From: Egicoccus sp. AB-alg6-2
Lineage (GTDB): Bacteria; Actinomycetota; Nitriliruptoria; Nitriliruptorales; Nitriliruptoraceae
Direction: 5' to 3'
Assembly (NCBI RefSeq): GCF_041821025.1
Contig: NZ_JBGUAY010000005.1
Span: 372,001-436,000 of the forward strand
DNA: 64,000 bases
A model generated the notes under the pieces. The model saw nothing but the letters and a program-made list of their open reading frames with translations. It did not search any database and had not been told where the DNA came from. The position numbers and the translations under genes are program-made. This document shows positions 1-64,000 of this stretch, piece by piece; within the stretch, counting starts at the first letter, position 1; the number at the start of each line of letters is the position of its first letter.

Positions 1-1158
1 GTCGACGGTCGCCGGCAGGACGCCACGCTCCTCGCGGACCTCCTCGATGCGCTCGAGTTGGCGTTCGAGCTGGCGTCGACGCGTGGTGGCGAGACCGTCG
101 TAGGTGCGTCGGACGGTGTCGAGCTGTCGTCCGAGCTTGTCGACCTCGTCGGTGTAGCGACCCCATTGCTGCGTGAAGCCGGACAACAGCGCCACGATCT
201 GGTCCGAGGTGCGCTGCAGGGCGACGCCGTCACAGGCCTGACGGACGACCGCGAGCACGGCGAACAGCGTCGAGGGCGAACACATGACCACACCCTGGCG
301 AAGCGCGTCGTCGAGCAGGGTCGGGTCCTGTTCGTGCACGTAGCCGTAGACGTGTTCGTTCGGCAGGAACAGCACCACGAAGTCCAGCGTGCCCGCATCG
401 GGATCGACGTACCCACGGATCGCCAGCTCCTTCACGCGGCCCCGGACGTCGCGCAGGAACGCCTTGCGGCACTGCTCCCGGTCGGACTCGCCGTCGCACT
501 CGAGCATGGCGAGGTAGTTGGCCAGCGGGAACTTCACGTCCATGTGCAGGCACAGTTCACCGGGCAGCAGGAACGTCACGTCGGGACGGCTGCCCGAGGC
601 CAGGGTGCGCTGGGTCACGTAGTTGACGCCGTGCTTGAACCCGGCCGCGGTCAGGACGTCCTCGGCCATGCGCTCACCCCACTGTCCACGGGCCTGCGAC
701 GAGGTGAGCGCCTCGCGGATGGCACCGGTCGTGGCGGCCAGCTGCGCATGTGTCCGGGTCACGCCCTGGAGTTGCTCACGGACCTGACCGAGCTGGTCGG
801 CCCGCTCCGACTCGAGCGTGCGGACCAGGTCGACGACCTGACCGAGGGTCGTCCCCATCCGCTGCAGCTCGGCGTCGATCAGCGCCTTGCGCCCGTCGAG
901 TTCGGCGACGCCGGTGCGGTTGGTCGCCGCCACCTGCCGGTCGGCCTCGGCCACCAGCGCCTGGATCGCGTGCTGCAGATCGTCGCGACGCGCCACCGCG
1001 GCGTGCTCGGCCGCCTGCTGCTGTTGGGCGAGCAGTTCACCACGCAGCCCGTCGATCAGGACCTGGGCGTCGTCGCGCTGCTGGCGCGACATCCACCAGG
1101 CCACGGCCAGCCCGACGACGGCCGCCGCCAGCGTGGCGGTCAGCATCGTGGTCAACAT
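1..1158 (-). CDS. rmuC: DNA recombination protein RmuC (3' end beyond window)
   Basis: The protein begins at an ATG at 1158 with one N-terminal membrane helix (about residues 2-20). A long Gln/Glu/Arg-rich coiled coil follows (about 25-135), then the RmuC core with its WGE segment, a DVKFPL motif and a hydrophobic stretch ending in LFLPNEH. RmuC proteins resemble nucleases and limit recombination at inverted repeats; the biochemical activity of this copy is not shown by sequence. 386 codons are visible and the frame is still open at the window edge, so the C-terminus is missing. The gene lies downstream of the M42 peptidase on the same strand, with an inverted repeat element between them. Confidence 0.9.
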   Translation of the reverse strand, partial: MLTTMLTATLAAAVVGLAVAWWMSRQQRDDAQVLIDGLRGELLAQQQQAAEHAAVARRDDLQHAIQALVAEADRQVAATNRTGVAELDGRKALIDAELQRMGTTLGQVVDLVRTLESERADQLGQVREQLQGVTRTHAQLAATTGAIREALTSSQARGQWGERMAEDVLTAAGFKHGVNYVTQRTLASGSRPDVTFLLPGELCLHMDVKFPLANYLAMLECDGESDREQCRKAFLRDVRGRVKELAIRGYVDPDAGTLDFVVLFLPNEHVYGYVHEQDPTLLDDALRQGVVMCSPSTLFAVLAVVRQACDGVALQRTSDQIVALLSGFTQQWGRYTDEVDKLGRQLDTVRRTYDGLATTRRRQLERQLERIEEVREERGVLPATVD

Positions 1159-1233
1159 CGGTGTCCCCCTGCGCGTTCGGTGGGAGCACCGTACGAACCG
1201 GGTGTGACACGACCGCGGATTTCCTCCCGCCTG

Positions 1234-1319
1234 GCCATGTCGCGGCAGATCGTCGATGTCGCGGCAGATCGTCGACCGTGCGGGGCTGGCGCGACATGGA
1301 CGCGGAGCTGCGACATGGC
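1234..1319. repeat. Intergenic 19-nt-period inverted repeat element, copy A
   Basis: Two identical tandem copies of ATGTCGCGGCAGATCGTCG (1237-1255 and 1256-1274) are followed by a 16-nt spacer. Then come GCGACATGGACGCGGAGCT (1291-1309) and a partial copy, GCGACATGGC (1310-1319), in the opposite orientation. The outer ends GCCATGTCGC and GCGACATGGC are exact reverse complements. The element sits between the 3' end of the M42 peptidase and the start of rmuC. Related elements occur at 50960 and 62621. Confidence 0.8.
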
Positions 1320-1333
1320 GGTGGCCCGGCCCG

Positions 1334-2545
1334 TCAGGCCTCGTAGTCGTCGGGGAACGGCTCCTTCTCGACCAGTTCGGGCGCCTCGGGGTCCCATTCG
1401 GGTTCGCGCCGGACCGGCTGGACCGCGGTCGACGGGAAGTCGCGGAGCGGGCCGCTCGGTTCGGCGTCCCACTTGGCGAAGGTCAGCGGGGTCTGCAGGT
1501 ACAGGGCCAACAGCTCACCGGTGGCCACGATCGCATCGAGGTGCGTGCGCTCCCACCCGTGGGTGGCGTCGACGCCGAACCCGAGCAGCGCGGCGCGCGT
1601 CTCGGCGCCCGCCTCGAGGGCGGAGGCGACGTCCGAGCGGTAGAACCGGAACACGTCGCGATGCGCCTCGATGCCGTGCTCACGGGCCAGGCCGTGCAGC
1701 TTGCGCGACAGGTGGTAGTCGAAGGGGCCGTGCAGGTCCTGCATCGCGATGGAGACGCCCGTCTCCGTGGAGTGCTGGCCCGGCGCGACCACCGCGGCGT
1801 CGACCGACACCAATTCCGCGACGTCGTGGTACAGCCCCGACGATGCGCCGTGCCCGACCTCCTCGGCGGTCGTGATCAGCAGGTGGGCCCCGACCTCGAG
1901 CTCCTCGCCACGCTCGAGCAGCGCCTTGAAGGCGGCCAGGGTGGCCGCGACCCCGGCCTTGTCGTCGAGGTGCCGCGAGGTGACGAAGCCCGAGCGCGTG
2001 ATGACCGGGAAGGCGACCTGTGCCACGAAGTCGCCGACCTGGATCCCGAGGTCGGCGAGATCCTGCGCGCTGGACACCCGTTCGTCGACGCGCACCTCGA
2101 CGTGTTCCCAGCCGATGGGGTGGGTGTCGATGTCGTCGCCGAACGCGTGTCCCGACGCCTTGGTCGGCAGCACGGTGCCGGTGAACACGTGCTCGGGGTC
2201 GTCGGTCAGGATCGTGACCCGGCTGCCCTCGGAGAAGCGGGAGCTGTGGGTGCCGACCGGCACGATCGCGAGCCGGCCGTTGTCCTTCAACGCCTGGACC
2301 ATGCACCCGATCGTGTCGGTGTGCACGACGACGGCCCGGTCCAGCGTGCCCTCCTCGCCGTCGAGGCTGCCCACCATCACGCCGCGTCGGGTGACCTCGA
2401 AGGGCAACCCGATCTCCTCGAGGCGCTCCCCGACGTGCTGCATGATCACATCGGTACGGCCGGAGGGGCTCGGGATGCGCAGCAGCTCGAGCAGGACCTC
2501 CTGCATCCATTCTACGTCGAGGTCGAGCTTCTTCACGTCACTCAT
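1334..2545 (-). CDS. M42 family metallopeptidase of the NAGGN osmoprotectant system
   Basis: 403 residues starting at ATG 2545, preceded by GGAAAG; in-frame codons upstream to 2731 are low-complexity and overlap the sirtuin. The sequence matches the M42 aminopeptidase group found with N-acetylglutaminylglutamine amide genes. Metal ligands are suggested by the VVHTDTIG, HLDDKAG and TTAEEVGHG motifs, and by a VVAPG segment and a late DATHGWERTH segment. Its partners ngg and asnO lie at 5.8-9.6 kb on the same strand but are separated by unrelated genes. The role in osmolyte turnover or maturation is inferred from that family association; no substrate can be read from the sequence. Confidence 0.88.
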   Translation of the reverse strand: MSDVKKLDLDVEWMQEVLLELLRIPSPSGRTDVIMQHVGERLEEIGLPFEVTRRGVMVGSLDGEEGTLDRAVVVHTDTIGCMVQALKDNGRLAIVPVGTHSSRFSEGSRVTILTDDPEHVFTGTVLPTKASGHAFGDDIDTHPIGWEHVEVRVDERVSSAQDLADLGIQVGDFVAQVAFPVITRSGFVTSRHLDDKAGVAATLAAFKALLERGEELEVGAHLLITTAEEVGHGASSGLYHDVAELVSVDAAVVAPGQHSTETGVSIAMQDLHGPFDYHLSRKLHGLAREHGIEAHRDVFRFYRSDVASALEAGAETRAALLGFGVDATHGWERTHLDAIVATGELLALYLQTPLTFAKWDAEPSGPLRDFPSTAVQPVRREPEWDPEAPELVEKEPFPDDYEA

Positions 2546-2615
2546 GTCGTCTTTCCGCAGGTTCGTTACGGGCGGTCGGAATCGACGTCGGCGAGGGCCC
2601 GCGACGCACCCAACG

Positions 2616-3497
2616 CTACCCGGCGGGCAGCGTGGCGTGCCGCGCCGGCGGGTCGGCGAGTGCCTCGGCCACGGCGGGCAGGACCCGGCCGAGTGACGCG
2701 TCGACCTTGATCGCCGCGAGCGCGTCGCCACGGGTGACGCCGCGGCTCACGATCGCGATCGGCAGACCCCGACGACGTGCGGCGGTCACGAACCGGAACC
2801 CCGACCCGACCATCAACGACGAGCCGAGGACCAGCAAGGCCGCCGAGCGGTCGAGCAGGCCGAGCGCGGCGCGGAAGCGCTCGGACGGCACGTGCTCCCC
2901 GAAGAACACCACGTCGGGCTTGAGCACCCCCTCACATCGCCGGCAGGCGACGACCCGGAACCCGGCGACCACGTCTTCGGCGATGACGACGTCGCCATCG
3001 GGGCGGTGGCTCCGCGCACCGGCCGCCACCCGCTCGCGGAACCCCGGGTTGACCGCATCGAGGCGCAGTCCGAGCTCGAGTCGTGGCCGGCGGACGTCGC
3101 AGTCGAGGCACGCGACGGCGTCGAGGCGGCCGTGCAGGTCGATCACGCCGGCCGTGCCCGCGGCGGTGTGCAGTCCGTCCACGTTCTGGGTCACGACCCC
3201 GCGGACGTGTCCGGCCGCTTGCAACGCCGTCACGGCGCGGTGCGAAGCGTTCGGCCTTGCCGCGGCGATCCGGGGCCAGCCCAGGTGGCTGCGGGCCCAG
3301 TACCGCCGTCGCTCGTCGTGGCTGCCGACGAAGCGCTGGTAGGTCATCGGCGAGACGTGCCGCATGCGGCCGCTCGCGTCCCGGTAGTCCGGGATCCCCG
3401 AGTCGGTCGAGATGCCGGCCCCCGTGACGACCAGGGCCGGGCCCGCGGCGAGCAGCTCGGTGAGCGCCTCGGTCTGTCGCTGCACGGCCGGCGTCAT
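2616..3497 (-). CDS. Sir2-family NAD-dependent protein deacylase
   Basis: 293 residues with a complete sirtuin core: NAD-binding TGAGIS (25-30), GIPDYR, TQNVDGLH (103-110) and the catalytic His in DLHGRL (H122). Two CxxC zinc pairs lie at C130/C133 and C185/C188. A GSSL motif and a late IVSRG segment complete the Rossmann fold. The family removes acyl groups from lysine using NAD; the substrate here is unknown. It lies 70 bp upstream of the M42 peptidase on the same strand and may be co-transcribed with it. Confidence 0.93.
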   Translation of the reverse strand: MTPAVQRQTEALTELLAAGPALVVTGAGISTDSGIPDYRDASGRMRHVSPMTYQRFVGSHDERRRYWARSHLGWPRIAAARPNASHRAVTALQAAGHVRGVVTQNVDGLHTAAGTAGVIDLHGRLDAVACLDCDVRRPRLELGLRLDAVNPGFRERVAAGARSHRPDGDVVIAEDVVAGFRVVACRRCEGVLKPDVVFFGEHVPSERFRAALGLLDRSAALLVLGSSLMVGSGFRFVTAARRRGLPIAIVSRGVTRGDALAAIKVDASLGRVLPAVAEALADPPARHATLPAG

Positions 3498-3620
3498 GAC
3501 GCCAGGCTACCGCCACCCCGGGCGGTGCTGGGGGCTCGCCCTGGTGGTCGGCCGCGCGCGATGGGAGGATGCTGGCCGTACCACGACGCCGCCGCGGCGC
3601 CGGTGAACCGAGGCTGACCA

Positions 3621-3911
3621 ATGACCGGCACGGCCCCCACCCGATCCCGTCCGTCACCGTCGAACATCGCGGCGATCGTCGTCGCCGCGATCCTGCAGCT
3701 CGGCGTCGGGTTCTTCACCCTCTCCAGTGGCCTGGTCGCGCCGCTGTGGGCCGTCCTGGTGTTGGGTGTGGTCTGGATCGCCGCGGTGGTCATCCTGGTC
3801 CGGCTGGCACGGACCCGTCCGCTGCTGACGCCGCTCGTCCCGCTCGCCAACGCGGCCGTGTGGTTGGGGGTGCTGACCTTCGGTGAGGCGGTGCTGGGCT
3901 GGACCGCCTGA
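3621..3911 (+). CDS. Small three-helix membrane protein
   Basis: 96 residues from ATG 3621. A short polar N-terminus rich in Pro, Ser and Arg is followed by three hydrophobic stretches (about 15-37, 40-62 and 70-93) joined by a short basic loop containing RLARTRP. I do not recognise a family. It sits 80 bp upstream of the rhomboid gene in the same direction. The hydrophobic pattern and codon use support a real gene. Confidence 0.65.
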   Translation: MTGTAPTRSRPSPSNIAAIVVAAILQLGVGFFTLSSGLVAPLWAVLVLGVVWIAAVVILVRLARTRPLLTPLVPLANAAVWLGVLTFGEAVLGWTA

Positions 3912-3991
3912 CGCGTGCGGTCCGGCGCCCTCCCGGCCGGAGGTCGCCCGCGGGTACCTTCCACGCTCCACTCGACCAGGCCTGAGCGTTC

Positions 3992-4834
3992 GTGAGCGAC
4001 CACGAAACCAGCACGACCGTCTGCTATCGCCATCCTGACCGCGAGGCGACGCTGCGTTGTTCGCGCTGCGACCGTCCGATCTGCACCGATGACATGATCG
4101 AGGCCCCGGTCGGCTACCAGTGCCCCGAGTGCGCCCGTGGCGGCCAACCCGTCCGCGGCCTGCGCGACCTGCTGGTTCGACCGCTGGTGAGCCAGACCCT
4201 CGTGGGTGTCATCGCGGTGGTCTACCTCGTGAGCATGGCGGCCCCGCTGACCCGCCAGTTCGGGCTGGTGCCGGCACTGGCGGGCGTCGAACCGTGGCGA
4301 TTGGTGACGAGCGCATTCCTGCACGTCGGACTGATCCACATCGGCTTCAACGCGCTGCTGCTGTGGCGCCTCGGCGAGATGCTCGAGCCCGTGCTCGGTC
4401 ACCTGCGGTTCGGGGCGCTCTATCTGGCCGGTCTGGCCGGCGGCGCGCTCGGCATCGTGGGCCTGGGATGGCTCACCGCGTACACCCCGCTCGCGGAGGT
4501 GCCGCTGCTCGGCTGGGTGTTCGCCACGTCCCCCGTCGGCGTCACCGTCGGCGCGTCCGGCGCGGTGTTCGGTCTGATGGGCGCCGCCATGGCCGGGATG
4601 CGTGCCCGCGGCGTCGACCCGTGGCGCACCGACGTGGGCAGCCTGGTTCTGCTCAACCTCGTGATCACCTTCGTGTTGCCGGGAATCTCGGTCGGCGGAC
4701 ATCTTGGCGGCCTGCTCGGCGGCTTCCTGGCCGGAAAGGTGCTGTTCGTCGAGGCCTCACGCGCCCGCGCCGCGGCCGTGCGCACGATCGTCGCCGCCAT
4801 CGCCGTCCTGCTCGTGAGCATGCTGCTCTTCTGA
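3992..4834 (+). CDS. Rhomboid intramembrane serine protease with N-terminal zinc-finger domain
   Basis: 280 residues from GTG 3992. The first 50 residues hold a B-box-like metal site (C11, H14, C23, C26, C31, C44, C47). A six- to seven-helix rhomboid domain follows. The catalytic Ser is in GASG (S189), the catalytic His in the GGHLGG helix (H237), and the HIGFN helix (around 116-120) supplies the usual HxxxN residues. Rhomboids cleave membrane proteins within or near their transmembrane segments. The last 78 nt overlap the end of the convergent voltage-sensor-like gene. Confidence 0.93.
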   Translation: MSDHETSTTVCYRHPDREATLRCSRCDRPICTDDMIEAPVGYQCPECARGGQPVRGLRDLLVRPLVSQTLVGVIAVVYLVSMAAPLTRQFGLVPALAGVEPWRLVTSAFLHVGLIHIGFNALLLWRLGEMLEPVLGHLRFGALYLAGLAGGALGIVGLGWLTAYTPLAEVPLLGWVFATSPVGVTVGASGAVFGLMGAAMAGMRARGVDPWRTDVGSLVLLNLVITFVLPGISVGGHLGGLLGGFLAGKVLFVEASRARAAAVRTIVAAIAVLLVSMLLF

Positions 4835-5410
4835 GCCTCTGCGGGTCGGGACCGCCGGCGCCCGGTCGCGGTTGGTCCGCACCACGTAGGTGGCGACCGC
4901 GACGATGACGCCGGCGACGGCGATCCCCAGCACCCCGACCCGTGCCGTGACCGCGTCGAGGTACTGGCGCGAGGTCGAGGTCTGGTCGGTCAGCACGATG
5001 GCGACGAAGACCGCGGCGCTGAGGGTGAGCAGCCCGGTCACCGCACGCGCCCACCCGCCGTCGAGGCCATGACGCTCCCGGATGATCCGGCCGGCCTTGA
5101 CGATCCGGCGCACCCGCAGGACGCGCAGGGCGCCGACGGCGCGGACGGCCCGTGCCAGGCGCAGCAACTGCACCGGCCCGAGCGCGAGCACGATCGCGGG
5201 GACCAGCAGCACCGTCAGTCCGACGAGCCAGCGATTCCGCCGCAGCCACGCCCGCTTGTCGCCCGCGAGTGCCAGCAGCACCACCGTCTCGGCCACCAGC
5301 ACGCCCCCGGAGACGAGGTTGAGCGTCGCCCCGGCCGTGGCGTACGGCTCCTCGAACAGGGTCAGGAACGTGGCCGGGACCGAGGCCAATGCCGCGACGA
5401 GCACCGGCAC
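4757..5410 (-). CDS. Voltage-sensor-domain-like membrane protein without a recognisable pore
   Basis: 217 residues from GTG 5410. The same frame is open upstream to about 5490 and encodes a polar Asp/Arg-rich stretch, but only CTG could serve as an earlier start. Hydrophobic helices include one with LFEEP at its end and one ending near ALAGDKR. The fourth resembles an S4 voltage sensor, with arginines every third residue in LLRLARAVRAVGALRVLRVRR. Two further helices follow, but no TVGYG-like selectivity filter is visible. The hydrophilic C-terminus overlaps the rhomboid gene tail to tail. It could be a voltage-sensor-only protein or a degenerate potassium channel relative. Confidence 0.7.
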   Translation of the reverse strand: MPVLVAALASVPATFLTLFEEPYATAGATLNLVSGGVLVAETVVLLALAGDKRAWLRRNRWLVGLTVLLVPAIVLALGPVQLLRLARAVRAVGALRVLRVRRIVKAGRIIRERHGLDGGWARAVTGLLTLSAAVFVAIVLTDQTSTSRQYLDAVTARVGVLGIAVAGVIVAVATYVVRTNRDRAPAVPTRRGSEEQHAHEQDGDGGDDRAHGRGAGA

Positions 5411-5680
5411 GGCCAGTCGCGCGGCCAGCCGATCCGCACGATCGGCGCGGTCGGCGGTCGGCGTCGGCGCGGTTGACAGGGCGGCTCCCGGAGGTCACTT
5501 GGGACGGCGCGAGACGATAGCGGCGTCTCCGCCTCCGCCTCCGCGTAGACGCGGCGGCCCGCCGGCCCGGCCGGCTGACCGTGTCGCCGTTCGAATGCCG
5601 GCGACCCGGCCGCCTATCGTCCGTCGCCACCCGAGGCACATGACGGCACCGCCGGAGCGGACACGACGACAGGGACGGGC

Positions 5681-5857
5681 ATGGCGGGCACCTTGACCAA
5701 GATCGCGGGGGCACTGGCGGCGCTCGCGCTGGTGCTGTTCGTCGTCAGCCTCGTGTTGGACGCCCTACGGTGGCTGCTGATCATCGCCGCCGTGGTGCTG
5801 CTGGTCGCGGCGCTGCTCGGCTGGCGCGGCAAGCGCGACGACGCCGGACGGGGCTAA
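5681..5857 (+). CDS. Small two-helix membrane protein
   Basis: 58 residues from ATG 5681, with AGGGA just upstream. Two hydrophobic segments (about 8-27 and 31-50) are separated by DALR, and the tail is basic (RGKRDD). Its TAA shares bases with the TAG of the convergent ngg gene (CTAA at 5854-5857), so the two ends interlock. No family is recognised. Compact architecture and a usable ribosome binding site support it as real. Confidence 0.55.
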   Translation: MAGTLTKIAGALAALALVLFVVSLVLDALRWLLIIAAVVLLVAALLGWRGKRDDAGRG

Positions 5858-7698
5858 CCCGCGTCCGCGTCCTGCGACGTGGCGTGGTCGGTCGAGGGTC
5901 CGGCCGGTTCCCATCCCCGTGGCAGCGCCCGCGTGGCCGGGAAGAGCAGGTCGATGAACTTCTGCGCGGTCGGTTGCGGCTCGTGGTTGGCCAGGCCGGG
6001 GCGCTCGTTCGCCTCGATGAAGACGTAGGTGTCGCCCGCCACGTCGGGCACCAGCAGGTCGAGCCCGACGACGGGGATCTCGAGCTTCCGACTGGCGAGG
6101 ACGGCCGCCTCGGCGAGGGCCGGGTGCAGCTTCTCGGTGACGTCGTGGATGGTGCCGCCGGTGTGCAGGTTGGCCGTCCGCCGGACCTCGAGCTCCTCGC
6201 CCTTCGGAAGCACGTCGTCGAGGGCGTAGCCGTTGTCGAGGCACGCCTTCTCCGTCACGGCGTCCATCGGGATCGCGGCCTCACCACCCGTGGCAGCCTC
6301 GCGACGCCGCGAGGTGGACTCGATCAGGTCGCGCACGGTGTGCTCCCCCGTACCGACCACGGTGGCTGGCCGGCGCACGGCGGCGGCGACGACCTGGTGA
6401 CCGATGACCACGATGCGCAGGTCCTGACCGGCGACACACTCCTCGAGCAGCACGTTCGGGCAGTACGTCTCGGCGAAGCGCACGGCTTCGCGGAGCTCGT
6501 CGACCGTGGTCACCCCGACGGTGATGCCCTGCCCCTGCTCGCCGCGTGCCGGCTTCACGACCAGTTCGCCGAGCTCCTCGAGCAGCTGCTCGTCCTCGTC
6601 GCCGCCGGTGGCGACCCCTCCGCGTGGCACGTTGAGACCCGCCTCGGCGAGCAGCCGGTTCGTGAGTCGCTTGTCGTCGCACTTGCTCATCGCCACCGCG
6701 GTGGTCAGCTCCGACAGCGACTCGCGCGTCTGCACGCTGCGGCCCCCGTGGGTGAGCTGCAGCAGCCCACTCTCGGCGTCCAGCACCTCGACCGAGATGC
6801 CACGCCGCAGCGCCTCGTCGGCGATCAACCGCGCGTACGGATTGAGGTCGTCGAGCCGCTCGGCCGGCGCCGCCGCGAACAGGCGCTCGTTGATGGGGTT
6901 CTTGCGCTTGACGCAGAACACCGGCACCCGCACGAACCCGAGCTTCTCGTACAGCTTGATGGCCGGTGCGTTGTCGTGCACCACCGAGAGGTCGAGATAC
7001 GCCCGGCCGCGCGCCTTGAACCGGTCGAGCAGGGTGCCGACGAGCGCCTTTCCGACCCCCGGTCGCGCCGACTGCGGATCGACCGCGAGGCACCACAGGC
7101 TGGTTCCGTCCTCGGGGTCGTTGAAGGCGAGGCGGTGGTCCACCCCGGTCACCGTGCCGATGATGTCGCCCGTGTCGGCGTCCTCGGCCACCAGGTAGGT
7201 GAAGGTCGCGGTGCGCTGGTTCGCCCACAGCACGTCGGTCGGGGCGACGACCATGCCGGCCGCCGTGTAGATGCGGTTGACCGCCTCGGCGTCGGTCTCG
7301 GACCGCATGTCGCGCACGATCACGCCGCGCACCGGGTCGCGTGCCGCCCGGTGCTGGTGCAGCCACATCCGGTAGGTGTGGCTCGGGTCGATGAACAGCT
7401 CCTGCGGGGCGTGCGCCACCAGCACGTGGGGCTCGCGCACGTACAGGCAGATGTCGCGCCGCCCGGGCTCCTCGCCGCCGACGACCTTGACGAGGTCCTC
7501 GTGCGTGGCGAAGGTCTGGCCGAAGATCAGCCGGCCCCAGCCGCACTCGAGGGCGACCTCGGGAACCAGGTCGGCGGTCAGATGCGGCGGCCGGACGTCC
7601 CACGACCGGGTGGAGAGCCGGTCACCGTGATTGGGCTTGGAGGCGTCGCGTACGTGCCCGCGGGCGGCCCGGATGCCCCGCTCGTAGGAGGGGTTCAC
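5854..7698 (-). CDS. ngg: N-acetylglutaminylglutamine synthetase (GNAT plus ATP-grasp)
   Basis: 614 residues from GTG 7698, chosen because AGGGAGA lies 5 nt upstream. A GTG at 7743 overlapping the asnO stop as GTGA is the alternative, but it has no ribosome binding site. An N-terminal region (about 1-110) leads into a GNAT domain, with ARPGVGKAL as the acetyl-CoA loop and a KLYEKLGF signature. A C-terminal ATP-grasp domain follows, with VVKPARGEQGQGI and FIEANERPG motifs. This is the enzyme type that makes N-acetylglutaminylglutamine, the precursor of the osmolyte NAGGN. It follows asnO on the same strand. Confidence 0.92.
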   Translation of the reverse strand: MNPSYERGIRAARGHVRDASKPNHGDRLSTRSWDVRPPHLTADLVPEVALECGWGRLIFGQTFATHEDLVKVVGGEEPGRRDICLYVREPHVLVAHAPQELFIDPSHTYRMWLHQHRAARDPVRGVIVRDMRSETDAEAVNRIYTAAGMVVAPTDVLWANQRTATFTYLVAEDADTGDIIGTVTGVDHRLAFNDPEDGTSLWCLAVDPQSARPGVGKALVGTLLDRFKARGRAYLDLSVVHDNAPAIKLYEKLGFVRVPVFCVKRKNPINERLFAAAPAERLDDLNPYARLIADEALRRGISVEVLDAESGLLQLTHGGRSVQTRESLSELTTAVAMSKCDDKRLTNRLLAEAGLNVPRGGVATGGDEDEQLLEELGELVVKPARGEQGQGITVGVTTVDELREAVRFAETYCPNVLLEECVAGQDLRIVVIGHQVVAAAVRRPATVVGTGEHTVRDLIESTSRRREAATGGEAAIPMDAVTEKACLDNGYALDDVLPKGEELEVRRTANLHTGGTIHDVTEKLHPALAEAAVLASRKLEIPVVGLDLLVPDVAGDTYVFIEANERPGLANHEPQPTAQKFIDLLFPATRALPRGWEPAGPSTDHATSQDADAG

Positions 7699-7739
7699 CG
7701 GGTCTCCCTGGGCACCGACCCGCGACTCCCGACGCGAGG

Positions 7740-9560
7740 TCACGGGCGCACGTCGTGCGTCTGCAGCCACATCTCGAGCAGGGCGAGCTGCCAGAGCTTG
7801 TTGCCGCGTAGTGGCGTCAGCTGCCCGTTGGGGTCGTCGAGCAGGCGCTGGACCTCGGCCTGCTGGAACAGGCCACGCGCACGCGCTTCCGGCGCGTGCA
7901 GGGCGTCGCGGACGAGATCGAGGTACGGGCCCTGCAGGTGCTTGAGCGCCGGTACCGGGAAGTACCCCTTCGGGCGGTCGATGACCTCGTTCGGGATGAC
8001 GCGTCGCGCCGCCTCCTTGAGCACGCCCTTGCCCTCCTGCGCCAGCTTGAGCTCGGGCGGGATCCGGGCCGCGATCTCCAGTACCTCGTGGTCGAGGAAC
8101 GGGACCCGGGCCTCGAGCCCCCAGGCCATGGTCATGTTGTCGACCCGCTTGACGGGGTCGTCGACCAGCATGATCTGCGAGTCGAGGCGCAGCGCCATGT
8201 CGGTCGCGCTCTGGGCGCCGGGCATCGCGAAGTGCTCGGCGACGAGCGCCCGTGAGACGTCGTGGTCGATCTGGTAGTCGGGACCGACCAGGGCGGCCAT
8301 CTCGGCGTGCGGACGGTCGAAGAACGCCTCGGCATAGCGGTCCACCGCGGCGGCGACGAGGTGCTCGCGGTCCGCCTCGCCGATCTCGTCGGTGAGCGCC
8401 TGCATGGGCGGATACCAGTGGTAACCGGCGAAGACCTCGTCCGCGCCCTGGCCCGACTGCACGACCTTGACGTGCTGGCTGACCTCCTGGCTCAACAGGT
8501 AGAACGCCACGGCGTCGTGGCTGACCATCGGCTCGCTCATCGCGTGGATCGCCTGGCCGAGCGCGGGCAGCATCCGCTCGGTGTCGATCCGCAGGCGGTG
8601 GTGGTTGGTGCCGAAGTGCTCGGCGATGACGTCGGAGTACTTGAACTCGTCGCCCTCCTCGCCCCCGAACGACTCGAAGCCGATCGAGAACGTGTTCAGG
8701 CCCCTCTGGCCGGCCTCGGCGAGCAGACCGACGACCAGCGACGAGTCGAGCCCGCCGGAGAGCAGCACGCCCACCGGCACGTCGGCGACCAGGCGCCACT
8801 GCACCGCCTTGCGAAGGGCATCGAGGGTGGCGTCCTCCCAGTCGCGCGCCGACCAGTCGGCGCGGTCGGGGTCGCGGGTGAAGTCGGGACGCCAGAACTC
8901 GGTGGTGGTCCGGGAACCGTCGGCCTCGATCGCGATGGTCGTCGCGGGGGGCACCTTGCGGACGCCGTTGAGGATCGTGCGTGGAGCCGGCACCACCGAG
9001 TGGAAGGTCAGGTAGTGGTGCAACGCGACCGGGTCGATGGACGTGTCGATGTCGCCGCCCGCAACCAGCGCGGGCAGGCTCGACGCGAATCGGATGCGGG
9101 AGGGCTCGTCGACGATGTACAGCGGCTTGATCCCGAACCGGTCGCGACCGAGGAAGGTGCGCCCCGTCGCACGCTCGTGGATCACGAACGCGAACATGCC
9201 CTGCAGGCGCTCGACGAACCGGTCCCCCCAGGCGTGGTAGGCCTTGAGCACGACCTCGGTGTCGGAGGTCGAGAAGAAGTCGTAGCCCTCCGACTGCAAC
9301 TCCTCGCGCAGCGGCTGGTAGTTGTAGATGCAGCCGTTGAAGACCAGGGTCAGTCCGAGTCCGGCGTCGTGCATCGGCTGGTTGCCGCACGTCGACAGGT
9401 CGATGATCGACAGGCGACGGTGCCCCATCGCGATCGCCCCGGCCGACCAGATGCCCTCGCTGTCGGGACCACGCGAGATCATCCGGCCCGTCATCCGGTA
9501 GACGGCGCCCACGTCGGGCGTCGCACCGTCGAGGCGGAGTTCTCCGCTGAAACCGCACAT
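7740..9560 (-). CDS. asnO: N-acetylglutaminylglutamine amidotransferase (asparagine synthase family)
   Basis: 606 residues starting MCGFSG at 9560. Cys2 becomes the N-terminal nucleophile of the class II glutaminase domain (about 1-220), which also shows RGPDSEG, HRRLSIIDL and FNGCIYNY motifs. The asparagine-synthase domain carries the ATP pyrophosphatase loop SGGLDSS and a GQGADEVFAGY motif. The family amidates N-acetylglutaminylglutamine to NAGGN with ATP and glutamine. GAAGGGA precedes the ATG. Together with ngg and the M42 peptidase it forms the known three-gene NAGGN association. Confidence 0.93.
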   Translation of the reverse strand: MCGFSGELRLDGATPDVGAVYRMTGRMISRGPDSEGIWSAGAIAMGHRRLSIIDLSTCGNQPMHDAGLGLTLVFNGCIYNYQPLREELQSEGYDFFSTSDTEVVLKAYHAWGDRFVERLQGMFAFVIHERATGRTFLGRDRFGIKPLYIVDEPSRIRFASSLPALVAGGDIDTSIDPVALHHYLTFHSVVPAPRTILNGVRKVPPATTIAIEADGSRTTTEFWRPDFTRDPDRADWSARDWEDATLDALRKAVQWRLVADVPVGVLLSGGLDSSLVVGLLAEAGQRGLNTFSIGFESFGGEEGDEFKYSDVIAEHFGTNHHRLRIDTERMLPALGQAIHAMSEPMVSHDAVAFYLLSQEVSQHVKVVQSGQGADEVFAGYHWYPPMQALTDEIGEADREHLVAAAVDRYAEAFFDRPHAEMAALVGPDYQIDHDVSRALVAEHFAMPGAQSATDMALRLDSQIMLVDDPVKRVDNMTMAWGLEARVPFLDHEVLEIAARIPPELKLAQEGKGVLKEAARRVIPNEVIDRPKGYFPVPALKHLQGPYLDLVRDALHAPEARARGLFQQAEVQRLLDDPNGQLTPLRGNKLWQLALLEMWLQTHDVRP

Positions 9561-9864
9561 GTCGAGGCATCCCTTCACTGGCGTGGTGCCGACGCCGATC
9601 ACGCTCGACCGGCGTTTCGGACCCACGGAAGTCGATCGACGCACGGAGCGGTTGCCCCGGCCCTCCTGAGCCTGTCGCCCGCCCGCTACCCCCTCAACCC
9701 TCGGGCACTGGCCGGAAGGGAAGACCCTCGGGTTGCGCCGCGCGCGGACACCTCCAACGGCCGCGCTGCGCTGGCGCACGGGCGACGCGGAGGATGCGTC
9801 CAGACGGCCGTCGGTGGGCGCGTGCCTTGTAGATTCGCCGCCCCCTCGATGCCTGGAGCCCCAC
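9561..9864. other. Divergent intergenic region between asnO and the PhzF gene
   Basis: About 300 bp without a supported gene. It must contain the asnO-ngg promoter (minus strand) and the PhzF promoter (plus strand). TAGATT at 9830-9835 is a plausible -10 box for the PhzF gene, but no matching -35 is obvious. I saw no convincing operator or riboswitch. Confidence 0.4.
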
Positions 9865-10698
9865 GTGCCCCCGTTCCGCCTGGTCGACGCGTTCACCGAC
9901 GCCGCGTTCGCCGGTAACCCCGCCGGCGTCGTCGTTCTCGACACCCCGCAGCCGGTCGGTTGGATGCGCGCCATCGCCGGTGAGGTCCAGGCCTCCGAGA
10001 CGGCGTTCCTCGTGCCCGACACCGCGAATGCGGACACCTGGAAGCTGCGCTGGTTCACGCCGACCACCGAGGTGGACCTGTGCGGTCACGCCACGCTCGC
10101 CGCCGCGCACGTGCTGTGGCAGGACGGGTTGGCGGACCTGGACGCCACCCTGCGGTTCACGACCCGCGTCGGTGACCTGCGGGCGAGGACCGATCAGGGG
10201 GAGATCCTGCTGGACCTGCCGGCCTGGCCCGTGCGGCCGCACCCGGCCCCCGCCCGACTCGAGCAGGCGCTGCGCACCGGCGGCGGACGCTACCTCGGAC
10301 GCACCGCGGGCAGTGCCGGCGAGGACAACACCGGCGCGGAGCAGGCGAACGATGTCGTCCAGCTTCCGGACGAGACCGCCGTCCGGGACCTGCGCCCCGA
10401 CCTCGACGAGGTGGTACGGCTCGGCGCCTCCGGGCTGATCGTCACCGCGCCCGCGGACGGCGAGGTCGACTTCGTCTCGCGCTACTTCGCCCCGACGCTG
10501 GGTGTCCCGGAGGACCCGGTCACCGGTTCGGCGCACGCGACGCTCGGGCCGTGGTGGGCCGAGCAGTTGGGCCGCAACGACCTGCGGGCCCGGCAGCTGT
10601 CGCGTCGTGGCGGGCGGCTGCGGGTCCGGGTCGACGGCGACCGCGTCCACGTCGGCGGCCTGGCGGTGACCGTCATCACCGGCGAGGTCATCGCCTGA
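9865..10698 (+). CDS. PhzF family isomerase/epimerase-like protein
   Basis: 277 residues from GTG 9865, preceded by TGGAG. The first half shows FAGNPAGVV, the SETAFL motif with the conserved catalytic Glu of the family, and TEVDLCGHATLA; the second half shows GVPEDPVTGSAH. Two similar domains form the diaminopimelate-epimerase-like fold. Members isomerise or epimerise small acids; the substrate cannot be told from sequence. Its last 11 nt overlap the convergent hydrolase gene. Confidence 0.92.
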   Translation: MPPFRLVDAFTDAAFAGNPAGVVVLDTPQPVGWMRAIAGEVQASETAFLVPDTANADTWKLRWFTPTTEVDLCGHATLAAAHVLWQDGLADLDATLRFTTRVGDLRARTDQGEILLDLPAWPVRPHPAPARLEQALRTGGGRYLGRTAGSAGEDNTGAEQANDVVQLPDETAVRDLRPDLDEVVRLGASGLIVTAPADGEVDFVSRYFAPTLGVPEDPVTGSAHATLGPWWAEQLGRNDLRARQLSRRGGRLRVRVDGDRVHVGGLAVTVITGEVIA

Positions 10699-11491
10699 GG
10701 TCGACGCCCAGCCGCTCCTCGAGCCAGGTCGCCGCGCGCTGCCACAACGGCTCGACGGGATCGATGACGGCCATGTGGTCGGCTGGTCCGGTGAACACCT
10801 CGACCTCGTCGCCCGCGGCGCGTACGGCGTCCGCGTAGGCCGCGGTCTGTGTCGGCGGCACGCTCTCGTCGTCCTCGCCGTGCACCAGCAGGACCGGGAC
10901 ACCGTGCCCGACCAGTCCCAGCGGATCGGCGAGTTCCCAACGTTCGGGGACCGTGTCCGAGCCGCCGCCGAGCAGGTCGGCCATCGCGCCGTTGCCCATG
11001 CCGGCCCGTTCGCCACCACGGAGGTCCGCGACCGGCGCGAGGCCGACCACCGCGGCGAGTGGCACGCGTGGGCCTGCGCCGACGGCGCCGGCCGGGAGCC
11101 GGGACCGACCGGCGGCCCACAGCGCCAGCTGACCACCGGCGGAGTGGCCGACCACGGCGACGCGCCCGAGATCGACGGGGGCGTCCAGGTCGCCCAGCCG
11201 GTCGACGCCGTCGGCGACGTCCTGGAGGGTCGCCGGCCAGCCGCCGCGGTCCTCCTCACGGATCACGACGTCGGGCGGCGGGACTCGCCGGTACTCGAGG
11301 TTCCACGCGGCCAGCCCGCGCCGGGCCAGGTCACGCGCCAGCGGCTCGGTGAGCGTCCGGACGTACTGGTGGCGCCAGAAGCCGCCGTGGATCAGGACGA
11401 CGACCGGCCAGCCGGTGTCCGGCACCTCGCCGTCGGGCAGCCAGAGGTCACCGACCTGGTCGGCGGCGCTGCCATAGCGTCGCGTGCGCAT
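10688..11491 (-). CDS. Alpha/beta hydrolase (esterase/peptidase type)
   Basis: 267 residues from ATG 11491. The oxyanion-hole motif LIHGGFW lies near residue 33, the nucleophile elbow is GHSAGG, a probable acid is in VHGEDDESVP, and the histidine is in PADHMAVID. This is the esterase/lipase or dienelactone-hydrolase-like arrangement. Codons upstream of 11491 are in frame but of low complexity. The tail overlaps the PhzF gene by 11 nt. Confidence 0.9.
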   Translation of the reverse strand: MRTRRYGSAADQVGDLWLPDGEVPDTGWPVVVLIHGGFWRHQYVRTLTEPLARDLARRGLAAWNLEYRRVPPPDVVIREEDRGGWPATLQDVADGVDRLGDLDAPVDLGRVAVVGHSAGGQLALWAAGRSRLPAGAVGAGPRVPLAAVVGLAPVADLRGGERAGMGNGAMADLLGGGSDTVPERWELADPLGLVGHGVPVLLVHGEDDESVPPTQTAAYADAVRAAGDEVEVFTGPADHMAVIDPVEPLWQRAATWLEERLGVDLRR

Positions 11492-11637
11492 GCTTCGCCT
11501 TCGGTCACGGACTCCGTCCGGCCGGCACGCTAACCGCTGGGCGGCGCCGGTCGCGGCGGCGCCGGGCCGTCCGCGCGTGGGACGGCGGGTGGCCTCGCCT
11601 ACGCTGCCCCTCCGCCGTTCTTCGGAGCCCATCCATC

Positions 11638-13335
11638 GTGGCAAGCGTCGCCCTCTCCCCCGAGCGCCGTCGGCACGACCTCGGCCGCGTCCGCCAGGAG
11701 GTGTTCGACCTGGTCGTCCTGGGTGGCGGGGTCACGGGCGCCGGCGTCGCCCTCGACGCGGCGACCCGGGGGCTCACCGTCGCGCTCCTCGAGCAGCGCG
11801 ACCTCGCGGCCGGCACCTCCAGTCGATCGTCGAAGCTGATCCACGGCGGTCTGCGCTACCTCGAACAGCTCAACTTCTCGCTGGTCCGCGAAGCACTCCG
11901 CGAGCGTGGGCTGCTGCTGCAGGACCTCGCGCCGCACCTGGTCCGGCCGGTCTCCTTCCTGTATCCGCTGCAGCACGGTTTCGCGGAGCGGGCGTACGTG
12001 GCCGCCGGTGTCACGCTCTACGACACGCTCGGGGGTGCCCGCCAGTTGCCACGGCACGAGCACCTCTCTCGCCGCCAGGCGATGCGCCTGGTCCCGGCGC
12101 TCCGCGGGGACGCGCTGACCGGTGCCGTCCGCTACTGGGACGCGCAGGTCGATGACGCCCGGCACACGATGGAACTCGGCCGCACCGCCGCGTCCTTCGG
12201 CGCGGCCGTCCTCACCTCGACGCGGGTGACCGACCTGCTGCGCGAAGGGGAACGGGTCGTCGGGGTCGTCGCGCGCGACCAGGAACGGGGCGAGGACCTG
12301 CACGTCCGTGGGCGGCAGGTGGTCAACGCCACCGGCGTCTGGGCCGACCGCATCCAGGAGATGGCGGGCCGTGGGCGCATCCGGGTGCGGGCGTCGAAGG
12401 GGATCCACCTCGTCGTGCCGAAGGACCGCATCCACGCCGACAGCGGCATGATCCTGCGCACGGAGAGCAGCGTGCTCTTCGTCATCCCCTGGGGTCGTCA
12501 CTGGCTCATCGGGACCACCGACACCGACTGGGACCTCGATCTGGCGCACCCGGCCGCTTCGGCGCGCGACATCCAGTACCTGCTCGACCGCGTCAACGGC
12601 GTCCTTCGCACCCCGCTCACGCATGCGGACGTGGAGGGTGTCCAGGCCGGCCTGCGTCCCCTGCTCCACGGCGAGTCCGACGCCACCAGCAAGCTCTCGC
12701 GGGAGCATGCCGTTGCCCAGACCGTCGCCGGCATGATCACGATCGCGGGCGGCAAGTACACGACCTACCGCGTGATGGCCCGCGACGCCGTCGACGCGGC
12801 CGCACGCAACCTGCCCCAACGCGTCCCCCGCAGCGTGACCGACCGCACGCCACTGCTGGGCGCGCACGGCTGGCACGCCCTCTGGAACCGGCGACACCGG
12901 CTCGCGGAGGAGGTCGGGCTCCACCCCAGCCGCATCGAGCACCTGCTCGGCCGCTACGGCGCCATGGTGACCGAGGTGCTCGACCTGCTGGCGGACCGCC
13001 CGGAACTCGGCGCCCGCATCGCGGGTGCCGAGGACTACCTCAAGGTCGAGGCCGTCTACGCGGCGAGCCACGAGGGCGCGCTGCACCTCGACGACCTGCT
13101 GACGCGCCGTACCCGGATCTCGATCGAGACGTTCGACCGCGGCCTCGCGGCGGCCCACGACGTCGCACCGCTGATGGGCGAGGTGCACGGCTGGGACGCC
13201 GACGACATCAGCCGCGAGATCGAGCACTACGAGGCACGGGTGGCCGCCGAGGTCGAGTCCCAGCGCATGCCGGACGATCGAACGGCCGATGCCGCCCGTA
13301 TGGGAGCCCGGGACGTGCGGGTCGGCGGGACCTGA
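11638..13335 (+). CDS. glpD: Aerobic glycerol-3-phosphate dehydrogenase
   Basis: 565 residues from GTG 11638, full length for the family. The N-terminal FAD-binding motif is VVLGGGVTGAGVALDAATRG (about 25-44), followed by TSSRSSKLIHGGLRYLE, both typical of GlpD/GlpO. A GTTDTDWD motif and the C-terminal cap domain are present. The enzyme oxidises glycerol 3-phosphate to dihydroxyacetone phosphate at the membrane and passes electrons to quinone. No glycerol kinase or facilitator gene is adjacent. Confidence 0.95.
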   Translation: MASVALSPERRRHDLGRVRQEVFDLVVLGGGVTGAGVALDAATRGLTVALLEQRDLAAGTSSRSSKLIHGGLRYLEQLNFSLVREALRERGLLLQDLAPHLVRPVSFLYPLQHGFAERAYVAAGVTLYDTLGGARQLPRHEHLSRRQAMRLVPALRGDALTGAVRYWDAQVDDARHTMELGRTAASFGAAVLTSTRVTDLLREGERVVGVVARDQERGEDLHVRGRQVVNATGVWADRIQEMAGRGRIRVRASKGIHLVVPKDRIHADSGMILRTESSVLFVIPWGRHWLIGTTDTDWDLDLAHPAASARDIQYLLDRVNGVLRTPLTHADVEGVQAGLRPLLHGESDATSKLSREHAVAQTVAGMITIAGGKYTTYRVMARDAVDAAARNLPQRVPRSVTDRTPLLGAHGWHALWNRRHRLAEEVGLHPSRIEHLLGRYGAMVTEVLDLLADRPELGARIAGAEDYLKVEAVYAASHEGALHLDDLLTRRTRISIETFDRGLAAAHDVAPLMGEVHGWDADDISREIEHYEARVAAEVESQRMPDDRTADAARMGARDVRVGGT

Positions 13336-13358
13336 AGCGCCGGCCGCCGGGACGGGAC

Positions 13359-14273
13359 TCACCCGAGCACACCGAGGTCGAGATCCAGGCCGACGACCCA
13401 GTTCGGCGCGTCGACCACCTCGAGGATGCGCAGGTGGGCGGCCACCGAGCACAGCGCGTAGGCGTCCGAGGGCGCCAGTCCGTGGTCGGCCCCGAGCCGC
13501 TCGACCATGGCCAGCGTGGCCTCCCGTCCACCCGCGTACAGATCGGGTCCGACACCGGTGGTCATCAGGCGGCGACCAGCGGCGGACGACGTGCCGGCGG
13601 GCGACTCGATCTGCGGCGCCGCCAGCCTCGGGCCGCGCCGCACGCCGACGCGCAGACGCACGCGAGCCGTCGTCTCGACGGCGGTTCCGCACACCTCGCC
13701 GTCGCCCTGCGCGGCGTGTGGATCGCCGACCGAGAGCAGGGCGCCGGGCACCTCGACGGGCAGCAGCAGGGTCGCGCCGACGCCGATGTCGCGACAGTCG
13801 AGGTTGCCACCGACGTTGCGCGGCGGGATGACCGAGTGGGGCCCGTCGGCCGCCGGAGCCACCCCGATCGTGCCGAGGAACGGACGCGCCGGCAGCCGGG
13901 CCACGTCGCCGAACCGGACCACCCCGTCCGCGATCTGCGACACGACGACGTGGGGATGCGGGAAGACGTCGGCGAGCAGGCCGAACCCCGGGATCACGGC
14001 CGTCCAGCCCGTCCCGCCGGGCTCGAGGTCGAGGATCTCGACGGCCAGGACGTCCCCGGGCTCGACGCCGTGGACGAACACCGGGCCCGTGAGCGGGTTG
14101 GCCAGCGCCAGGTCCAGGGCGGTCACGTCGGCGGGGACGGCGTCGGGGCCGAGCTGGCCGCCGAAGCAGTCCGCGAGCACCATCTCCACCACGTCGCCGG
14201 GCGCGATCTCCGACCGGGGCAGCAGGGAGCGGTCCCAGCCGTGGTGTCCGTCGCGGTGGTGGAGGGTGTGCAT
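13359..14273 (-). CDS. Acetamidase/formamidase family protein
   Basis: 304 residues from ATG 14273. The sequence has the FmdA/AmdA layout: GDVVEMVLADCFGGQL near the N-terminus, NPLTGPVFVHGVEPGDVLAVEI, then PPRNVGGNLDCRDIGVGATLLLPV and VGDPHAAQGDGEVCGTAVE, all hallmarks of the family. These enzymes hydrolyse short amides to ammonia and acid. It stands alone between glpD and the SURF1 gene. Substrate choice (formamide or acetamide) cannot be decided. Confidence 0.93.
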   Translation of the reverse strand: MHTLHHRDGHHGWDRSLLPRSEIAPGDVVEMVLADCFGGQLGPDAVPADVTALDLALANPLTGPVFVHGVEPGDVLAVEILDLEPGGTGWTAVIPGFGLLADVFPHPHVVVSQIADGVVRFGDVARLPARPFLGTIGVAPAADGPHSVIPPRNVGGNLDCRDIGVGATLLLPVEVPGALLSVGDPHAAQGDGEVCGTAVETTARVRLRVGVRRGPRLAAPQIESPAGTSSAAGRRLMTTGVGPDLYAGGREATLAMVERLGADHGLAPSDAYALCSVAAHLRILEVVDAPNWVVGLDLDLGVLG

Positions 14274-14364
14274 CGTGTGACTCCGGCGTCGGCCACGCCG
14301 ACGGTAGGTGCACCCGGGGTACGCCGGCCGGGGCCGACCGGTGCGGCGGTACCCTGCCGCGACG

Positions 14365-15165
14365 ATGTCCAGGTTTCTCCTGCGCCCAGCCGCGCTCCTC
14401 AGCCACGCCCTGGTGCTGTTCGTCGCCGTGGCGTGTGTCGCGCTCGGCCAGTGGCAGCTCGATCGCCTGGCCCAGGTCCGCGCCAACAACGCCCTGCTCG
14501 AGCAACGGCTCGAAGGGGACGCCGTGGACCTCGCCTCGCTCGTCGACGAACGCCCGGTCGACGAGGAGGGCCTCGAGTACCGACGGGTCACGGCCCGGGG
14601 CACCTACCGCCCCGCGCAGGAGGTCCTCCAGCGTGGCGCCCAGCACGACAACCAGCAGGGATTCTCCGTCCTGACCCCCTTCGAGCTCGAAGACGGCGGC
14701 GTGGTGCTGGTCCGCCGCGGATTCGTCCCCGTGGCGTTCGACGAGCCCCCGGTCGCCGAAGCGGCACCGCCCGACGGTGTGGTCGAGATCGCCGGGTTGC
14801 TCGAGCGGCCCGTGCCCCAGCCGGCCGTCGGGCCGCAGGACCCGGCCGAGGGCGAACTCGCACGCGTCTTCCACACCGACACCGCACGGCTGGACCGACA
14901 GGTCGAGGGGGAGCTGTATCCGATGGTGCTGCGGGTGCAGACCGATGCGGCCGTGACCTACGACACCCTGCCGGTGCCGCCGGGGCCGCCGGTGCTCGAC
15001 GAACGCAACCACTTCTCGTACGCGATGCAGTGGTTCTCGTTCTCGGTGTTGGCCCTGGTCACGTACGGCGCCTGGTTGTGGCAGCGCGCGAAGGGCCGCG
15101 ACGACGAACGGGGAGCCGCCGCGCAACCCGCGCCGCCCCCCGAACGCGCCGAGCTCTCCGGCTGA
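14365..15165 (+). CDS. SURF1 family cytochrome oxidase assembly protein
   Basis: 266 residues from ATG 14365. An N-terminal helix (about 10-30) contains the family motif LGQWQLDR; a periplasmic domain has YRRVTARGTY and VLVRRGFVPV; a C-terminal helix (about 220-240) contains NHFSYAMQWFSFSVLAL. SURF1 proteins assist heme insertion into cytochrome c oxidase. No oxidase genes are in the window, but the bcc complex genes lie at 56-59 kb. Confidence 0.93.
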   Translation: MSRFLLRPAALLSHALVLFVAVACVALGQWQLDRLAQVRANNALLEQRLEGDAVDLASLVDERPVDEEGLEYRRVTARGTYRPAQEVLQRGAQHDNQQGFSVLTPFELEDGGVVLVRRGFVPVAFDEPPVAEAAPPDGVVEIAGLLERPVPQPAVGPQDPAEGELARVFHTDTARLDRQVEGELYPMVLRVQTDAAVTYDTLPVPPGPPVLDERNHFSYAMQWFSFSVLALVTYGAWLWQRAKGRDDERGAAAQPAPPPERAELSG

Positions 15166-15246
15166 TCGGCCGCGGACGGTCCCGCGGGCCGTGGCCGCCC
15201 CCCGCGCGGCCACCGACCCCGCGGGGCCCTCTACCGTCCGCGCCCT

Positions 15247-15375
15247 CACCCGAATTCGGGTGTCTGCCGTGCCGAGCGCATGCACATGATCGCACGCTCG
15301 GATACCGAGCGGAACCGTGCGGCCATGTGCCTTCGGGTGGTGGTGCTACCACCACCGTCCGCCGCCTCAGCGGAC
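15247..15375. promoter_or_regulatory. Cluster of four perfect inverted repeats upstream of the NarL-type regulator
   Basis: Four perfect inverted repeats lie in 130 nt. CACCCGAATTCGGGTG is at 15247-15262. CGCTCGG-ATA-CCGAGCG is at 15295-15311. GGTGGTGGT-GCT-ACCACCACC is at 15336-15356. GTCCGC-N7-GCGGAC directly abuts it at 15357-15375. The response regulator GTG is at 15415. They could be operators, RNA hairpins of the leader, or terminators for the SURF1 gene; none is followed by a clear T run. Confidence 0.5.
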
Positions 15376-15414
15376 GACCTGGACCCGTAGGCTGCAGACG
15401 ATCAGGAGGCGCCC

Positions 15415-16095
15415 GTGCCGCAGAACTCCCGTACCACCCTGCTCATCGCCGAGGACGACTACCTCGTCCGTGAGGGGGCACGGTCGGTGCTCGCGGCGCA
15501 TCCCCGACTCGAGGTACTGGGTGCGGCGTCCGACCCCGAGGGGATTCTCGAACTGCTCGAGGTGCACGACCCGGACGTGGTGATGCTGGACATCCGGATG
15601 CCCCCGACGTTCACCACCGAAGGCATCGAGCTCGCGCACCAGATCCGCGCCGAGCGCCGCGGCACCGGCGTGGTGGTGCTCTCGCAGCACGCCGACCCCG
15701 AGTACGCCCTCGAGTTGCTGCGACACGGTTCGGACGGCGTCGCCTACCTGCTCAAGGAACGCCTCGGTGACGCCGACCGGCTGGTCCAAGCCATCGAGGA
15801 GGTGCGGGCCGGCGGCTCGATCCTCGATCCGCGCATCGTGGAGGGGCTGCTCGAGGCCCAGCGTCGCCGCACGGCGTCGAAGTTGGCGGGACTGACGCCA
15901 CGCGAACTCGAGGTTCTGGCGATGATGGCCTCAGGACGAGGAAACCTCGCCATCGCCCGGGAGCTCTCGATCACGGACCGATCCGTCGAGAAGCACACCA
16001 ACTCCATCTTCCGCAAGCTCGGCCTGTCCGAGGAACTCGAGCTCAACCGCCGCGTCGCCGCCGTCCTGTTCTACCTGCAGCGTTCCCGCGACTGA
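15415..16095 (+). CDS. NarL/LuxR-type response regulator
   Basis: 226 residues from GTG 15415 with AGGAGG upstream. The receiver domain (about 7-130) shows EDD near residue 13, the phospho-acceptor Asp in VVMLDIRMPP and the conserved Lys in LLKERL. A LuxR-type HTH follows with LTPRELEVLAMMASG and RSVEKHTNSIFRKL. The convergent histidine kinase is the obvious partner; the two reading frames overlap by 165 bp at their 3' ends. Confidence 0.94.
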   Translation: MPQNSRTTLLIAEDDYLVREGARSVLAAHPRLEVLGAASDPEGILELLEVHDPDVVMLDIRMPPTFTTEGIELAHQIRAERRGTGVVVLSQHADPEYALELLRHGSDGVAYLLKERLGDADRLVQAIEEVRAGGSILDPRIVEGLLEAQRRRTASKLAGLTPRELEVLAMMASGRGNLAIARELSITDRSVEKHTNSIFRKLGLSEELELNRRVAAVLFYLQRSRD

Positions 16096-17796
16096 ACGCC
16101 GCATCGGCAACAGCGCCGTCACCGACGTGCCCTCACCCGGGTGGGACAGCAGCTGCAGGGAACCTCCGAGGGCGTTGACCCGGTCGCGCAGGTGGACCAC
16201 GCCGCCCGAATGCGTCGTGTGCTCGGGACGGAAACCGACCCCGTCGTCGTGGACGCGTACACGCAGCATCGCGCCCTCGTGCTGCACCTCGATGCCGATT
16301 CGACGGGCCTGGGCGTGCTTGAGGGCGTTGGCGACGGCCTCGGAGATGAGGAAGTAGGCGTTGGTCTCCACCGTCTCGTCGATCCGCGGCAACGGGTCGG
16401 GCGTGAGCGTCACGTCCACGGGGGTCGACGAACGGCTCGCCAGGCTGTGCAGCGCGCCCCCGAGCCCGCGGTCGCGGAGGATGGAGGGGAACAGCGCCTG
16501 GCCCGTCGCCCGCAGCTCGTCGAGGATGCCGTCGATGGAACCCGCCAGCCCGTCGGCCACCTCGTCGACGTGATCGGGCTGTTCGCGCAACCGCTGACGG
16601 GCGGCGCCGACCTGCATCCGCAGCACCACGAGCTGCTGCTGGATCCCGTCGTGCAGGTCCTGGGCCACGCGTCGACGCTCGGCGTCCTGCACCCCGACGA
16701 TGCGTCGGGCGGCTTCCTGCAGGGCTTCGGCCTGCCGGCGGATGACCACCAGCTGGGCCCGCAGCGCACGCCGCATGTGCTCGAGTGCGCCGGCGAGCGA
16801 GCCGATCTCGTCGCGCCGGTCGATCTCGAACGAGCGCTCGAGGTCGCCGCCGGCGATCGCGGTGGCGGTGTCGGTCAACTGCACGATCGGGCGGGTCATG
16901 ACCCGGGCGAGCGCGAACGCGAGTGTCCCCCCCAGCGCGACGAGCAGCGCCACCATCAGCACGCGCGTGCGGGCCAACCGCCCGTCCAGCGCGGCCAGGG
17001 GGTCCGCGGTGACCAGGGCGATCGCGGCCGGCTCACCCCAGGCCCGCTCGGCGCCGATGGCGACGTAGCGGACCAGCCTGCCCTCCCCCACCTGCTGGAC
17101 CGACCGTTGCAGCCGGGGGTCGCCCGGCGCCGGCTCGCCGATGCCGGCGCCGTCGGAGGACGCGATCACCCGATCGTCGACCACCAGCTCGACCCGGTCG
17201 ACACCGGTGCGCCGGACGAGGTTGAGTGCCCACAGGTTCGACAGGCGTTGTCCGACGACGATCAGCAACTGCTCGTCGAGCCAGCGAACCGGAACGGCGT
17301 AGACGAGACCCCACTCGCCGTTCTCGAGTTGCACGACGCGTTGGCCGCGGAGATCGGCAAGTCCCATCAGGGCGAACTGCTCCGCCGTGGGTGGCGCGAG
17401 GGTCGTACGGCCCGGGAGGCGCTGCAGCACGTCGCCGGTGCCGAGGTCGACGACCGCACCGAGTTCGAGGTTGGCGTCGCTGGTCCCGACCGTCGAGAGC
17501 ACGTCGGCCAGCCCGCGTTCGAACTCGGCCTGATTGGTGGCGGCCGACGACAGCTGCTGCGTGAGCGTGCCGAGCAGCAGGTTGATGCGCGTGCCGTCCT
17601 GCAGCACCTCGAAGTGGAGGGCGTTGCCCTGCTCCGCCGTCATCAGCTGCGCCTGGGCTTGCAGCGCCTGACGGGTCAGGCGCGTCTCGAGCGCGAGGGC
17701 GACCGTGCTGGCCAGCACCAGGACGGTCAGGAACGCCGCCAGGATCCGGAACAGCAGCGGCACGTCCCGCCCGAGCGGCGATCGCCACCTGCTCAT
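15931..17796 (-). CDS. Sensor histidine kinase (HAMP, HisKA_3 type) coupled to a binding lipoprotein
   Basis: 621 residues from ATG 17796, preceded by GGGAGG. TM1 (about 15-37) and TM2 (about 290-312) bracket a roughly 250-residue extracytoplasmic sensor. HAMP follows, then a DHp with AERRRVAQDLHDGIQQQL (His in DLHDG), then an ATPase domain with NALKHAQARRI and DDGVGF. This is the NarX/DesK class that pairs with NarL regulators. The start is 13 bp after the stop of the substrate-binding lipoprotein, so they form one transcript. The last 55 codons run antisense through the regulator gene, an unusually long tail overlap. Confidence 0.92.
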   Translation of the reverse strand: MSRWRSPLGRDVPLLFRILAAFLTVLVLASTVALALETRLTRQALQAQAQLMTAEQGNALHFEVLQDGTRINLLLGTLTQQLSSAATNQAEFERGLADVLSTVGTSDANLELGAVVDLGTGDVLQRLPGRTTLAPPTAEQFALMGLADLRGQRVVQLENGEWGLVYAVPVRWLDEQLLIVVGQRLSNLWALNLVRRTGVDRVELVVDDRVIASSDGAGIGEPAPGDPRLQRSVQQVGEGRLVRYVAIGAERAWGEPAAIALVTADPLAALDGRLARTRVLMVALLVALGGTLAFALARVMTRPIVQLTDTATAIAGGDLERSFEIDRRDEIGSLAGALEHMRRALRAQLVVIRRQAEALQEAARRIVGVQDAERRRVAQDLHDGIQQQLVVLRMQVGAARQRLREQPDHVDEVADGLAGSIDGILDELRATGQALFPSILRDRGLGGALHSLASRSSTPVDVTLTPDPLPRIDETVETNAYFLISEAVANALKHAQARRIGIEVQHEGAMLRVRVHDDGVGFRPEHTTHSGGVVHLRDRVNALGGSLQLLSHPGEGTSVTALLPMRRSVAGTLQVEQDGGDAAVELEFLGQAELAEDGVGVLLDGSVRDRELPGDGEVSSS

Positions 17797-17809
17797 CCGC
17801 CTCCCTCGG

Positions 17810-19060
17810 TCACGGGTCAGGCTGGGACGCCAGCCAGGTCTCGGCATAGCGTTGCAGGCCGGCCATCGCCTCGGCCGGGGTCTCGCGTCCCGTCAACGCC
17901 GAGTTGAGGGCCTCGGTGAACGCCTGCGCCACCTCGGGATAGGCGATCAGGGGCATGACGCGCGCGTTGGGGAGCTGCTCGACGAAGGCGGACAGCAACG
18001 GGTCGTCGGCGAACAGCGGCGCGTCGAAGACCCGGGTGCGCGCCGGCAACCGCCCCTCCTCCTCCGCCAGGCGCAGCGCGACGTCGTCCTCGATCAGGCG
18101 CAGCATCAGGTCGAAGGCGAGGTCGGGCTGATGGGCACCCCTCGGGACGAACAGGCTCGAGCCCCCGAGAACCGTCAGCGGTCGGCCCGGATCCGCCTGC
18201 GGCAGCGGCAGCACGGTCACCTCGACCTCACGCGACGGGTCGCGCGCCACCACGTTGAGGTCCCACGACCCCGTGGCGTGCGTGGCCACCTCCCCGGTGG
18301 CGAACGCCTGCACGGAATCGGCGGCGAGGTCGGGACCGTAGGGACGCGGGGCATAGCCCTCGTGAATACAGGCGACGAGGAACTCGAGCGCGGCGACCGT
18401 CTCCGGCCGGTCGAAGGTGAAGGCCGGGACGCCGGTACCGGGATCGACTCGGACCAGTTCGCCACCGAACGCGCGGATCCAGCCATAGGTCTGCCAACTG
18501 CTGGTGGAGACCGGCATCATCCACTTGGCGGCACCGGTGGTCGCCACCGCCTCGGCCGCCGCGACGAAGCCGTCAAGCGTGGCCAGGTCCGCCGGCTCGA
18601 TCCCGGCCTGGCGCAAGACGCCGGCGTCGGCGAGCAGCACCAGCGCGTTGGTGTCCAAGGGCACGCCATAGGGCCGGCCCAGCCACATCACGTCCTCGAT
18701 GGCGCCGGGCAGGAACTCGTCGTACGTGAGACCGGCCTGCTCCCACTGTTCGTCGACGGGTTCGGCCAGGCCCGTCGCGGCGGCCGCGAACGCGTGCCAG
18801 TGGGCGAGGTCGTAGGGCTGATCCAGCTCCTGCGAGGACGCCACCAGCTCAGGGATCTGCGAGAACGGCACGGCCTGCACCTGCACCTGCACGTTGCCGT
18901 GGTCCCGTTCGAACTGGTCGAACACCTCCCGGACCGCGGGCGCGGACGCCCAGTCGTCGGCCATGATCACGCGCACCAGCGCCGGTTCGGGCGGCGTGGC
19001 GGCGGCCGAACATCCGGCCACGAGCAGCGCCAACGCCCCACCGATGAACGCTGCTCGCAC
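17810..19060 (-). CDS. Extracellular solute-binding lipoprotein (ABC sugar type), probable co-sensor
   Basis: 416 residues from GTG 19060. The signal peptide ends at a lipobox, LLVAGC. The mature protein follows the family 1 solute-binding pattern, with YGVPLDTNALVL, FATGEVATHATGSWDLN and GGSSLFVPRGA. No ABC permease or ATPase gene is near, and a histidine kinase begins 13 bp downstream. This suggests it presents ligand to the kinase instead of, or as well as, to a transporter encoded elsewhere. The ligand is unknown; maltose- or other sugar-type is only a family guess. Confidence 0.9.
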   Translation of the reverse strand: MRAAFIGGALALLVAGCSAAATPPEPALVRVIMADDWASAPAVREVFDQFERDHGNVQVQVQAVPFSQIPELVASSQELDQPYDLAHWHAFAAAATGLAEPVDEQWEQAGLTYDEFLPGAIEDVMWLGRPYGVPLDTNALVLLADAGVLRQAGIEPADLATLDGFVAAAEAVATTGAAKWMMPVSTSSWQTYGWIRAFGGELVRVDPGTGVPAFTFDRPETVAALEFLVACIHEGYAPRPYGPDLAADSVQAFATGEVATHATGSWDLNVVARDPSREVEVTVLPLPQADPGRPLTVLGGSSLFVPRGAHQPDLAFDLMLRLIEDDVALRLAEEEGRLPARTRVFDAPLFADDPLLSAFVEQLPNARVMPLIAYPEVAQAFTEALNSALTGRETPAEAMAGLQRYAETWLASQPDP

Positions 19061-19195
19061 GTCTCGCCGCCCTTCTTCGTCCCCCGAGCCGACGTTCGTC
19101 GCCCCGCGAGCCCGTCCCGGCCCACGGCGGCCGTCAGGGTTGCACAGGCAACGGTCACCGTCCACTCGGACGGCGCCGCTCGCTAGCGTGCCGCC

Positions 19196-20071
19196 ATGAC
19201 CGAATTCCGCATGACGCCCTTCGTCCCGACGGCCTTCCACGACGACGCGACCCTGGACCTCGACGGCCAGGCGGCACTGGCGGCGACGACCGCCGCCGCC
19301 GGAGCCCACGCCGTCTGTGCGCTCGGGCTGACCACCGGCGAGATCGGCAGCCTGCGGGCGGAGGAGATCGGTGACGTCGTCGCGGCCACCGTCCGGGGCG
19401 CGGGCGGGCTCCCGGTCGGGGCCGGTCTGGGGCCACCCGGACCGGGGAGGTTGGCGCTCGCCCGGCGTGCAGCAGCCGCGGGCGCGGACTTCCTCGTCGC
19501 GGCCGTGCCCGGCGGCGCCGCGGCCGGTGACCACCTCGGGGAGGTGGCCGAACTCGGTCTTCCCGTCTGGCTCCACCACCATCCTGCGGCGACGGGTTGC
19601 CGCCTGGGCGGTGCCGAGCTCGCCGAGCTGACCGATCAACTCGGCGCCGAAGCGGTGCTCGTCGAGTCCGCCCCGCCCGGTGACGTGGTCGCGGCACTGG
19701 CGGGCGACGACGACCGTGCGGTGCTCGGCGGCCTGGCCGCGTTGTTCCTGCCCGAGGAGGTCGAGGCCGGCGCGACCGGGACGGCGGCCGGTTGCGCCGT
19801 GCCCGAACGCCTGGCCGAGGTCGCGCAGCGGTACCGCGCCGACGACCGCACCGCCGCCTGGGACGCCTACCTCGAGCTGCTCCCCTGGCTTCGACTCGAG
19901 GCCGGCAGTCCCGGGCTGCGCGTCCGGAAGGAGGCATGGCGGCAGCGGGGCGTACTCGGATCGGCGCGCGTCCGCGAGGGCACACCGCTCGGGAGCACCA
20001 CCAAGGTCGCGATCACGCACCGCCTGCGCCAGGTCGGCGCGGACGTCCGCGCCCCGTTCCCCGGCAGCTGA
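19196..20071 (+). CDS. DapA/aldolase-fold protein lacking the usual catalytic residues
   Basis: 291 residues from ATG 19196. The GLTTGEIGSL motif and overall length match the dihydrodipicolinate synthase/N-acetylneuraminate lyase family. By eye, the conserved Tyr of the YNxP motif is replaced (LPVWLHHHPAATG), and the Schiff-base Lys position reads LVESAPPGD with no Lys. A GLRVRKEAW segment near the C-terminus fits the family. It may have a changed chemistry or be a non-catalytic relative. The GNAT gene follows within 25 bp. Confidence 0.8.
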   Translation: MTEFRMTPFVPTAFHDDATLDLDGQAALAATTAAAGAHAVCALGLTTGEIGSLRAEEIGDVVAATVRGAGGLPVGAGLGPPGPGRLALARRAAAAGADFLVAAVPGGAAAGDHLGEVAELGLPVWLHHHPAATGCRLGGAELAELTDQLGAEAVLVESAPPGDVVAALAGDDDRAVLGGLAALFLPEEVEAGATGTAAGCAVPERLAEVAQRYRADDRTAAWDAYLELLPWLRLEAGSPGLRVRKEAWRQRGVLGSARVREGTPLGSTTKVAITHRLRQVGADVRAPFPGS

Positions 20072-20092
20072 CCGGTGACCGAAGGAAACCCC

Positions 20093-20833
20093 GTGTCCCG
20101 CGCCCCCGACCACGTCGAAGCCGACGAATGGCACCGGCGCGTCGAACTGCGTGACGGCACGGCCGTGCTGCTGCGACAAATCCGCCGCGAGGACCGGGAG
20201 CGGCTCGCGGCGGGTTTCGCGCAGCTCTCACCCGCTTCGCGCTACCTCCGCTTCCACAGCGCGATCGACGCGCTCTCGGAGGAGCAGCTGACCTACCTCA
20301 CCGAGGTGGACCACCGCGATCACGAAGCCGTCGTCGGCGTCGACCTCGACCGCCCCGACACGCCCGGTGTCGGGGTCGCACGCTACGTACGCGAGCCGTT
20401 CGAGCCCGAGGTCGCGGAAGCCGCGATCACCGTCGCCGATCCCTACCACGGGCAGGGGGCCGGCACGCTGTTGCTCGGCGCGCTGACCGATCGTGCCCGC
20501 GCCAACGGCATCGCGGTGTTCCGCAGCTACGTCCTCGACGGAAACCACGCCATGCTCGAGGTCTTCGACCACCTCGGCGGCATCCGACACCCCGAGAACG
20601 ACCGGCTGTGGCGGGTCGACCTACCGCTGCCCGATTCGCTCAGCGAGCTGCCCGACTCCGCCGCGGGCCGCGCCTTTCTCGCGGCCGCCCGGGGACAGCG
20701 ACACCTCGTCAGTCTGTTCCCGCCCGTCTGGAGCCGGCTCAAGGGCCGACTGCGTGATCGCGGCGAGGACACCGACGAGTTGGCCGAGGTCCGCGAGGAC
20801 GTCGCGAACTGGCTCGAGGACGAGCCCGGGTAA
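20093..20833 (+). CDS. GNAT family N-acetyltransferase
   Basis: 246 residues from GTG 20093, preceded by GAAGGAAA; a GTG at 20075 is the alternative. The N-terminus carries LRDGTAVLLRQIRREDRERL and a YLRFHSAI motif seen in protein-acetyltransferase-like GNATs of the Pat type. The acetyl-CoA loop is PYHGQGAGTLLL. A roughly 60-residue polar C-terminal extension follows. It is probably co-transcribed with the upstream DapA-like gene and the downstream membrane gene (9 bp away). The substrate is unknown. Confidence 0.88.
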   Translation: MSRAPDHVEADEWHRRVELRDGTAVLLRQIRREDRERLAAGFAQLSPASRYLRFHSAIDALSEEQLTYLTEVDHRDHEAVVGVDLDRPDTPGVGVARYVREPFEPEVAEAAITVADPYHGQGAGTLLLGALTDRARANGIAVFRSYVLDGNHAMLEVFDHLGGIRHPENDRLWRVDLPLPDSLSELPDSAAGRAFLAAARGQRHLVSLFPPVWSRLKGRLRDRGEDTDELAEVREDVANWLEDEPG

Positions 20834-20842
20834 CGTCCCCCC

Positions 20843-21481
20843 GTGCTCCCCCGTCCCCCGCGCCACGAACTGCGCCGCCGTCTTCCCCGCCTGCTGGTGG
20901 GCCTGGTCCTGTGCGGGCTCGGCATCGCCGTCATGGTCGCGGCCGAACTCGGCCTCGGGCCCTGGGACGTGCTCCACCAGGGGCTGTCACGGATGACTCG
21001 CATCCCGATCGGGACGGTCGGCATCCTCGTCGGACTCGTGGTCCTGCTGGCCTGGTTGCCCTTGCGGGAGCGGCCCGGCGTCGGCACGGTGCTCAACGTC
21101 GTCGTCATCGGCGTGGTCATCGACGTGACGCTGCTCGTGCTCGACACGCCGAACGCGTCGTGGCTGCGTTGGCTGTACATGGCCGCCGGCCCGGTGCTCT
21201 TCGGGGTCGGCTCGGGGTTCTACATCGGGGCGGGGCTCGGTGCCGGGCCGCGGGACGGGATCATGACCGGGCTCGCCCGGCGTGGCCTGTCGGTCGGCTG
21301 GGTCCGCGGCTGCCTCGAGATGAGCGTCCTGGCGCTGGGCTGGCTGCTGGGCGGCACGGTCGGCATCGGCACGGTCGTGTTCGCCGCCACGATCGGACCG
21401 ATCGTGCACGTCACCCTTCCGCGGCTGGCCATGCAGGACGTCCCCGAGCATCCCCCGCCGGGCGCCCGGTCGGCGAGATGA
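20843..21481 (+). CDS. YczE/YitT-like integral membrane protein
   Basis: 212 residues from GTG 20843 with about five hydrophobic helices. Characteristic segments are AELGLGPWDVLHQGLS in the first third and GAGPRDGIMTGLARR in the middle, both typical of the YczE/YyaS/YitT group. Function is unknown for the family; some members affect secretion or export. The stop codon abuts the convergent M23 peptidase stop with no spacing. Confidence 0.85.
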   Translation: MLPRPPRHELRRRLPRLLVGLVLCGLGIAVMVAAELGLGPWDVLHQGLSRMTRIPIGTVGILVGLVVLLAWLPLRERPGVGTVLNVVVIGVVIDVTLLVLDTPNASWLRWLYMAAGPVLFGVGSGFYIGAGLGAGPRDGIMTGLARRGLSVGWVRGCLEMSVLALGWLLGGTVGIGTVVFAATIGPIVHVTLPRLAMQDVPEHPPPGARSAR

Positions 21482-22834
21482 CTACCGGCACAGCGGCGCG
21501 ACACTCGGGTACGGGTTGACCCAACCGCCACCATGGCGACGGCCGAGGTGCAGGTGCGGCGGGGTCGTCCGCGCATTGCCCGTGTTGCCCACCGTCCCGA
21601 TCTGTTCGCCAGCGGCGACGGGCGTACCGGGCGCGATGCCGGGCGTGATGGTGTCGAGGTGGGCGTTGTACCACTCGCTGCCGTCAGCGGTGCGATAGGT
21701 GACGGTGATGCCACCGAGGCTGGTGGGTGAGTCGACGGGCGTGGTGCGCACCACGACGCCGGCCGCGATCGCCACCACGGGCGCGCCGCGGTTGGCGAAG
21801 ATGTCGGTGCCCTGGTGGCTGCGACCGCCGGACCGCGGATACCCCCAGTCGTTGCTGAAGTCCCGGCCGGCGACCGCGCCGACCACCGGGCAGTAACCGC
21901 CGTCCACGTTGGGACCACCACCACCCGCGGCGCCTGCGGCCGCCTGGTTCCGGGCGATCTCCTGCGCGCGGCGTTCGGCCTCCTCCTCGGCACGGCGTTC
22001 GGCGAGCTCGGACTGCAGCTCGGCCTGGCGCGCGTCGACACGGGCGAGCAGCGCTTCGGTCTCCTGCGCGTCGGCCTGCAACGAGGCCAGCACCTCGCGT
22101 TGCCGCGCCTCGTCGCGAGCGATCAGCGCGGTGAGCTCGGCAGCCTCCTCGCGCAGTCGCTCCACGACCTCGAGCGTGTCGGCGGCGTCCGCGGCCGCCT
22201 GGCTGGCACGCGACCGGGCCCGGGCGGCGTCCTCGGCCTGACCGGCACGGGCATCGCGGAGCCCGAACACCCGCTGCACCGTCGACTCCTGGGTGTCGAC
22301 GACCACGCGCAGCTGCTTCAGGCCGACGGCGAAGGAGTTGGGGTCGTCGGCCCGGCGCAGGACCTCGAGAACCATCGCACCACGGGTCGCGCCGACGGTG
22401 CCGTACTTGAAGCTCTCGACGAGTTGGTGGGCGAGCACGCTCTCCTCGAGGCGCAGCTCCTCCTCGGTGCGGGCCAGGATCGCCTCGGCACGCTCGTGGG
22501 CGGCGTCGGCGGTGACCTTCCTCGCGCGGGCCTCCTCCAGGGCGGCTTCGGCGAGGGCCACCTGCCCCTCAGCGGCGCGCAGACGACCGCGCGCGTCGGC
22601 CAGCTCCATCGCCAGGTGCGCCAATTCGTCCTCGGCGTCGAGGATGTCGGCATGCACGGCGCCGAGCTGCTGGTTGAGCTGGGCGCCCTCCTGCGCGGTC
22701 CGGTCGAGTTCCTCGGCGACCTCGTCGCTGCTGCGCGGCTGCGCGCCGGCGGTGGCCGGCAGGACCGCGAGGGCCGTCGCCAGCACGGCGACGGCACGCC
22801 AACGGCTGGCGCGGCAGGCAACGGGAGCGGTCAC
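21482..22834 (-). CDS. Secreted M23 peptidase with long coiled coil (EnvC/PcsB-like)
   Basis: 450 residues from GTG 22834, with AAGGA 4 nt upstream; a GTG at 22846 is an alternative. A signal peptide ends around ATAGAQ, then a long Ala/Glu-rich coiled coil (about 40-280) is followed by a Gly linker and an M23 LytM-type domain. Metal-site motifs SHQGTDIF and PPHLHLG are present. This is the architecture of murein-hydrolase activators or DL-endopeptidases of cell division. The neighbouring two-component system is separated by 128 bp. Confidence 0.92.
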   Translation of the reverse strand: MTAPVACRASRWRAVAVLATALAVLPATAGAQPRSSDEVAEELDRTAQEGAQLNQQLGAVHADILDAEDELAHLAMELADARGRLRAAEGQVALAEAALEEARARKVTADAAHERAEAILARTEEELRLEESVLAHQLVESFKYGTVGATRGAMVLEVLRRADDPNSFAVGLKQLRVVVDTQESTVQRVFGLRDARAGQAEDAARARSRASQAAADAADTLEVVERLREEAAELTALIARDEARQREVLASLQADAQETEALLARVDARQAELQSELAERRAEEEAERRAQEIARNQAAAGAAGGGGPNVDGGYCPVVGAVAGRDFSNDWGYPRSGGRSHQGTDIFANRGAPVVAIAAGVVVRTTPVDSPTSLGGITVTYRTADGSEWYNAHLDTITPGIAPGTPVAAGEQIGTVGNTGNARTTPPHLHLGRRHGGGWVNPYPSVAPLCR

Positions 22835-22962
22835 GAGGTCCTTCACGATGGGATCGGCACGCGCCGGGGCGCGTTCGGCACGCAGGGACAGGCGCGGGCG
22901 CCCACCCGTCGACGAGACGGTACCGCCCACCTTCCCCGTTATCGGCCATCTCGGCCGCGAAC

Positions 22963-24270
22963 TCAAGGGTCGGTACTCCCCCCTGGCAACAGCAGGCAGG
23001 CCGCGGTACCGGTCGGATCGATGGTGACGGTCAGTTCCCCACCCTCGGCGCCGATCAGCGCGCGTGCGAGCGGCAGGCCGCGCCCGCCCGTGGCGGCCGG
23101 AGCGTGGTGTTCCCCCGTCGCCGCCGGCGCTCGTGAGCGAGCGGGTCCCTCGTCGAGCACGCACACCCGAACGGCCCCGTCGGGCTCGTCAGGGAGCGCC
23201 GGCGCCACACGAACGGTGATCGTCCCGGTCCCGTGACGCAGGGCGTTGTCCAGCAACACCTGCAGCGCCTGGCCGACCGCACCGGCACGGGCCCGGACCG
23301 CGGGGACAGGCAGCGCCTCGAGGACGACCCGCCGGTCCTGCTGGGCGGCGAGTTCCTCCCACACCGGCAACCGCTCGCGCACCAGCCCCCCGAGGTCGAG
23401 GTGGTGCGCGGTGGCGTCCGGCCGGGTGAGTGCCACGAGTTCGTCGATCGTGGATGCCAACCGGTCCGCTTCGTCGAGCGCCGCCTGCACCGAGGGATCC
23501 GCGCCGGCGGCGGCCGAGGTCTCGAGGTGCAGCCGCAGCGCCGTCAGCGGGGTACGCAGCTGGTGCGAGGCGTCCGCCGCGAAGGCACCGGCCCGCTCGA
23601 CGGACCTCCCGAGACGTTCCGCGGTGTCGTCGAGCGCGTCGGCGATGCGGTCCGCCTCGGGCAGCCCGCTGCGTGGCGCCCGGGCGGAGAAATCCCCCTC
23701 GCCGAGCCGGCCGGCGGAGGTGGCCAGCTGCTCGAAGGGGCGCGCCAGCCGCCGTCCGAGCGCCCACGCCGCCACGGCCGCGGATCCGGCGACGACGGCG
23801 GCGACGACGGCGATCAACAGCCAGGCCCGGCGGACCTGCGTGTGCACCGGTCCCGGGTCGGTCGTGGCGTGCAGGACCAGCGGCTGACCACACACCAGCG
23901 TGGACAGCCGCAACGCGACGGCGATCCGCTCCTCGTCGATGTGGCGGCCGGGACGTCCGGCGCCGGCGTCGGCGACCTCGGGGCCGAGCCTCGGACGCCC
24001 CGCCGGCCCGGTCGTCGCGACGAGCCGCCCGTCGGCGCCGATGACGGCGACCGCCAGGGGCAGACCGCCGGCCCTCGCGACCAGCAGCTGCAGTTCGGCG
24101 CAGTTCCGCGACGCGTCGAGGAACAGGCCGAACGGCTCGACGGTGCCCTGCAGGGCGTCGAGTGCGCGGGCCTCGAGCAGACCGCGGACGGACCAGGCCA
24201 ACGGCAACGCGAACGCCAGCAGCGCGCTCAGTACCAGGGCCACCGCCGACACGAGCAGCCGCTGCCTCAT
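22963..24270 (-). CDS. Sensor histidine kinase (HisKA type)
   Basis: 435 residues. The ATG at 24270 overlaps the regulator stop as ATGA, showing translational coupling. Two membrane helices (about 5-28 and 150-175) flank a short extracytoplasmic sensor with two Cys; HAMP follows, then the phospho-acceptor in ADASHQLRTPLTAL and an N box LLDNALRHG. The G boxes are weak, with an Ala/Pro-rich insertion before GGRGLPLARAL. It is most likely the partner of the OmpR-type regulator upstream; HtrA is divergently encoded next to them. Confidence 0.92.
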   Translation of the reverse strand: MRQRLLVSAVALVLSALLAFALPLAWSVRGLLEARALDALQGTVEPFGLFLDASRNCAELQLLVARAGGLPLAVAVIGADGRLVATTGPAGRPRLGPEVADAGAGRPGRHIDEERIAVALRLSTLVCGQPLVLHATTDPGPVHTQVRRAWLLIAVVAAVVAGSAAVAAWALGRRLARPFEQLATSAGRLGEGDFSARAPRSGLPEADRIADALDDTAERLGRSVERAGAFAADASHQLRTPLTALRLHLETSAAAGADPSVQAALDEADRLASTIDELVALTRPDATAHHLDLGGLVRERLPVWEELAAQQDRRVVLEALPVPAVRARAGAVGQALQVLLDNALRHGTGTITVRVAPALPDEPDGAVRVCVLDEGPARSRAPAATGEHHAPAATGGRGLPLARALIGAEGGELTVTIDPTGTAACLLLPGGSTDP

Positions 24271-24986
24271 CCGCTGCCACCCGCCGCGGTCTGGTCCTCG
24301 GCCTCGAAGCGCAGTCCGACACCCCTTACGGTGCTGATGTAGCGCGGCATCGCGGGGTCGTCGCCGAGCTTGCGGCGCAGGGACGAGACATGGACGTCGA
24401 TGGTCTTCGACGCACCCATCCAGCGGGTGTCCCACACCTCGCGGGCCAGGTCGTCGCGTGTGACGACGTTGCCGGCACGCGAGACGAGCAACGCCAACAG
24501 GTCGAACTCCTTCGGCGCCAGGTCCAGTTCGACCCCGCCGCGCCACGCCCGCCGGGCGCCGATGTCCACGGTGACGTCGCGCACCACGACCTGGCCGACG
24601 GCGGGACGCGTCGCGGCGGCGCGGCGCAGCAGCGCCCGCAGACGGGCCTGCAACTCCGCGAGCCGGAAGGGTTTGGGGACGTAGTCGTCCGCGCCGGCGT
24701 CCAAGCCGACCACCACCTCGGTCTCGCTCGTTCGGGCCGTCAGGACCAGGATGGGCAGGTCCGCCCCGAGGTCGCGACGCAGGCGGCGGCACACCTCGAT
24801 GCCGTCCATGTCGGGCAAGCCGAGATCGAGGACGACGGCATCCACCTCACGGGCGGCCACCAACGCCTCGCGGCCGGTCGCGACCCGCACCACCCGGTGA
24901 CCGCTCGACGACAGGGCGGCCACGAGCGGCCGCGCGATCCCGTCGTCGTCCTCGACCAGCAACACCCGCGCCGGTGTCTCGCTCAA
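24267..24986 (-). CDS. OmpR-family response regulator
   Basis: 239 residues from a TTG at 24986 with GAGG upstream. The receiver has LLVEDDDG, phospho-acceptor Asp in AVVLDLGLPDMDG and Lys in YVPKPF. The winged helix shows LDLAPKEFDLLALL, KTIDVHVSSLRRKL and YISTVRGVGLRF. It is first gene of an operon with the kinase. The shared upstream region with htrA (24987-25188) carries phased direct repeats that could be its binding site. Confidence 0.94.
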   Translation of the reverse strand: MSETPARVLLVEDDDGIARPLVAALSSSGHRVVRVATGREALVAAREVDAVVLDLGLPDMDGIEVCRRLRRDLGADLPILVLTARTSETEVVVGLDAGADDYVPKPFRLAELQARLRALLRRAAATRPAVGQVVVRDVTVDIGARRAWRGGVELDLAPKEFDLLALLVSRAGNVVTRDDLAREVWDTRWMGASKTIDVHVSSLRRKLGDDPAMPRYISTVRGVGLRFEAEDQTAAGGSG

Positions 24987-25073
24987 CCTCGCCTCGCCTG
25001 GCTCGGGGACCCACGGCAGCGTACGACGGTCGGGCGCCGTGCGGTCGCCTGCCCGCCGGCGGATGGACCGCCC

Positions 25074-25121
25074 TCACGGAGGTTCACCAATTCCTTACCC
25101 GGCGTGTGGAACGACCTCACC
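25074..25121. promoter_or_regulatory. Phased TCAC direct repeats, candidate OmpR-type operator
   Basis: TCAC or TTAC tetramers begin at 25074, 25084, 25095 and 25117, spaced 10, 11 and 22 nt, which is one or two helical turns. The best pair reads GTTCACCAATT then CCTTACCCGGC. Such 10-11-nt tandem sites are typical of OmpR/PhoB-family regulators. The array lies between the regulator start (24986) and htrA start (25189). This is a pattern seen by eye only. Confidence 0.35.
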
Positions 25122-25188
25122 GCGGCGTTCCTACCGTCGGGTTCCGACGCCATGCACGGCACCGCCGCCGCCACCGAAGGAGCACGAC

Positions 25189-26376
25189 GTGGACCTCGAC
25201 ACCGCGACCCGCCGGTCCGAACACGCTGAACCCACCGACGGATCACACCGGTCGGCCACCACGCCGCTGCCCCCGCCGCCGCCCGGTGCTCGTACCGCCG
25301 AACGCGCGCCGGGTCTGCGCGCCCGCCACCTCGTCGCGGTCGCCGCCGCCGGGGCACTCGGCGCCGGTGCCGTCGTCGTGCCGGTCCAACTGCTCGACGA
25401 CCCCGCCCCCGTTGCCGCGTCCGCGGACCCGGGCGACGCCGACGTCAGCGGCGCGTCGGACACGCCCGGGAGCCTCGTCGGCGGCATCGCGCAGCAGGTC
25501 GCGCCCTCGGTCGCACGCGTCGATGCCCGCGGGGCCACGGGCAGCGGCTCGGGATCGGCGGTCGTCTACCGCACCGACGGGGTGCTGGTCACCAACCACC
25601 ACGTCGTGGCCGACGCCGTCGAGGTGAGCGTGACCCTGCCGGACGGCGAGCGCCTACCCGCCGAGATCGTCGGGACCGACCCCTCCTCCGACCTCGCCGT
25701 GCTGCGCGTCGACGCCACCGATCTCCCTGTGCCGATGTGGGCCGGCGCGGACGACCTCCCCGAGGTCGGCGACACCGCCGTGGCCATCGGCTCGCCCTTC
25801 GGACTCGACGGCTCGGTGACGTCGGGCATCGTCAGTGCCCTCGGCCGCACCGTCACGACACCGCAGGCCGCCCTGGTCGACCTGCTGCAGACGGACGCCG
25901 CCATCAACCCCGGCAACTCCGGTGGGGCCCTGGTCGACGGCGCCGGTCGCGTCATCGGCGTCAACACCGCCATCGCGAGCAGCAGCGGCGGCAACGACGG
26001 CATCGGGTTCGCGATCCCGGCCGGCACCGTCCGCAACGTCGCCGACCAGCTGCTGACCGACGGGGCCGTCCGGCACGCCTTCCTCGGCGTCGCGGGCCAG
26101 ACGGTCGACCGGGACGTCGCCCGCCTGTACGGCCTCCCGGTCGAGCAGGGCGCGGTCCTGGCCGAGGTCCCCGACGGGCCGGCCGCCGACGCGGGTCTGC
26201 GCCCGGGGGACATCGTCATCCGCATGGACGACCACGAGGTCGCGACCATGGCCGAGCTCGCCGGCCGGATCCAGCAGTACCGACCCGGCGACGAGGTGCA
26301 GGTGACCTATCTGCGCGACGGCGAGCAGCGGACCACGACGGTCACGCTCGGCGAGCGGCCGACGGCCGGCGGCTGA
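25189..26376 (+). CDS. HtrA/DegP-like membrane-anchored serine protease
   Basis: 395 residues from GTG 25189, with GAAGGAG 6 nt upstream. The N-terminus is cytoplasmic and polar, one membrane helix spans about 45-68, and a trypsin-like domain follows with His138 (TNHHVV), Asp168 (SSDLAVL) and Ser244 (GNSGG). A PDZ domain occupies about 290-390. The family degrades misfolded extracytoplasmic proteins. The divergent two-component system may control it, by analogy with envelope-stress systems; that link is inferred from position. Confidence 0.94.
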   Translation: MDLDTATRRSEHAEPTDGSHRSATTPLPPPPPGARTAERAPGLRARHLVAVAAAGALGAGAVVVPVQLLDDPAPVAASADPGDADVSGASDTPGSLVGGIAQQVAPSVARVDARGATGSGSGSAVVYRTDGVLVTNHHVVADAVEVSVTLPDGERLPAEIVGTDPSSDLAVLRVDATDLPVPMWAGADDLPEVGDTAVAIGSPFGLDGSVTSGIVSALGRTVTTPQAALVDLLQTDAAINPGNSGGALVDGAGRVIGVNTAIASSSGGNDGIGFAIPAGTVRNVADQLLTDGAVRHAFLGVAGQTVDRDVARLYGLPVEQGAVLAEVPDGPAADAGLRPGDIVIRMDDHEVATMAELAGRIQQYRPGDEVQVTYLRDGEQRTTTVTLGERPTAGG

Positions 26377-26390
26377 CGAAGAGCCGGGTC

Positions 26391-26418
26391 CGTGGTGCGC
26401 CGACACCGGCGCACCACG
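26391..26418. terminator. Bidirectional terminator hairpin between htrA and the SDR gene
   Basis: CGTGGTGCGCCG (26391-26402) and CGGCGCACCACG (26407-26418) form a perfect 12-bp stem with an ACAC loop, located between two convergent stop codons (26376 and 26427). A T-poor tail (TCTCC) follows, as is common in GC-rich genomes. Confidence 0.75.
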
Positions 26419-26426
26419 TCTCCGCG

Positions 26427-27203
26427 TCAGGCCAGGGTGGCGTGGCCGCCGTCGACGGGGATCACCGCACCGGTGGTGTAGGCGCCGGCGCGCGAGGCGA
26501 GATAGATCGCGATGCCGGCCATGTCCTCGGGCTGACCGACACGGCCGAGCGGGATCGCGGCCGCGACCTCCTCCTCGTGCGCCATGATGACCTTCGTCAT
26601 CTTCGACGGGAACAGGCCGGGTGCGATCGCGTTGACGGTCACGTGGTCGCGGGCCAGGAACTTGGCGAGGTGCCGGGACAGCTGGTGCACGGCCGCCTTG
26701 GACGCCGAGTAGGCGTAGCTCTCGAAGGTCGGCACGTGGAACCCGCCGTCGATCGACCCGATGTTGATGACCCGGGCCGGGTCCTGCGGGGAAGCCGCCG
26801 CCCGCAGCCGCGGCGCCAACGCCTGGGTGAGCAGGAAGACCGAGCGGACGTTGAGGTCCATCACCTTGTCGTAGCCCGACTCCGGGTACTCGTCGAGCGG
26901 CGCGCCCCAGGTGGCGCCAGCGTTGTTGACGAGGACGTGGATGCGGTCCTCACGCTCGGCGAGCTGGCCGGCCAACTGCTTGACCCCCTCGGTCGTGGAG
27001 AGGTCCGCCGGGAGGGCGATGCAGCTGCCGGTGTCCGACAGTTCGCCGGCGAGTGCCTGGCAGGCCTCCACGGAGCGCGACGAGATGTACACCCGGGCGC
27101 CCGCGGCCACGAAGCCGCGCGCGATCATCTCGCCGATGCCGCGTGAGCCGCCGGTGACGACCACCACCTTGTCGCGCACCGAGAACAGCTGTCCGACGTC
27201 CAT
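26427..27203 (-). CDS. Short-chain dehydrogenase/reductase (FabG-like)
   Basis: 258 residues from ATG 27203. The cofactor motif TGGSRGIG is at 18-25, NNAGA marks the fold, the catalytic Ser is in INIGS and the catalytic pair in YSASK. The C-terminus ends VIPVDGGH. Arg after the Gly-rich loop and the ISSRS segment suggest NADP(H). The substrate is unknown. The AtuA-type gene is divergent, 135 bp away. Confidence 0.93.
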   Translation of the reverse strand: MDVGQLFSVRDKVVVVTGGSRGIGEMIARGFVAAGARVYISSRSVEACQALAGELSDTGSCIALPADLSTTEGVKQLAGQLAEREDRIHVLVNNAGATWGAPLDEYPESGYDKVMDLNVRSVFLLTQALAPRLRAAASPQDPARVINIGSIDGGFHVPTFESYAYSASKAAVHQLSRHLAKFLARDHVTVNAIAPGLFPSKMTKVIMAHEEEVAAAIPLGRVGQPEDMAGIAIYLASRAGAYTTGAVIPVDGGHATLA

Positions 27204-27338
27204 GGGTCTCCTGCCGGGATGGCCGCGACGACCGTAGTCGGCCGCGTCCGGGTGGGACGATCCGGGAGGCAGCGTCCCACTTCGCTAGCGTCGAGGGGCT
27301 CCCGTGGCTGGGGGCCTCACGGACGCCGGAGGACCGCC

Positions 27339-29156
27339 TTGGACGCCCCACTGCGGATCGCCAACTGCTCCGGTTTCTACGGCGACCGTCACGCGGCGGC
27401 CGCCGAACAACTCGAGGGCGGCCCCATCGACGTCCTCACCGGCGACTACCTCGCCGAGCTCACGATGCTCGTACTGTGGCGGACCCGCCAGAAGTCCGGC
27501 GTCGGGTACGCCCGCACCTTCCTGCGGCAGATGCGCGACGTCCTGGCGCCGTGCGTGGAGCGTGGGACCGCGGTGGTCGTCAACGCGGGCGGGCTCGACC
27601 CGGCCGGACTCGCGGGCGCCCTGCGGGAGCTCGCCGCGGCATTGCGCCTCGACGTGGCGGTCGCACACGTCGAGGGCGACGACCTGTACCCCAGGTTGGA
27701 CGGTCTCCGGGCGGCCGGGCACCACCTCGTCAACCTCGACACCGGGCAGCCACTGGACCGGCTCTGCGGCCCCGTCGTGTCCGCCAACGCCTACCTCGGT
27801 GGTTGGGGCATCGCCGCCGCGCTCCGCGAGGGCGCCCAGGTGGTCGTCACGGGCCGGGTCTCCGACGCCAGCCTGGTGGTCGGCCCGGCCGCTGCGCACT
27901 TCGGTTGGCAGCGCACCGACTGGGACGCGCTCGCCGGCGCGGTCGTCGCCGGACACGCGATCGAGTGCGGCACCCAGGCGACGGGCGGGAACTACCCCTT
28001 CTTCACCGAGATCCCGGGTATCGAACATCCCGGCTTCCCCATCGCCGAGGTCCATGCCGACGGCTCGAGCGTCGTCACCAAGCATCCCGGGACGGGCGGC
28101 CGCGTCGACGTCAGCACGGTGACGGCGCAACTGCTGTACGAGATCGGCGCCCCCGGCTACCTCAACCCCGACGTGACCGCGCACTTCGACACGATCACGC
28201 TGCAGCAACAGGCTGCCGACCGCGTCCGCATCCACGGCGTGCGCGGTACCCCGCCACCGTCGACCTCCAAGGTCTCCCTCAACGCCGTCGGCGGGCATCG
28301 CAACCGCGTGACGTTCGTGCTCACCGGGCTGGAGATCGAGGCGAAGGCCGACCTCGTGCGGCGCCAGCTCGAGCCGGCGCTGGAGGCGGCGGGCCCCGAA
28401 CTGGTCGACTGGCGGCTGGTCCGCGGCGACCACGCGGACGCCGAGGACAACGCCGCCGCCACGGCCACCCTCACCCTCACCGTGCACCACCCGCGACCCG
28501 AACCGATCGGTCGGGCGCTCGCCAGCGCCTGCGTGGAACTCGCGCTCGCGTCCTATCCCGGCTTCACGGTCACGGCACCACCGACCGACGCGGAGCCCTT
28601 CGGCCGCTCGTGGCCGGCCACCGTCCCGTCCCACCTCGTCGAGGAGGCGGTCGTGCTCCCCGACGGGCGGCGCATCGAGATCCGCCAGACCGGGGCCGAC
28701 CACGGACGCGACGGGGCCGCGGATCCGCCTGCCGGCGGTGGCGGGCACGCAGCCGGAGGCGATCGCCCCGACCACGCCGACCACGCGACCCACCGGTTGC
28801 CGCTGGGGCACCTGGCCGGCGCGCGGTCGGGCGACAAGGGCGGCACCGCCAACGTCGGCTTCTGGGTCCGCGACCCCGACCACTACGCCTGGCTGCTGGG
28901 TGTCGTCGGCACCGTCGACGCCGTCCGCGCCCTACTGCCCGAGGCGGCGGACCTCCCGGTCGAGGTACATCACCTGCCAAACCTCCGGGCGGTCAACGTC
29001 GTCCTCCCCGGACTGCTCGGCGACGGGGTGGCCTCGTCGACCCGTCCCGACCCCCAGGCGAAGGGGCTGGGCGAGTACCTGCGTTCACGCCTGGTACCGG
29101 TCCCGTTGCGTCTGCTGGGCGGGGAGGCGACCGCGCCTCAGGACGTCGCCCGGTAG
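27339..29156 (+). CDS. AtuA family protein (acyclic terpene utilisation type, DUF1446)
   Basis: 605 residues from TTG 27339, chosen for GGAGG 6 nt upstream. The N-terminal DUF1446 domain starts RIANCSGFYGDR and includes YLAELTM, VVVNAGGLDP, VTGRVSDASL and ECGTQATGGN. A His/Gly-rich linker (about 475-500) leads to the AtuA-like ferredoxin-fold domain with GDKGGTANVGF. Members occur in terpene and leucine-type catabolism, but no other catabolic genes for these are nearby. The 3' end overlaps the SWIM gene by 19 nt. Confidence 0.9.
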   Translation: MDAPLRIANCSGFYGDRHAAAAEQLEGGPIDVLTGDYLAELTMLVLWRTRQKSGVGYARTFLRQMRDVLAPCVERGTAVVVNAGGLDPAGLAGALRELAAALRLDVAVAHVEGDDLYPRLDGLRAAGHHLVNLDTGQPLDRLCGPVVSANAYLGGWGIAAALREGAQVVVTGRVSDASLVVGPAAAHFGWQRTDWDALAGAVVAGHAIECGTQATGGNYPFFTEIPGIEHPGFPIAEVHADGSSVVTKHPGTGGRVDVSTVTAQLLYEIGAPGYLNPDVTAHFDTITLQQQAADRVRIHGVRGTPPPSTSKVSLNAVGGHRNRVTFVLTGLEIEAKADLVRRQLEPALEAAGPELVDWRLVRGDHADAEDNAAATATLTLTVHHPRPEPIGRALASACVELALASYPGFTVTAPPTDAEPFGRSWPATVPSHLVEEAVVLPDGRRIEIRQTGADHGRDGAADPPAGGGGHAAGGDRPDHADHATHRLPLGHLAGARSGDKGGTANVGFWVRDPDHYAWLLGVVGTVDAVRALLPEAADLPVEVHHLPNLRAVNVVLPGLLGDGVASSTRPDPQAKGLGEYLRSRLVPVPLRLLGGEATAPQDVAR

Positions 29157-30112
29157 CGGGCCCGCTCGCCGGTGCCCGTGCGCAGCACCGTCCCGGCGTC
29201 GAAGAGCCGGTCGAGGTGCTCGCGAACCTGGTCCTCGTCGCGCCCGAGCGCCGACGCCAGCGAGGCGACCGTGCCGACGCGCTGCGCCCGCAACTCCGCG
29301 AGCAGCACCTGTTCGTCGGCGGCCTCGCTGCCCTCGCCCGCGGCCAGCCGCCAGGCGCCGGCAGCCGCCCGTTCGATGGTGGCGACGTAGGGGTCGAGGT
29401 CGTCGACGCCCGGCGGCGGTCCGAGGCGCTGGAACAGGGCCGAGGGGTCCTCGACCGGCGTGGGGTGCAGCGCGATCGCGTCGAGATCGCCGCCCGCGGC
29501 GTACAGGCCGCGTCCGAGGTCGAGTTCGTCGGTGACGAGCGCTGCGCCGCCGCCGCGCTGTGCCCGCAGGTCGCGCAGCAGACGGTCGTGGTCCCGCCCC
29601 CGCAACCGCAGCAACACGAACGGGTCGCGGTCGATGGCCGCCCCGGCGACGGTGTAGACGCCGGCCGCGTGCCGGCACAGCTGGTGCCCCTCGTCGCAGC
29701 TGCACCGGAAGCGCAGGTCCTCCGGTCGGGGCAGCACCCGCACACCGGCGTCCGCGAGCACGTCCGCGACCCCCTGGGGCAGTTCACCGTCCAGCAGCGC
29801 CGCCGTGAACCGCAGTTCCGCGGCCAGCACGCCGGTGGCCCGCACCCACGCCGCCTCGGCCGGTGGTGGCCAGTGGATGGTCACCTGGCACGGCGCGGAG
29901 CGGTCCTCGCGGACCGTGCCGCTGACGACGCCCGGCTCCACGCGCACGTCGGTGACCGCGCCACGCCTGGCCAGCCCCTGGCCCCGCTGGACCCGACGGG
30001 CGTTGGCGGCACCCGTCGCGTCGAGCACCTCGAGCCACCGCTGTCCCCACCAGCGGCGTGGATCGACCAGGTCGCTCGGCCCGCCACCGGGTCCCACGAT
30101 GCCGCTGCTCAC
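29138..30112 (-). CDS. SWIM zinc-finger protein partnered with SNF2 helicase
   Basis: 324 residues. GTG 30112 overlaps the SNF2 stop as GTGA. A PRRWWGQRW segment near the N-terminus and the SWIM signature CSCDEGHQLCRH (CxC, then CxH) are visible; the C-terminal third looks like a winged helix. Actinobacterial SWIM proteins are commonly encoded directly after SNF2 ATPases, and a joint role in DNA or chromatin-like remodelling or repair is assumed rather than known. Confidence 0.9.
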   Translation of the reverse strand: MSSGIVGPGGGPSDLVDPRRWWGQRWLEVLDATGAANARRVQRGQGLARRGAVTDVRVEPGVVSGTVREDRSAPCQVTIHWPPPAEAAWVRATGVLAAELRFTAALLDGELPQGVADVLADAGVRVLPRPEDLRFRCSCDEGHQLCRHAAGVYTVAGAAIDRDPFVLLRLRGRDHDRLLRDLRAQRGGGAALVTDELDLGRGLYAAGGDLDAIALHPTPVEDPSALFQRLGPPPGVDDLDPYVATIERAAAGAWRLAAGEGSEAADEQVLLAELRAQRVGTVASLASALGRDEDQVREHLDRLFDAGTVLRTGTGERARYRATS

Positions 30113-33100
30113 GCCCGGCCACCGGGGATGGAGGTCAGCATCGGCCGCTGCGGCGCGACCGACGGCGCCTCGTCGTCGTCCTCGTCCGCGAGGTCGTCGG
30201 TGGACAGCGACACCAGCTCGCGGAGTTCGTCGTCGCCGAGCTCGGTGATCCAGGTCTCGCCCGTCTCCACGACGGCGTCCGCAAGTGCCCGCTTGCGGTC
30301 GAGGAGCGCGGCGATGCGTTCCTCGATGGTGCCCGCCGTCACCATCGTGTGGACGGTCACGGCCCGCGTCTGGCCGATGCGGTGGACCCGGTCGGTCGCC
30401 TGGTCCTCCACCGCGGGGTTCCACCACCGGTCGAAATGCAGGACGTGGCTGGCGCGGGTGAGGTTGAGGCCGGTGCCCCCGGCGCGTAGCGACACCAGCA
30501 GGATCGGTGGTGCGTCCTCGTCCTCCTGGAACCGATGCACCATCGCGTCACGCCGCGGCAGCTGCAGGCCGCCGTGCAGGAACGGCAGCTCGGGCACGCC
30601 GAGCTCCGCGCCGAGGTGGCGCACCAGGAGCTCGCCCATCTCGCGGAACTGCGTGAAGACCAGGGCCCGCTCGTCGTTGTCGACGATCTCTCCGAGGATC
30701 TCGGTGGCGCGCGCGAGCTTGCCGGAACGGTTGGCGAGCCGACGGTCACCGTCGGGCCCACCCGCGTCGCGCAGGTACTGGGCCGGGTGGTTGCAGATCT
30801 GCTTGAGGGCGGTCAGCAATGCCAGGATCCGGCCGCGACGCTCGAACGCGGTACTGCCCAGCCCCTTGCCACTGAAGGCCTGGTCGATGGCCGCCTGGTA
30901 CAGGCTCGCCTGCTCCCGGGTGAGCGAGCAGTTGACCGTCAGTTCCTGCTTGGGCGGCAGGTCCACGGAGACGTCGGGATCGGCCTTGCGGCGTCGCAGC
31001 ACGAACGGCGCCACGAGGCGTTTCAGACGCATGGCGGCATGTTCGTCGTGCCACCGCTCGACCGGGACGGCGAACCGCTCGTTGAACGAGCGTTGCGAGC
31101 CGAGCAGTCCCGGGTTGGTCACGTCCACGATCGACCACAGCTCGGCGAGCCGGTTCTCGATGGGTGTGCCCGTCATGGCGATGCGTGCCCGCGCCGTCAG
31201 CGACCGCGCGGCCCGGGCACCCTTGGACGCCGCGTTCTTGATCTGTTGCGCCTCGTCGAAGACGACCACGTCCCAGTCGATGTCACCCAGCATCCCGATG
31301 TCGCGTCGGAGCAGCGCATAGGAGGTGACGGTCACGAAGCCGGGCTTGAACGCCCGCCGAGACACGGGTCGTTCCGGACCGTGGTGGCGGACGACCGGCA
31401 CGTCGGGCGCGAACCGTTTCAACTCGCGTTCCCAGTTCCCGACCACCGACGTCGGGCACACGACGAGGTGGGGTCGGTCCTGCGGTCGCGAGGTCAGCAG
31501 GGCGATCGCCATCAGGGTCTTCCCGAGGCCCATCTCGTCGGCCAGCACCCCGCCCATGCCGAGCTCGGTCAGCTGCTGCAGCCACGCCACGCCGCGCCGC
31601 TGGTATTCGCGCAGGTCCCCGTGGATGTGCTCGATGCGGGCCTCGCCGGGTTCCTCGGTGCGGCGCAGCCGATCGATCAGCTCACCGAGTGCTCCGTCGG
31701 CCACGGCGTCGACCCAGCCGACGTCTGGCACCTTGTGCTGCCCCGAGAGCGCGGCCGCGAGCGCCTCGGTGAGCTCCAGCGACGCGGTCTGGCCGGCGAG
31801 CTCCGCCATGCGGTCGACCTCGTCGAGGTCCACGCGGATCCAGTTGCCCCGCCAGCGGACCAGCGGCTGCTTGAGCGCGACGATCTCGGCGAACTCGTCC
31901 GCGCTGAGCGCGTCGTCACCCAGCGCCACCTCGTAGCGCAGGTCGGCGATCGAGGACAGTCCCAGGGGGTTGGCGCCCTCGACCCGTGGCGCGAGGTCGG
32001 TGCTCCGGCCGATACGGATCCGCAGACGCAGACGCTGTTCGCCCGCGTCGCGCAGCTCGGGCGGTACCTCGACGCCGATGCCGCCGGCCGCCAACGCGTC
32101 GGCGCCCTCGCTGAGCAGGTTCGCGACCTCGGTGGCCCGCAGATCGAGCCCCTCGGGGCGGGCTTCGGACAGACTGCGGTCGATGGGGGCGTACAGGCGG
32201 GCGGCGCTCGCCAGACCGCGCACGAGGGTCGCCTCCGGATCGGGCAGACGCCGGCCGCCGAGTTCGAGTCCGGCGCCCCCACCGGCCCACACCTGCGCGG
32301 CCTCGACCCGCGACTGTGGGTCGATCGTGGACTGCAGCAGGTAGGTGAGGTGCCAACTCGATCCGGATGCCGACAGCCTCGCGGCGACGTCCGTGGCACC
32401 GTCGTCACCGACGACGGGTGGTTCGAGGCGGACGGCGAGGCGCGCCACGGCCTCGCGGTCGCCTCCGAGCAAGGGACCGGCCCAGTCCTCGATCTCGGCG
32501 GCGACTTCGTCGGCCGGCACCCGCAGGTGCCCGACCGTCGGGTCACTTCCCGCGAGGGCATCGGCCCACATCTCCTGCCAGGGCCGACGTGGCCCACGTC
32601 GCCGCGGGTCGAGCTCGGGACGCCGGCCCTCGCGTGCACAGGCGTCCGCCACGGCGTCCAGGAAGGCACCGAGCAGTTCGCCGGGTCGCCACAGCTCACC
32701 CGACGGACGCCGCACGGCGTGGGCGGCCAGTGGGAGGACCGCGGCCAGTTGCGCCACGCGGGTGTCCGAGGGCGCCGCGACGCGCCAGGAGGCGAGACCC
32801 GACGTCGGATGGTCCCCGGGGCGGAAGGTCGGCAGCATCCGGCCGGCCGCCACCGACTCGAGCGCCAGCTTCGCCGCGACGCTCCACGCCAGCACCGAGG
32901 CGGCCGGGCGGGCCCAGGCCGGCCAGTCGGCACCGGGCGGAAGCGCGGCCAGACGCCGGACCACCGGCAGCAAGGCCACGATGCGGGCCGGGCGGTCCCG
33001 CGGTTCGACGGCACCGTCGACGAGGTCGATCGTCGTCAGCGTGCCGGACTCCCCCTCGGGCAGTTCCAGGCCGCGCATGGCCTCGAGCAGGGCGTCGTCG

Positions 33101-33204
33101 CCGGGCGACGCGCCGTCGTCGGCCGCCGGCAACCACACCGCGAACACGCCGGAGGCGGGCACCAGCTCGCCGGGCACGAACGTCAACTGCGCACGCTCGG
33201 CCAA
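30109..33204 (-). CDS. SNF2-type DEAD/DEAH-box helicase
   Basis: 1031 residues from TTG 33204, chosen because GAGGAG lies 7 nt upstream; a longer frame to 33513 has poor coding character. An N-terminal half of about 560 residues (SNF2 N-terminal assembly type) precedes the motor. The motor has Walker A DEMGLGKT, DEAQ in VVFDEAQQIKN, TGTPIENRL, and helicase C motifs LVSLRAGGTGLNL and DRVHRIGQTR. An acidic tail (DEDDDE) follows. It is translationally coupled to the SWIM gene. Confidence 0.93.
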   Translation of the reverse strand: MAERAQLTFVPGELVPASGVFAVWLPAADDGASPGDDALLEAMRGLELPEGESGTLTTIDLVDGAVEPRDRPARIVALLPVVRRLAALPPGADWPAWARPAASVLAWSVAAKLALESVAAGRMLPTFRPGDHPTSGLASWRVAAPSDTRVAQLAAVLPLAAHAVRRPSGELWRPGELLGAFLDAVADACAREGRRPELDPRRRGPRRPWQEMWADALAGSDPTVGHLRVPADEVAAEIEDWAGPLLGGDREAVARLAVRLEPPVVGDDGATDVAARLSASGSSWHLTYLLQSTIDPQSRVEAAQVWAGGGAGLELGGRRLPDPEATLVRGLASAARLYAPIDRSLSEARPEGLDLRATEVANLLSEGADALAAGGIGVEVPPELRDAGEQRLRLRIRIGRSTDLAPRVEGANPLGLSSIADLRYEVALGDDALSADEFAEIVALKQPLVRWRGNWIRVDLDEVDRMAELAGQTASLELTEALAAALSGQHKVPDVGWVDAVADGALGELIDRLRRTEEPGEARIEHIHGDLREYQRRGVAWLQQLTELGMGGVLADEMGLGKTLMAIALLTSRPQDRPHLVVCPTSVVGNWERELKRFAPDVPVVRHHGPERPVSRRAFKPGFVTVTSYALLRRDIGMLGDIDWDVVVFDEAQQIKNAASKGARAARSLTARARIAMTGTPIENRLAELWSIVDVTNPGLLGSQRSFNERFAVPVERWHDEHAAMRLKRLVAPFVLRRRKADPDVSVDLPPKQELTVNCSLTREQASLYQAAIDQAFSGKGLGSTAFERRGRILALLTALKQICNHPAQYLRDAGGPDGDRRLANRSGKLARATEILGEIVDNDERALVFTQFREMGELLVRHLGAELGVPELPFLHGGLQLPRRDAMVHRFQEDEDAPPILLVSLRAGGTGLNLTRASHVLHFDRWWNPAVEDQATDRVHRIGQTRAVTVHTMVTAGTIEERIAALLDRKRALADAVVETGETWITELGDDELRELVSLSTDDLADEDDDEAPSVAPQRPMLTSIPGGRA

Positions 33205-33412
33205 ACGCGGACTCCTCACCACAGACGGCCCACGAGCGTAGCGGTCCGCGCCCGGGCGACCGGTGGGGCGCTCGCCGCGGGAAGACAACCCACCCCTCCG
33301 AACGTTGTACGGACAGGGAATCCCGCCCGGTCCCGTCCGGGCGGTCACCCCGAAGCCCCTGACGGCACACCCGCGAGACCGTTTCCTACGAACCACGGGG
33401 GAACGACTCGCC

Positions 33413-33418
33413 ATACTT
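33413..33418 (+). promoter_or_regulatory. Candidate -10 box for the small gene at 33452
   Basis: CATACT lies 33 nt upstream of the GTG, allowing a short 5' leader that carries GGAGG (33441-33445). A -35 element is not clear. Confidence 0.3.
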
Positions 33419-33451
33419 CCCGCTCCCCACCCCCTGTTACGGAGGTTGATC

Positions 33452-33730
33452 GTGACCGACGCGACCCAGACCACGGCCCCCCCGCGCCAGGCCGGATCCA
33501 CGCGGACGGACACGCCTCACGGATCGGTCATCGACTGGCTGCACACGGAGTTCCCGGGTTGGCAGTTCAGCGTCGATGAGACCGCGACCTGGGAGGGCGA
33601 CGCCCGCCCCCTGTGGATCGCCCGTCGAGGCGGCCACCACCCGCAGTCCGAGCTGACGGCGGCCAAGCTGCACACCCGCCTGACCGAGTACCTCGAACGC
33701 GAGGCCCGGCGGACCGCGCACACCAACTGA
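33452..33730 (+). CDS. Small conserved-looking hypothetical protein
   Basis: 92 residues from GTG 33452, preceded by GGAGG. A polar Thr/Pro/Arg N-terminus is followed by a compact region with SVIDWLHTEFPGWQFSVDE, a WIARRGGHHPQSELTAAKL segment and a basic end. No family is recognised. It stands alone, with its own strong ribosome binding site and a terminator hairpin 26 nt downstream, so it is likely a monocistronic, possibly well-expressed gene. Confidence 0.75.
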   Translation: MTDATQTTAPPRQAGSTRTDTPHGSVIDWLHTEFPGWQFSVDETATWEGDARPLWIARRGGHHPQSELTAAKLHTRLTEYLEREARRTAHTN

Positions 33731-33755
33731 GCGTTCCTCCGCTCCTGACACGACC

Positions 33756-33790
33756 ACGGCGTCCGCGCGAGCGGACGCCGTTCTCGTTCT
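33756..33790 (+). terminator. Intrinsic terminator after the small gene
   Basis: ACGGCGTCCGC (33756-33766) pairs perfectly with GCGGACGCCGT (33771-33781) around a GCGA loop, followed by TCTCGTTCT. This is the classical stem plus T-rich tail. Confidence 0.8.
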
Positions 33791-33902
33791 CCCCCGCCCG
33801 GTGCGTCCAGCGCTCCTGCTCCCGCCCTCCAGCGCTCGTGGGAGCGCCCGCTCGTCCCGCGCAGGAGCGGGCTGCTGACGTGTCGTGGCTACGGTTGTCC
33901 CC

Positions 33903-35063
33903 GTGAACCTCCTCGATGTCCTGCTGGTGCTGCTGGTCCTGGTGGCCATCGGCGGTGGCCTGCGCCTGGGCTTCGTCGCCCGGGCGGCGTCGTGGCTCGG
34001 CCTCGGCGTCGGTGTGGCGCTGGCGACGTGGACCGTTCCGACCGCGCTCACCTTCGTCGAGGGTGGGCAGCCGGGTGTGCGCCTGTTCGTCGGACTGATC
34101 GTGCTGGCCATCACCGTGACCGTGATCGCCTCGCTGTTCCAGGCGGTCGGACTGCGGGCCAGACGCACCATCGCCGCGACGCCGCTCTCGGGCCTGGACC
34201 GCGCGCTCGGGGCCGTGGCGGGCGCCGTCGCGATGGTGGCCGTGGTCTGGTTCCTGCTGCCCGCCGCGGCACAGGTGCCCGGCGAGGTGTCGCGGCAGGT
34301 GCGCTCGTCGACGCTGGCCGCGACGATCGAGCGTTCGACGCCCGAACCCCCCGACGCCGTCCGCGCGATGCGCAACCTGGTCGACACCAGCCGCTTCCCC
34401 GAGGTCTTCGCCGACCTGCAGCCGGCACCGGTCACGGGGCCGCCCCCCGAGGACATCCCGGTTCCGCAGGACATCGTCGACCGGGCGACGGCCGCAACGG
34501 TCAACGTCGAGGCCGACGGCTGCAACCGGCGCTACGAGGGCTCGGGCTTCGCCATCGCCGCGGACACCGTGGTGACCAACGCCCACGTCGTGGCCGGCGC
34601 GGAGGACGTCGTCGTCAAGCGGCCCGACGGGGAACAGCGCTCGGCGACCGTGGTGGTGTTCGACCCGGACCGGGACCTTGCGATCCTCGCCGTGCCCGAA
34701 CTCGGACAGGACCCACTGTCCACCGCCCCGCCGGAGGTCGGCGCGGACGGCGCGGTCATCGGCTACCCGGGCGGCCAGGACACCCCGCGGGTCGCTCCCA
34801 CCCGCGTGGACGACCAGCGCACCGCCGTCGGTCGTGACATCTACGGCCGGGACCGCACCGAGCGAGAGGTGCTGTTCCTCTCCTCCGCCCTCCAGCAGGG
34901 GGACTCGGGCTCGCCGGTCATCGACGTGGCCGGCAACGTCAACGGGGTCGTGTTCGCGATCAGCCCGGACAACCCCACCGTCGCGTTCGCGCTCGCCCTC
35001 AGTGAACTCGAGGCGATCGTCGCAGCGCCGCGCACGCCCGGCGAGACCGGCCCCTGCATCTGA
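33903..35063 (+). CDS. marP: MarP-type membrane serine protease (CvpA plus trypsin domain)
   Basis: 386 residues from GTG 33903; a GTG at 33885 is an alternative. Four helices of the CvpA type fill about 1-125, then a trypsin-like periplasmic domain follows. Its His is in TNAHVV, Asp in DPDRDLAIL and Ser in QGDSGSPV. Two Cys (in DGCNRR and the terminal GPC) could form the disulfide known in MarP. In mycobacteria MarP supports acid resistance through cell-wall hydrolase processing; the same role here is inferred. Confidence 0.92.
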   Translation: MNLLDVLLVLLVLVAIGGGLRLGFVARAASWLGLGVGVALATWTVPTALTFVEGGQPGVRLFVGLIVLAITVTVIASLFQAVGLRARRTIAATPLSGLDRALGAVAGAVAMVAVVWFLLPAAAQVPGEVSRQVRSSTLAATIERSTPEPPDAVRAMRNLVDTSRFPEVFADLQPAPVTGPPPEDIPVPQDIVDRATAATVNVEADGCNRRYEGSGFAIAADTVVTNAHVVAGAEDVVVKRPDGEQRSATVVVFDPDRDLAILAVPELGQDPLSTAPPEVGADGAVIGYPGGQDTPRVAPTRVDDQRTAVGRDIYGRDRTEREVLFLSSALQQGDSGSPVIDVAGNVNGVVFAISPDNPTVAFALALSELEAIVAAPRTPGETGPCI

Positions 35064-35109
35064 TCGGTGCCGTCGCGGCAGGACGGTCCGGTCGGTCTAC
35101 GCTGACGAC

Positions 35110-35580
35110 ATGAGCCCCACCTTCGCCACTGCCGACCGCGTCGATCGTGACGCGATGCTGGCCTTCGTCCGCCCGCGTCACCACGTGGTGTTGACCACCT
35201 TCCGCAGGGACGGCTCGCCACAGTCTTCGCCCGTGTCCGCGGGCGTCGACGCCCAGGGACGCCTGGTCGTGGCCACCTATCCCCAGCGCGCCAAGACCCG
35301 GAACCTGCGGCGCGACTCCCGTGCCAGCGCGGTCGTGCTCTCCGACGACTGGAACGGCCCGTGGGTCCAGCTCGACGGCCGCGTCGAGGTCCTGGACGTC
35401 CCCGAGGCGGTCGAACCACTGGTCGAGTACTTCCGGGCCATCTCCGGCGAACACCCCGACTGGGACGAGTACCGGCAGGCGATGGTGGGGCAGGGCAAGA
35501 GCCTGCTGCGGCTGACGATCGAGCGCTGGGGCCCGATCGCCACCGGCGGCTTCCCACCCGAGCTCGCCGAGCGCGACTGA
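35110..35580 (+). CDS. PPOX-class F420-dependent oxidoreductase-like protein
   Basis: 156 residues from ATG 35110. The split-barrel flavin-fold is indicated by VVLTTFRRDGSPQSSPV, RLVVATYPQRAKTRNLRRD and a late EHPDWDEYRQAM, typical of actinobacterial F420-binding members. Heme, F420 or FMN substrates cannot be told apart. It lies 46 bp after marP, in the same direction. Confidence 0.9.
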   Translation: MSPTFATADRVDRDAMLAFVRPRHHVVLTTFRRDGSPQSSPVSAGVDAQGRLVVATYPQRAKTRNLRRDSRASAVVLSDDWNGPWVQLDGRVEVLDVPEAVEPLVEYFRAISGEHPDWDEYRQAMVGQGKSLLRLTIERWGPIATGGFPPELAERD

Positions 35581-35598
35581 CGGCGTTACGAGGACCGC

Positions 35599-36216
35599 GT
35601 GACTCTGCACATCGCCCTGCTGCTGTTCGACGGCTGCGACCTGCTCGACGTCGGCGGGCCGTACGAGGTCCTGCTGACGGCGAACCGACTGGCGGTGCGG
35701 GCGGGCGACGAGCCGCCGTTCGCGGTCACGACGGTGGCCGTCGACGACCGGCAGATGACCGCGTACGGGGGCCTGGGTCTGCGGGCCGAGGTGACGCTCG
35801 AGGACCTGGGACCGGTGGACGTGGTCGTGGTCCCCGGCCTCGTCGACGTCGCGGCCGGGACCGGGGACGCGCGGCTGGTCGAGGCCGTACGCGAGTTGGT
35901 CGCGGCCAGCGAGGTGGCGACCTCGGTGTGCACGGGATCGTTCCTGCTGGCGGCGGCGGGTGCGCTGCGGGACCGGCCCGCGACGACCCATCACGAGGAC
36001 CTCGAGGCCCTCGGCCGGCGGCACGACGTCGGATCCGTGGTCGCCGGGCGCCGGTGGGTCGACACCGGCGAGGTGGTGACCGGAGCCGGGCTGTCCAGCG
36101 GCATCGCGCTCGGACTCCACCTCGTCGACCGGTTCGCCGGCCGGGATCTCGCCACGGCGACGGCCGCCCAGATCGAGCACGCCTGGGACCCCGAGGGCGC
36201 CGACCAGGTGGTCTGA
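35599..36216 (+). CDS. DJ-1/PfpI family protein
   Basis: 205 residues from GTG 35599 with GAGGA upstream. The fold starts IALLLFDGCDLLDVGGPYEVL; the nucleophile Cys sits in the elbow SVCTGSFLLAAAG, and THHEDLEAL follows. This matches the AraC-associated or isonitrile-hydratase-like subgroup but without a DNA-binding domain. It is 18 bp after the PPOX gene, likely one transcript. Confidence 0.9.
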   Translation: MTLHIALLLFDGCDLLDVGGPYEVLLTANRLAVRAGDEPPFAVTTVAVDDRQMTAYGGLGLRAEVTLEDLGPVDVVVVPGLVDVAAGTGDARLVEAVRELVAASEVATSVCTGSFLLAAAGALRDRPATTHHEDLEALGRRHDVGSVVAGRRWVDTGEVVTGAGLSSGIALGLHLVDRFAGRDLATATAAQIEHAWDPEGADQVV

Positions 36217-36225
36217 CCGGTCCCG

Positions 36226-36648
36226 CTACGCCAGGCCCGCCCGCACCCGGAGGAGTTGCGCGAAGCCGTTGGGGTCGGCGACGGTCACGGTCATACCGGG
36301 ATGGGGCAGCCGGTCGCGGCCGGCCAGTGCACCGACCGGCTCGTGGAAACGGACGCACACTCCCGCCCGGGTGTTGGTCCCGAAGGTGACGCCGCGGTCG
36401 GCCAGCGAGAGGTGGGGGCCGACGACCCGGTGGGCGCGGTAGGGGCCGCCGACCGTGACGTCCGCGACGTTGTCGAGGGTGGTCGTCAACAGCCAGGGGC
36501 CGAACCGGGCCCGGAGCACGCCCTGCGGGCCGCGACCGACCACGACCTGTGCGGTGGAAGGCGTCACGCCCGCCAGCCGGAGCAACGGCTGGTAACGACG
36601 GTCGAACTCGAAGTCGAATGCCTGCAGGGCACCAGCGTGGTCGGCCAT
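36226..36648 (-). CDS. Uncharacterised conserved actinobacterial protein
   Basis: 140 residues from ATG 36648, with GAGGAG upstream. The sequence looks like a single soluble beta-rich domain: [25 protein letters not shown], a [13 protein letters not shown] segment, and VCVRFHEPV followed by [12 protein letters not shown] recall similar proteins in mycobacteria and relatives but no function. It is divergent from typA. Confidence 0.8.
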
Positions 36649-36822
36649 CACGGGCTCCTCGTCGCGTCGCTGCCGTGGGTACCGGCCGGCGTCGCTGCGC
36701 GTGGGCCGCTGCCTCGTCCGCCGGTCCGCCTCCTCAGACGCCGGTACGCTGGAACGTCCCCCTTCGCGCGTCCGTCCGGCGCCCGGGGCTCCACCCCTTC
36801 CTCGAACGCTCGGGTTCTCGCT

Positions 36823-38679
<1,857 letters not shown>

Positions 38680-38687
38680 ACCGGGGG

Positions 38688-39374
38688 TCAGACGCTGCCC
38701 TCGCTTCCCTCGTAGTCGAAACCGCCCAGCGGGTCGTCCCGGGTCGGCAGCTGCAGGATCTCGGGCACGAGCTCCTCGGCGAACGTGTCGTGGCGCTCGT
38801 GGATCGCGCGCAGCGGATCGTCCGCGTCGTCGATGCGCAGGTCCCAGAGCGGATACAGCTCCGTGCCCATGACGACGACCGTCGCGGAGCGGTGCCCCAT
38901 GGTGTCGCCACCGGCGTCCTCGCCCGCGTCCAGGGCGGCGAGCAGACGCTCGACCAGGGGTTGCCCCTCGCTGGACAAAAACGCCTCGACGGCCCGGTCG
39001 ACCACCTCGGGTCCGGCGAGCCGGTTGCCCTGACAGGCGTAGTTCGGACCGGTGCGGTGCCCCTTCCAGTCCTCGGGCAACGACCCCGTGAAACTGCCCG
39101 CACGGCCCTTCGCGTCCACGAGGCCGAACTGTCGTCCTTCGCGTCCGGGATCGGCGGCGACGAGCCGCTCGACCGCCTCGTCGGCGGCCACGCCCTCGGC
39201 CAGGAGCTCCAAGCCGTCGAAGGCCAGGTACGGGTTCATCATCGCCTGCGACGCGGCCGCACCCGTCCGGGCCCGGGCATGCGCCACGAGTTTGCCGACA
39301 CCGGGCATCGCGGTCATGGCGCCGACGCCGATGTGGCCGCTGTCGGGGTCGAGGGCGACGAGCGAGAAGGTCAC
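38688..39374 (-). CDS. DUF1028 family (Ntn-hydrolase-like) protein
   Basis: 228 residues from GTG 39374, with AGGA upstream. The start TFSLVALDPDSGHIGVGAMT and the NPYLAFDGLELLAEG, GHRTGPNYACQGN segments identify the family. Members are thought to be Ntn-type hydrolases of unknown substrate. It ends 8 bp after the convergent typA stop. Confidence 0.9.
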   Translation of the reverse strand: MTFSLVALDPDSGHIGVGAMTAMPGVGKLVAHARARTGAAASQAMMNPYLAFDGLELLAEGVAADEAVERLVAADPGREGRQFGLVDAKGRAGSFTGSLPEDWKGHRTGPNYACQGNRLAGPEVVDRAVEAFLSSEGQPLVERLLAALDAGEDAGGDTMGHRSATVVVMGTELYPLWDLRIDDADDPLRAIHERHDTFAEELVPEILQLPTRDDPLGGFDYEGSEGSV

Positions 39375-39503
39375 GCGGGGTTCCTGTCCTGACGGGGAGA
39401 ATCGGTCCGCCAAGGTGCCGTCCGAGCGGCGGTCCGGCGCCCCATCGACCCCGTCCTTCGTCGCGCTACCGTCCCCGGGGTGGAACGGCGGAGGAGCGCG
39501 AGC

Positions 39504-40423
39504 ATGTTGCGATGGATGCTGCTGCGGGCGGCGGGCGACGAGCGCCTGGCGCGCTGGGCGGCGGCGAGTCCGACGGTGCGTCCGGTCGTCGACCGCTACA
39601 TCGCCGGTGACACCCTGGGCGCCGGGCTGAAGGCTGCGCGCGGCCTCGCCGACGCCGGCATGGCGGTCACGCTCGACCACGTCGGCGAGTACATCACCGA
39701 CGCGTCCCAGGCCGACGAGGCGGCACAGGTCTACCGCGAGGTGCTGTCGCAGGTCGCCGCCGAGGACCTGCCGGCCGGCATCAGCGTGAAGCCGACCCAG
39801 CTCGGCCTGTTGCTCGAGCGCGACCGCTGCGAGAAGTTGGTCGCCGACCTCGCGCAGCGCGCCGCGGACGCCGCCGTCCACGTCACCCTCGACATGGAGG
39901 ACCACCCCGTCACCGAGGCGACGGTGGCGCTGGTGGAACAGGCCCATGCCGCCGGCGCGACCAATGTCGGTTGCGCCATCCAAGCGGCGCTGCACCGCAC
40001 CCCCGACGACGTCCGGCGGCTGACCCGGCTCGGCGCCAGCATCCGCCTGTGCAAGGGCGCCTACGCCGAGCCCGTGCACGTCGCCTGGCAGCGTCGGGTG
40101 GAGGTCGACCGGGCCTACCTGGAAGCGGCACGCCACCTGCTCCGGGAAGCCGACTATCCGCGCTTCGCCACCCACGACCACCGTCTGGTCGCGGCCATCA
40201 AACGCGAGGCGGCCCACCTCGGGCGGCCCCGCGACAGCTACGAGTTCCAGATGTTGTTCGGTGTCCGTGCCGACATGCAGCGCGCACTGGTCGCCGATGG
40301 CTACCGGCTGTGCGTCTACGTTCCGTTCGGGACCGAGTGGTTCCCGTACTTCACCCGCCGGCTCGCAGAACGCCCGGCGAATCTGGCGTTCTTCCTGCGC
40401 GCCCTCACCAGTGGAGATCAGCG

Positions 40424-40427
<4 letters not shown>
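39504..40427 (+). CDS. Proline dehydrogenase
   Basis: 307 residues from ATG 39504, with GGAGGAG 7 nt upstream; an ATG-like start at 39480 is the alternative. A TIM-barrel of the PutA/PRODH type is shown by LDHVGEYITD, SVKPTQLG, LDMEDH, RLCKGAY, FATHDHRLV and YEFQMLFGVR. It oxidises proline to pyrroline-5-carboxylate with FAD and passes electrons to quinone. It is coupled to pruA by ATGA overlap. Confidence 0.95.
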
Positions 40428-42049
<1,622 letters not shown>

Positions 42050-42174
42050 GCGGCAGCGGGCCATGGCCGGACGGCGGCGGAGGGTGGACCGTCCGGCCAC
42101 GGCACCACCCGAACGACCGCACCCGGACCTGCCGTCGACACGTCACCTTGGCCGTCATCCACCCGGAGGTCATC

Positions 42175-42612
42175 GTGGCCGAAGTCGCCCGCATCATCCC
42201 GGCGTCGCGTGACGCGGTCTTCGCCGCGCTCGCCGAGCCGGACACCTACCCGCGCTGGGTCGTCGGCGCCCAGCGGATCCGTGCCGTCGAGGGGAACTGG
42301 CCGGCTCCCGGCGCGACCTTCCATCACGTCGTAGGCGCGTTCCCGCTGCGGCTGCGCGACTCGACCTCGGTGCTCGAGTGCGCCGAGGGACGGCTGCTGG
42401 TGCTCGAGGCCCGAGCCCGCCCGATGGGTCGTGCCCGCGTCGAGCTGCACCTCGAGGAGGTACCGGGGGGCACCCGGGTGCGCATGGTCGAGTTCCCGAC
42501 CTCGGGACCGGCGAGATTCGCGCCCGATCTGGTACTCGCACCCTCGATCCGGCGGCGCAACCACGTCTCGCTGGAACGCCTCGAGGCGGTGGTGACGGGG
42601 AGCAGCGACTGA
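42175..42612 (+). CDS. SRPBCC (START/polyketide cyclase-like) protein
   Basis: 145 residues from GTG 42175, with GGAGG 6 nt upstream; TTG at 42148 is possible. The sequence ARIIPASRDAVFAALAEPDTYPRWV starts the family fold, with TSVLECAEGRLLVLEARARP later and a long C-terminal helix. It probably binds a hydrophobic ligand in a helix-grip cavity. No clear functional neighbour. Confidence 0.85.
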   Translation: MAEVARIIPASRDAVFAALAEPDTYPRWVVGAQRIRAVEGNWPAPGATFHHVVGAFPLRLRDSTSVLECAEGRLLVLEARARPMGRARVELHLEEVPGGTRVRMVEFPTSGPARFAPDLVLAPSIRRRNHVSLERLEAVVTGSSD

Positions 42613-42616
42613 CCCG

Positions 42617-43102
42617 TCAGCGGAGCACTGCGGCGATCGCCCACACCGCGATCATGACGATGCCGACGACCAGCTCGACGATCACGCCGATCCCGTAGGC
42701 CCGTGCCACGCCCGCCAGCGACCGCCAGGCGGGTTGCCAGTCCCCGAGGCGGTCGCGCTCGGCGACCAGCAGTCCGACGGCCGCCCCGAGCAGGAAGCCG
42801 ACGATGGGGACGACGAAGAACCCGACGACGGCACCGACCGCCGCGGAAACCAGCGAGCGCATGGGCACCCCACCACGGCGGCCGTGACGGGCCGGCAGCC
42901 ACACGGTGGCGGCCGTACCGACGGCGAACAGCACGCTGAGCACGCCCGCGACGGCCCAGCCGGCCGCGTCGGTGCCCGCCAGCAGCGTGCTGCCCACGGC
43001 CGCCCCCCACACCAGCAGCAGGCCGGGCAGGACGGGAACGACCACCCCGATCATGCCGACGAGCATCACCGCGAGGGCCAGCGCGGCCACGGACGGGTCC
43101 AT
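42617..43102 (-). CDS. DUF456 family membrane protein
   Basis: 161 residues from ATG 43102, with AGGAGA upstream. Four to five hydrophobic segments are visible, with VVPVLPGLLLVWGAAV near the N-terminus and VGFFVVPIVGFLLGAAVG in the middle, the Gly-rich repeated helices of DUF456. The function is unknown. It follows tRNA-Met on the same strand. Confidence 0.88.
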   Translation of the reverse strand: MDPSVAALALAVMLVGMIGVVVPVLPGLLLVWGAAVGSTLLAGTDAAGWAVAGVLSVLFAVGTAATVWLPARHGRRGGVPMRSLVSAAVGAVVGFFVVPIVGFLLGAAVGLLVAERDRLGDWQPAWRSLAGVARAYGIGVIVELVVGIVMIAVWAIAAVLR

Positions 43103-43148
43103 GTGCGTCGTCTCCTGCTCCCCCGGGCGCCGGTCCGGCGACACCTCG

Positions 43149-43222
43149 TGGGCCGGGCGGGGCTCGAACCCGCGACCAAACGATTATGAGTCGTCTGCTC
43201 TGACCAGCTGAGCTACCGGCCC
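43149..43222 (-). tRNA. tRNA-Met (anticodon CAT)
   Basis: 74 nt on the minus strand with a 7-bp acceptor stem GGGCCGG/CCGGCCC, D arm GCTC/GAGC, anticodon loop CTCATAA and T arm GCGGG-TTCGAGC-CCCGC. The discriminator is A and CCA is not encoded. CAT could also be the lysidine-modified tRNA-Ile, but the anticodon-arm sequence resembles elongator Met. It is probably transcribed just before the DUF456 gene. Confidence 0.92.
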
Positions 43223-43258
43223 GCGAAGGACGCGAGGGTAGTCCCCGGTGCCAGCGGG

Positions 43259-43999
43259 TCAGGGCACCTCACCGAAGGGCGCGGTGGTCGCGGCCAGCGT
43301 CGCCTCGGCACGGGTCGCGGCTGGCGCGCCGTCGACGAAGACGGCGACGCGGTACTCCTCGGTGCTGCCCGACGGCAGGGTGGTGGCCCAGGTCACCGGC
43401 AGCGCCACGCTGCTGGTGCCGCTGGCGCCGGCCTGGCCGGTCAGGATCGACCACGAGGAGGGGCCCTGGCGGTCGTCACTCGCGCGGAAGACGAACGCCT
43501 CGACCTCGCACGGACACGAGCTCGCTCCCTGGTCGGTGAAGACGGTCACCGACCCCTGCAGGACGACGTAGCCGGAACCACCGCGCTCACCGGTGGCATC
43601 CACCGTCACAGTGACCGGGACGCCGCTGCCTGCGCTGAGCGTGGTGGTGCTGTGGTCGGCCGTCACCCGCGGCAGCCCGCGGGTGAGGAAGGTCGCCATC
43701 TGGCCGCGGTTGACGGCGTTGCCGGCGCAGTAGCGGTCGGTGGTGCAGCCCGCGGTGATCCCGGAACCGGCGAGTTCACCGATCGCGGCGTGGTGGGTGC
43801 TGTTGGCGGGCACGTCGGTGAACACGTGGCTGGCCGCGGCCGGGACGGCGACCGCGAGGATGGCGAGCGAGAGCACGAGCAGCAGGCTGCGGCGGCGGGT
43901 CGTCAGCATGGGGGAACGCCTTTCGCGGTCGGATTCGGTCGAGGCGACCGACGAGGTGGCGGGACGGCCCGAGCGGGAGGTGGAGGACGACGGATTCAT
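43259..43999 (-). CDS. Secreted protein with S-layer-homology-like domain, last gene of mau-like operon
   Basis: 246 residues from ATG 43999, which overlaps the stop of the upstream gene as ATGA and has GGAG 6 nt before it; a shorter start at 43909 has no ribosome binding site. A long polar n-region precedes a signal peptide ending near PAAASH. An SLH-like segment follows, with FTDVP, AIGELAGSGITAGC and NRGQMATFLTR, then a beta-sandwich-like region. It may anchor to, or be displayed on, the wall. The paired Cys and its place in the operon suggest a link with the MauD/MauE-type redox genes. Confidence 0.82.
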   Translation of the reverse strand: MNPSSSTSRSGRPATSSVASTESDRERRSPMLTTRRRSLLLVLSLAILAVAVPAAASHVFTDVPANSTHHAAIGELAGSGITAGCTTDRYCAGNAVNRGQMATFLTRGLPRVTADHSTTTLSAGSGVPVTVTVDATGERGGSGYVVLQGSVTVFTDQGASSCPCEVEAFVFRASDDRQGPSSWSILTGQAGASGTSSVALPVTWATTLPSGSTEEYRVAVFVDGAPAATRAEATLAATTAPFGEVP

Positions 44000-45648
44000 G
44001 ACAGCTCCGAGGCGCGTCGGGGCGTACGGGGAGCGGTTCCGTCCGGACCGCTGCCGTCGACCGCACGCGCCGGGCGCGGCGACCGGCGCGTCAGACGCTG
44101 CACGGCACCGTTGCGGTCGATGACGATCGCGCCGCCGACGAACGATGCCCGCTGCTGCCCGTTCGCGACGCGGACCACGTCGCTGGTGGGAAGCCCGAGC
44201 GCGCCGGCAGGACCGCCGGCCTCGTCGTAGGCGGCCAGGATCGGTCCGGACAGTACGCGGGCCCCGGTCCCTGGGCCGACGAAGATCGCCCCGCGTTCGA
44301 GGTCGAGGCGACGGCCGCCTCCGACCGCGCGTGGTCTGCCGGCCGGTCGACCGAGCGTGCCGCCAGGGCCGCCCTCCTCGAGGTAGCGGGCCGCGAGGTC
44401 GTCGCCGACGGCGACCAACCCGTCGCCGCCGGACGCGACCACGATGCCGCGTTCGAACCGCTGCAGGCGGACCCCACCGGAGCTTTCCTCCTCGGCGACG
44501 GGCAGCCCCACCGCGTCGGGCGATCCGGCCGCGGGTACCCGGGCGGCGGCGAGCACGTCGGCGGCCACCTGCACGACCGGTCCGCCCGCCGCCTGTGCCA
44601 CCGTGACGTGCTCGAACGTGACGACCTGGCCGCCACCGGTGCGACTCGTGCCGGTCGGGTAGCCCCAGGCGCCGGTGGGCCCGCCGGCGGCACGGAACCG
44701 TTCGTCGATGGCGCCGAGCACCGGCTGGGGCGTGGCCGAGCGGGTACGGAGGTAGATCGTCCCGCCCTGGTAGCGGACGTGCAGGCCGGCGCCGTCGCCG
44801 ACGGCCGTCACCTCGGTCAGCGGGTACGCCAACGCGGACGTGTCACCACCGAGTGAGCGATGGGTGGCATCGATCGCGCCGTAGACCGCGAGCGCACCGG
44901 TTGCCGAGCGGTAGAAGATCGAGCCGTTCTCGTACCGGCGGTACCGGCCTCCGGCGGCGCCGGCACGTTCGGGCGTGGTTGCGCGTCCGAGGATCGAGCC
45001 CGACTGCCCCAGGTCCTGGTAGCGGAGGTCGATGTGCGTGGCGTTGCTGCCGGGCAGACACGTCGAGTTGTGGCTCCGTGTGCGGTTGTCGACCCGCAAC
45101 GTGCGGTTGCACGAGGCGTCCCACTCCCAGGGGGTCATGCAGGTGACGACGCGGCAGACCACCTCGGTGACGCCGGCGACCTGGGTGTTGCACTGCCCGT
45201 AGCGGAAGTTGTTGCAGCAGACCCGTCGCTGGTCGCAGGTGCCGTCGGCGCATCGGCACGAACACGACGCGGACGGGCTGCGGTTGCAGTCGATCACGTA
45301 GCGGGCGCGCCCCATGCAGTACGGGGAATCGTCGATCCGCCACCATCCCGCGGCGTACGAACCCGGTGGGCAGGTGTTGGCGCCGTTGTTGACCGTGCAG
45401 CAGAAGGCGGTCCAGCCGCTCGAGCACGACGCGCCGGTGCCACACACCTGCGCGTACGCGCTGCCGGGCTTGAGCGCGTAACGGATGGGGTCGACCGCCA
45501 GGGCGGAGCCGACGACCGCGACCCGGCCGAGGAAGCGCCGGCGCGAAAGGCCCCGACCGGCGAGGGCACGTCCGAGACGGTCGACGACCCGGACGCTGAT
45601 GGGACCCGTGTCTTCCGGTGACGCCTGCGGCTCCGTTGCGATGGTCAT
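43996..45648 (-). CDS. Tat-exported MauA-like cysteine-rich protein fused to LGFP repeats
   Basis: 550 residues; ATG 45648 overlaps the preceding stop. A twin-arginine signal (SRRRFLG at 35-41, cleavage near SAYAQ) is followed by 18 Cys between residues 69 and 197. The TCPPGSYAAGWW, YVIDC and CSCRC segments resemble the methylamine dehydrogenase light chain, whose disulfides need MauD/MauE-type helpers. The Trp102/103 region lines up with the first TTQ tryptophan; the second has no clear match (Cys165 near that place, Trp174 and 176 later). Residues 210-520 contain several LGFP repeats (GAIDERFRAAGGPTGAWGYP is one), which in actinobacteria attach to the cell wall. Catalysis is not established. 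Confidence 0.8.
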   Translation of the reverse strand: MTIATEPQASPEDTGPISVRVVDRLGRALAGRGLSRRRFLGRVAVVGSALAVDPIRYALKPGSAYAQVCGTGASCSSGWTAFCCTVNNGANTCPPGSYAAGWWRIDDSPYCMGRARYVIDCNRSPSASCSCRCADGTCDQRRVCCNNFRYGQCNTQVAGVTEVVCRVVTCMTPWEWDASCNRTLRVDNRTRSHNSTCLPGSNATHIDLRYQDLGQSGSILGRATTPERAGAAGGRYRRYENGSIFYRSATGALAVYGAIDATHRSLGGDTSALAYPLTEVTAVGDGAGLHVRYQGGTIYLRTRSATPQPVLGAIDERFRAAGGPTGAWGYPTGTSRTGGGQVVTFEHVTVAQAAGGPVVQVAADVLAAARVPAAGSPDAVGLPVAEEESSGGVRLQRFERGIVVASGGDGLVAVGDDLAARYLEEGGPGGTLGRPAGRPRAVGGGRRLDLERGAIFVGPGTGARVLSGPILAAYDEAGGPAGALGLPTSDVVRVANGQQRASFVGGAIVIDRNGAVQRLTRRSPRPARAVDGSGPDGTAPRTPRRASELS

Positions 45649-46151
45649 CTCGTGACCTCCTCCGCCGCGACGGGATCGAGGCGGATCTGCGCCAGGACCT
45701 CCTCGACGCGGCGAACCTGTCGGTTGGCGTCGCGGCCGTCGCCGAGGACGACGTAGAGGCAGAAGGCACGACCGGCCTCGGTGAAGAAGTGCTGCCAGCC
45801 GGCCTGACCCGGCAGGGAGCGCTGCAGGGACCGGCCGCTGAACTGCCGCGGGTCGAGCCTGCGTGGCAGGCCGTTCGCGGCGAACAGCGGCGTGCCTGCC
45901 TCCTCCGCTCCGTACTCGAGCAGCGCGACAAAGCTGTCGTCCCCGGCCATCAGGTCGACGGCACCGGAGCCGAAGTCGCCGCGCTCCGCCGGCAGGGCGA
46001 ACGTGCCGAGGTGGACCACGGGCGGTGCCTCGGCGACCGCGGCAGGCGCCAACTCGCCGTCGCCCGCCTCGGGAGGCACGCGTTCGCGCCGGATGGCGCC
46101 CTCCCAGCCGTCCGGTAGTTCGGCCCGGATGCCGTGTCCACGCAGGTGCAT
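45645..46151 (-). CDS. Conserved hypothetical protein of the mau-like operon
   Basis: 168 residues from ATG 46151, with AAAGGGA upstream. It is soluble, with RGHGIRAELPDGWEG, VVHLGTFALP, GDFGSGAVDLMAGDD and FSGRSLQRSLPGQAGWQHFFTE; near the C-terminus AFCLYVVLG has a lone Cys. Similar actinobacterial proteins exist, as far as I recall, but no function is known. It couples by ATGA to the MauA-like gene and starts 10 bp after the membrane gene. Confidence 0.8.
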   Translation of the reverse strand: MHLRGHGIRAELPDGWEGAIRRERVPPEAGDGELAPAAVAEAPPVVHLGTFALPAERGDFGSGAVDLMAGDDSFVALLEYGAEEAGTPLFAANGLPRRLDPRQFSGRSLQRSLPGQAGWQHFFTEAGRAFCLYVVLGDGRDANRQVRRVEEVLAQIRLDPVAAEEVTR

Positions 46152-46161
46152 GACGTCCCTT

Positions 46162-46791
46162 TCAGATCACGGCGCCGGCGACCCCGACAGCGAGGACCGC
46201 AACCGAAGCGGCGAGGGCCCCGTCGGTGATGCGCTTGGCGAGTGACGATCGCGCGTCGAGGTGGCGGTGGTAGCGCTGCAGCGCGAGCGGCTCACGCAGC
46301 GGTGCAGTCGTCAGCAGGGGCAGCGCCCGCACCAGGCCGAAGGTCGCGCCCAGGGCCGCTCCCGCGGGGATCGACGCCGACGCGACGGCGAACAGCAGCA
46401 GCAGGTGGATCGCCGCGGTAGGGATCCGGGTGAGGACCGCCGCCCCGAGCTGGAACCCGAAGCCGGCGCCGTACACCCAGCCGCGGTAGTGGGTCAGCCA
46501 CCGCTCGTCGACCTGCCGCTGCCAGCTCGGCAGGCGCAGCGGCGCCCGTCCGGCGTCGACGGCGATCGCCAGCAGCCCGGCCAGCGCGAGCCCGCCGAGC
46601 ACCGCCTCGCGGGGCGGGACGAGCCCGGCCGCACCGAGCCCGCCGAGGAGTGCCCACCCGAGCGCCCCCGCTACGGCGAAGACGGCGCCACCACCGAGGA
46701 CGGACGCGAGCAGGTAGGCGGCGACCGTGAGGTGCCACCGTTGGCCGCGCGAGGCCTCCCCGACCGGGGAGATGCTGGCGAGCATCGACAT
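46162..46791 (-). CDS. Integral membrane protein of the mau-like operon
   Basis: 209 residues from ATG 46791; an ATG at 46785 fits the GAGG site slightly better. About five hydrophobic stretches are present (near 22-45, 47-78 and 105-165), with a conserved-looking DERWLTHYRGWVYGAGFGFQLG loop and YHRHLDARSSLAKRI before the last helix. No family is recognised. Its position between the MauD-like gene and the Cys-rich protein suggests a part in maturation or export. Confidence 0.75.
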   Translation of the reverse strand: MSMLASISPVGEASRGQRWHLTVAAYLLASVLGGGAVFAVAGALGWALLGGLGAAGLVPPREAVLGGLALAGLLAIAVDAGRAPLRLPSWQRQVDERWLTHYRGWVYGAGFGFQLGAAVLTRIPTAAIHLLLLFAVASASIPAGAALGATFGLVRALPLLTTAPLREPLALQRYHRHLDARSSLAKRITDGALAASVAVLAVGVAGAVI

Positions 46792-46794
46792 GCC

Positions 46795-46860
46795 TCAGGG
46801 GGACCAGGAGCTGCGCAGCGCGGCCACGGCGGCCAGCGTCATCCCGATCGCGAAGATCAC
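46795..46860 (-). CDS. Translationally coupled 21-residue hydrophobic micro-ORF
   Basis: GTG 46860 overlaps the MauD-like stop as GTGA and the ORF ends at TGA 46795. The TGAGG at its end supplies the ribosome binding site of the next gene. The peptide is hydrophobic (IFAIGMTLAAVAAL) with one Arg and a SSWSP end, so a single short membrane helix is possible. It may be a real microprotein or only a coupling device. Confidence 0.4.
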   Translation of the reverse strand: MIFAIGMTLAAVAALRSSWSP

Positions 46861-47594
46861 GCGTTCGGCTCCACGTCGGCGGCGAACTCGTCGGCGCGGC
46901 GGTACAGGCTCGGGTCACCGGGAGCGATCCCCGCCGCCAGCAGGTGCCGGTCGGCATCGCGTTCACGGCGCGCGTCGGCGGCGGCCTTGTCCCGCCCCGA
47001 TGACCCCTGCAGCAGCAGGCGCCGCACCGCCGGCCAGGTCGCCGCCGTGCCCTCGCCCCGAACGCGGCCCGTCGTGCCGTCGACGTGGACGACATAGGGG
47101 CTGCCGGGCACGTCGTGGGCGTCCCAGGTGGCGCTGCTCATCACCACGGTTGCGCCGGGCGGGGCCAGGCGTGCGATGGCGTCCCGGTCCTCGTCCGGTT
47201 CCTCCCTGGTCACGATGACGACGCGGGTGTCGGCGGGAACGTCCGGCGCCTCGAGCGCGGGCCAGTAGGGCCGGCAGCCGGTGCACGTCGAGGACAGAAA
47301 CACCAGCACGGTGTCCTGGCGCACGCCCCGGATCCGCAGGGCGAGCACGTCACCCGTCGGACTGACGCCGACGACGTCCTCCGCGAGGCGTCCGTCGACA
47401 GGCGCGGCGGGCGCCGTCTCGAACGCCGTGACGCCCTCGGGCAGCCGGGCACCGAGGCCGGGCTGCTCGGGATCGACGCCCGCACCCAACTCGTGCAGCC
47501 GGCGCAGGATCTCGGCGTGGCTGCGCAGCAACCCGACGACGAGGACGAGTTGCGCGGTGACGACGATGCTCAGGACGATCACCACGACGTTCAT
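46857..47594 (-). CDS. MauD-like membrane-anchored thioredoxin-fold protein
   Basis: 245 residues; ATG 47594 overlaps the MauE-like stop as ATGA. One N-terminal helix (about 3-23) anchors a domain whose active site is CTGC (C104, C107) after VLVFLSST. This is the layout of MauD, which helps form the many disulfides of MauA in methylotrophs. The C-terminal tail after residue 200 is polar. Partners are the MauE-like gene upstream and the 18-Cys protein downstream. Confidence 0.88.
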   Translation of the reverse strand: MNVVVIVLSIVVTAQLVLVVGLLRSHAEILRRLHELGAGVDPEQPGLGARLPEGVTAFETAPAAPVDGRLAEDVVGVSPTGDVLALRIRGVRQDTVLVFLSSTCTGCRPYWPALEAPDVPADTRVVIVTREEPDEDRDAIARLAPPGATVVMSSATWDAHDVPGSPYVVHVDGTTGRVRGEGTAATWPAVRRLLLQGSSGRDKAAADARRERDADRHLLAAGIAPGDPSLYRRADEFAADVEPNA

Positions 47595-48199
47595 CCGGTA
47601 CCTCCATCGATCGCCGCGGTCGGGGACGTGCGCGGCGCCGGCAACGTGACGCGTCGGGTCGCCGCCCGCAGCGCCGGCAGGCGAGTGAACAGCTGCTGCA
47701 GCGTCGCGACCGCTACGACCAGGAGCAGCACCGCCAACGCGGTCGGCACGGGCCCGAGGCCGAGCTGCCACGCCGGCGCCGGGGCGCCGGCCCCGAGCGG
47801 CAGGGCGGTCGCTGCGGCGGCCACGGCGACCACCGTGTTCGACACGACGTGCGTCGGACCGGCCGGTGCCGAGGCGGCGCCGAAGCAGCCGCAGGCCGCA
47901 CCGCGACGCTGCTGGCGGTACGCGACGAGCGCGAACCCGAGATAGGCGACCGCCAGGGCTGCCGACGGCCAACGACCGCCAACGCCCAGGACCGCCCCGG
48001 CCAGGATCAGCTCCCCGACACCGACGGCCCGCACCAGCAGCAGCGAGTGCGCCGAGCGCAAGCCCAGGGCATCTCGCGCCTCGACCGGATGCCGCAGCTT
48101 CGCGATTCCGGCGGGCACGAGCAGCCCCGCGCCGAGCAGCACCAGGACAAAGACACCATCCAGTGCGACCGGTGCCACTCCCCCGAGCTGTGCGAGCAA
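47591..48199 (-). CDS. MauE-like DoxX-type redox-associated membrane protein
   Basis: 202 residues from TTG 48199; other starts (TTG 48214, GTG 48179) are possible. Four hydrophobic helices are seen, with PAGIAKLRHP after the first, RAVGVGELILAGAVLG, and the motif AACGCFG (a CxC pair) common in MauE-like proteins. MauE proteins aid MADH light-chain maturation. It is the first gene of the operon, followed by overlaps at almost every junction. Confidence 0.85.
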   Translation of the reverse strand: MLAQLGGVAPVALDGVFVLVLLGAGLLVPAGIAKLRHPVEARDALGLRSAHSLLLVRAVGVGELILAGAVLGVGGRWPSAALAVAYLGFALVAYRQQRRGAACGCFGAASAPAGPTHVVSNTVVAVAAAATALPLGAGAPAPAWQLGLGPVPTALAVLLLVVAVATLQQLFTRLPALRAATRRVTLPAPRTSPTAAIDGGTG

Positions 48200-48405
48200 T
48201 CGTCTTCCACCCAAGGGCCCGGGTCCGACCCGGGCGTCGCGCGACGCTAGGTCACCCCGGTGGAGCGCGACAACAACCCCGTGTCGGACGGCGAAGGACC
48301 GCGCGAGAAGCGCGCTAGTTTTCCCGCCCTTGTCGGTGGTCCGTCTCGGCGGGAACCATCCGGCGTCGCCGACGTTCGCCGGAGGTCCTCGACATCGGTC
48401 CCCTC

Positions 48406-49224
48406 TTGGCGCTCGGCTCGGCGCTCAGCTTCGGCCTCTCGGACTTCACCGGCGGCCTGGCCGCGCGCCGTGCCTCCGCGCTCACGGTCACCCTGCTGGC
48501 CCAGCTGACCGGCCTCCTGGTGCTGTTGCCCGCCCTGGCACTGCTGCCGGGCCGCCCGTCGCTGCCCGCGCTGACCCTTGGGGCCGGTGCCGGCCTGCTC
48601 GGCAGCCTCGGGTTGGTGCTGTACCTGCGCTGCATGGCGATCGGGCCGATGGGGCTGATCTCGCCCATCGCCGCGCTCGTGGGTGCCGCCGTACCGGTCG
48701 GCTGGGGCGTCGTCCTGGCGGGCGAGACCCTGCTGGCGCGCGACGTGACCGGGATTTTGGCGGGCCTGGTCGCCGTCGTCCTGGTCGCCTACCAGCCCGG
48801 CACGTCGCTGCTGGCCGCTGGGACGCGTGGTCCCCTGGTCGCCGCCTGCGCCGGTGTTGCCTTCGGGTTGTTCCTGGTGCTGCTCGACGCCACCCCGACC
48901 GACTCGGGTCTGTGGCCCCTCCTCGGTGCCCGACTGGCCGGCAGCAGTCTGCTGTTCGCCTGGCTCGCCACGTCACGCCGGCGTTGGCCCCAGGCATCGG
49001 CCCGGTGGCTGACGGTGGCGAGCGGCGCGACGGACCAGCTCGCCAACGTGCTGTTCCTCCTCGCGACGCGCACCGGCCTGCTGTCGCTGGCGTCGCTGCT
49101 CACCTCGCTGTATCCCGTCGTGGTCGTCGTCCTCGCCCGCCAGCTGCTGCACGAACGGCTCACCCGCCCGCAGAGCGTCGGCGTCCTGCTCGCACTGGCC
49201 GCAACTGCCCTCATCGTCCTCTGA
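48406..49224 (+). CDS. EamA/DMT-type transporter
   Basis: 272 residues from TTG 48406. Ten hydrophobic helices in two EamA halves are visible, with LGSALSFGLSDFTGGLAARR at the start and LYPVVVVVLARQLLHERLTRPQSVGVLLALA at the end. The GGAGG site at 48381-48385 is too far from this TTG and points to an ATC at 48394 (IGPLL, four codons upstream), so the true start is uncertain. A small metabolite exporter or permease is likely, with unknown substrate. Confidence 0.9.
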   Translation: MALGSALSFGLSDFTGGLAARRASALTVTLLAQLTGLLVLLPALALLPGRPSLPALTLGAGAGLLGSLGLVLYLRCMAIGPMGLISPIAALVGAAVPVGWGVVLAGETLLARDVTGILAGLVAVVLVAYQPGTSLLAAGTRGPLVAACAGVAFGLFLVLLDATPTDSGLWPLLGARLAGSSLLFAWLATSRRRWPQASARWLTVASGATDQLANVLFLLATRTGLLSLASLLTSLYPVVVVVLARQLLHERLTRPQSVGVLLALAATALIVL

Positions 49225-49347
49225 ACACGACGGATGTGGAGCGAGGTCGCCGAAGCGGCCGCGGGCCGTGGCGATACCGGCTCGATCGGTTCGCGCCACG
49301 CGCCGACGCGGACCCGGAGTGCCGTCCCGGACCGCGTGCCGAACCGG

Positions 49348-49527
49348 TCAGGCGCGGCCACTCCTTCCACGCTGCGCCACCCACAGGATCGCGGCGATCA
49401 CCAAGAGCGCGATGCCGACCCACGTGAGGATCCAGGTGGGCGCGTCGATGTCGAACTGCGGAGCGAACGCGCCGATCAGGAAGCAGACGATCCCGACGAG
49501 CCCCAGGAGCATGGCATTGCGTGGCAT
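49348..49527 (-). CDS. Small two-helix membrane protein
   Basis: 59 residues from ATG 49527, with GGAGG 8 nt upstream. Two helices (about 6-23 and 32-50) are joined by APQFDIDAPTW; the tail is basic (RGRSGRA). The family is not recognised, though such DUF-type small proteins are common in actinobacteria and archaea. Confidence 0.7.
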   Translation of the reverse strand: MPRNAMLLGLVGIVCFLIGAFAPQFDIDAPTWILTWVGIALLVIAAILWVAQRGRSGRA

Positions 49528-49815
49528 GATCGATGCCTCCGTCAGCGCCCGGCAGGGGAGGGGGAGATCAGTTGCGCTCCCTCGTGCACCGGTTCGATGC
49601 TACGCCCGCGCCGGTGCGCTCGCCACGACTCACGGGCAGCAGGCGCTCCAGGCAGAGCCGCAGTGCGCAGCCCCGTCCGCGACCCGAACCCTCGCTGTTC
49701 CATGCTCGGTCGTCTCGCTCCCGTTGCCCCGCCCACCGAGTTCGCCGGCGAGACCGTCGTAGGGGCGTGGACGCCGTCGCCTCCTCCGGTCAGAGGCCGA
49801 GCAGAAAGCGCGGCA

Positions 49816-50348
49816 ATGGATCGATCCGAACCCGACGCCGGCCGCCGAGATCGGACCCTGGTCCACCTGGCCTCCGCGATCAGCGGAGCACGACGGCCTG
49901 CGTGTGTCGTCCTGGTCGCCGTCGACGGCGTCGACGGGGCGGGCAAGACCGTGTTCGCCGACTTCTGCTCGAACCGCTGACCGCCCCGGGCGAGCGCTGG
50001 GTGGTGCGGCGCGTCTACGACGTCCACGCTGAGCATCCCGTCGAGGCGGTGACGGAGCCGGCGGCCGACGTGCAGGTGCTCGTCTTCGACGGCATCTTCC
50101 TTCACCGGCCCGAGCTTCGCGATCTGTGGGACCTCACGGTGTTTCTGGAGGTCGACTTCGAGGTGTCGATCCCCCGCGGCGCTGCCCGCGGGTACGGCGA
50201 CCCTGACCCCACGGCGGCGTCCAACCAGCGCTACGTCGAGGGTCAGCGGCTGTACCTGGCAGCATGCCGGCCGCGCGAGCGAGCCACATGGGTGATCGAC
50301 AACAACGTCCTCGCCGACGCCCGCATCACCGATGGGCCCAAGACGTGA
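49816..50348 (+). pseudogene. Uridine kinase-like gene broken by an internal deletion
   Basis: Frame 1 starts at ATG 49816 and encodes a P-loop (AVDGVDGAGKTVFAD), then stops at 49980 after FCSNR. Another frame resumes at about 49965 with LLEPLTAPGERW and runs to 50348, including VLVFDGIFLHRPELRDLWDL and NQRYVEGQRLYL. Intact relatives have, as far as I recall, about 50-60 residues between these parts. An internal deletion with frame loss near 49963-49970 explains this. The remaining parts look well preserved, so the event may be recent. Confidence 0.8.
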
Positions 50349-50441
50349 CGACGGGTGGATCGAGCGCCGCTGGGGAGAGCGCCGGGGTGCCTGGCCCCAT
50401 CGCGCCGACGACCTAAGGTCGCGGTGTCGTCAGGAGGTCTC

Positions 50442-50879
50442 GTGGAGCAGCGGCTGAGTCTGGTGACCTTGGGCGTGGACGATCTCCGCCGCGCCCGCGA
50501 GTTCTACGAACACCTCGGGTGGCGCGGGCAGGAGGTCGAGGAGACGGTCTTCTTCCAGGCGGGCAGCATCGGAGTCGTGCTCTGGGGGCGCGACAAGCTC
50601 GCAGAGGATTGTGGCGTCGAGGTCGCTGCTCCTGGCGGCTTCGGGGGCATCGCGCTCGCGCACAACGTTCGTTCGCGTACCGACGTGGAGGCCGTGGTCG
50701 AGGCCGCCGCCCACGCCGGAGGCACGATCACCCGGCCGCCGGCCGACACCTCCTACGGCGGCTATGCCGGGTGCTTCACCGATCTCGACGGACACGTCTG
50801 GGAGATCGCCTACAACCCCGGGTTCCCGCTCGATGCTGACGGGGCCATCACCATCCCGGCCCTCGCCGTCGACGGCTGA
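50442..50879 (+). CDS. VOC (glyoxalase/bleomycin-resistance-like) protein
   Basis: 145 residues from GTG 50442 with AGGAGG upstream. Two beta-alpha-beta-beta-beta motifs are implied by LVTLGVDDLRRAREFYEHLGW, IGVVLWGRDKLAED, and YGGYAGCFTDLDGHVWEIAYNPGF. Metal-ligand positions are plausible in DGHVWEI. The ligand is unknown. Confidence 0.9.
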   Translation: MEQRLSLVTLGVDDLRRAREFYEHLGWRGQEVEETVFFQAGSIGVVLWGRDKLAEDCGVEVAAPGGFGGIALAHNVRSRTDVEAVVEAAAHAGGTITRPPADTSYGGYAGCFTDLDGHVWEIAYNPGFPLDADGAITIPALAVDG

Positions 50880-50959
50880 ACGTCTTCGCACAGCAGCTGG
50901 CGAGGTCGAGTGAAGCAGGCCCCCTGCGGCCACACGACGTGCCGGATCGGGCAACGATC

Positions 50960-51054
50960 GCCATGTCGCATGTCGCCGTCCGTGTCGCGCTTCTCCCGCA
51001 CTTCTGCGCCGAAACCGCGACAGGGGCGGGGAGCCGCGACATCAGCCGCGAGAC
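50960..51054. repeat. Intergenic 19-nt-period inverted repeat element, copy B
   Basis: The left part starts GCCATGTCGC (50960-50969) with further TGTCGC copies. The right part has GCGACAGGGGCGGGGAGCC (51017-51035) and GCGACATCAGCCGCGAGAC (51036-51054), an exact 19-nt period. It lies between the convergent VOC and DUF4386 stop codons. It is more degenerate than copy A. Confidence 0.65.
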
Positions 51055-51088
51055 GGCAGCATGTTGGCGTCGGACACGCCTGAGCGGG

Positions 51089-51784
51089 TCAGACGGCGAG
51101 CGGGTCGAGCCGCTCGGGGGCCGAGGTGCGGACGCCCTTCACGAGCAGGTAGAGGACGAGCCAGAACTCCGCGATGGTGGGCGCGGTGAGCATCGTGTGC
51201 GCGAGCGCCGGCAGGTCGGGAGCGATGAAGCCAACGAGGGTGTCGACGATCCAGCTGCCGCCCGCGACGACGAGCAGCACACCGAGCGATCGCGGGAACA
51301 GTCCCGACCGATGGGCGAGATAGCCCAATGGAAGCAGCCACAGGCCGAAGAAGATGCCCGCGAGCGCGTACCCGTGCGCATGGAGGTCGAGCAGGAGCAG
51401 TACGAGGCCGTCGGAACCAGGCGCGCCGTAGGTGGGATCGGTCGCGACGAGCAGGGCGGCCTGGTGGAGCAGCAGGTTGATCAGGATCATTCCTGCACCC
51501 ACGGCGACGAAGACCATCATGGCCCCGGCGGCGTGCCGGTCCACGTGACGCAACAGCAGGTGGAGCGTGACGCCGACGAACACGAAGATCGTGGCCATGG
51601 CGATGTCGGCGACAAGGGCGAGACGGAACACGGTCGGGTTGGCCGTGAGGTTCTGGACGGTGGCCACCGCGTCACCGTCGACGTGGATGCCGGCACGGAC
51701 ACCGAGGTGGGCCGCGGCGCCGAGGACGCACACGAGCAGGTACAGGGCGCCGGCGAGCCGGGCGAGGCGAGCGGGAGTGGCCAT
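51089..51784 (-). CDS. DUF4386 family membrane protein
   Basis: 231 residues from ATG 51784, with GGAGG upstream. Six hydrophobic helices are visible, starting LARLAGALYLLVCVLG and including VFVGVTLHLLLRHVDRHAAG, a signature of DUF4386, then FGLWLLPLGYLAHRSGLFPRSLG. The function is unknown. Confidence 0.9.
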   Translation of the reverse strand: MATPARLARLAGALYLLVCVLGAAAHLGVRAGIHVDGDAVATVQNLTANPTVFRLALVADIAMATIFVFVGVTLHLLLRHVDRHAAGAMMVFVAVGAGMILINLLLHQAALLVATDPTYGAPGSDGLVLLLLDLHAHGYALAGIFFGLWLLPLGYLAHRSGLFPRSLGVLLVVAGGSWIVDTLVGFIAPDLPALAHTMLTAPTIAEFWLVLYLLVKGVRTSAPERLDPLAV

Positions 51785-51976
51785 GGATCCTCCGTCTGAA
51801 AGGCAGTCCGGCCACGATGACGGAACGTCTGGCCGCCGGCGTCGGTCCGCAGGCTCGAAGAGGCCCAGCCACCCGAACGACGCTCGGCTCGTGCTTTCGG
51901 CTGATGCCGGTCCCACACGCCTTCGACGGCCGGCCACGCCGAGACGCGCACGAGTTCCCGCCGACCCGACGCCGCG

Positions 51977-53194
51977 TCAGCCCTGCGGCGGGTAGCGCTT
52001 GAGTTCGCGCCGCGCCAGCGCCATCTCGTGGACCTCGTCGGGCCCGTCCGCCATCCGCAGCGTGCGCGCGTGGGCCCACATCATGGCGAGTGGCGTGTCG
52101 TTGGAGAAGCCCGCACCGCCATGGGTCTGGATCGCCTTGTCGAGCACCCACTCGGCCATCGACGGCGCGACGATCTTGATCGCCGAGATCTCCATCCGTG
52201 CGCCCTTGTTGCCCACGGTGTCCATCAGGTGGGCGGCCTTGAGCGTGAGCAGCCGGGCCTGTTCGATCCGGACCCGCGCCTGGGCGATCCAGTGCTGGAA
52301 CACCCCCTGTCGAGCGATGGGCGTGCCGAACGGCTCGCGGCCGATCGCCCGCTCGCACATCAGATCGAAGGCACGCTCGGCCATGCCGATCAGGCGCATG
52401 CAGTGGTGGATGCGCCCCGGACCGAGCCGCTCCTGCGCGATGCGGAACCCGTCGCCCTCCTGCCCGATGAGGTTGCTCGCCGGCACCCGGACGTCGACGA
52501 ACTCGACCTCGGGGTGTCCGCCCTGCCCGTCGTAGTGCCCGAAGACCGGCAACTCGCGCACCACCCGCACCCCGGGCGTGTCCATCGGCACCAGGATCAT
52601 CGACTGCTGCCGGTAGGGCTGCTCGTCGGGATCGGTGACACCCATGAAGATGCCGACCTTGCAGCGTGGGCTGGCCGCGCCGCTCGACCACCACTTGCGA
52701 CCGTTGATGACGTACTCGTCGCCGTCGCGATCGATCCGCGACCGGATGTTGCGCGCATCCGACGAGGCCACCTCGGGTTCGGTCATGAAGAACGCGGACC
52801 GGATCTCGCCGGCCAACAGCGGCTCGAGCCACTGCTGCTGCTGCTGCGGGCTGCCGAAGAGGTGCAGCACCTCCATGTTGCCGGTGTCCGGAGCGCTGCA
52901 GTTGAGCGCCTCGGGCGCGATCACGGGCGAGCGACCGGTCCATTCGGCGAGATGGGCGTAGTCGAGATTGCTCAACCCGGCGCCGTGTCGCTCGTCCGGT
53001 AGGAACAGGTTCCACAGCCCCCGGCGTCTCGCTTCGGCCTTCAGTTCCTCGAGCACCTCGGGCTGGTGGTGGCGGTCGCCCGAGGTCGCGATCTCGTCGT
53101 GGAAGCGTTGCTCGTTGGGATAGACGTGCGTGTCGAGGAAGTCGAGCAGCTCGACGCGCAGACGTTCACCGTGCCCGCTCAGCCGCAGGTCCAC
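51977..53194 (-). CDS. Acyl-CoA dehydrogenase family protein
   Basis: 405 residues from GTG 53194 with GGGGAG upstream. The order of motifs is typical: [59 protein letters not shown], and [11 protein letters not shown] near the end, where the flavin tail and the late [16 protein letters not shown] lie. The subgroup resembles ACAD10/11-like dehydrogenases. The substrate chain is unknown; there is no beta-oxidation operon here. Confidence 0.93.
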
Positions 53195-53253
53195 AACCTG
53201 GCTCCCCTCGCCCGGATCCGCCGCCGGGCGCCCTGCCCGGCCGGCGCCGCACG

Positions 53254-53529
53254 TTAGTCGCCGACGCTGCGCAGGTGTCGGTCGGCGGCATCCTCACCGT
53301 GGCGCGGCACCCGACCCTGTTCGAACCCGGCGACGGCGGCGAACACGACCTCTTCGCCGCGACGCCGCAGGTCACCGGCGGCCGCAACGGCGCCCGACCT
53401 CGCCTTGCGCAGGGCCTCACGACGGAGCTCACGTCGGCGCTCGACGCCGTGCTCGGGGTCCTTGAGGTACATCCAACCGGCGCCGAGCGCCGCACCGGCG
53501 GAAAAGGTCATCATCGACCGCAGACGCAC
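53254..53529 (-). CDS. Small YtxH-like protein
   Basis: 91 residues from GTG 53529, with GAGGAA 8 nt upstream. A short N-terminal hydrophobic stretch ([14 protein letters not shown]) precedes [25 protein letters not shown] and a charged helix, the usual form of YtxH-like proteins. The function is unknown. Confidence 0.7.
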
Positions 53530-53640
53530 AACGGATTCCTCGATTCGGCTGTCCCCACGCTACTACCCGTGGCGCTGCGTCCACGACGACGGCCCGCCGT
53601 CATGGTGCGGCGGGCCGTGGTCGGTGACTCGGGCGAACGA

Positions 53641-54258
53641 TCAGCGCAGGCCGAGCTGACGGCTGCAGGAGGGCCACGCCTGCCAGCCCTGGCGCTCGAG
53701 GAGGATCTCGGCGCGACGGATCTGCTCCGCCTTCGAGTTCTCGTGCGGGTAGCCGCTACCGCCGACCCACCGCCACGAGTCGATGGTGAACTGCAGGCCG
53801 CCGTAGAAGCTGTTGCCGGTGTTGATGCTCCAGTTGCCGCCCGACTCGCACTGTGCGAGGCGGTCCCAGACACTGACATCGACGCCGGAAGTGGCCGGAG
53901 CCGGCTCGTCGGGCGCCGGTTCGGGCTCCGGCTCGGGCTCGGGCTCGGGCGCCGGCGCGGGCTCAGGCTCGGGTTCCGGTTCGGGCTCAACGGCGACGAG
54001 CTCGGTACGGGCCTCGACCGCCTCCGTCAGCGCAGCGGTCAGGGGTACGTCGCCGGCCGGGCGTGGCTCGACGCGGTCGCTCGGGGTGACCGAAACGGTG
54101 CGCACGACGGCCGTGCGCTCGTCGGGCTCGTCGGATGACGCGTTCGCGTCGAGGGTGACGGCAGCCGTCGCGACAGCCACGAGGGCGCCAGCGACGGTGA
54201 AGCGTTGGATGACACGGCGGGGGGTGGCGGTCCGGGTCGTGCAGGCACGACGGGACAT
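53641..54258 (-). CDS. Resuscitation-promoting factor-like transglycosylase
   Basis: 205 residues from ATG 54258, with AGGAG 6 nt upstream. An N-terminal membrane/signal segment (about 18-42) is followed by a Glu/Pro repeat (EPEP units at about 90-118) and a C-terminal Rpf domain with WDRLAQCESGGNWSINTG (catalytic Glu in CESGGNW) and SFYGGLQFTIDSWRWVGG. Rpf enzymes cut peptidoglycan and wake dormant cells. A long leader with a strong hairpin precedes it. Confidence 0.93.
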   Translation of the reverse strand: MSRRACTTRTATPRRVIQRFTVAGALVAVATAAVTLDANASSDEPDERTAVVRTVSVTPSDRVEPRPAGDVPLTAALTEAVEARTELVAVEPEPEPEPEPAPAPEPEPEPEPEPAPDEPAPATSGVDVSVWDRLAQCESGGNWSINTGNSFYGGLQFTIDSWRWVGGSGYPHENSKAEQIRRAEILLERQGWQAWPSCSRQLGLR

Positions 54259-54594
54259 GCGAACTCCTGGAACGGGGGCAAGGGGGATGGCGGCGAGTGC
54301 GGTGCCTGCCCGGCTGGATGACGGGCGGCGGTGAGGGGTGGTGCCGCCGAACGGCTGGAACGGTGACCGGTGTGCGGGTGACCACCCCCACGGGACCCTG
54401 CCCATCCGGACACTGGACTCGCGCGGGAGGGCCGCACCCCGGTCGCTCGACCGGGGTGCAACCCGGTCGTGCGGTCAGGGGACGACGAGCGCGTACCGCT
54501 CGTGTCCACGGGCGCTTGCATCAGCGCGCACTCGGTATTCTGGCGTTTTCGTCCGGCTGACCGAACGGCAGCCCGAGCTCCCCGGGGCCCCGTC
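54259..54594. other. Divergent leader region of rpf and an EamA gene, with a 12-bp-arm hairpin
   Basis: No gene is supported here. GCACCCCGGTCG (54434-54445) and CGACCGGGGTGC (54448-54459) form a perfect stem with a CT loop, about 180 nt upstream of the rpf start. In other actinobacteria rpf leaders may carry a c-di-AMP riboswitch; I could not match its conserved parts here. TATTCT at 54536-54541 could be a plus-strand -10. Confidence 0.5.
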
Positions 54595-55569
54595 GTGGTC
54601 ACACCTGGTCCGTCGTCGCCGGCGCGCAACCGTCTCCTCGCAACCTCGAGCGGGACCAACCTCGACGCGTTCGGCACCAGCGAGTGGGGGTTGCTCGCCG
54701 CCGTGGCGACGATCTGGGGCACCTCGTTCCTGTTCGTCGCCATCGGCCTGGAGGCGTTCGAGCCGGGGCTGATCACCCTTGCCCGCGTCGGCCTCGGCGC
54801 GGCCGCGCTCGCCCTGGTCCCCGCCGCCCGCAGGACCGCGATCGCGCGCGAGGACCTTCCGCGCGTTGCGCTGCTCGGGGTGATCTGGATGGGGATCCCG
54901 CTGCTGCTGTTCCCGGTGGCCCAGCAGTGGATCGACTCGTCGGTGGCGGGCATGGTCAACGGCGCGATGCCCCTCACGACGGCGATGTGGTCGGCGTTGC
55001 TGCTGCGGCGACTGCCGGGCCGCACCCAGGCCATCGGGCTGGTCGTGGGCTTCTTCGGGATCCTGGCGATCTCGCTGCCGGAGCTCCCGGTCGGCGCCAC
55101 ACGCACCGGCACGGCGGAGACCGCGCTCGGCACCGGTCTGGTCTTCGTCGCGATCGTGCTGTACGGGCTGTCGGCGAACCTCGCCGTACCGCTGCAACAG
55201 CGTTACGGCGCCCTGCCGGTGCTGCTTCGCGCGCAGCTGGCCGCGCTGGTGGTGATCGCCCCCTTCGGCGTCGCCGCGATCGGCCCCTCGCGTTGGGACC
55301 CGATGGCTGCGCTGGCGATGCTGCCGCTCGGGCTGCTCGGCACCGGGCTGGCCTTCGTGCTCATGGCCACCCTGGTCGGCCGCGTCGGTGGCCCGCGCGG
55401 GTCGGTGGCGGTCTACTTCGTGCCGGTCGTCGCCATCGCCGCGGGCATGCTCTTCCGCGCGGAGCAGGTCCATCCACTGGCGCTGCTCGGCACGCTGCTG
55501 GTCCTCGCGGGAGCGTGGATCACCTCGCGGCGCGAACCCCTTCCGCCCGCGCCGCTCGGACGCGGCTAG
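54595..55569 (+). CDS. EamA/DMT-type transporter
   Basis: 324 residues from GTG 54595; the start is uncertain because no ribosome binding site is clear. Ten helices in two EamA halves are visible: WGLLAAVATIWGTSFLFVAI, GMVNGAMPLTTAMWSALL and the second half ending LALLGTLLVLAGAWI. The tail is Pro-rich. Its TAG is shared with the convergent thiamine-binding gene (CTAG). The substrate is unknown. Confidence 0.88.
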   Translation: MVTPGPSSPARNRLLATSSGTNLDAFGTSEWGLLAAVATIWGTSFLFVAIGLEAFEPGLITLARVGLGAAALALVPAARRTAIAREDLPRVALLGVIWMGIPLLLFPVAQQWIDSSVAGMVNGAMPLTTAMWSALLLRRLPGRTQAIGLVVGFFGILAISLPELPVGATRTGTAETALGTGLVFVAIVLYGLSANLAVPLQQRYGALPVLLRAQLAALVVIAPFGVAAIGPSRWDPMAALAMLPLGLLGTGLAFVLMATLVGRVGGPRGSVAVYFVPVVAIAAGMLFRAEQVHPLALLGTLLVLAGAWITSRREPLPPAPLGRG

Positions 55570-55883
55570 GCCGACTGGGGGCCACGGTCCTGCAACGCCT
55601 GCTCGACGCGCCGGGTCTTGTACGCCAGCGAGTGCTCGTGGCCCGCACCGGGATGGTGGTCGAGCTTCATCACCAACGAGACCCGTGGCGCGTAGCGCTC
55701 GCAGATGTCGATGCATTCCTTGAGCAGGGCCTGGATCTCGTCCCATTCACCCTCGACGTTGGTGAACATCGCGTTGGTCTCGTTGGGCAGACCACTGGCT
55801 CGGATGGCGGCGACACACTCGGCGACGGCATCGCCGACGTGGTTCTGCTCGCCGACGGGAGCGACGGAGAAGGCGACGATCAC
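55566..55883 (-). CDS. Thiamine-binding (YkoF/MTH1187, DUF77) protein
   Basis: 105 residues from GTG 55883, with AAGGAG 7 nt upstream. The sequence IVAFSVAPVGEQNHVGDAVAECV and NETNAMFTNVEGEWDEIQALLKEC match the DUF77 family, some of which bind thiamine. It stands alone. Structural, not enzymatic, function is likely. Confidence 0.88.
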   Translation of the reverse strand: MIVAFSVAPVGEQNHVGDAVAECVAAIRASGLPNETNAMFTNVEGEWDEIQALLKECIDICERYAPRVSLVMKLDHHPGAGHEHSLAYKTRRVEQALQDRGPQSA

Positions 55884-56082
55884 GGGATGACTCCTTGCTG
55901 GGGGACGTCGAGGTCGCAGCCTGCCAGACGTCACGGCCCGCCCAACGGGCCGGTCGCCGAGTGTCGGGGCCCGGGCGCCCGTGGGTAGGCTGCCGCCTCC
56001 GTCGGGGGCACGCGCATCGCGCTCCAGCGCCCCCACGTGACGCTCCCCTCCGTCTTGATGCCTCCGCATGAAAGGTGAGGCC

Positions 56083-56955
56083 GTGTCGGCCGACGCATCG
56101 ACGTTCGCGTCGGACCGTGGCCGTCGAGGGGCCCGCTTCGTGCTCGGGCTCGTGGCGGTCGTCGCGGTCGCGATCGGCCTCAACCTCCTCTTCGGTCCCG
56201 ACGCCCGGGCGCAGGAGCCGGGCCTCGGCGCACAGTGGGCACAGGACCCCGAGCTCGTCGACCGCGGCGCGCAACTGTTCGGGGCCCACTGCGCGCTCTG
56301 CCACGGTGAGCAGGGCCGTGGACTGCAGCAGCCGGGCCCGCAGGCGGGGCCGCCGCTGCTGGGCGTCGGTGCCGCTTCGGTCGACTTCATGGTGCGGACC
56401 GGCCGCATGCCGATGACCGACGCGCAGCACCGGCTGCAACGTGGCGACCAGCGGTTCAGCGACCCCGACCGCCGGGCGCTGGTGGCGTTCGTCGAGAGCC
56501 TCGCGCCCGGCGAGGGCCCCGACATCCCCGACATCGAGGGCTGGGAGGAAGCCGACCTCTCGCACGGCCTCGAGTTGTTCACCCGCAACTGTGCGGCCTG
56601 CCACGGCCCCACCGCCCAGGGCATCGCCGTCGGCCAGCGCGACGTGTCCTCGACCCTGGACGTCGCCTCACCGATCGAGATCGCCGAGGCGATCCGTTCG
56701 GGCCCCGGCGTGATGCCGCGCTTCCTCGACGACACCATGGACGAGGAGGACCTGCAGGCGGTCACGGCCTGGGTCATGGACCTGCGCGACCGCGAACGGC
56801 CCGGCGGCTGGTCCTTCGGTCGCTCGGGCCCGGTCGCCGAGGGTGCGATCGCCATCGTGCTCGGACTCGGGCTGCTCGCGATCGTGATGTACCTGCTCGG
56901 TGAGAAGGCCCACGACGAGTACGACGAGGTGGAGGAATACCGTGGCGAGCGGTGA
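56083..56955 (+). CDS. qcrC: Cytochrome bcc complex diheme cytochrome c subunit QcrC
   Basis: 290 residues from GTG 56083, chosen because AAAGGTGAGG precedes it; ATG 56068 is possible. One N-terminal helix (about 20-40), two CxxCH heme sites (C70/C73/H74 and C170/C173/H174) and a C-terminal helix (about 250-275). The distal axial ligands are probably Met. It carries electrons from the Rieske protein to cytochrome aa3. qcrA starts within its last 14 nt. No ctaE lies upstream. Confidence 0.94.
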   Translation: MSADASTFASDRGRRGARFVLGLVAVVAVAIGLNLLFGPDARAQEPGLGAQWAQDPELVDRGAQLFGAHCALCHGEQGRGLQQPGPQAGPPLLGVGAASVDFMVRTGRMPMTDAQHRLQRGDQRFSDPDRRALVAFVESLAPGEGPDIPDIEGWEEADLSHGLELFTRNCAACHGPTAQGIAVGQRDVSSTLDVASPIEIAEAIRSGPGVMPRFLDDTMDEEDLQAVTAWVMDLRDRERPGGWSFGRSGPVAEGAIAIVLGLGLLAIVMYLLGEKAHDEYDEVEEYRGER

Positions 56956-57868
56956 GCGGGGCGGCACGCGTGCCGACCAGTGGCGCGAGCAGCGCGAACG
57001 CGAGGACCGGGGCGCCCGCGTCGCTGCCCTGTTCTTCGTGGTCGCCATCGTGGCCGCGTTCGGGCTCATGTTCGTCTACGTGGCCGGCGGGCAGACCCAG
57101 CTGGAGGGGCTGCTGCTGTTCATCGCGTTCGGGGCCGTCGGCACCGGACTCGGTGTCTGGGGGAAGAAGGTCGTCGGGCCGAAGATCGTGGTCGAGGAGC
57201 GTTACCCGATGCGGTCCTCGGACCAGTCGCGCGACGCCTTCGAAGCCGCCTACGAGGAATCGCTCGGTGAGGCGGTCGTCGGCGGCCGACGGCGATTCCT
57301 GCTCCGCCTGCTCGCCGGCGCTGGCGCGTCGCTCGGGCTCGCGCTGCTGGTCCCGCTGCGCAGTCTCGGGCCGGGACCGGGCGGTGACATGTTCGTCACC
57401 GAGTGGCAGGACGGACGACGGCTCGTCGACGCGTCCGGGAACCCGATCCGCCCCGAGCAGATGTCGGCCGACGAGGTCCGCACCGTCTTCCCCGAGGGCG
57501 CCGAGGGCGACGCCAAGGCGCAGGCGCTGCTGATCGGTACCCGTCCCGACCAGCTCGATCGCGACGCGTTGCCGCGCGAGACCGTCGACGACCTCGTCTG
57601 TTATTCGAAGATCTGCACCCATGCCGGCTGCCCGGTGGGGCTCTACCGCGCCTCGGTCGGCGAGCTGATCTGCCCCTGCCACCAGTCGACCTTCGACGTC
57701 AACCGCGCCGCGATCGTGGTCAGCGGACCCGCCGGCCGTGGCCTGCCGCAGCTTCCCCTGGGCGTCGACGACGCCGGCTACCTGGTCGCCACCGGCGACT
57801 TCAGCGAACCGGTCGGCCCCTCGTTCTGGAACATGACCCACGACGTGCAGGCGGAGGACGTGACGTGA
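56942..57868 (+). CDS. qcrA: Cytochrome bcc complex Rieske iron-sulfur subunit QcrA
   Basis: 308 residues from GTG 56942 with GGAGG upstream. Two N-terminal helices and a third at about 120-140 anchor the [2Fe-2S] domain with CTHAGC and CPCHQS ligands, as in actinobacterial three-helix Rieske proteins. It oxidises menaquinol and passes electrons to QcrC. The overlap with qcrC and the GTGA overlap with qcrB show tight coupling. Confidence 0.95.
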   Translation: MASGERGGTRADQWREQREREDRGARVAALFFVVAIVAAFGLMFVYVAGGQTQLEGLLLFIAFGAVGTGLGVWGKKVVGPKIVVEERYPMRSSDQSRDAFEAAYEESLGEAVVGGRRRFLLRLLAGAGASLGLALLVPLRSLGPGPGGDMFVTEWQDGRRLVDASGNPIRPEQMSADEVRTVFPEGAEGDAKAQALLIGTRPDQLDRDALPRETVDDLVCYSKICTHAGCPVGLYRASVGELICPCHQSTFDVNRAAIVVSGPAGRGLPQLPLGVDDAGYLVATGDFSEPVGPSFWNMTHDVQAEDVT

Positions 57869-59238
57869 GCGCTTCCGACACCCGCCGCCGGCACGGCGGT
57901 CCCGTGGACGACCTCGCCCGCTGGCTCGACGACCGTCTGCGTCTCGCCGAAGGCTCGAAGAAGTACCTCAACAAGGCGTTTCCGGCCCACTGGTCGTTCC
58001 TGCTGGGCGAGGTGGCCCTGTTCTCCCTCGTCGTGCTGCTGTTCACCGGCACGTTCCTGGCGTTGTTCTACACGCCCGACGCCCGCCTGGTGGTCTACGA
58101 CGGCCCGTACGCGCCCCTGCAGGGCATGGAGATCTCGGCCGCCTACGAGTCCACGCTCCGCCTGTCGTTCGAGGTGCGTGCGGGCCTGCTGATGCGCCAG
58201 ATCCACCACTGGGCCGCGCTGGTGTTCGTCGCCGCGATCGTGGCCCACATGCTGCGCGTGTTCTTCACCGGCGCGTTCCGCAAGCCACGCGAACTCAACT
58301 GGGTCATCGGCGTCGCGCTGCTCCTGCTCGCCTTCGGCGCCGGCTTCACGGGCTACTCGCTCCCCGACGACCTGCTCAGCGGCACCGGTCTGCGCATCGG
58401 CTACTCGGTGGTGCTGGGCATCCCGTTCATCGGTCCGCTGCTCGGCTTTCTGCTGCTCGGCGGCGAATACCCCGGGACGGACACGATCAGCCGTCTCCAC
58501 ATCGCCCACGTGATGCTGATCCCGGCTGGCCTGCTGGCCCTGCTCGGCGCCCACCTCGCCATCCTGATGCGGCAGAAGCACACCCACAAGCCGAGCAACC
58601 TCGCCCGCGAGGACAACGTCGTCGGCGAGCCGCTGTTCCCGAGCCAAACCCTGACCACGCTCTCGCTCGGGGCCTTCACGATCGCGGTGCTCTCCCTGCT
58701 CGGTGGGTTGTTCGAGATCAACCCCGTGTGGCTGTACGGCACCTACGAGCCCTACGAGGTCTTCGCCCCGGCGCAACCGGACTGGTACATGGGCTGGACC
58801 GAGGGCCTGGTCCGGCTGTGGCCGGCGTGGGAATGGACGATCCTCGGCGTCACCCTGCCCTCGACGTTCCTGCCCGCCGTCGGCATCGGGGGCCTGATCT
58901 TCACCGTCATGTTCGCCTGGCCGTGGATCGACCGCCGATGGGTGGGCCGTGACGACTTCGAGCACCACCTGCTCGAGCGCCCGCGCGACAACCCGTTGCG
59001 GACCGGCATCGGGGTCGCGGCGCTGACCTTGATGGCGGTCATCTTCGTCGCCGGCTCCAACGACGTCATCGCGTCCAACCTGACCATGGGTCTGCAGACG
59101 CTGACCAACCTGCTCCGCCTGGCCTGCTTCGTGCTCCCCCCGATCGCGGGGTACGTCGCCTACCGGCTCGCCTGGTCGCTCAAGCGCAGCGAGACCTCGG
59201 TCGAGGCCGCGGCGGCAACCCGGTCCGGGTCGGACTGA
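57865..59238 (+). CDS. qcrB: Cytochrome bcc complex cytochrome b subunit QcrB
   Basis: 457 residues; GTG 57865 overlaps the qcrA stop. Eight helices are apparent. Heme ligands fit RQIHHWAALVFVAAIVAHMLRVF and RLHIAHVMLIPAGLLALLGAHL; the quinol-site PDWY appears in AQPDWYMGW. The C-terminus is shorter than in mycobacteria (about 545 residues by recollection). It oxidises menaquinol and pumps protons together with the oxidase. Confidence 0.95.
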   Translation: MSASDTRRRHGGPVDDLARWLDDRLRLAEGSKKYLNKAFPAHWSFLLGEVALFSLVVLLFTGTFLALFYTPDARLVVYDGPYAPLQGMEISAAYESTLRLSFEVRAGLLMRQIHHWAALVFVAAIVAHMLRVFFTGAFRKPRELNWVIGVALLLLAFGAGFTGYSLPDDLLSGTGLRIGYSVVLGIPFIGPLLGFLLLGGEYPGTDTISRLHIAHVMLIPAGLLALLGAHLAILMRQKHTHKPSNLAREDNVVGEPLFPSQTLTTLSLGAFTIAVLSLLGGLFEINPVWLYGTYEPYEVFAPAQPDWYMGWTEGLVRLWPAWEWTILGVTLPSTFLPAVGIGGLIFTVMFAWPWIDRRWVGRDDFEHHLLERPRDNPLRTGIGVAALTLMAVIFVAGSNDVIASNLTMGLQTLTNLLRLACFVLPPIAGYVAYRLAWSLKRSETSVEAAAATRSGSD

Positions 59239-59239
59239 C

Positions 59240-59656
59240 GTGACGGCGTTCCACCGCTATCTGGGTGCCCTCGTGGTGCTGTTGTTCGTCGTGATCGTGC
59301 TGTGGGCGCTGCTGCTGCGCGTCGCCCGGCGCGAGGAGGCGCCCGACGGGCTGTGGGCGGTCCAGCACTGGACCGAGAACCTGCTCGTCGTACAGACGGT
59401 GCTCGGCATCGTCCTGCTGCTGCTCGGACGGCGCGTGTTCGCCCAGCCCGACGCCTGGCTGCACTACCTGTACGGCTCGTTGTTCCCGCTCATCGCCATG
59501 GTCGCGGGTCGCCTCGCGAGCATGCGCCGTGAGCGGTTCTCCTACCTCGGCCTGGCGTGGGGCGCGTTCTTCGCCTTCGGGTTGACGCTGCGCGCGTTGC
59601 AGACCGGCTGCGGGTACAGCATGGGCGAGATCGCCCGTTGTCTGCGTCTGGCCTGA
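59240..59656 (+). CDS. Membrane protein at the end of the qcrCAB operon
   Basis: 138 residues from GTG 59240, one base after the qcrB stop. Four hydrophobic helices are visible (6-27, 47-63, 74-92 and 100-117), with TGCGYSMGEIARC near the end. The family is unknown. The spacing says it is translated with the bcc subunits; a role in assembly or as an extra subunit is possible. Confidence 0.78.
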   Translation: MTAFHRYLGALVVLLFVVIVLWALLLRVARREEAPDGLWAVQHWTENLLVVQTVLGIVLLLLGRRVFAQPDAWLHYLYGSLFPLIAMVAGRLASMRRERFSYLGLAWGAFFAFGLTLRALQTGCGYSMGEIARCLRLA

Positions 59657-59739
59657 TGGCCAGCGTCACCGGGGAAGATCGCGGCGCCTGGTGACGTTGA
59701 ACCCTGCCCACCCCCTTTCCCCCGACTCGAGGAGTTCGC

Positions 59740-60348
59740 GTGCGTCTGCGCTTCGGCATCACCTTCGACTACCTGTGCCCGTTCGCCAGGAATGCCAACG
59801 AGCACGTGGTGGCAGCCCTACGCGGCGGCGCCGACTGGGACGTCGACTTCGTGCCCTACAGCCTCGCGCAGGGGCACGTCGAGGAGGGGCAGCCGGACGT
59901 CTGGGATCACGACGACCCCGAGGCCGCCTCGGGGATCCTCGCGCTGGAGGTCGGACTGCTGGTCCGTGACCGCTACCCCGACGCGTTCCTCGACGTCCAC
60001 GAGGCCCTCTTCGCCGCCCGCCACGACGAGGGCGGCGACCTCAAGGACCCGAAGGTACTGGCGGCCGCACTCCGTACGGCAGGACTCGATGCCGAGGCCG
60101 TGCTCGCCGACGTCGCCGAAGGCGAGGTCCGCGAGCAGCTGCGCAAGGAGCACGACGCCGGCGTCGCGGAGTATCACGTCTGGGGGGTACCGACCTTCAT
60201 CGCCGGTGACCGTGCCGTGTTCGTGCGCCTCATGGACCGTCCCGAGGGCGACGTCGCCAAGGCGACCCGCAGCATCGAACAGGTCATCGACCTCGTGGTG
60301 AACGCGCCCATGCTCCACGAGTTCAAGCAGACCGACCTGCCGCGGTAA
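59740..60348 (+). CDS. DsbA/FrnE-like thioredoxin-fold protein with a CPFA active site
   Basis: 202 residues from GTG 59740. A thioredoxin-like start ITFDYLCPFARNANEHV has one active-site Cys and Ala in place of the second; a helical insert and a cis-Pro region VWGVPTFIAG follow. This resembles DsbA-family mycothiol-linked or 2-hydroxychromene isomerase-like proteins. It is probably not a simple disulfide oxidase. It lies after the bcc operon in the same direction. Confidence 0.82.
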   Translation: MRLRFGITFDYLCPFARNANEHVVAALRGGADWDVDFVPYSLAQGHVEEGQPDVWDHDDPEAASGILALEVGLLVRDRYPDAFLDVHEALFAARHDEGGDLKDPKVLAAALRTAGLDAEAVLADVAEGEVREQLRKEHDAGVAEYHVWGVPTFIAGDRAVFVRLMDRPEGDVAKATRSIEQVIDLVVNAPMLHEFKQTDLPR

Positions 60349-60384
60349 CGGCCGGCGTCCCTGCCGCGGTAACCGAAGGCGTCA
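60337..60384 (+). repeat. 24-nt tandem duplication at the end of the DsbA-like gene
   Basis: CTGCCGCGGTAAC begins at 60337 and again at 60361, and the second unit continues with slight changes. The first copy contains the stop codon (60346-60348); the second is noncoding. Confidence 0.5.
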
Positions 60385-60756
60385 GACGCCCAGGATCTCG
60401 CGGGCGCGGGCGATGTCGTCGGCGACCACGACCAGTCGGCTGCCACCCGCGATGTAGGCCTGTTCGATGTTGACGCCGGCATCGGCGAGCTTGCGGCAGG
60501 CCGCACCGAGGTGACCGGGTTCGTCGGGCAGCGCGACGATGGCGACCTCGCGCGCCGCCTTGACGTCGAAGCCCGCGTCGCGCAGGACCAGGACCGCCTC
60601 GTCGGCCTTGTCGACCAGCAGGTGCACGATGCCCTTGCCCTGCCCGGTGAAAGCGCTGATGGCCTCGATGTTGATGCCGGCCGTGCCGAGCGTCTCACCG
60701 AGACGTGCCACCACACCGGGCTCGTCGTCGGGGATGATGACCAGGTCCTTGCTCAC
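60382..60756 (-). CDS. Tandem ACT-domain protein
   Basis: 124 residues from GTG 60756. Two ACT domains are visible: LVIIPDDEPGVVARLGETLG and VAIVALPDEPGHLGAACRKL, each followed by a GINIE or GVNIE strand and a helix. ACT domains bind amino acids. No enzymatic domain is attached, so regulation is the probable role. It is divergent from tRNA-Asn. Confidence 0.88.
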   Translation of the reverse strand: MSKDLVIIPDDEPGVVARLGETLGTAGINIEAISAFTGQGKGIVHLLVDKADEAVLVLRDAGFDVKAAREVAIVALPDEPGHLGAACRKLADAGVNIEQAYIAGGSRLVVVADDIARAREILGV

Positions 60757-60845
60757 AACGGCCTCGCATGTCGGTGGTCGTCGAGGCTAGCCGGCGCACC
60801 GTCGCCCGCGCGACGGCGGCGTTCGAGGCTGCCGACGGCCGTTGC

Positions 60846-60851
60846 TACACT
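60846..60851 (+). promoter_or_regulatory. Candidate -10 box of tRNA-Asn
   Basis: TACACT lies 26 nt upstream of the mature tRNA 5' end, leaving a short leader; the -35 is weak (TTCGAG at 60822-60827). Confidence 0.45.
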
Positions 60852-60877
60852 GCCCGCCGCGCTCGGCGCTGCTTCAT

Positions 60878-60950
60878 TCCGGGGTAGCTCAGTTGGCAGA
60901 GCGTTCGACTGTTAATCGAAATGTCGCCGGTTCGAGCCCGGCCCCCGGAG
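60878..60950 (+). tRNA. tRNA-Asn (anticodon GTT)
   Basis: 73 nt with acceptor stem TCCGGGG/CCCCGGA, D arm GCTC/GAGC, anticodon loop CTGTTAA and T arm with TTCGAGC. The discriminator is G and CCA is not encoded. Confidence 0.94.
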
Positions 60951-60964
60951 CCTCGCAACACCCC

Positions 60965-60989
60965 GACGGCCGCCCCCTGGGCGGCCGTC
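60965..60989 (+). terminator. Terminator after tRNA-Asn
   Basis: GACGGCCGCCC (60965-60975) pairs perfectly with GGGCGGCCGTC (60979-60989) around a CCT loop, and GTCGTGTGTC follows. It lies 14 nt after the tRNA and could also end the opposite, convergent transcript. Confidence 0.7.
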
Positions 60990-61017
60990 GTCGTGTGTCA
61001 GCCCGGTCGCGTCGCGC

Positions 61018-61983
61018 TCAGCCGGACCGAGTCAGCACCAGCTTGCCGAACAGCTCGCCCGCGACCATGCGCCCGAAGGCCGCACGCGCCTCGTCCATCG
61101 GCAACACGTCGTCGATCAGGGGCCGCACCCCCGTCGCGTCGAGGAACCGCACCAGCCGCTGGAGTTCGGCGCGCGTGCCCATCGTGGAACCCACGACGCG
61201 CAGCTGGCGGTAGAAGACCCGCGCAAGGTCGGCAGGCGGGTTCGGACCAGAGGTGGCTCCCGAGACCACCACGACACCGCCCGGTTCCAGCGCGCGGAGC
61301 GAGTGCTTCCAGGTCGCCTCGCCCACGGTCTCGAGCACCGCGTCGACGCGGCCCGGCAGGCGCTCGCCCGACAGCACGCCGACATGGGCGCCCAGATCGA
61401 GGGCCTGCGCGAGCTTCGCCTGGTCGCGGCTGGTGACGCTGACGTGCAACCCGGCGGCACGCCCGAGCAGGATGGCGGCGGTCGCGACCCCCCCACCGGC
61501 GCCCTGGACGAGCACCCGGTCACCCGGGCGCAGTTCCCCACGGGTGAACAGCATCCGGTACGCGGTGAGGTAGGCCGTGGGCAGGCACGCGGCTTCCTCG
61601 AACGACAGCCCAGCCGGCTTGTCGATCAGGTTGCGCGACGGCACCGCGACGAGGTCGGCGAACGTGCCGTCGTAGCGTTCGGAGAGGATGTTGAAGTCGG
61701 ACGCGAGCGTCTCGTCGCCGTCCGAGGTGGCGACCACGGCGTGCACGACGACCTCCCGGCCGTCCTCGGTCACCCCCGCCGCGTCGCAACCGAGCACGAT
61801 GGGCAGCCGGTCGGGGTCGATGCCCACGCCGCGCAGCGTCCAGACGTCATGATGGTTGAGTGAGGCGGCCCGCACCCGCACCACCTCCCAGCCGGGAGGG
61901 GGCGAGGGGTCGGGGTGCTCCCCCAGGCGCAGGCCCGCGAGCGGGTCGTCGGGTGTGGCGGCGGTGGCAGTGATGGCAAACAT
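61018..61983 (-). CDS. Quinone oxidoreductase/zinc-free MDR-type dehydrogenase
   Basis: 321 residues from ATG 61983. The MDR fold has VVRVRAASLNHHDVWTLRG, PIVLGCDAAG, a cofactor loop VLVQGAGGGVATAAILLGRA and a SVTSRDQAK segment suggesting NADPH. The metal-binding Cys set is not complete. No ribosome binding site is seen; TATGGT lies 6 nt before the ATG, so a leaderless transcript is possible. Confidence 0.9.
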   Translation of the reverse strand: MFAITATAATPDDPLAGLRLGEHPDPSPPPGWEVVRVRAASLNHHDVWTLRGVGIDPDRLPIVLGCDAAGVTEDGREVVVHAVVATSDGDETLASDFNILSERYDGTFADLVAVPSRNLIDKPAGLSFEEAACLPTAYLTAYRMLFTRGELRPGDRVLVQGAGGGVATAAILLGRAAGLHVSVTSRDQAKLAQALDLGAHVGVLSGERLPGRVDAVLETVGEATWKHSLRALEPGGVVVVSGATSGPNPPADLARVFYRQLRVVGSTMGTRAELQRLVRFLDATGVRPLIDDVLPMDEARAAFGRMVAGELFGKLVLTRSG

Positions 61984-61989
61984 GCCGTG

Positions 61990-61995
61990 ACCATA
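61990..61995 (-). promoter_or_regulatory. Candidate -10 box for leaderless expression of the oxidoreductase
   Basis: On the minus strand TATGGT is followed by 6 nt and the ATG, the geometry of leaderless genes in actinobacteria. No -35 is clear. Confidence 0.4.
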
Positions 61996-62017
61996 GACGG
62001 CGAGCGAGGAACCACCG

Positions 62018-62581
62018 ATGGACGAGTCCCCGCAACGAACGCGCACGCTCGGCACGACGCGCATCGTCGCCCGCACCGGCGACCTGACCGCGCAGGACGT
62101 CGATGCGATCGTCAACGCGGCCAACGCCGGACTGCAGCACGGTGGCGGCGTCGCGGGCGCCCTCGCTCGCGCCGCCGGCCCCACCTTGCAGGCCGAATCC
62201 GACGAGTGGATCGCCGCGAACGGCCCACTGCGCGACGGCGTGGCGGCCGTCACCGCAGCAGGTGACCTGCCCTCGCAGGTGGTCGTGCACGTGGCAGGCC
62301 CGATCTACCAGGCCGATCGTGGCGACAACGCCGACCGCCTGCGGTCGGCCGTGCTCGCCGCCCTCGACGCCACGGCGGCACGCGGGCTGCGCACCATCGC
62401 GTTCCCCGCCATCTCGGCCGGGATCTACGGCTACCCGCGGCCGGAGGCCACCCGCATCCTGGTCCAGGCGGTCGCCGACTGGACCGCTCGGCACCCGGGG
62501 ACCCTCGACGAGGTCCGCCTCGTCGGCTTCGACGCCGGCGCCCGCGACGACTTCGCAGCAGCGCTCGCCTCCCTGCCCTGA
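62018..62581 (+). CDS. Macrodomain (ADP-ribose-binding) protein
   Basis: 187 residues from ATG 62018, preceded by GAGGAA. The sequence VARTGDLTAQDVDAIVNAAN, LQHGGGVAGALARAAG and ISAGIYGYP identify the YmdB/O-acetyl-ADP-ribose deacetylase-like group. It probably hydrolyses or binds ADP-ribose derivatives. The genome piece also has a sirtuin (2.6 kb), whose product could be its substrate. Confidence 0.93.
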   Translation: MDESPQRTRTLGTTRIVARTGDLTAQDVDAIVNAANAGLQHGGGVAGALARAAGPTLQAESDEWIAANGPLRDGVAAVTAAGDLPSQVVVHVAGPIYQADRGDNADRLRSAVLAALDATAARGLRTIAFPAISAGIYGYPRPEATRILVQAVADWTARHPGTLDEVRLVGFDAGARDDFAAALASLP

Positions 62582-62620
62582 CCGGTGAACCATCGCGCCC
62601 GCCACCTCTCCGACCCCGAA

Positions 62621-62727
62621 GTCATGTCGCGCCGACGGCTCACGGTCGCGCAGATCCCGCAACGTTGACGACCCGGCGCGACACGGGCCGGCTCCCGCGA
62701 CATGGACCGGCTGCCGTGACATGGCGG
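62621..62727. repeat. Intergenic 19-nt-period inverted repeat element, copy C
   Basis: The left part has ATGTCGCGCCGACGGCTCA (62624-62642) and a second unit with GTCGCGCAGATC. The right part has three tandem units: CGCGACACGGGCCGGCTCC (62677-62695), CGCGACATGGACCGGCTGC (62696-62714) and CGTGACATGGCGG (62715-62727). It lies between the convergent macrodomain and glycosyltransferase stops. Confidence 0.75.
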
Positions 62728-62738
62728 CGGTGTGGGGA

Positions 62739-63950
62739 TCAGGGGGTGGTGGCTGTGGCGTGGAGGTGTTCGGCGGGGCCGGAGGCGAAAGGGCGTTCAC
62801 CGGCGAGGACGCGTTCGACGAGCCACGCCGCCAGGTCGGGTCCGAGCTGGGCAGCCTCGTCGGCCAGCCGTCGGGCCGCGTCGGCGGGCCGAGGGTCGGC
62901 GAGGTGGCGTACGACCGTCCACCGCAGTCGGCGTGGGGAAAGGCGGCCCGGCCGCAGCACCGCGGCGACGCCGGCTTCCTGCAGGCGCGCGGCGGCCTCC
63001 CACTGGTCCCCCAGTTGCGGCACGACGACCATGGGGACCGCGGCAGCGGCGGCCTTCGACACGAAACCGCCGCCGCCTGGCCCGATGGCGAGGGCGGCCT
63101 CGGCGAGGAGCGGCCGGTGCGGTCCACGCCCGACGACGACCCGGCCGTCGATCCTGGGCGCGAGGTCCGACGAGGTGATCACGACTCTCAGGTCGAGGTG
63201 CCGCAGCGCGTCGAGGGCCGCACGCCCGAGTCCCCCGGCCGCGTCCGTGGCGGTCGAATCGGTCACCAGCACGAGCGGGTCGTCGCCGGCCGGAGGCGCC
63301 AGTGGTGCCAACGGCGGCTCGACCGCCAGCGGCCCGACGACGTGCGCCCGCGCCGGCCACTGCAGGCGGGGCCGCTCGAGCCCGGGCAGCGTGGCGACCA
63401 GCCGCAGGGCGGGGGCGGCGACCCGCTGCAGTCCGATACCACGCGCCGCTTCGGCCGCCTGCCGCCACCCCTCCGCGAGCGAGGCCGCCTGCTTCACGTG
63501 GATACGCCGGTCGTCGAAGCGCCGTAGCGGATGCCGTGCCGGATGCCGACCGGATCCCACCGGTGGCAGGTCCGATGCGGGATCGGGCAGGTGGTGCGGG
63601 ATCGTCTCGACCCACGGCACCCCCAGCAACTGGGCGGCGAAGGAACCGGCGCGGGTGAGCAGGTCGGCGACGACGAGGTCGAGGTCGCGTTGACGGAGGG
63701 CGGCAGCCAGGGGCAGCGCCATCGCGGCACCGCGCTGCCACAGCAGGTGGCCGAAGTCACCGTCGTGGTCCGTCGGCTCGAGCAGGGGCAGTTCGAGGAA
63801 GTCGCAGCCGTGGTGGGCGGCAAGCCGCGCGTGCTCTCCGCCGCTGCAGAACAGCACGTCATGACCGCGCTGCACCAGCGCTGCACCGACACCGAGCGCC
63901 GGATAGGCATGACCGGCGTCTGGACCGGCGACGACGGCGATGCGTCCCAC
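62739..63950 (-). CDS. Macrolide/UDP-type glycosyltransferase (GT1/MGT-like)
   Basis: 403 residues from GTG 63950, with AGGAGG upstream. An N-terminal acceptor domain (VAGPDAGHAYPALGVGAAL, GHDVLFCSGGEHARL) is followed by a donor domain with ALAIGPGGGGFVSKAAAAAVPMVVVP, where the usual H of HGG is replaced by PGGG. The acceptor is unknown. Confidence 0.85.
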   Translation of the reverse strand: MGRIAVVAGPDAGHAYPALGVGAALVQRGHDVLFCSGGEHARLAAHHGCDFLELPLLEPTDHDGDFGHLLWQRGAAMALPLAAALRQRDLDLVVADLLTRAGSFAAQLLGVPWVETIPHHLPDPASDLPPVGSGRHPARHPLRRFDDRRIHVKQAASLAEGWRQAAEAARGIGLQRVAAPALRLVATLPGLERPRLQWPARAHVVGPLAVEPPLAPLAPPAGDDPLVLVTDSTATDAAGGLGRAALDALRHLDLRVVITSSDLAPRIDGRVVVGRGPHRPLLAEAALAIGPGGGGFVSKAAAAAVPMVVVPQLGDQWEAAARLQEAGVAAVLRPGRLSPRRLRWTVVRHLADPRPADAARRLADEAAQLGPDLAAWLVERVLAGERPFASGPAEHLHATATTP

Positions 63951-64000
63951 GCTGCCTCCTGACGGCCGCGGCAGCCTATGGTCGCATCGCGTCAGAACGC

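What the first reader, a model, noticed from the sequence alone, without database searches (positions are those of the whole stretch)
43259..48199. Mau-like operon built around a Tat-exported, Cys-rich MauA-like domain fused to LGFP repeats
Seven ORFs on one strand overlap or nearly touch: MauE-like, MauD-like (CTGC), a 21-residue ORF, a membrane protein, a hypothetical, an 18-Cys MauA-like protein and an SLH-like protein. MauD and MauE are known to support maturation of the disulfide-rich MADH light chain. Here the light-chain-like domain has a Tat signal and wall-type LGFP repeats, the second TTQ Trp is not evident, and MauB and MauG are absent. I infer a surface-displayed, disulfide-rich protein with its own folding helpers.
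Basis: partly seen in the sequence, partly recalled or inferred. Interest (0 to 1): 0.85.

Follow-up and report, generated by a model that had tools for sequence, protein, structure and literature searches.

The report
Selenocysteine MauF in a Mau-like operon
A bacterial gene cluster that makes and displays an unusually cysteine-rich surface protein also encodes a hidden selenium-containing membrane protein, a relative of the poorly understood methylamine-pathway protein MauF, which had been split in two because its selenocysteine codon reads as a stop.

Summary
The operon is real, but its key feature was missed. The '21-residue ORF' and the 'membrane protein' are one gene (46860-46162, minus strand) read through an in-frame UGA (46797-46795). 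All 37 loci of this operon type have TGA there, in the invariant motif W-S-P-U-G-x-S. The own genome carries tRNA-Sec(UCA), selA and selB. In seven genomes without selA/tRNA-Sec, and in one with them, the same column is Cys. A bacterial SECIS hairpin follows the UGA (loop about 25-33 nt downstream), and its stem covaries. The protein is homologous to MauF of Paracoccus (87 bits, WSPCG aligned with WSPUG). AlphaFold2 models the read-through product at pLDDT 96; the best fold match is the electron transporter CcdA. The operon is therefore MauE, MauD, Sec-MauF, a conserved protein of unknown function and a Tat-exported 18-Cys domain, which carries LGFP, CWB2, ricin-lectin or no C-terminal module depending on lineage. 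The Cys domain is not recognised as MauA: PF02975 is silent, no conserved Trp pair, MauB and MauG absent. Best reading: a dedicated thiol/selenol relay that matures disulfides of an exported, often surface-anchored Cys-rich protein. Sec assignment about 0.95; overall mechanism about 0.65; electron direction open.

The parts
47591..48214 (-). MauE-like membrane protein (conserved CGCF motif)
   Evidence: PF07291 49.4 bits; CGC(F) kept in nearly all of 39 homologues; matches P. denitrificans MauE at 34 bits
46857..47597 (-). MauD/TlpA-like membrane-anchored thioredoxin-fold protein, CTGC motif
   Evidence: TIGR02661 25 bits, below cut-off; matches P. denitrificans MauD at 43 bits; CxxC conserved
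46162..46860 (-). Sec-containing MauF homologue (232 aa), starting at a GTG that overlaps the mauD stop; previously seen as a 21-aa ORF plus a 209-aa ORF
   Evidence: AlphaFold2 pLDDT 95.9, pTM 0.91
46795..46797 (-). UGA codon read as selenocysteine (residue 22)
   Evidence: 37/37 TGA in this operon type, Cys codon TGC in 8 homologues; tRNA-Sec, SelA and SelB in own genome
46755..46772 (-). bacterial SECIS hairpin: UCUCCCC-GGUC-GGGGAGG, apical loop 29 nt after the UGA
   Evidence: bSECIS constraints met in 32/37 loci against 27% background (p 6e-14), 25/27 distant Sec loci, 1/8 Cys loci; covariation
45645..46151 (-). conserved 168-aa protein of unknown function, kept with the module, with a nearly invariant Cys in a GRAFCLYVVLG motif
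   Evidence: no Pfam or NCBIfam family
43996..45648 (-). Tat-exported protein: 18-Cys domain (residues 67-200, DNA 45049-45450) followed by LGFP repeats
43259..43999 (-). secreted protein with a weak SLH-like stretch, lineage-specific last gene of the operon
   Evidence: SLH E 0.087; found only in close relatives

Best explanation
The operon encodes a dedicated redox-maturation set, MauE + MauD + a selenocysteine form of MauF, together with the protein it serves, a Tat-exported domain with up to nine disulfides that is often displayed at the surface by wall- or glycan-binding modules. Well supported by sequence evidence: (1) the UGA is decoded as Sec (about 0.95); (2) the membrane protein is a MauF homologue (about 0.97). 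Inferred: (3) MauF is a CcdA-like membrane thiol/selenol carrier whose single Sec or Cys sits at the break of its first transmembrane helix (about 0.65); (4) with MauE (CGC) and the membrane-anchored thioredoxin-fold MauD (CxxC) it passes electrons so that disulfides of the Cys-rich protein are formed and proof-read after export (about 0.7); (5) by analogy with CcdA, the MauF branch supplies reducing equivalents for isomerisation (about 0.5; net oxidation is the alternative). No biochemical step has been shown.
For: Read-through: TGA at the same column in 37/37 operon loci and in about 30 more distant genomes, with invariant residues on both sides; synonymous variation with fixed amino acids between the UGA and the would-be restart ATG (Gly 37/37 by four codons, Ser 37/37 by two); loci where that ATG is CTG or GTC. 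Machinery: own tRNA-Sec with anticodon UCA, selA and adjacent selB. 16/16 UGA genomes tested have SelA; 7/8 Cys genomes lack it (p 2e-5). selA lies beside the module in G140; selA, a SelB match and tRNA-Sec lie near it in G329. SECIS. MauF homology: 87 and 75 bits to two MauF proteins, WSPCG aligned with WSPUG. Fold: pLDDT 95.9 including the 21-residue segment, best match CcdA, probability 0.96. Partnership: five-gene module; in the wider family MauE and MauD also flank Sec- or Cys-MauF, with a different Tat-exported 10-Cys protein between MauD and MauF.
Against: No selenium was measured. tRNA-Sec was not found in six UGA genomes (G076, G198, G205, G244, G285, G295); G076 does have SelA and SelB, and the other five are 73-94% complete and were not tested for SelA. 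Five of 37 operon loci fail the bSECIS energy rule. The CcdA match has E 0.03 and low TM-score (0.33, against an NMR model), is not found by sequence, and MauF lacks the second Cys of CcdA. That the Cys-rich protein is the substrate rests on gene order. In G400 and G184 a Cys-MauF lies away from the module.
Confidence: 0.65

Rival explanations
1. The UGA is an ordinary stop. A 21-residue transmembrane peptide ends there, and the membrane protein restarts at the ATG 9 nt downstream (stop-restart coupling, with GAGG as ribosome-binding site).
For: A GAGG lies about 7 nt before an ATG in 36/37 operon loci; mauD and the short ORF overlap as GTGA/ATGA.
Against: Homologues in selA-negative genomes carry a Cys codon at the column and one continuous ORF; the stretch between UGA and ATG is under in-frame amino-acid selection; some loci have CTG or GTC where the restart ATG should be; the SECIS stem covaries; MauF of Paracoccus covers both halves in one chain.
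Confidence: 0.04
2. The Cys-rich protein is a true TTQ amine-dehydrogenase light chain that has lost or swapped its heavy chain.
For: Same genomic partners as MauA (MauE, MauD, MauF); Tat signal; about 20 of the 42 weak Foldseek hits are MADH/AADH light chains; shared local pattern CPPG...W...C...Y...DC.
Against: PF02975 is silent in six module genomes with a working positive control; hhalign probability 1.8%; only the WW pair is invariant and no second Trp is; MauB absent with positive control, MauG absent; AF2 model of the domain only pLDDT 58.5.
Confidence: 0.08
3. The MauE/MauD/Sec-MauF set is a general envelope redox system and the Cys-rich protein is itself the redox-active player, for example a peroxide- or metal-handling surface protein that is reduced repeatedly rather than matured once.
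For: Reductive CcdA-like fold of MauF; Sec is usually found at redox sites (review PMC13188914); the substrate family differs between lineages while the MauE/MauD/MauF set stays.
Against: All 18 Cys are about equally conserved, as expected for structural disulfides; in P. denitrificans MauE and MauD are reported essential in methylamine metabolism, where they serve maturation (van der Palen 1997, cited in PMC7794033).
Confidence: 0.2

Closest known systems
MauF (Paracoccus denitrificans, WP_011750949, mau cluster)
   Same: Homologous over about 200 residues (87 bits), same WSP[C/U]G motif, encoded with mauE, mauD and a Tat-exported Cys-rich protein
   Different: Here Cys is Sec, the protein lacks the N-terminal extension, and no amine dehydrogenase genes accompany it
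MauE/MauD helpers of methylamine dehydrogenase and aralkylamine dehydrogenase
   Same: MauE above the Pfam cut-off; MauD matched by HMM, CxxC kept
   Different: MauD is far below the equivalog cut-off; the partner protein is not MauA
CcdA / DsbD membrane electron transporters
   Same: Best fold match, whole length, probability 0.96; first helix broken at the SPU/SPC motif
   Different: No sequence match, a single chalcogen residue instead of two Cys
Known prokaryotic selenoprotein families (119 in review PMC13188914, Table 1)
   Same: In-frame UGA, bSECIS, Cys homologues, Sec machinery
   Different: No MauF-like or SPUG-type membrane family is listed; no Pfam or NCBIfam model covers it
Streptomyces MauE(+MauD) clusters proposed as RiPP candidates (decRiPPter, PMC7794033)
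   Same: MauE/MauD beside a predicted precursor, described with 'at least 8' residues of a kind cut off in the passage read, in a Cys context
   Different: Reported there without MauF or selenocysteine; not compared by sequence here

Membership tests
Selenoprotein | In-frame UGA inside a conserved protein, flanked by conserved residues | tested here: met
   37/37 operon loci and about 30 distant genomes
Selenoprotein | Sec machinery in the same genome | tested here: met
   tRNA-Sec UCA, SelA 501 bits, SelB 263 bits
Selenoprotein | Cys at the aligned column in homologues, mainly where Sec machinery is absent | tested here: met
   TGC in 8 genomes, 7 without SelA
Selenoprotein | SECIS element downstream of the UGA | tested here: met
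   model from PMC13188914
Selenoprotein | Selenium physically present in the protein | not testable with these tools
   needs 75Se or mass spectrometry
MauF | Sequence homology over the membrane region with WSPCG motif | tested here: met
   87 and 75 bits; Cys is replaced by Sec
MauF | Encoded with mauE and mauD | tested here: met
MauF | Needed for making its Cys-rich partner | not testable with these tools
   needs a knock-out
MauA (PF02975, TTQ light chain) | PF02975 score above cut-off | tested here: not met
   (Paracoccus control 181 bits)
MauA (PF02975, TTQ light chain) | Pair of Trp that forms TTQ | tested here: not met
   only W102-W103 invariant; no second Trp conserved in all 40
MauA (PF02975, TTQ light chain) | MauA fold | tested here: inconclusive
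   low-confidence model, no significant Foldseek hit but many light-chain hits in the weak list
Methylamine dehydrogenase system | MauB heavy chain and MauG present in the genome | tested here: not met
   PF06433 absent, control 702 bits; PF03150 absent
CcdA/DsbD | CcdA fold | tested here: inconclusive
   best Foldseek match, probability 0.96 but E 0.03
CcdA/DsbD | Two redox Cys in the membrane domain | tested here: not met
   the aligned family has one invariant C/U column
MauD equivalog TIGR02661 | Score above curated cut-off | tested here: not met
   25 against 188.6 bits
MauE PF07291 | Score above curated cut-off | tested here: met
   49.4 against 27 bits

The most novel reading that the evidence does not exclude
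MauF-type proteins are a previously unrecognised family of CcdA-like membrane carriers whose catalytic Cys is Sec across much of the Actinomycetota. With MauE and MauD they form a modular selenium-dependent machine that folds different Tat-exported, disulfide-rich proteins, many of them wall- or glycan-bound. Methylamine dehydrogenase maturation is one Cys-based branch of this machine.
Probability: 0.5. Interest if true: 0.92.

Novelty: new variant of a known kind. Interest (0 to 1): 0.84.

Why it matters
It adds a membrane selenoprotein family missing from the 2026 catalogue of 119 families and from Pfam and NCBIfam, so such genes are probably annotated as two fragments or truncated. It points to the WSPC cysteine of MauF, a mau-cluster protein without a family model, as a redox site, because evolution replaces it with selenocysteine. 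That makes the role of MauF in methylamine dehydrogenase maturation directly testable by a single substitution. It also suggests that Mau-type helpers are a general maturation system for Cys-rich exported proteins, not only for amine dehydrogenases.

Tried and rejected
MauA by HMM (PF02975), by profile search of PDB, by hhalign and by AlphaFold2 plus Foldseek: no significant match, kept only as a possible remote relation. The first conserved hairpin after the UGA (GATGCT-nnnn-AGCATC) was considered as SECIS first; its apical loop is too near the UGA, whereas the next hairpin meets the published model and covaries. In-frame TGA at the end of the Cys domain in L116/L118 is a normal stop. Conserved TGA was looked for in MauE, MauD and the 168-aa protein: none in the alignments shown (output partly cut); stops seen in MauD hits of distant loci lie at gene ends. 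Dinucleotide-shuffle folding of the window hairpin alone gives only z = -2, so the SECIS case rests on comparison. Searches of open-access papers for MauF with selenocysteine gave nothing. A Pfam scan of the G038 Cys-rich protein was made in the wrong frame (protein 6) and says nothing.
Full report
WHAT IS THERE. On the minus strand, from 48214 down to 43259, lie co-directional, mostly overlapping genes. MauE-like (47591-48214) passes the PF07291 cut-off. MauD-like (46857-47597) has CTGC and a weak TIGR02661 hit. Then come the '21-aa ORF', a membrane ORF, a 168-aa protein, the 550-aa Tat/Cys/LGFP protein and a protein with a weak SLH-like stretch. The Cys domain has 18 Cys, each conserved in 35-40 of 40 homologues. 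The LGFP part matches the solved LGFP domain of Protein PS1.

CONSERVED MODULE. The Cys domain occurs in 27 of 61 relatives including the own genome and in 29 of 397 Actinomycetota genomes sampled. Thirty-three named loci come from Nitriliruptoria, Acidimicrobiia, Solirubrobacterales and other Actinomycetota. In nearly all complete loci the same five genes lie together: MauE, MauD, membrane protein, 168-aa protein, Cys protein. The SLH-like gene is restricted to close relatives. The C-terminal part of the Cys protein varies: LGFP, CWB2 (with LGFP in L043), ricin-type lectin, LGFP plus DUF4214, unassigned repeats, or nothing. The Cys domain is the constant part, and the C-terminal modules look like wall or glycan anchors.

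THE HIDDEN SELENOPROTEIN. Between mauD and the membrane ORF there is a short coding stretch, in frame with the membrane ORF and separated from it by TGA in every locus. In 37 of 37 loci the codon is TGA; the residues before it (W-S-P) and after it (G-x-S) are invariant. Ser and Pro before the TGA, and Gly and Ser after it but before the would-be restart ATG, vary synonymously while the amino acid is fixed. Read through, the protein is 232 aa, starting at a GTG that overlaps the mauD stop.

SEC MACHINERY AND CYS FORMS. The own genome has tRNA-Sec with anticodon UCA, SelA at C1:314633-315946 and SelB next to it. tRNA-Sec is present in 26 of 27 relatives with the module and in 18 of 34 without it; the exception, G008, has SelA and SelB. 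A profile of the read-through protein (A5) finds matches in 63 of 397 Actinomycetota genomes, most of them crossing one TGA. At that column eight genomes have TGC: G400, G184, G407, G112, G392, G133, G073 and G153. Seven of these lack both SelA and tRNA-Sec; G153 has both. All 16 UGA genomes tested have SelA (p 2e-5). In G140 selA lies under 1 kb from the Cys gene; in G329 tRNA-Sec, selA and a SelB match lie within about 10 kb of the module. Weak points: six UGA genomes gave no tRNA-Sec at the threshold used; one of them, G076, has SelA and SelB, and the other five were not tested further.

SECIS. [quoted passage not shown] It is met in 32 of 37 operon loci against 27% of other positions in the same genes (p 6e-14), in 25 of 27 distant UGA homologues and in 1 of 8 Cys homologues. 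The window has UCUCCCC-GGUC-GGGGAGG at spacing 29. Among the 40 loci with the other stem types, stem pairs show C-G/G-C exchanges; 91.6% of cells pair, against 70.5% (maximum 78.4%) after shuffling partners. Serine +7 is AGC in 37/37 although that codon makes up 26% of Ser codons in these genes. Cells count related sequences, so the p-values are optimistic. The energy of the window hairpin alone is not remarkable against dinucleotide shuffles (z -2).

IT IS A MauF. The A5 profile scores 87 and 75 bits with MauF of Paracoccus denitrificans and Indioceanicola, aligning SSWSPUGMSM with STWSPCGYSS. The module profiles also match their MauE (34, 26 bits) and MauD (43, 41 bits). MauF itself has no Pfam or NCBIfam model. 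So the operon holds MauE, MauD and MauF, helpers of the mau cluster, without the amine dehydrogenase.

FOLD. AlphaFold2 on 51 sequences gives pLDDT 95.9 and pTM 0.91 for the read-through protein; the first 20 residues, the supposed separate ORF, are at 96 and form the first helix, which breaks at W-S-P-U. The best PDB match is the electron transporter CcdA over its whole length, probability 0.96, E 0.03. Sequence search does not find it. From general knowledge, CcdA and DsbD carry a redox Cys after Ser-Pro in the first helix and a second one later; MauF has only one invariant C/U column. I call it CcdA-like in likely working, not a CcdA member.

IS THE CYS DOMAIN MauA? No by the tests available. 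PF02975 finds nothing in six module genomes while it rings in Paracoccus and in Thermomicrobium; hhalign gives 1.8%; only the WW pair is invariant. MauB is absent with a positive control, MauG is absent from the own genome. The AlphaFold2 model is poor (58.5). Its Foldseek list is not significant, but about half of the 42 entries are MADH or AADH light chains, so remote kinship stays possible.

A WIDER PATTERN. Outside this module MauF with Sec or Cys again lies beside MauE and/or MauD, with another Tat-exported Cys-rich protein (10 Cys, GGGWxRCC...DCC...INGD) between MauD and MauF in G136, G107, G159, G061, G081 (Sec) and G392, G112, G153 (Cys); in G038 a third, 12-Cys protein with a long C-terminal region takes this place. 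The constant part is the helper set, the variable part is the exported Cys-rich protein. Streptomyces MauE(/MauD) clusters with small candidate precursors have been noted (PMC7794033).

MECHANISM. Supported by sequence: Sec in MauF; the helper set; a Tat-exported Cys-rich partner. Inferred: the thioredoxin-fold MauD acts on disulfides of the Cys-rich protein outside the membrane; MauE (CGC) and MauF (U) exchange electrons with MauD across the membrane. The CcdA-like fold favours supply of reducing power for disulfide proof-reading; net oxidation through MauE is not excluded. MauE and MauD are reported essential in P. denitrificans (van der Palen 1997, cited in PMC7794033).

NOVELTY. The 2026 catalogue of 119 prokaryotic selenoprotein families does not list it. 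No open-access paper held here contains both MauF and selenocysteine. I rate it a new variant of known kinds: a new selenoprotein family and a selenium form of MauF.

Noticed in passing
L053:4214-4273 (G019:C254, contig end; also L026): In one relative with Sec machinery the Cys domain has TGA in place of Cys17 (GWTAF*CTIN). It lies a few bases from the contig end, so either a second Sec or an assembly error.
   Followed up: partly
L215, L216, L218-L222, L224: A second family of Tat-exported proteins with 10 Cys lies between MauD and MauF in other Actinomycetota, with Sec-MauF or Cys-MauF.
   Followed up: partly
L091 (Thermomicrobium roseum plasmid NC_011961.1, 481850-493156): Five PF02975 matches, at least one with both TTQ-type Trp by eye, alternate with large hypothetical proteins that look like beta-propellers; PF06433 does not match. 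Possibly an array of unusual TTQ-type dehydrogenases.
   Followed up: partly
L202/L225 (G400), L203/L226 (G184): In two genomes without selA the module is kept but MauF (Cys form) is encoded elsewhere.
   Followed up: no
L045 and L046, between mauD and mauF: Insertions of about 1.3 and 2.6 kb separate mauD from mauF; they hold an aldo/keto-reductase-like gene and, in L046, a transposase-like gene.
   Followed up: no
window 45645-46151: The 168-aa protein accompanies the Cys domain nearly everywhere but was not found beside the wider MauF family; one nearly invariant Cys, no known family.
   Followed up: partly
window 43148-43222: A tRNA-Met (CAU) gene on the same strand lies just downstream of the operon's last gene.
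   Followed up: no
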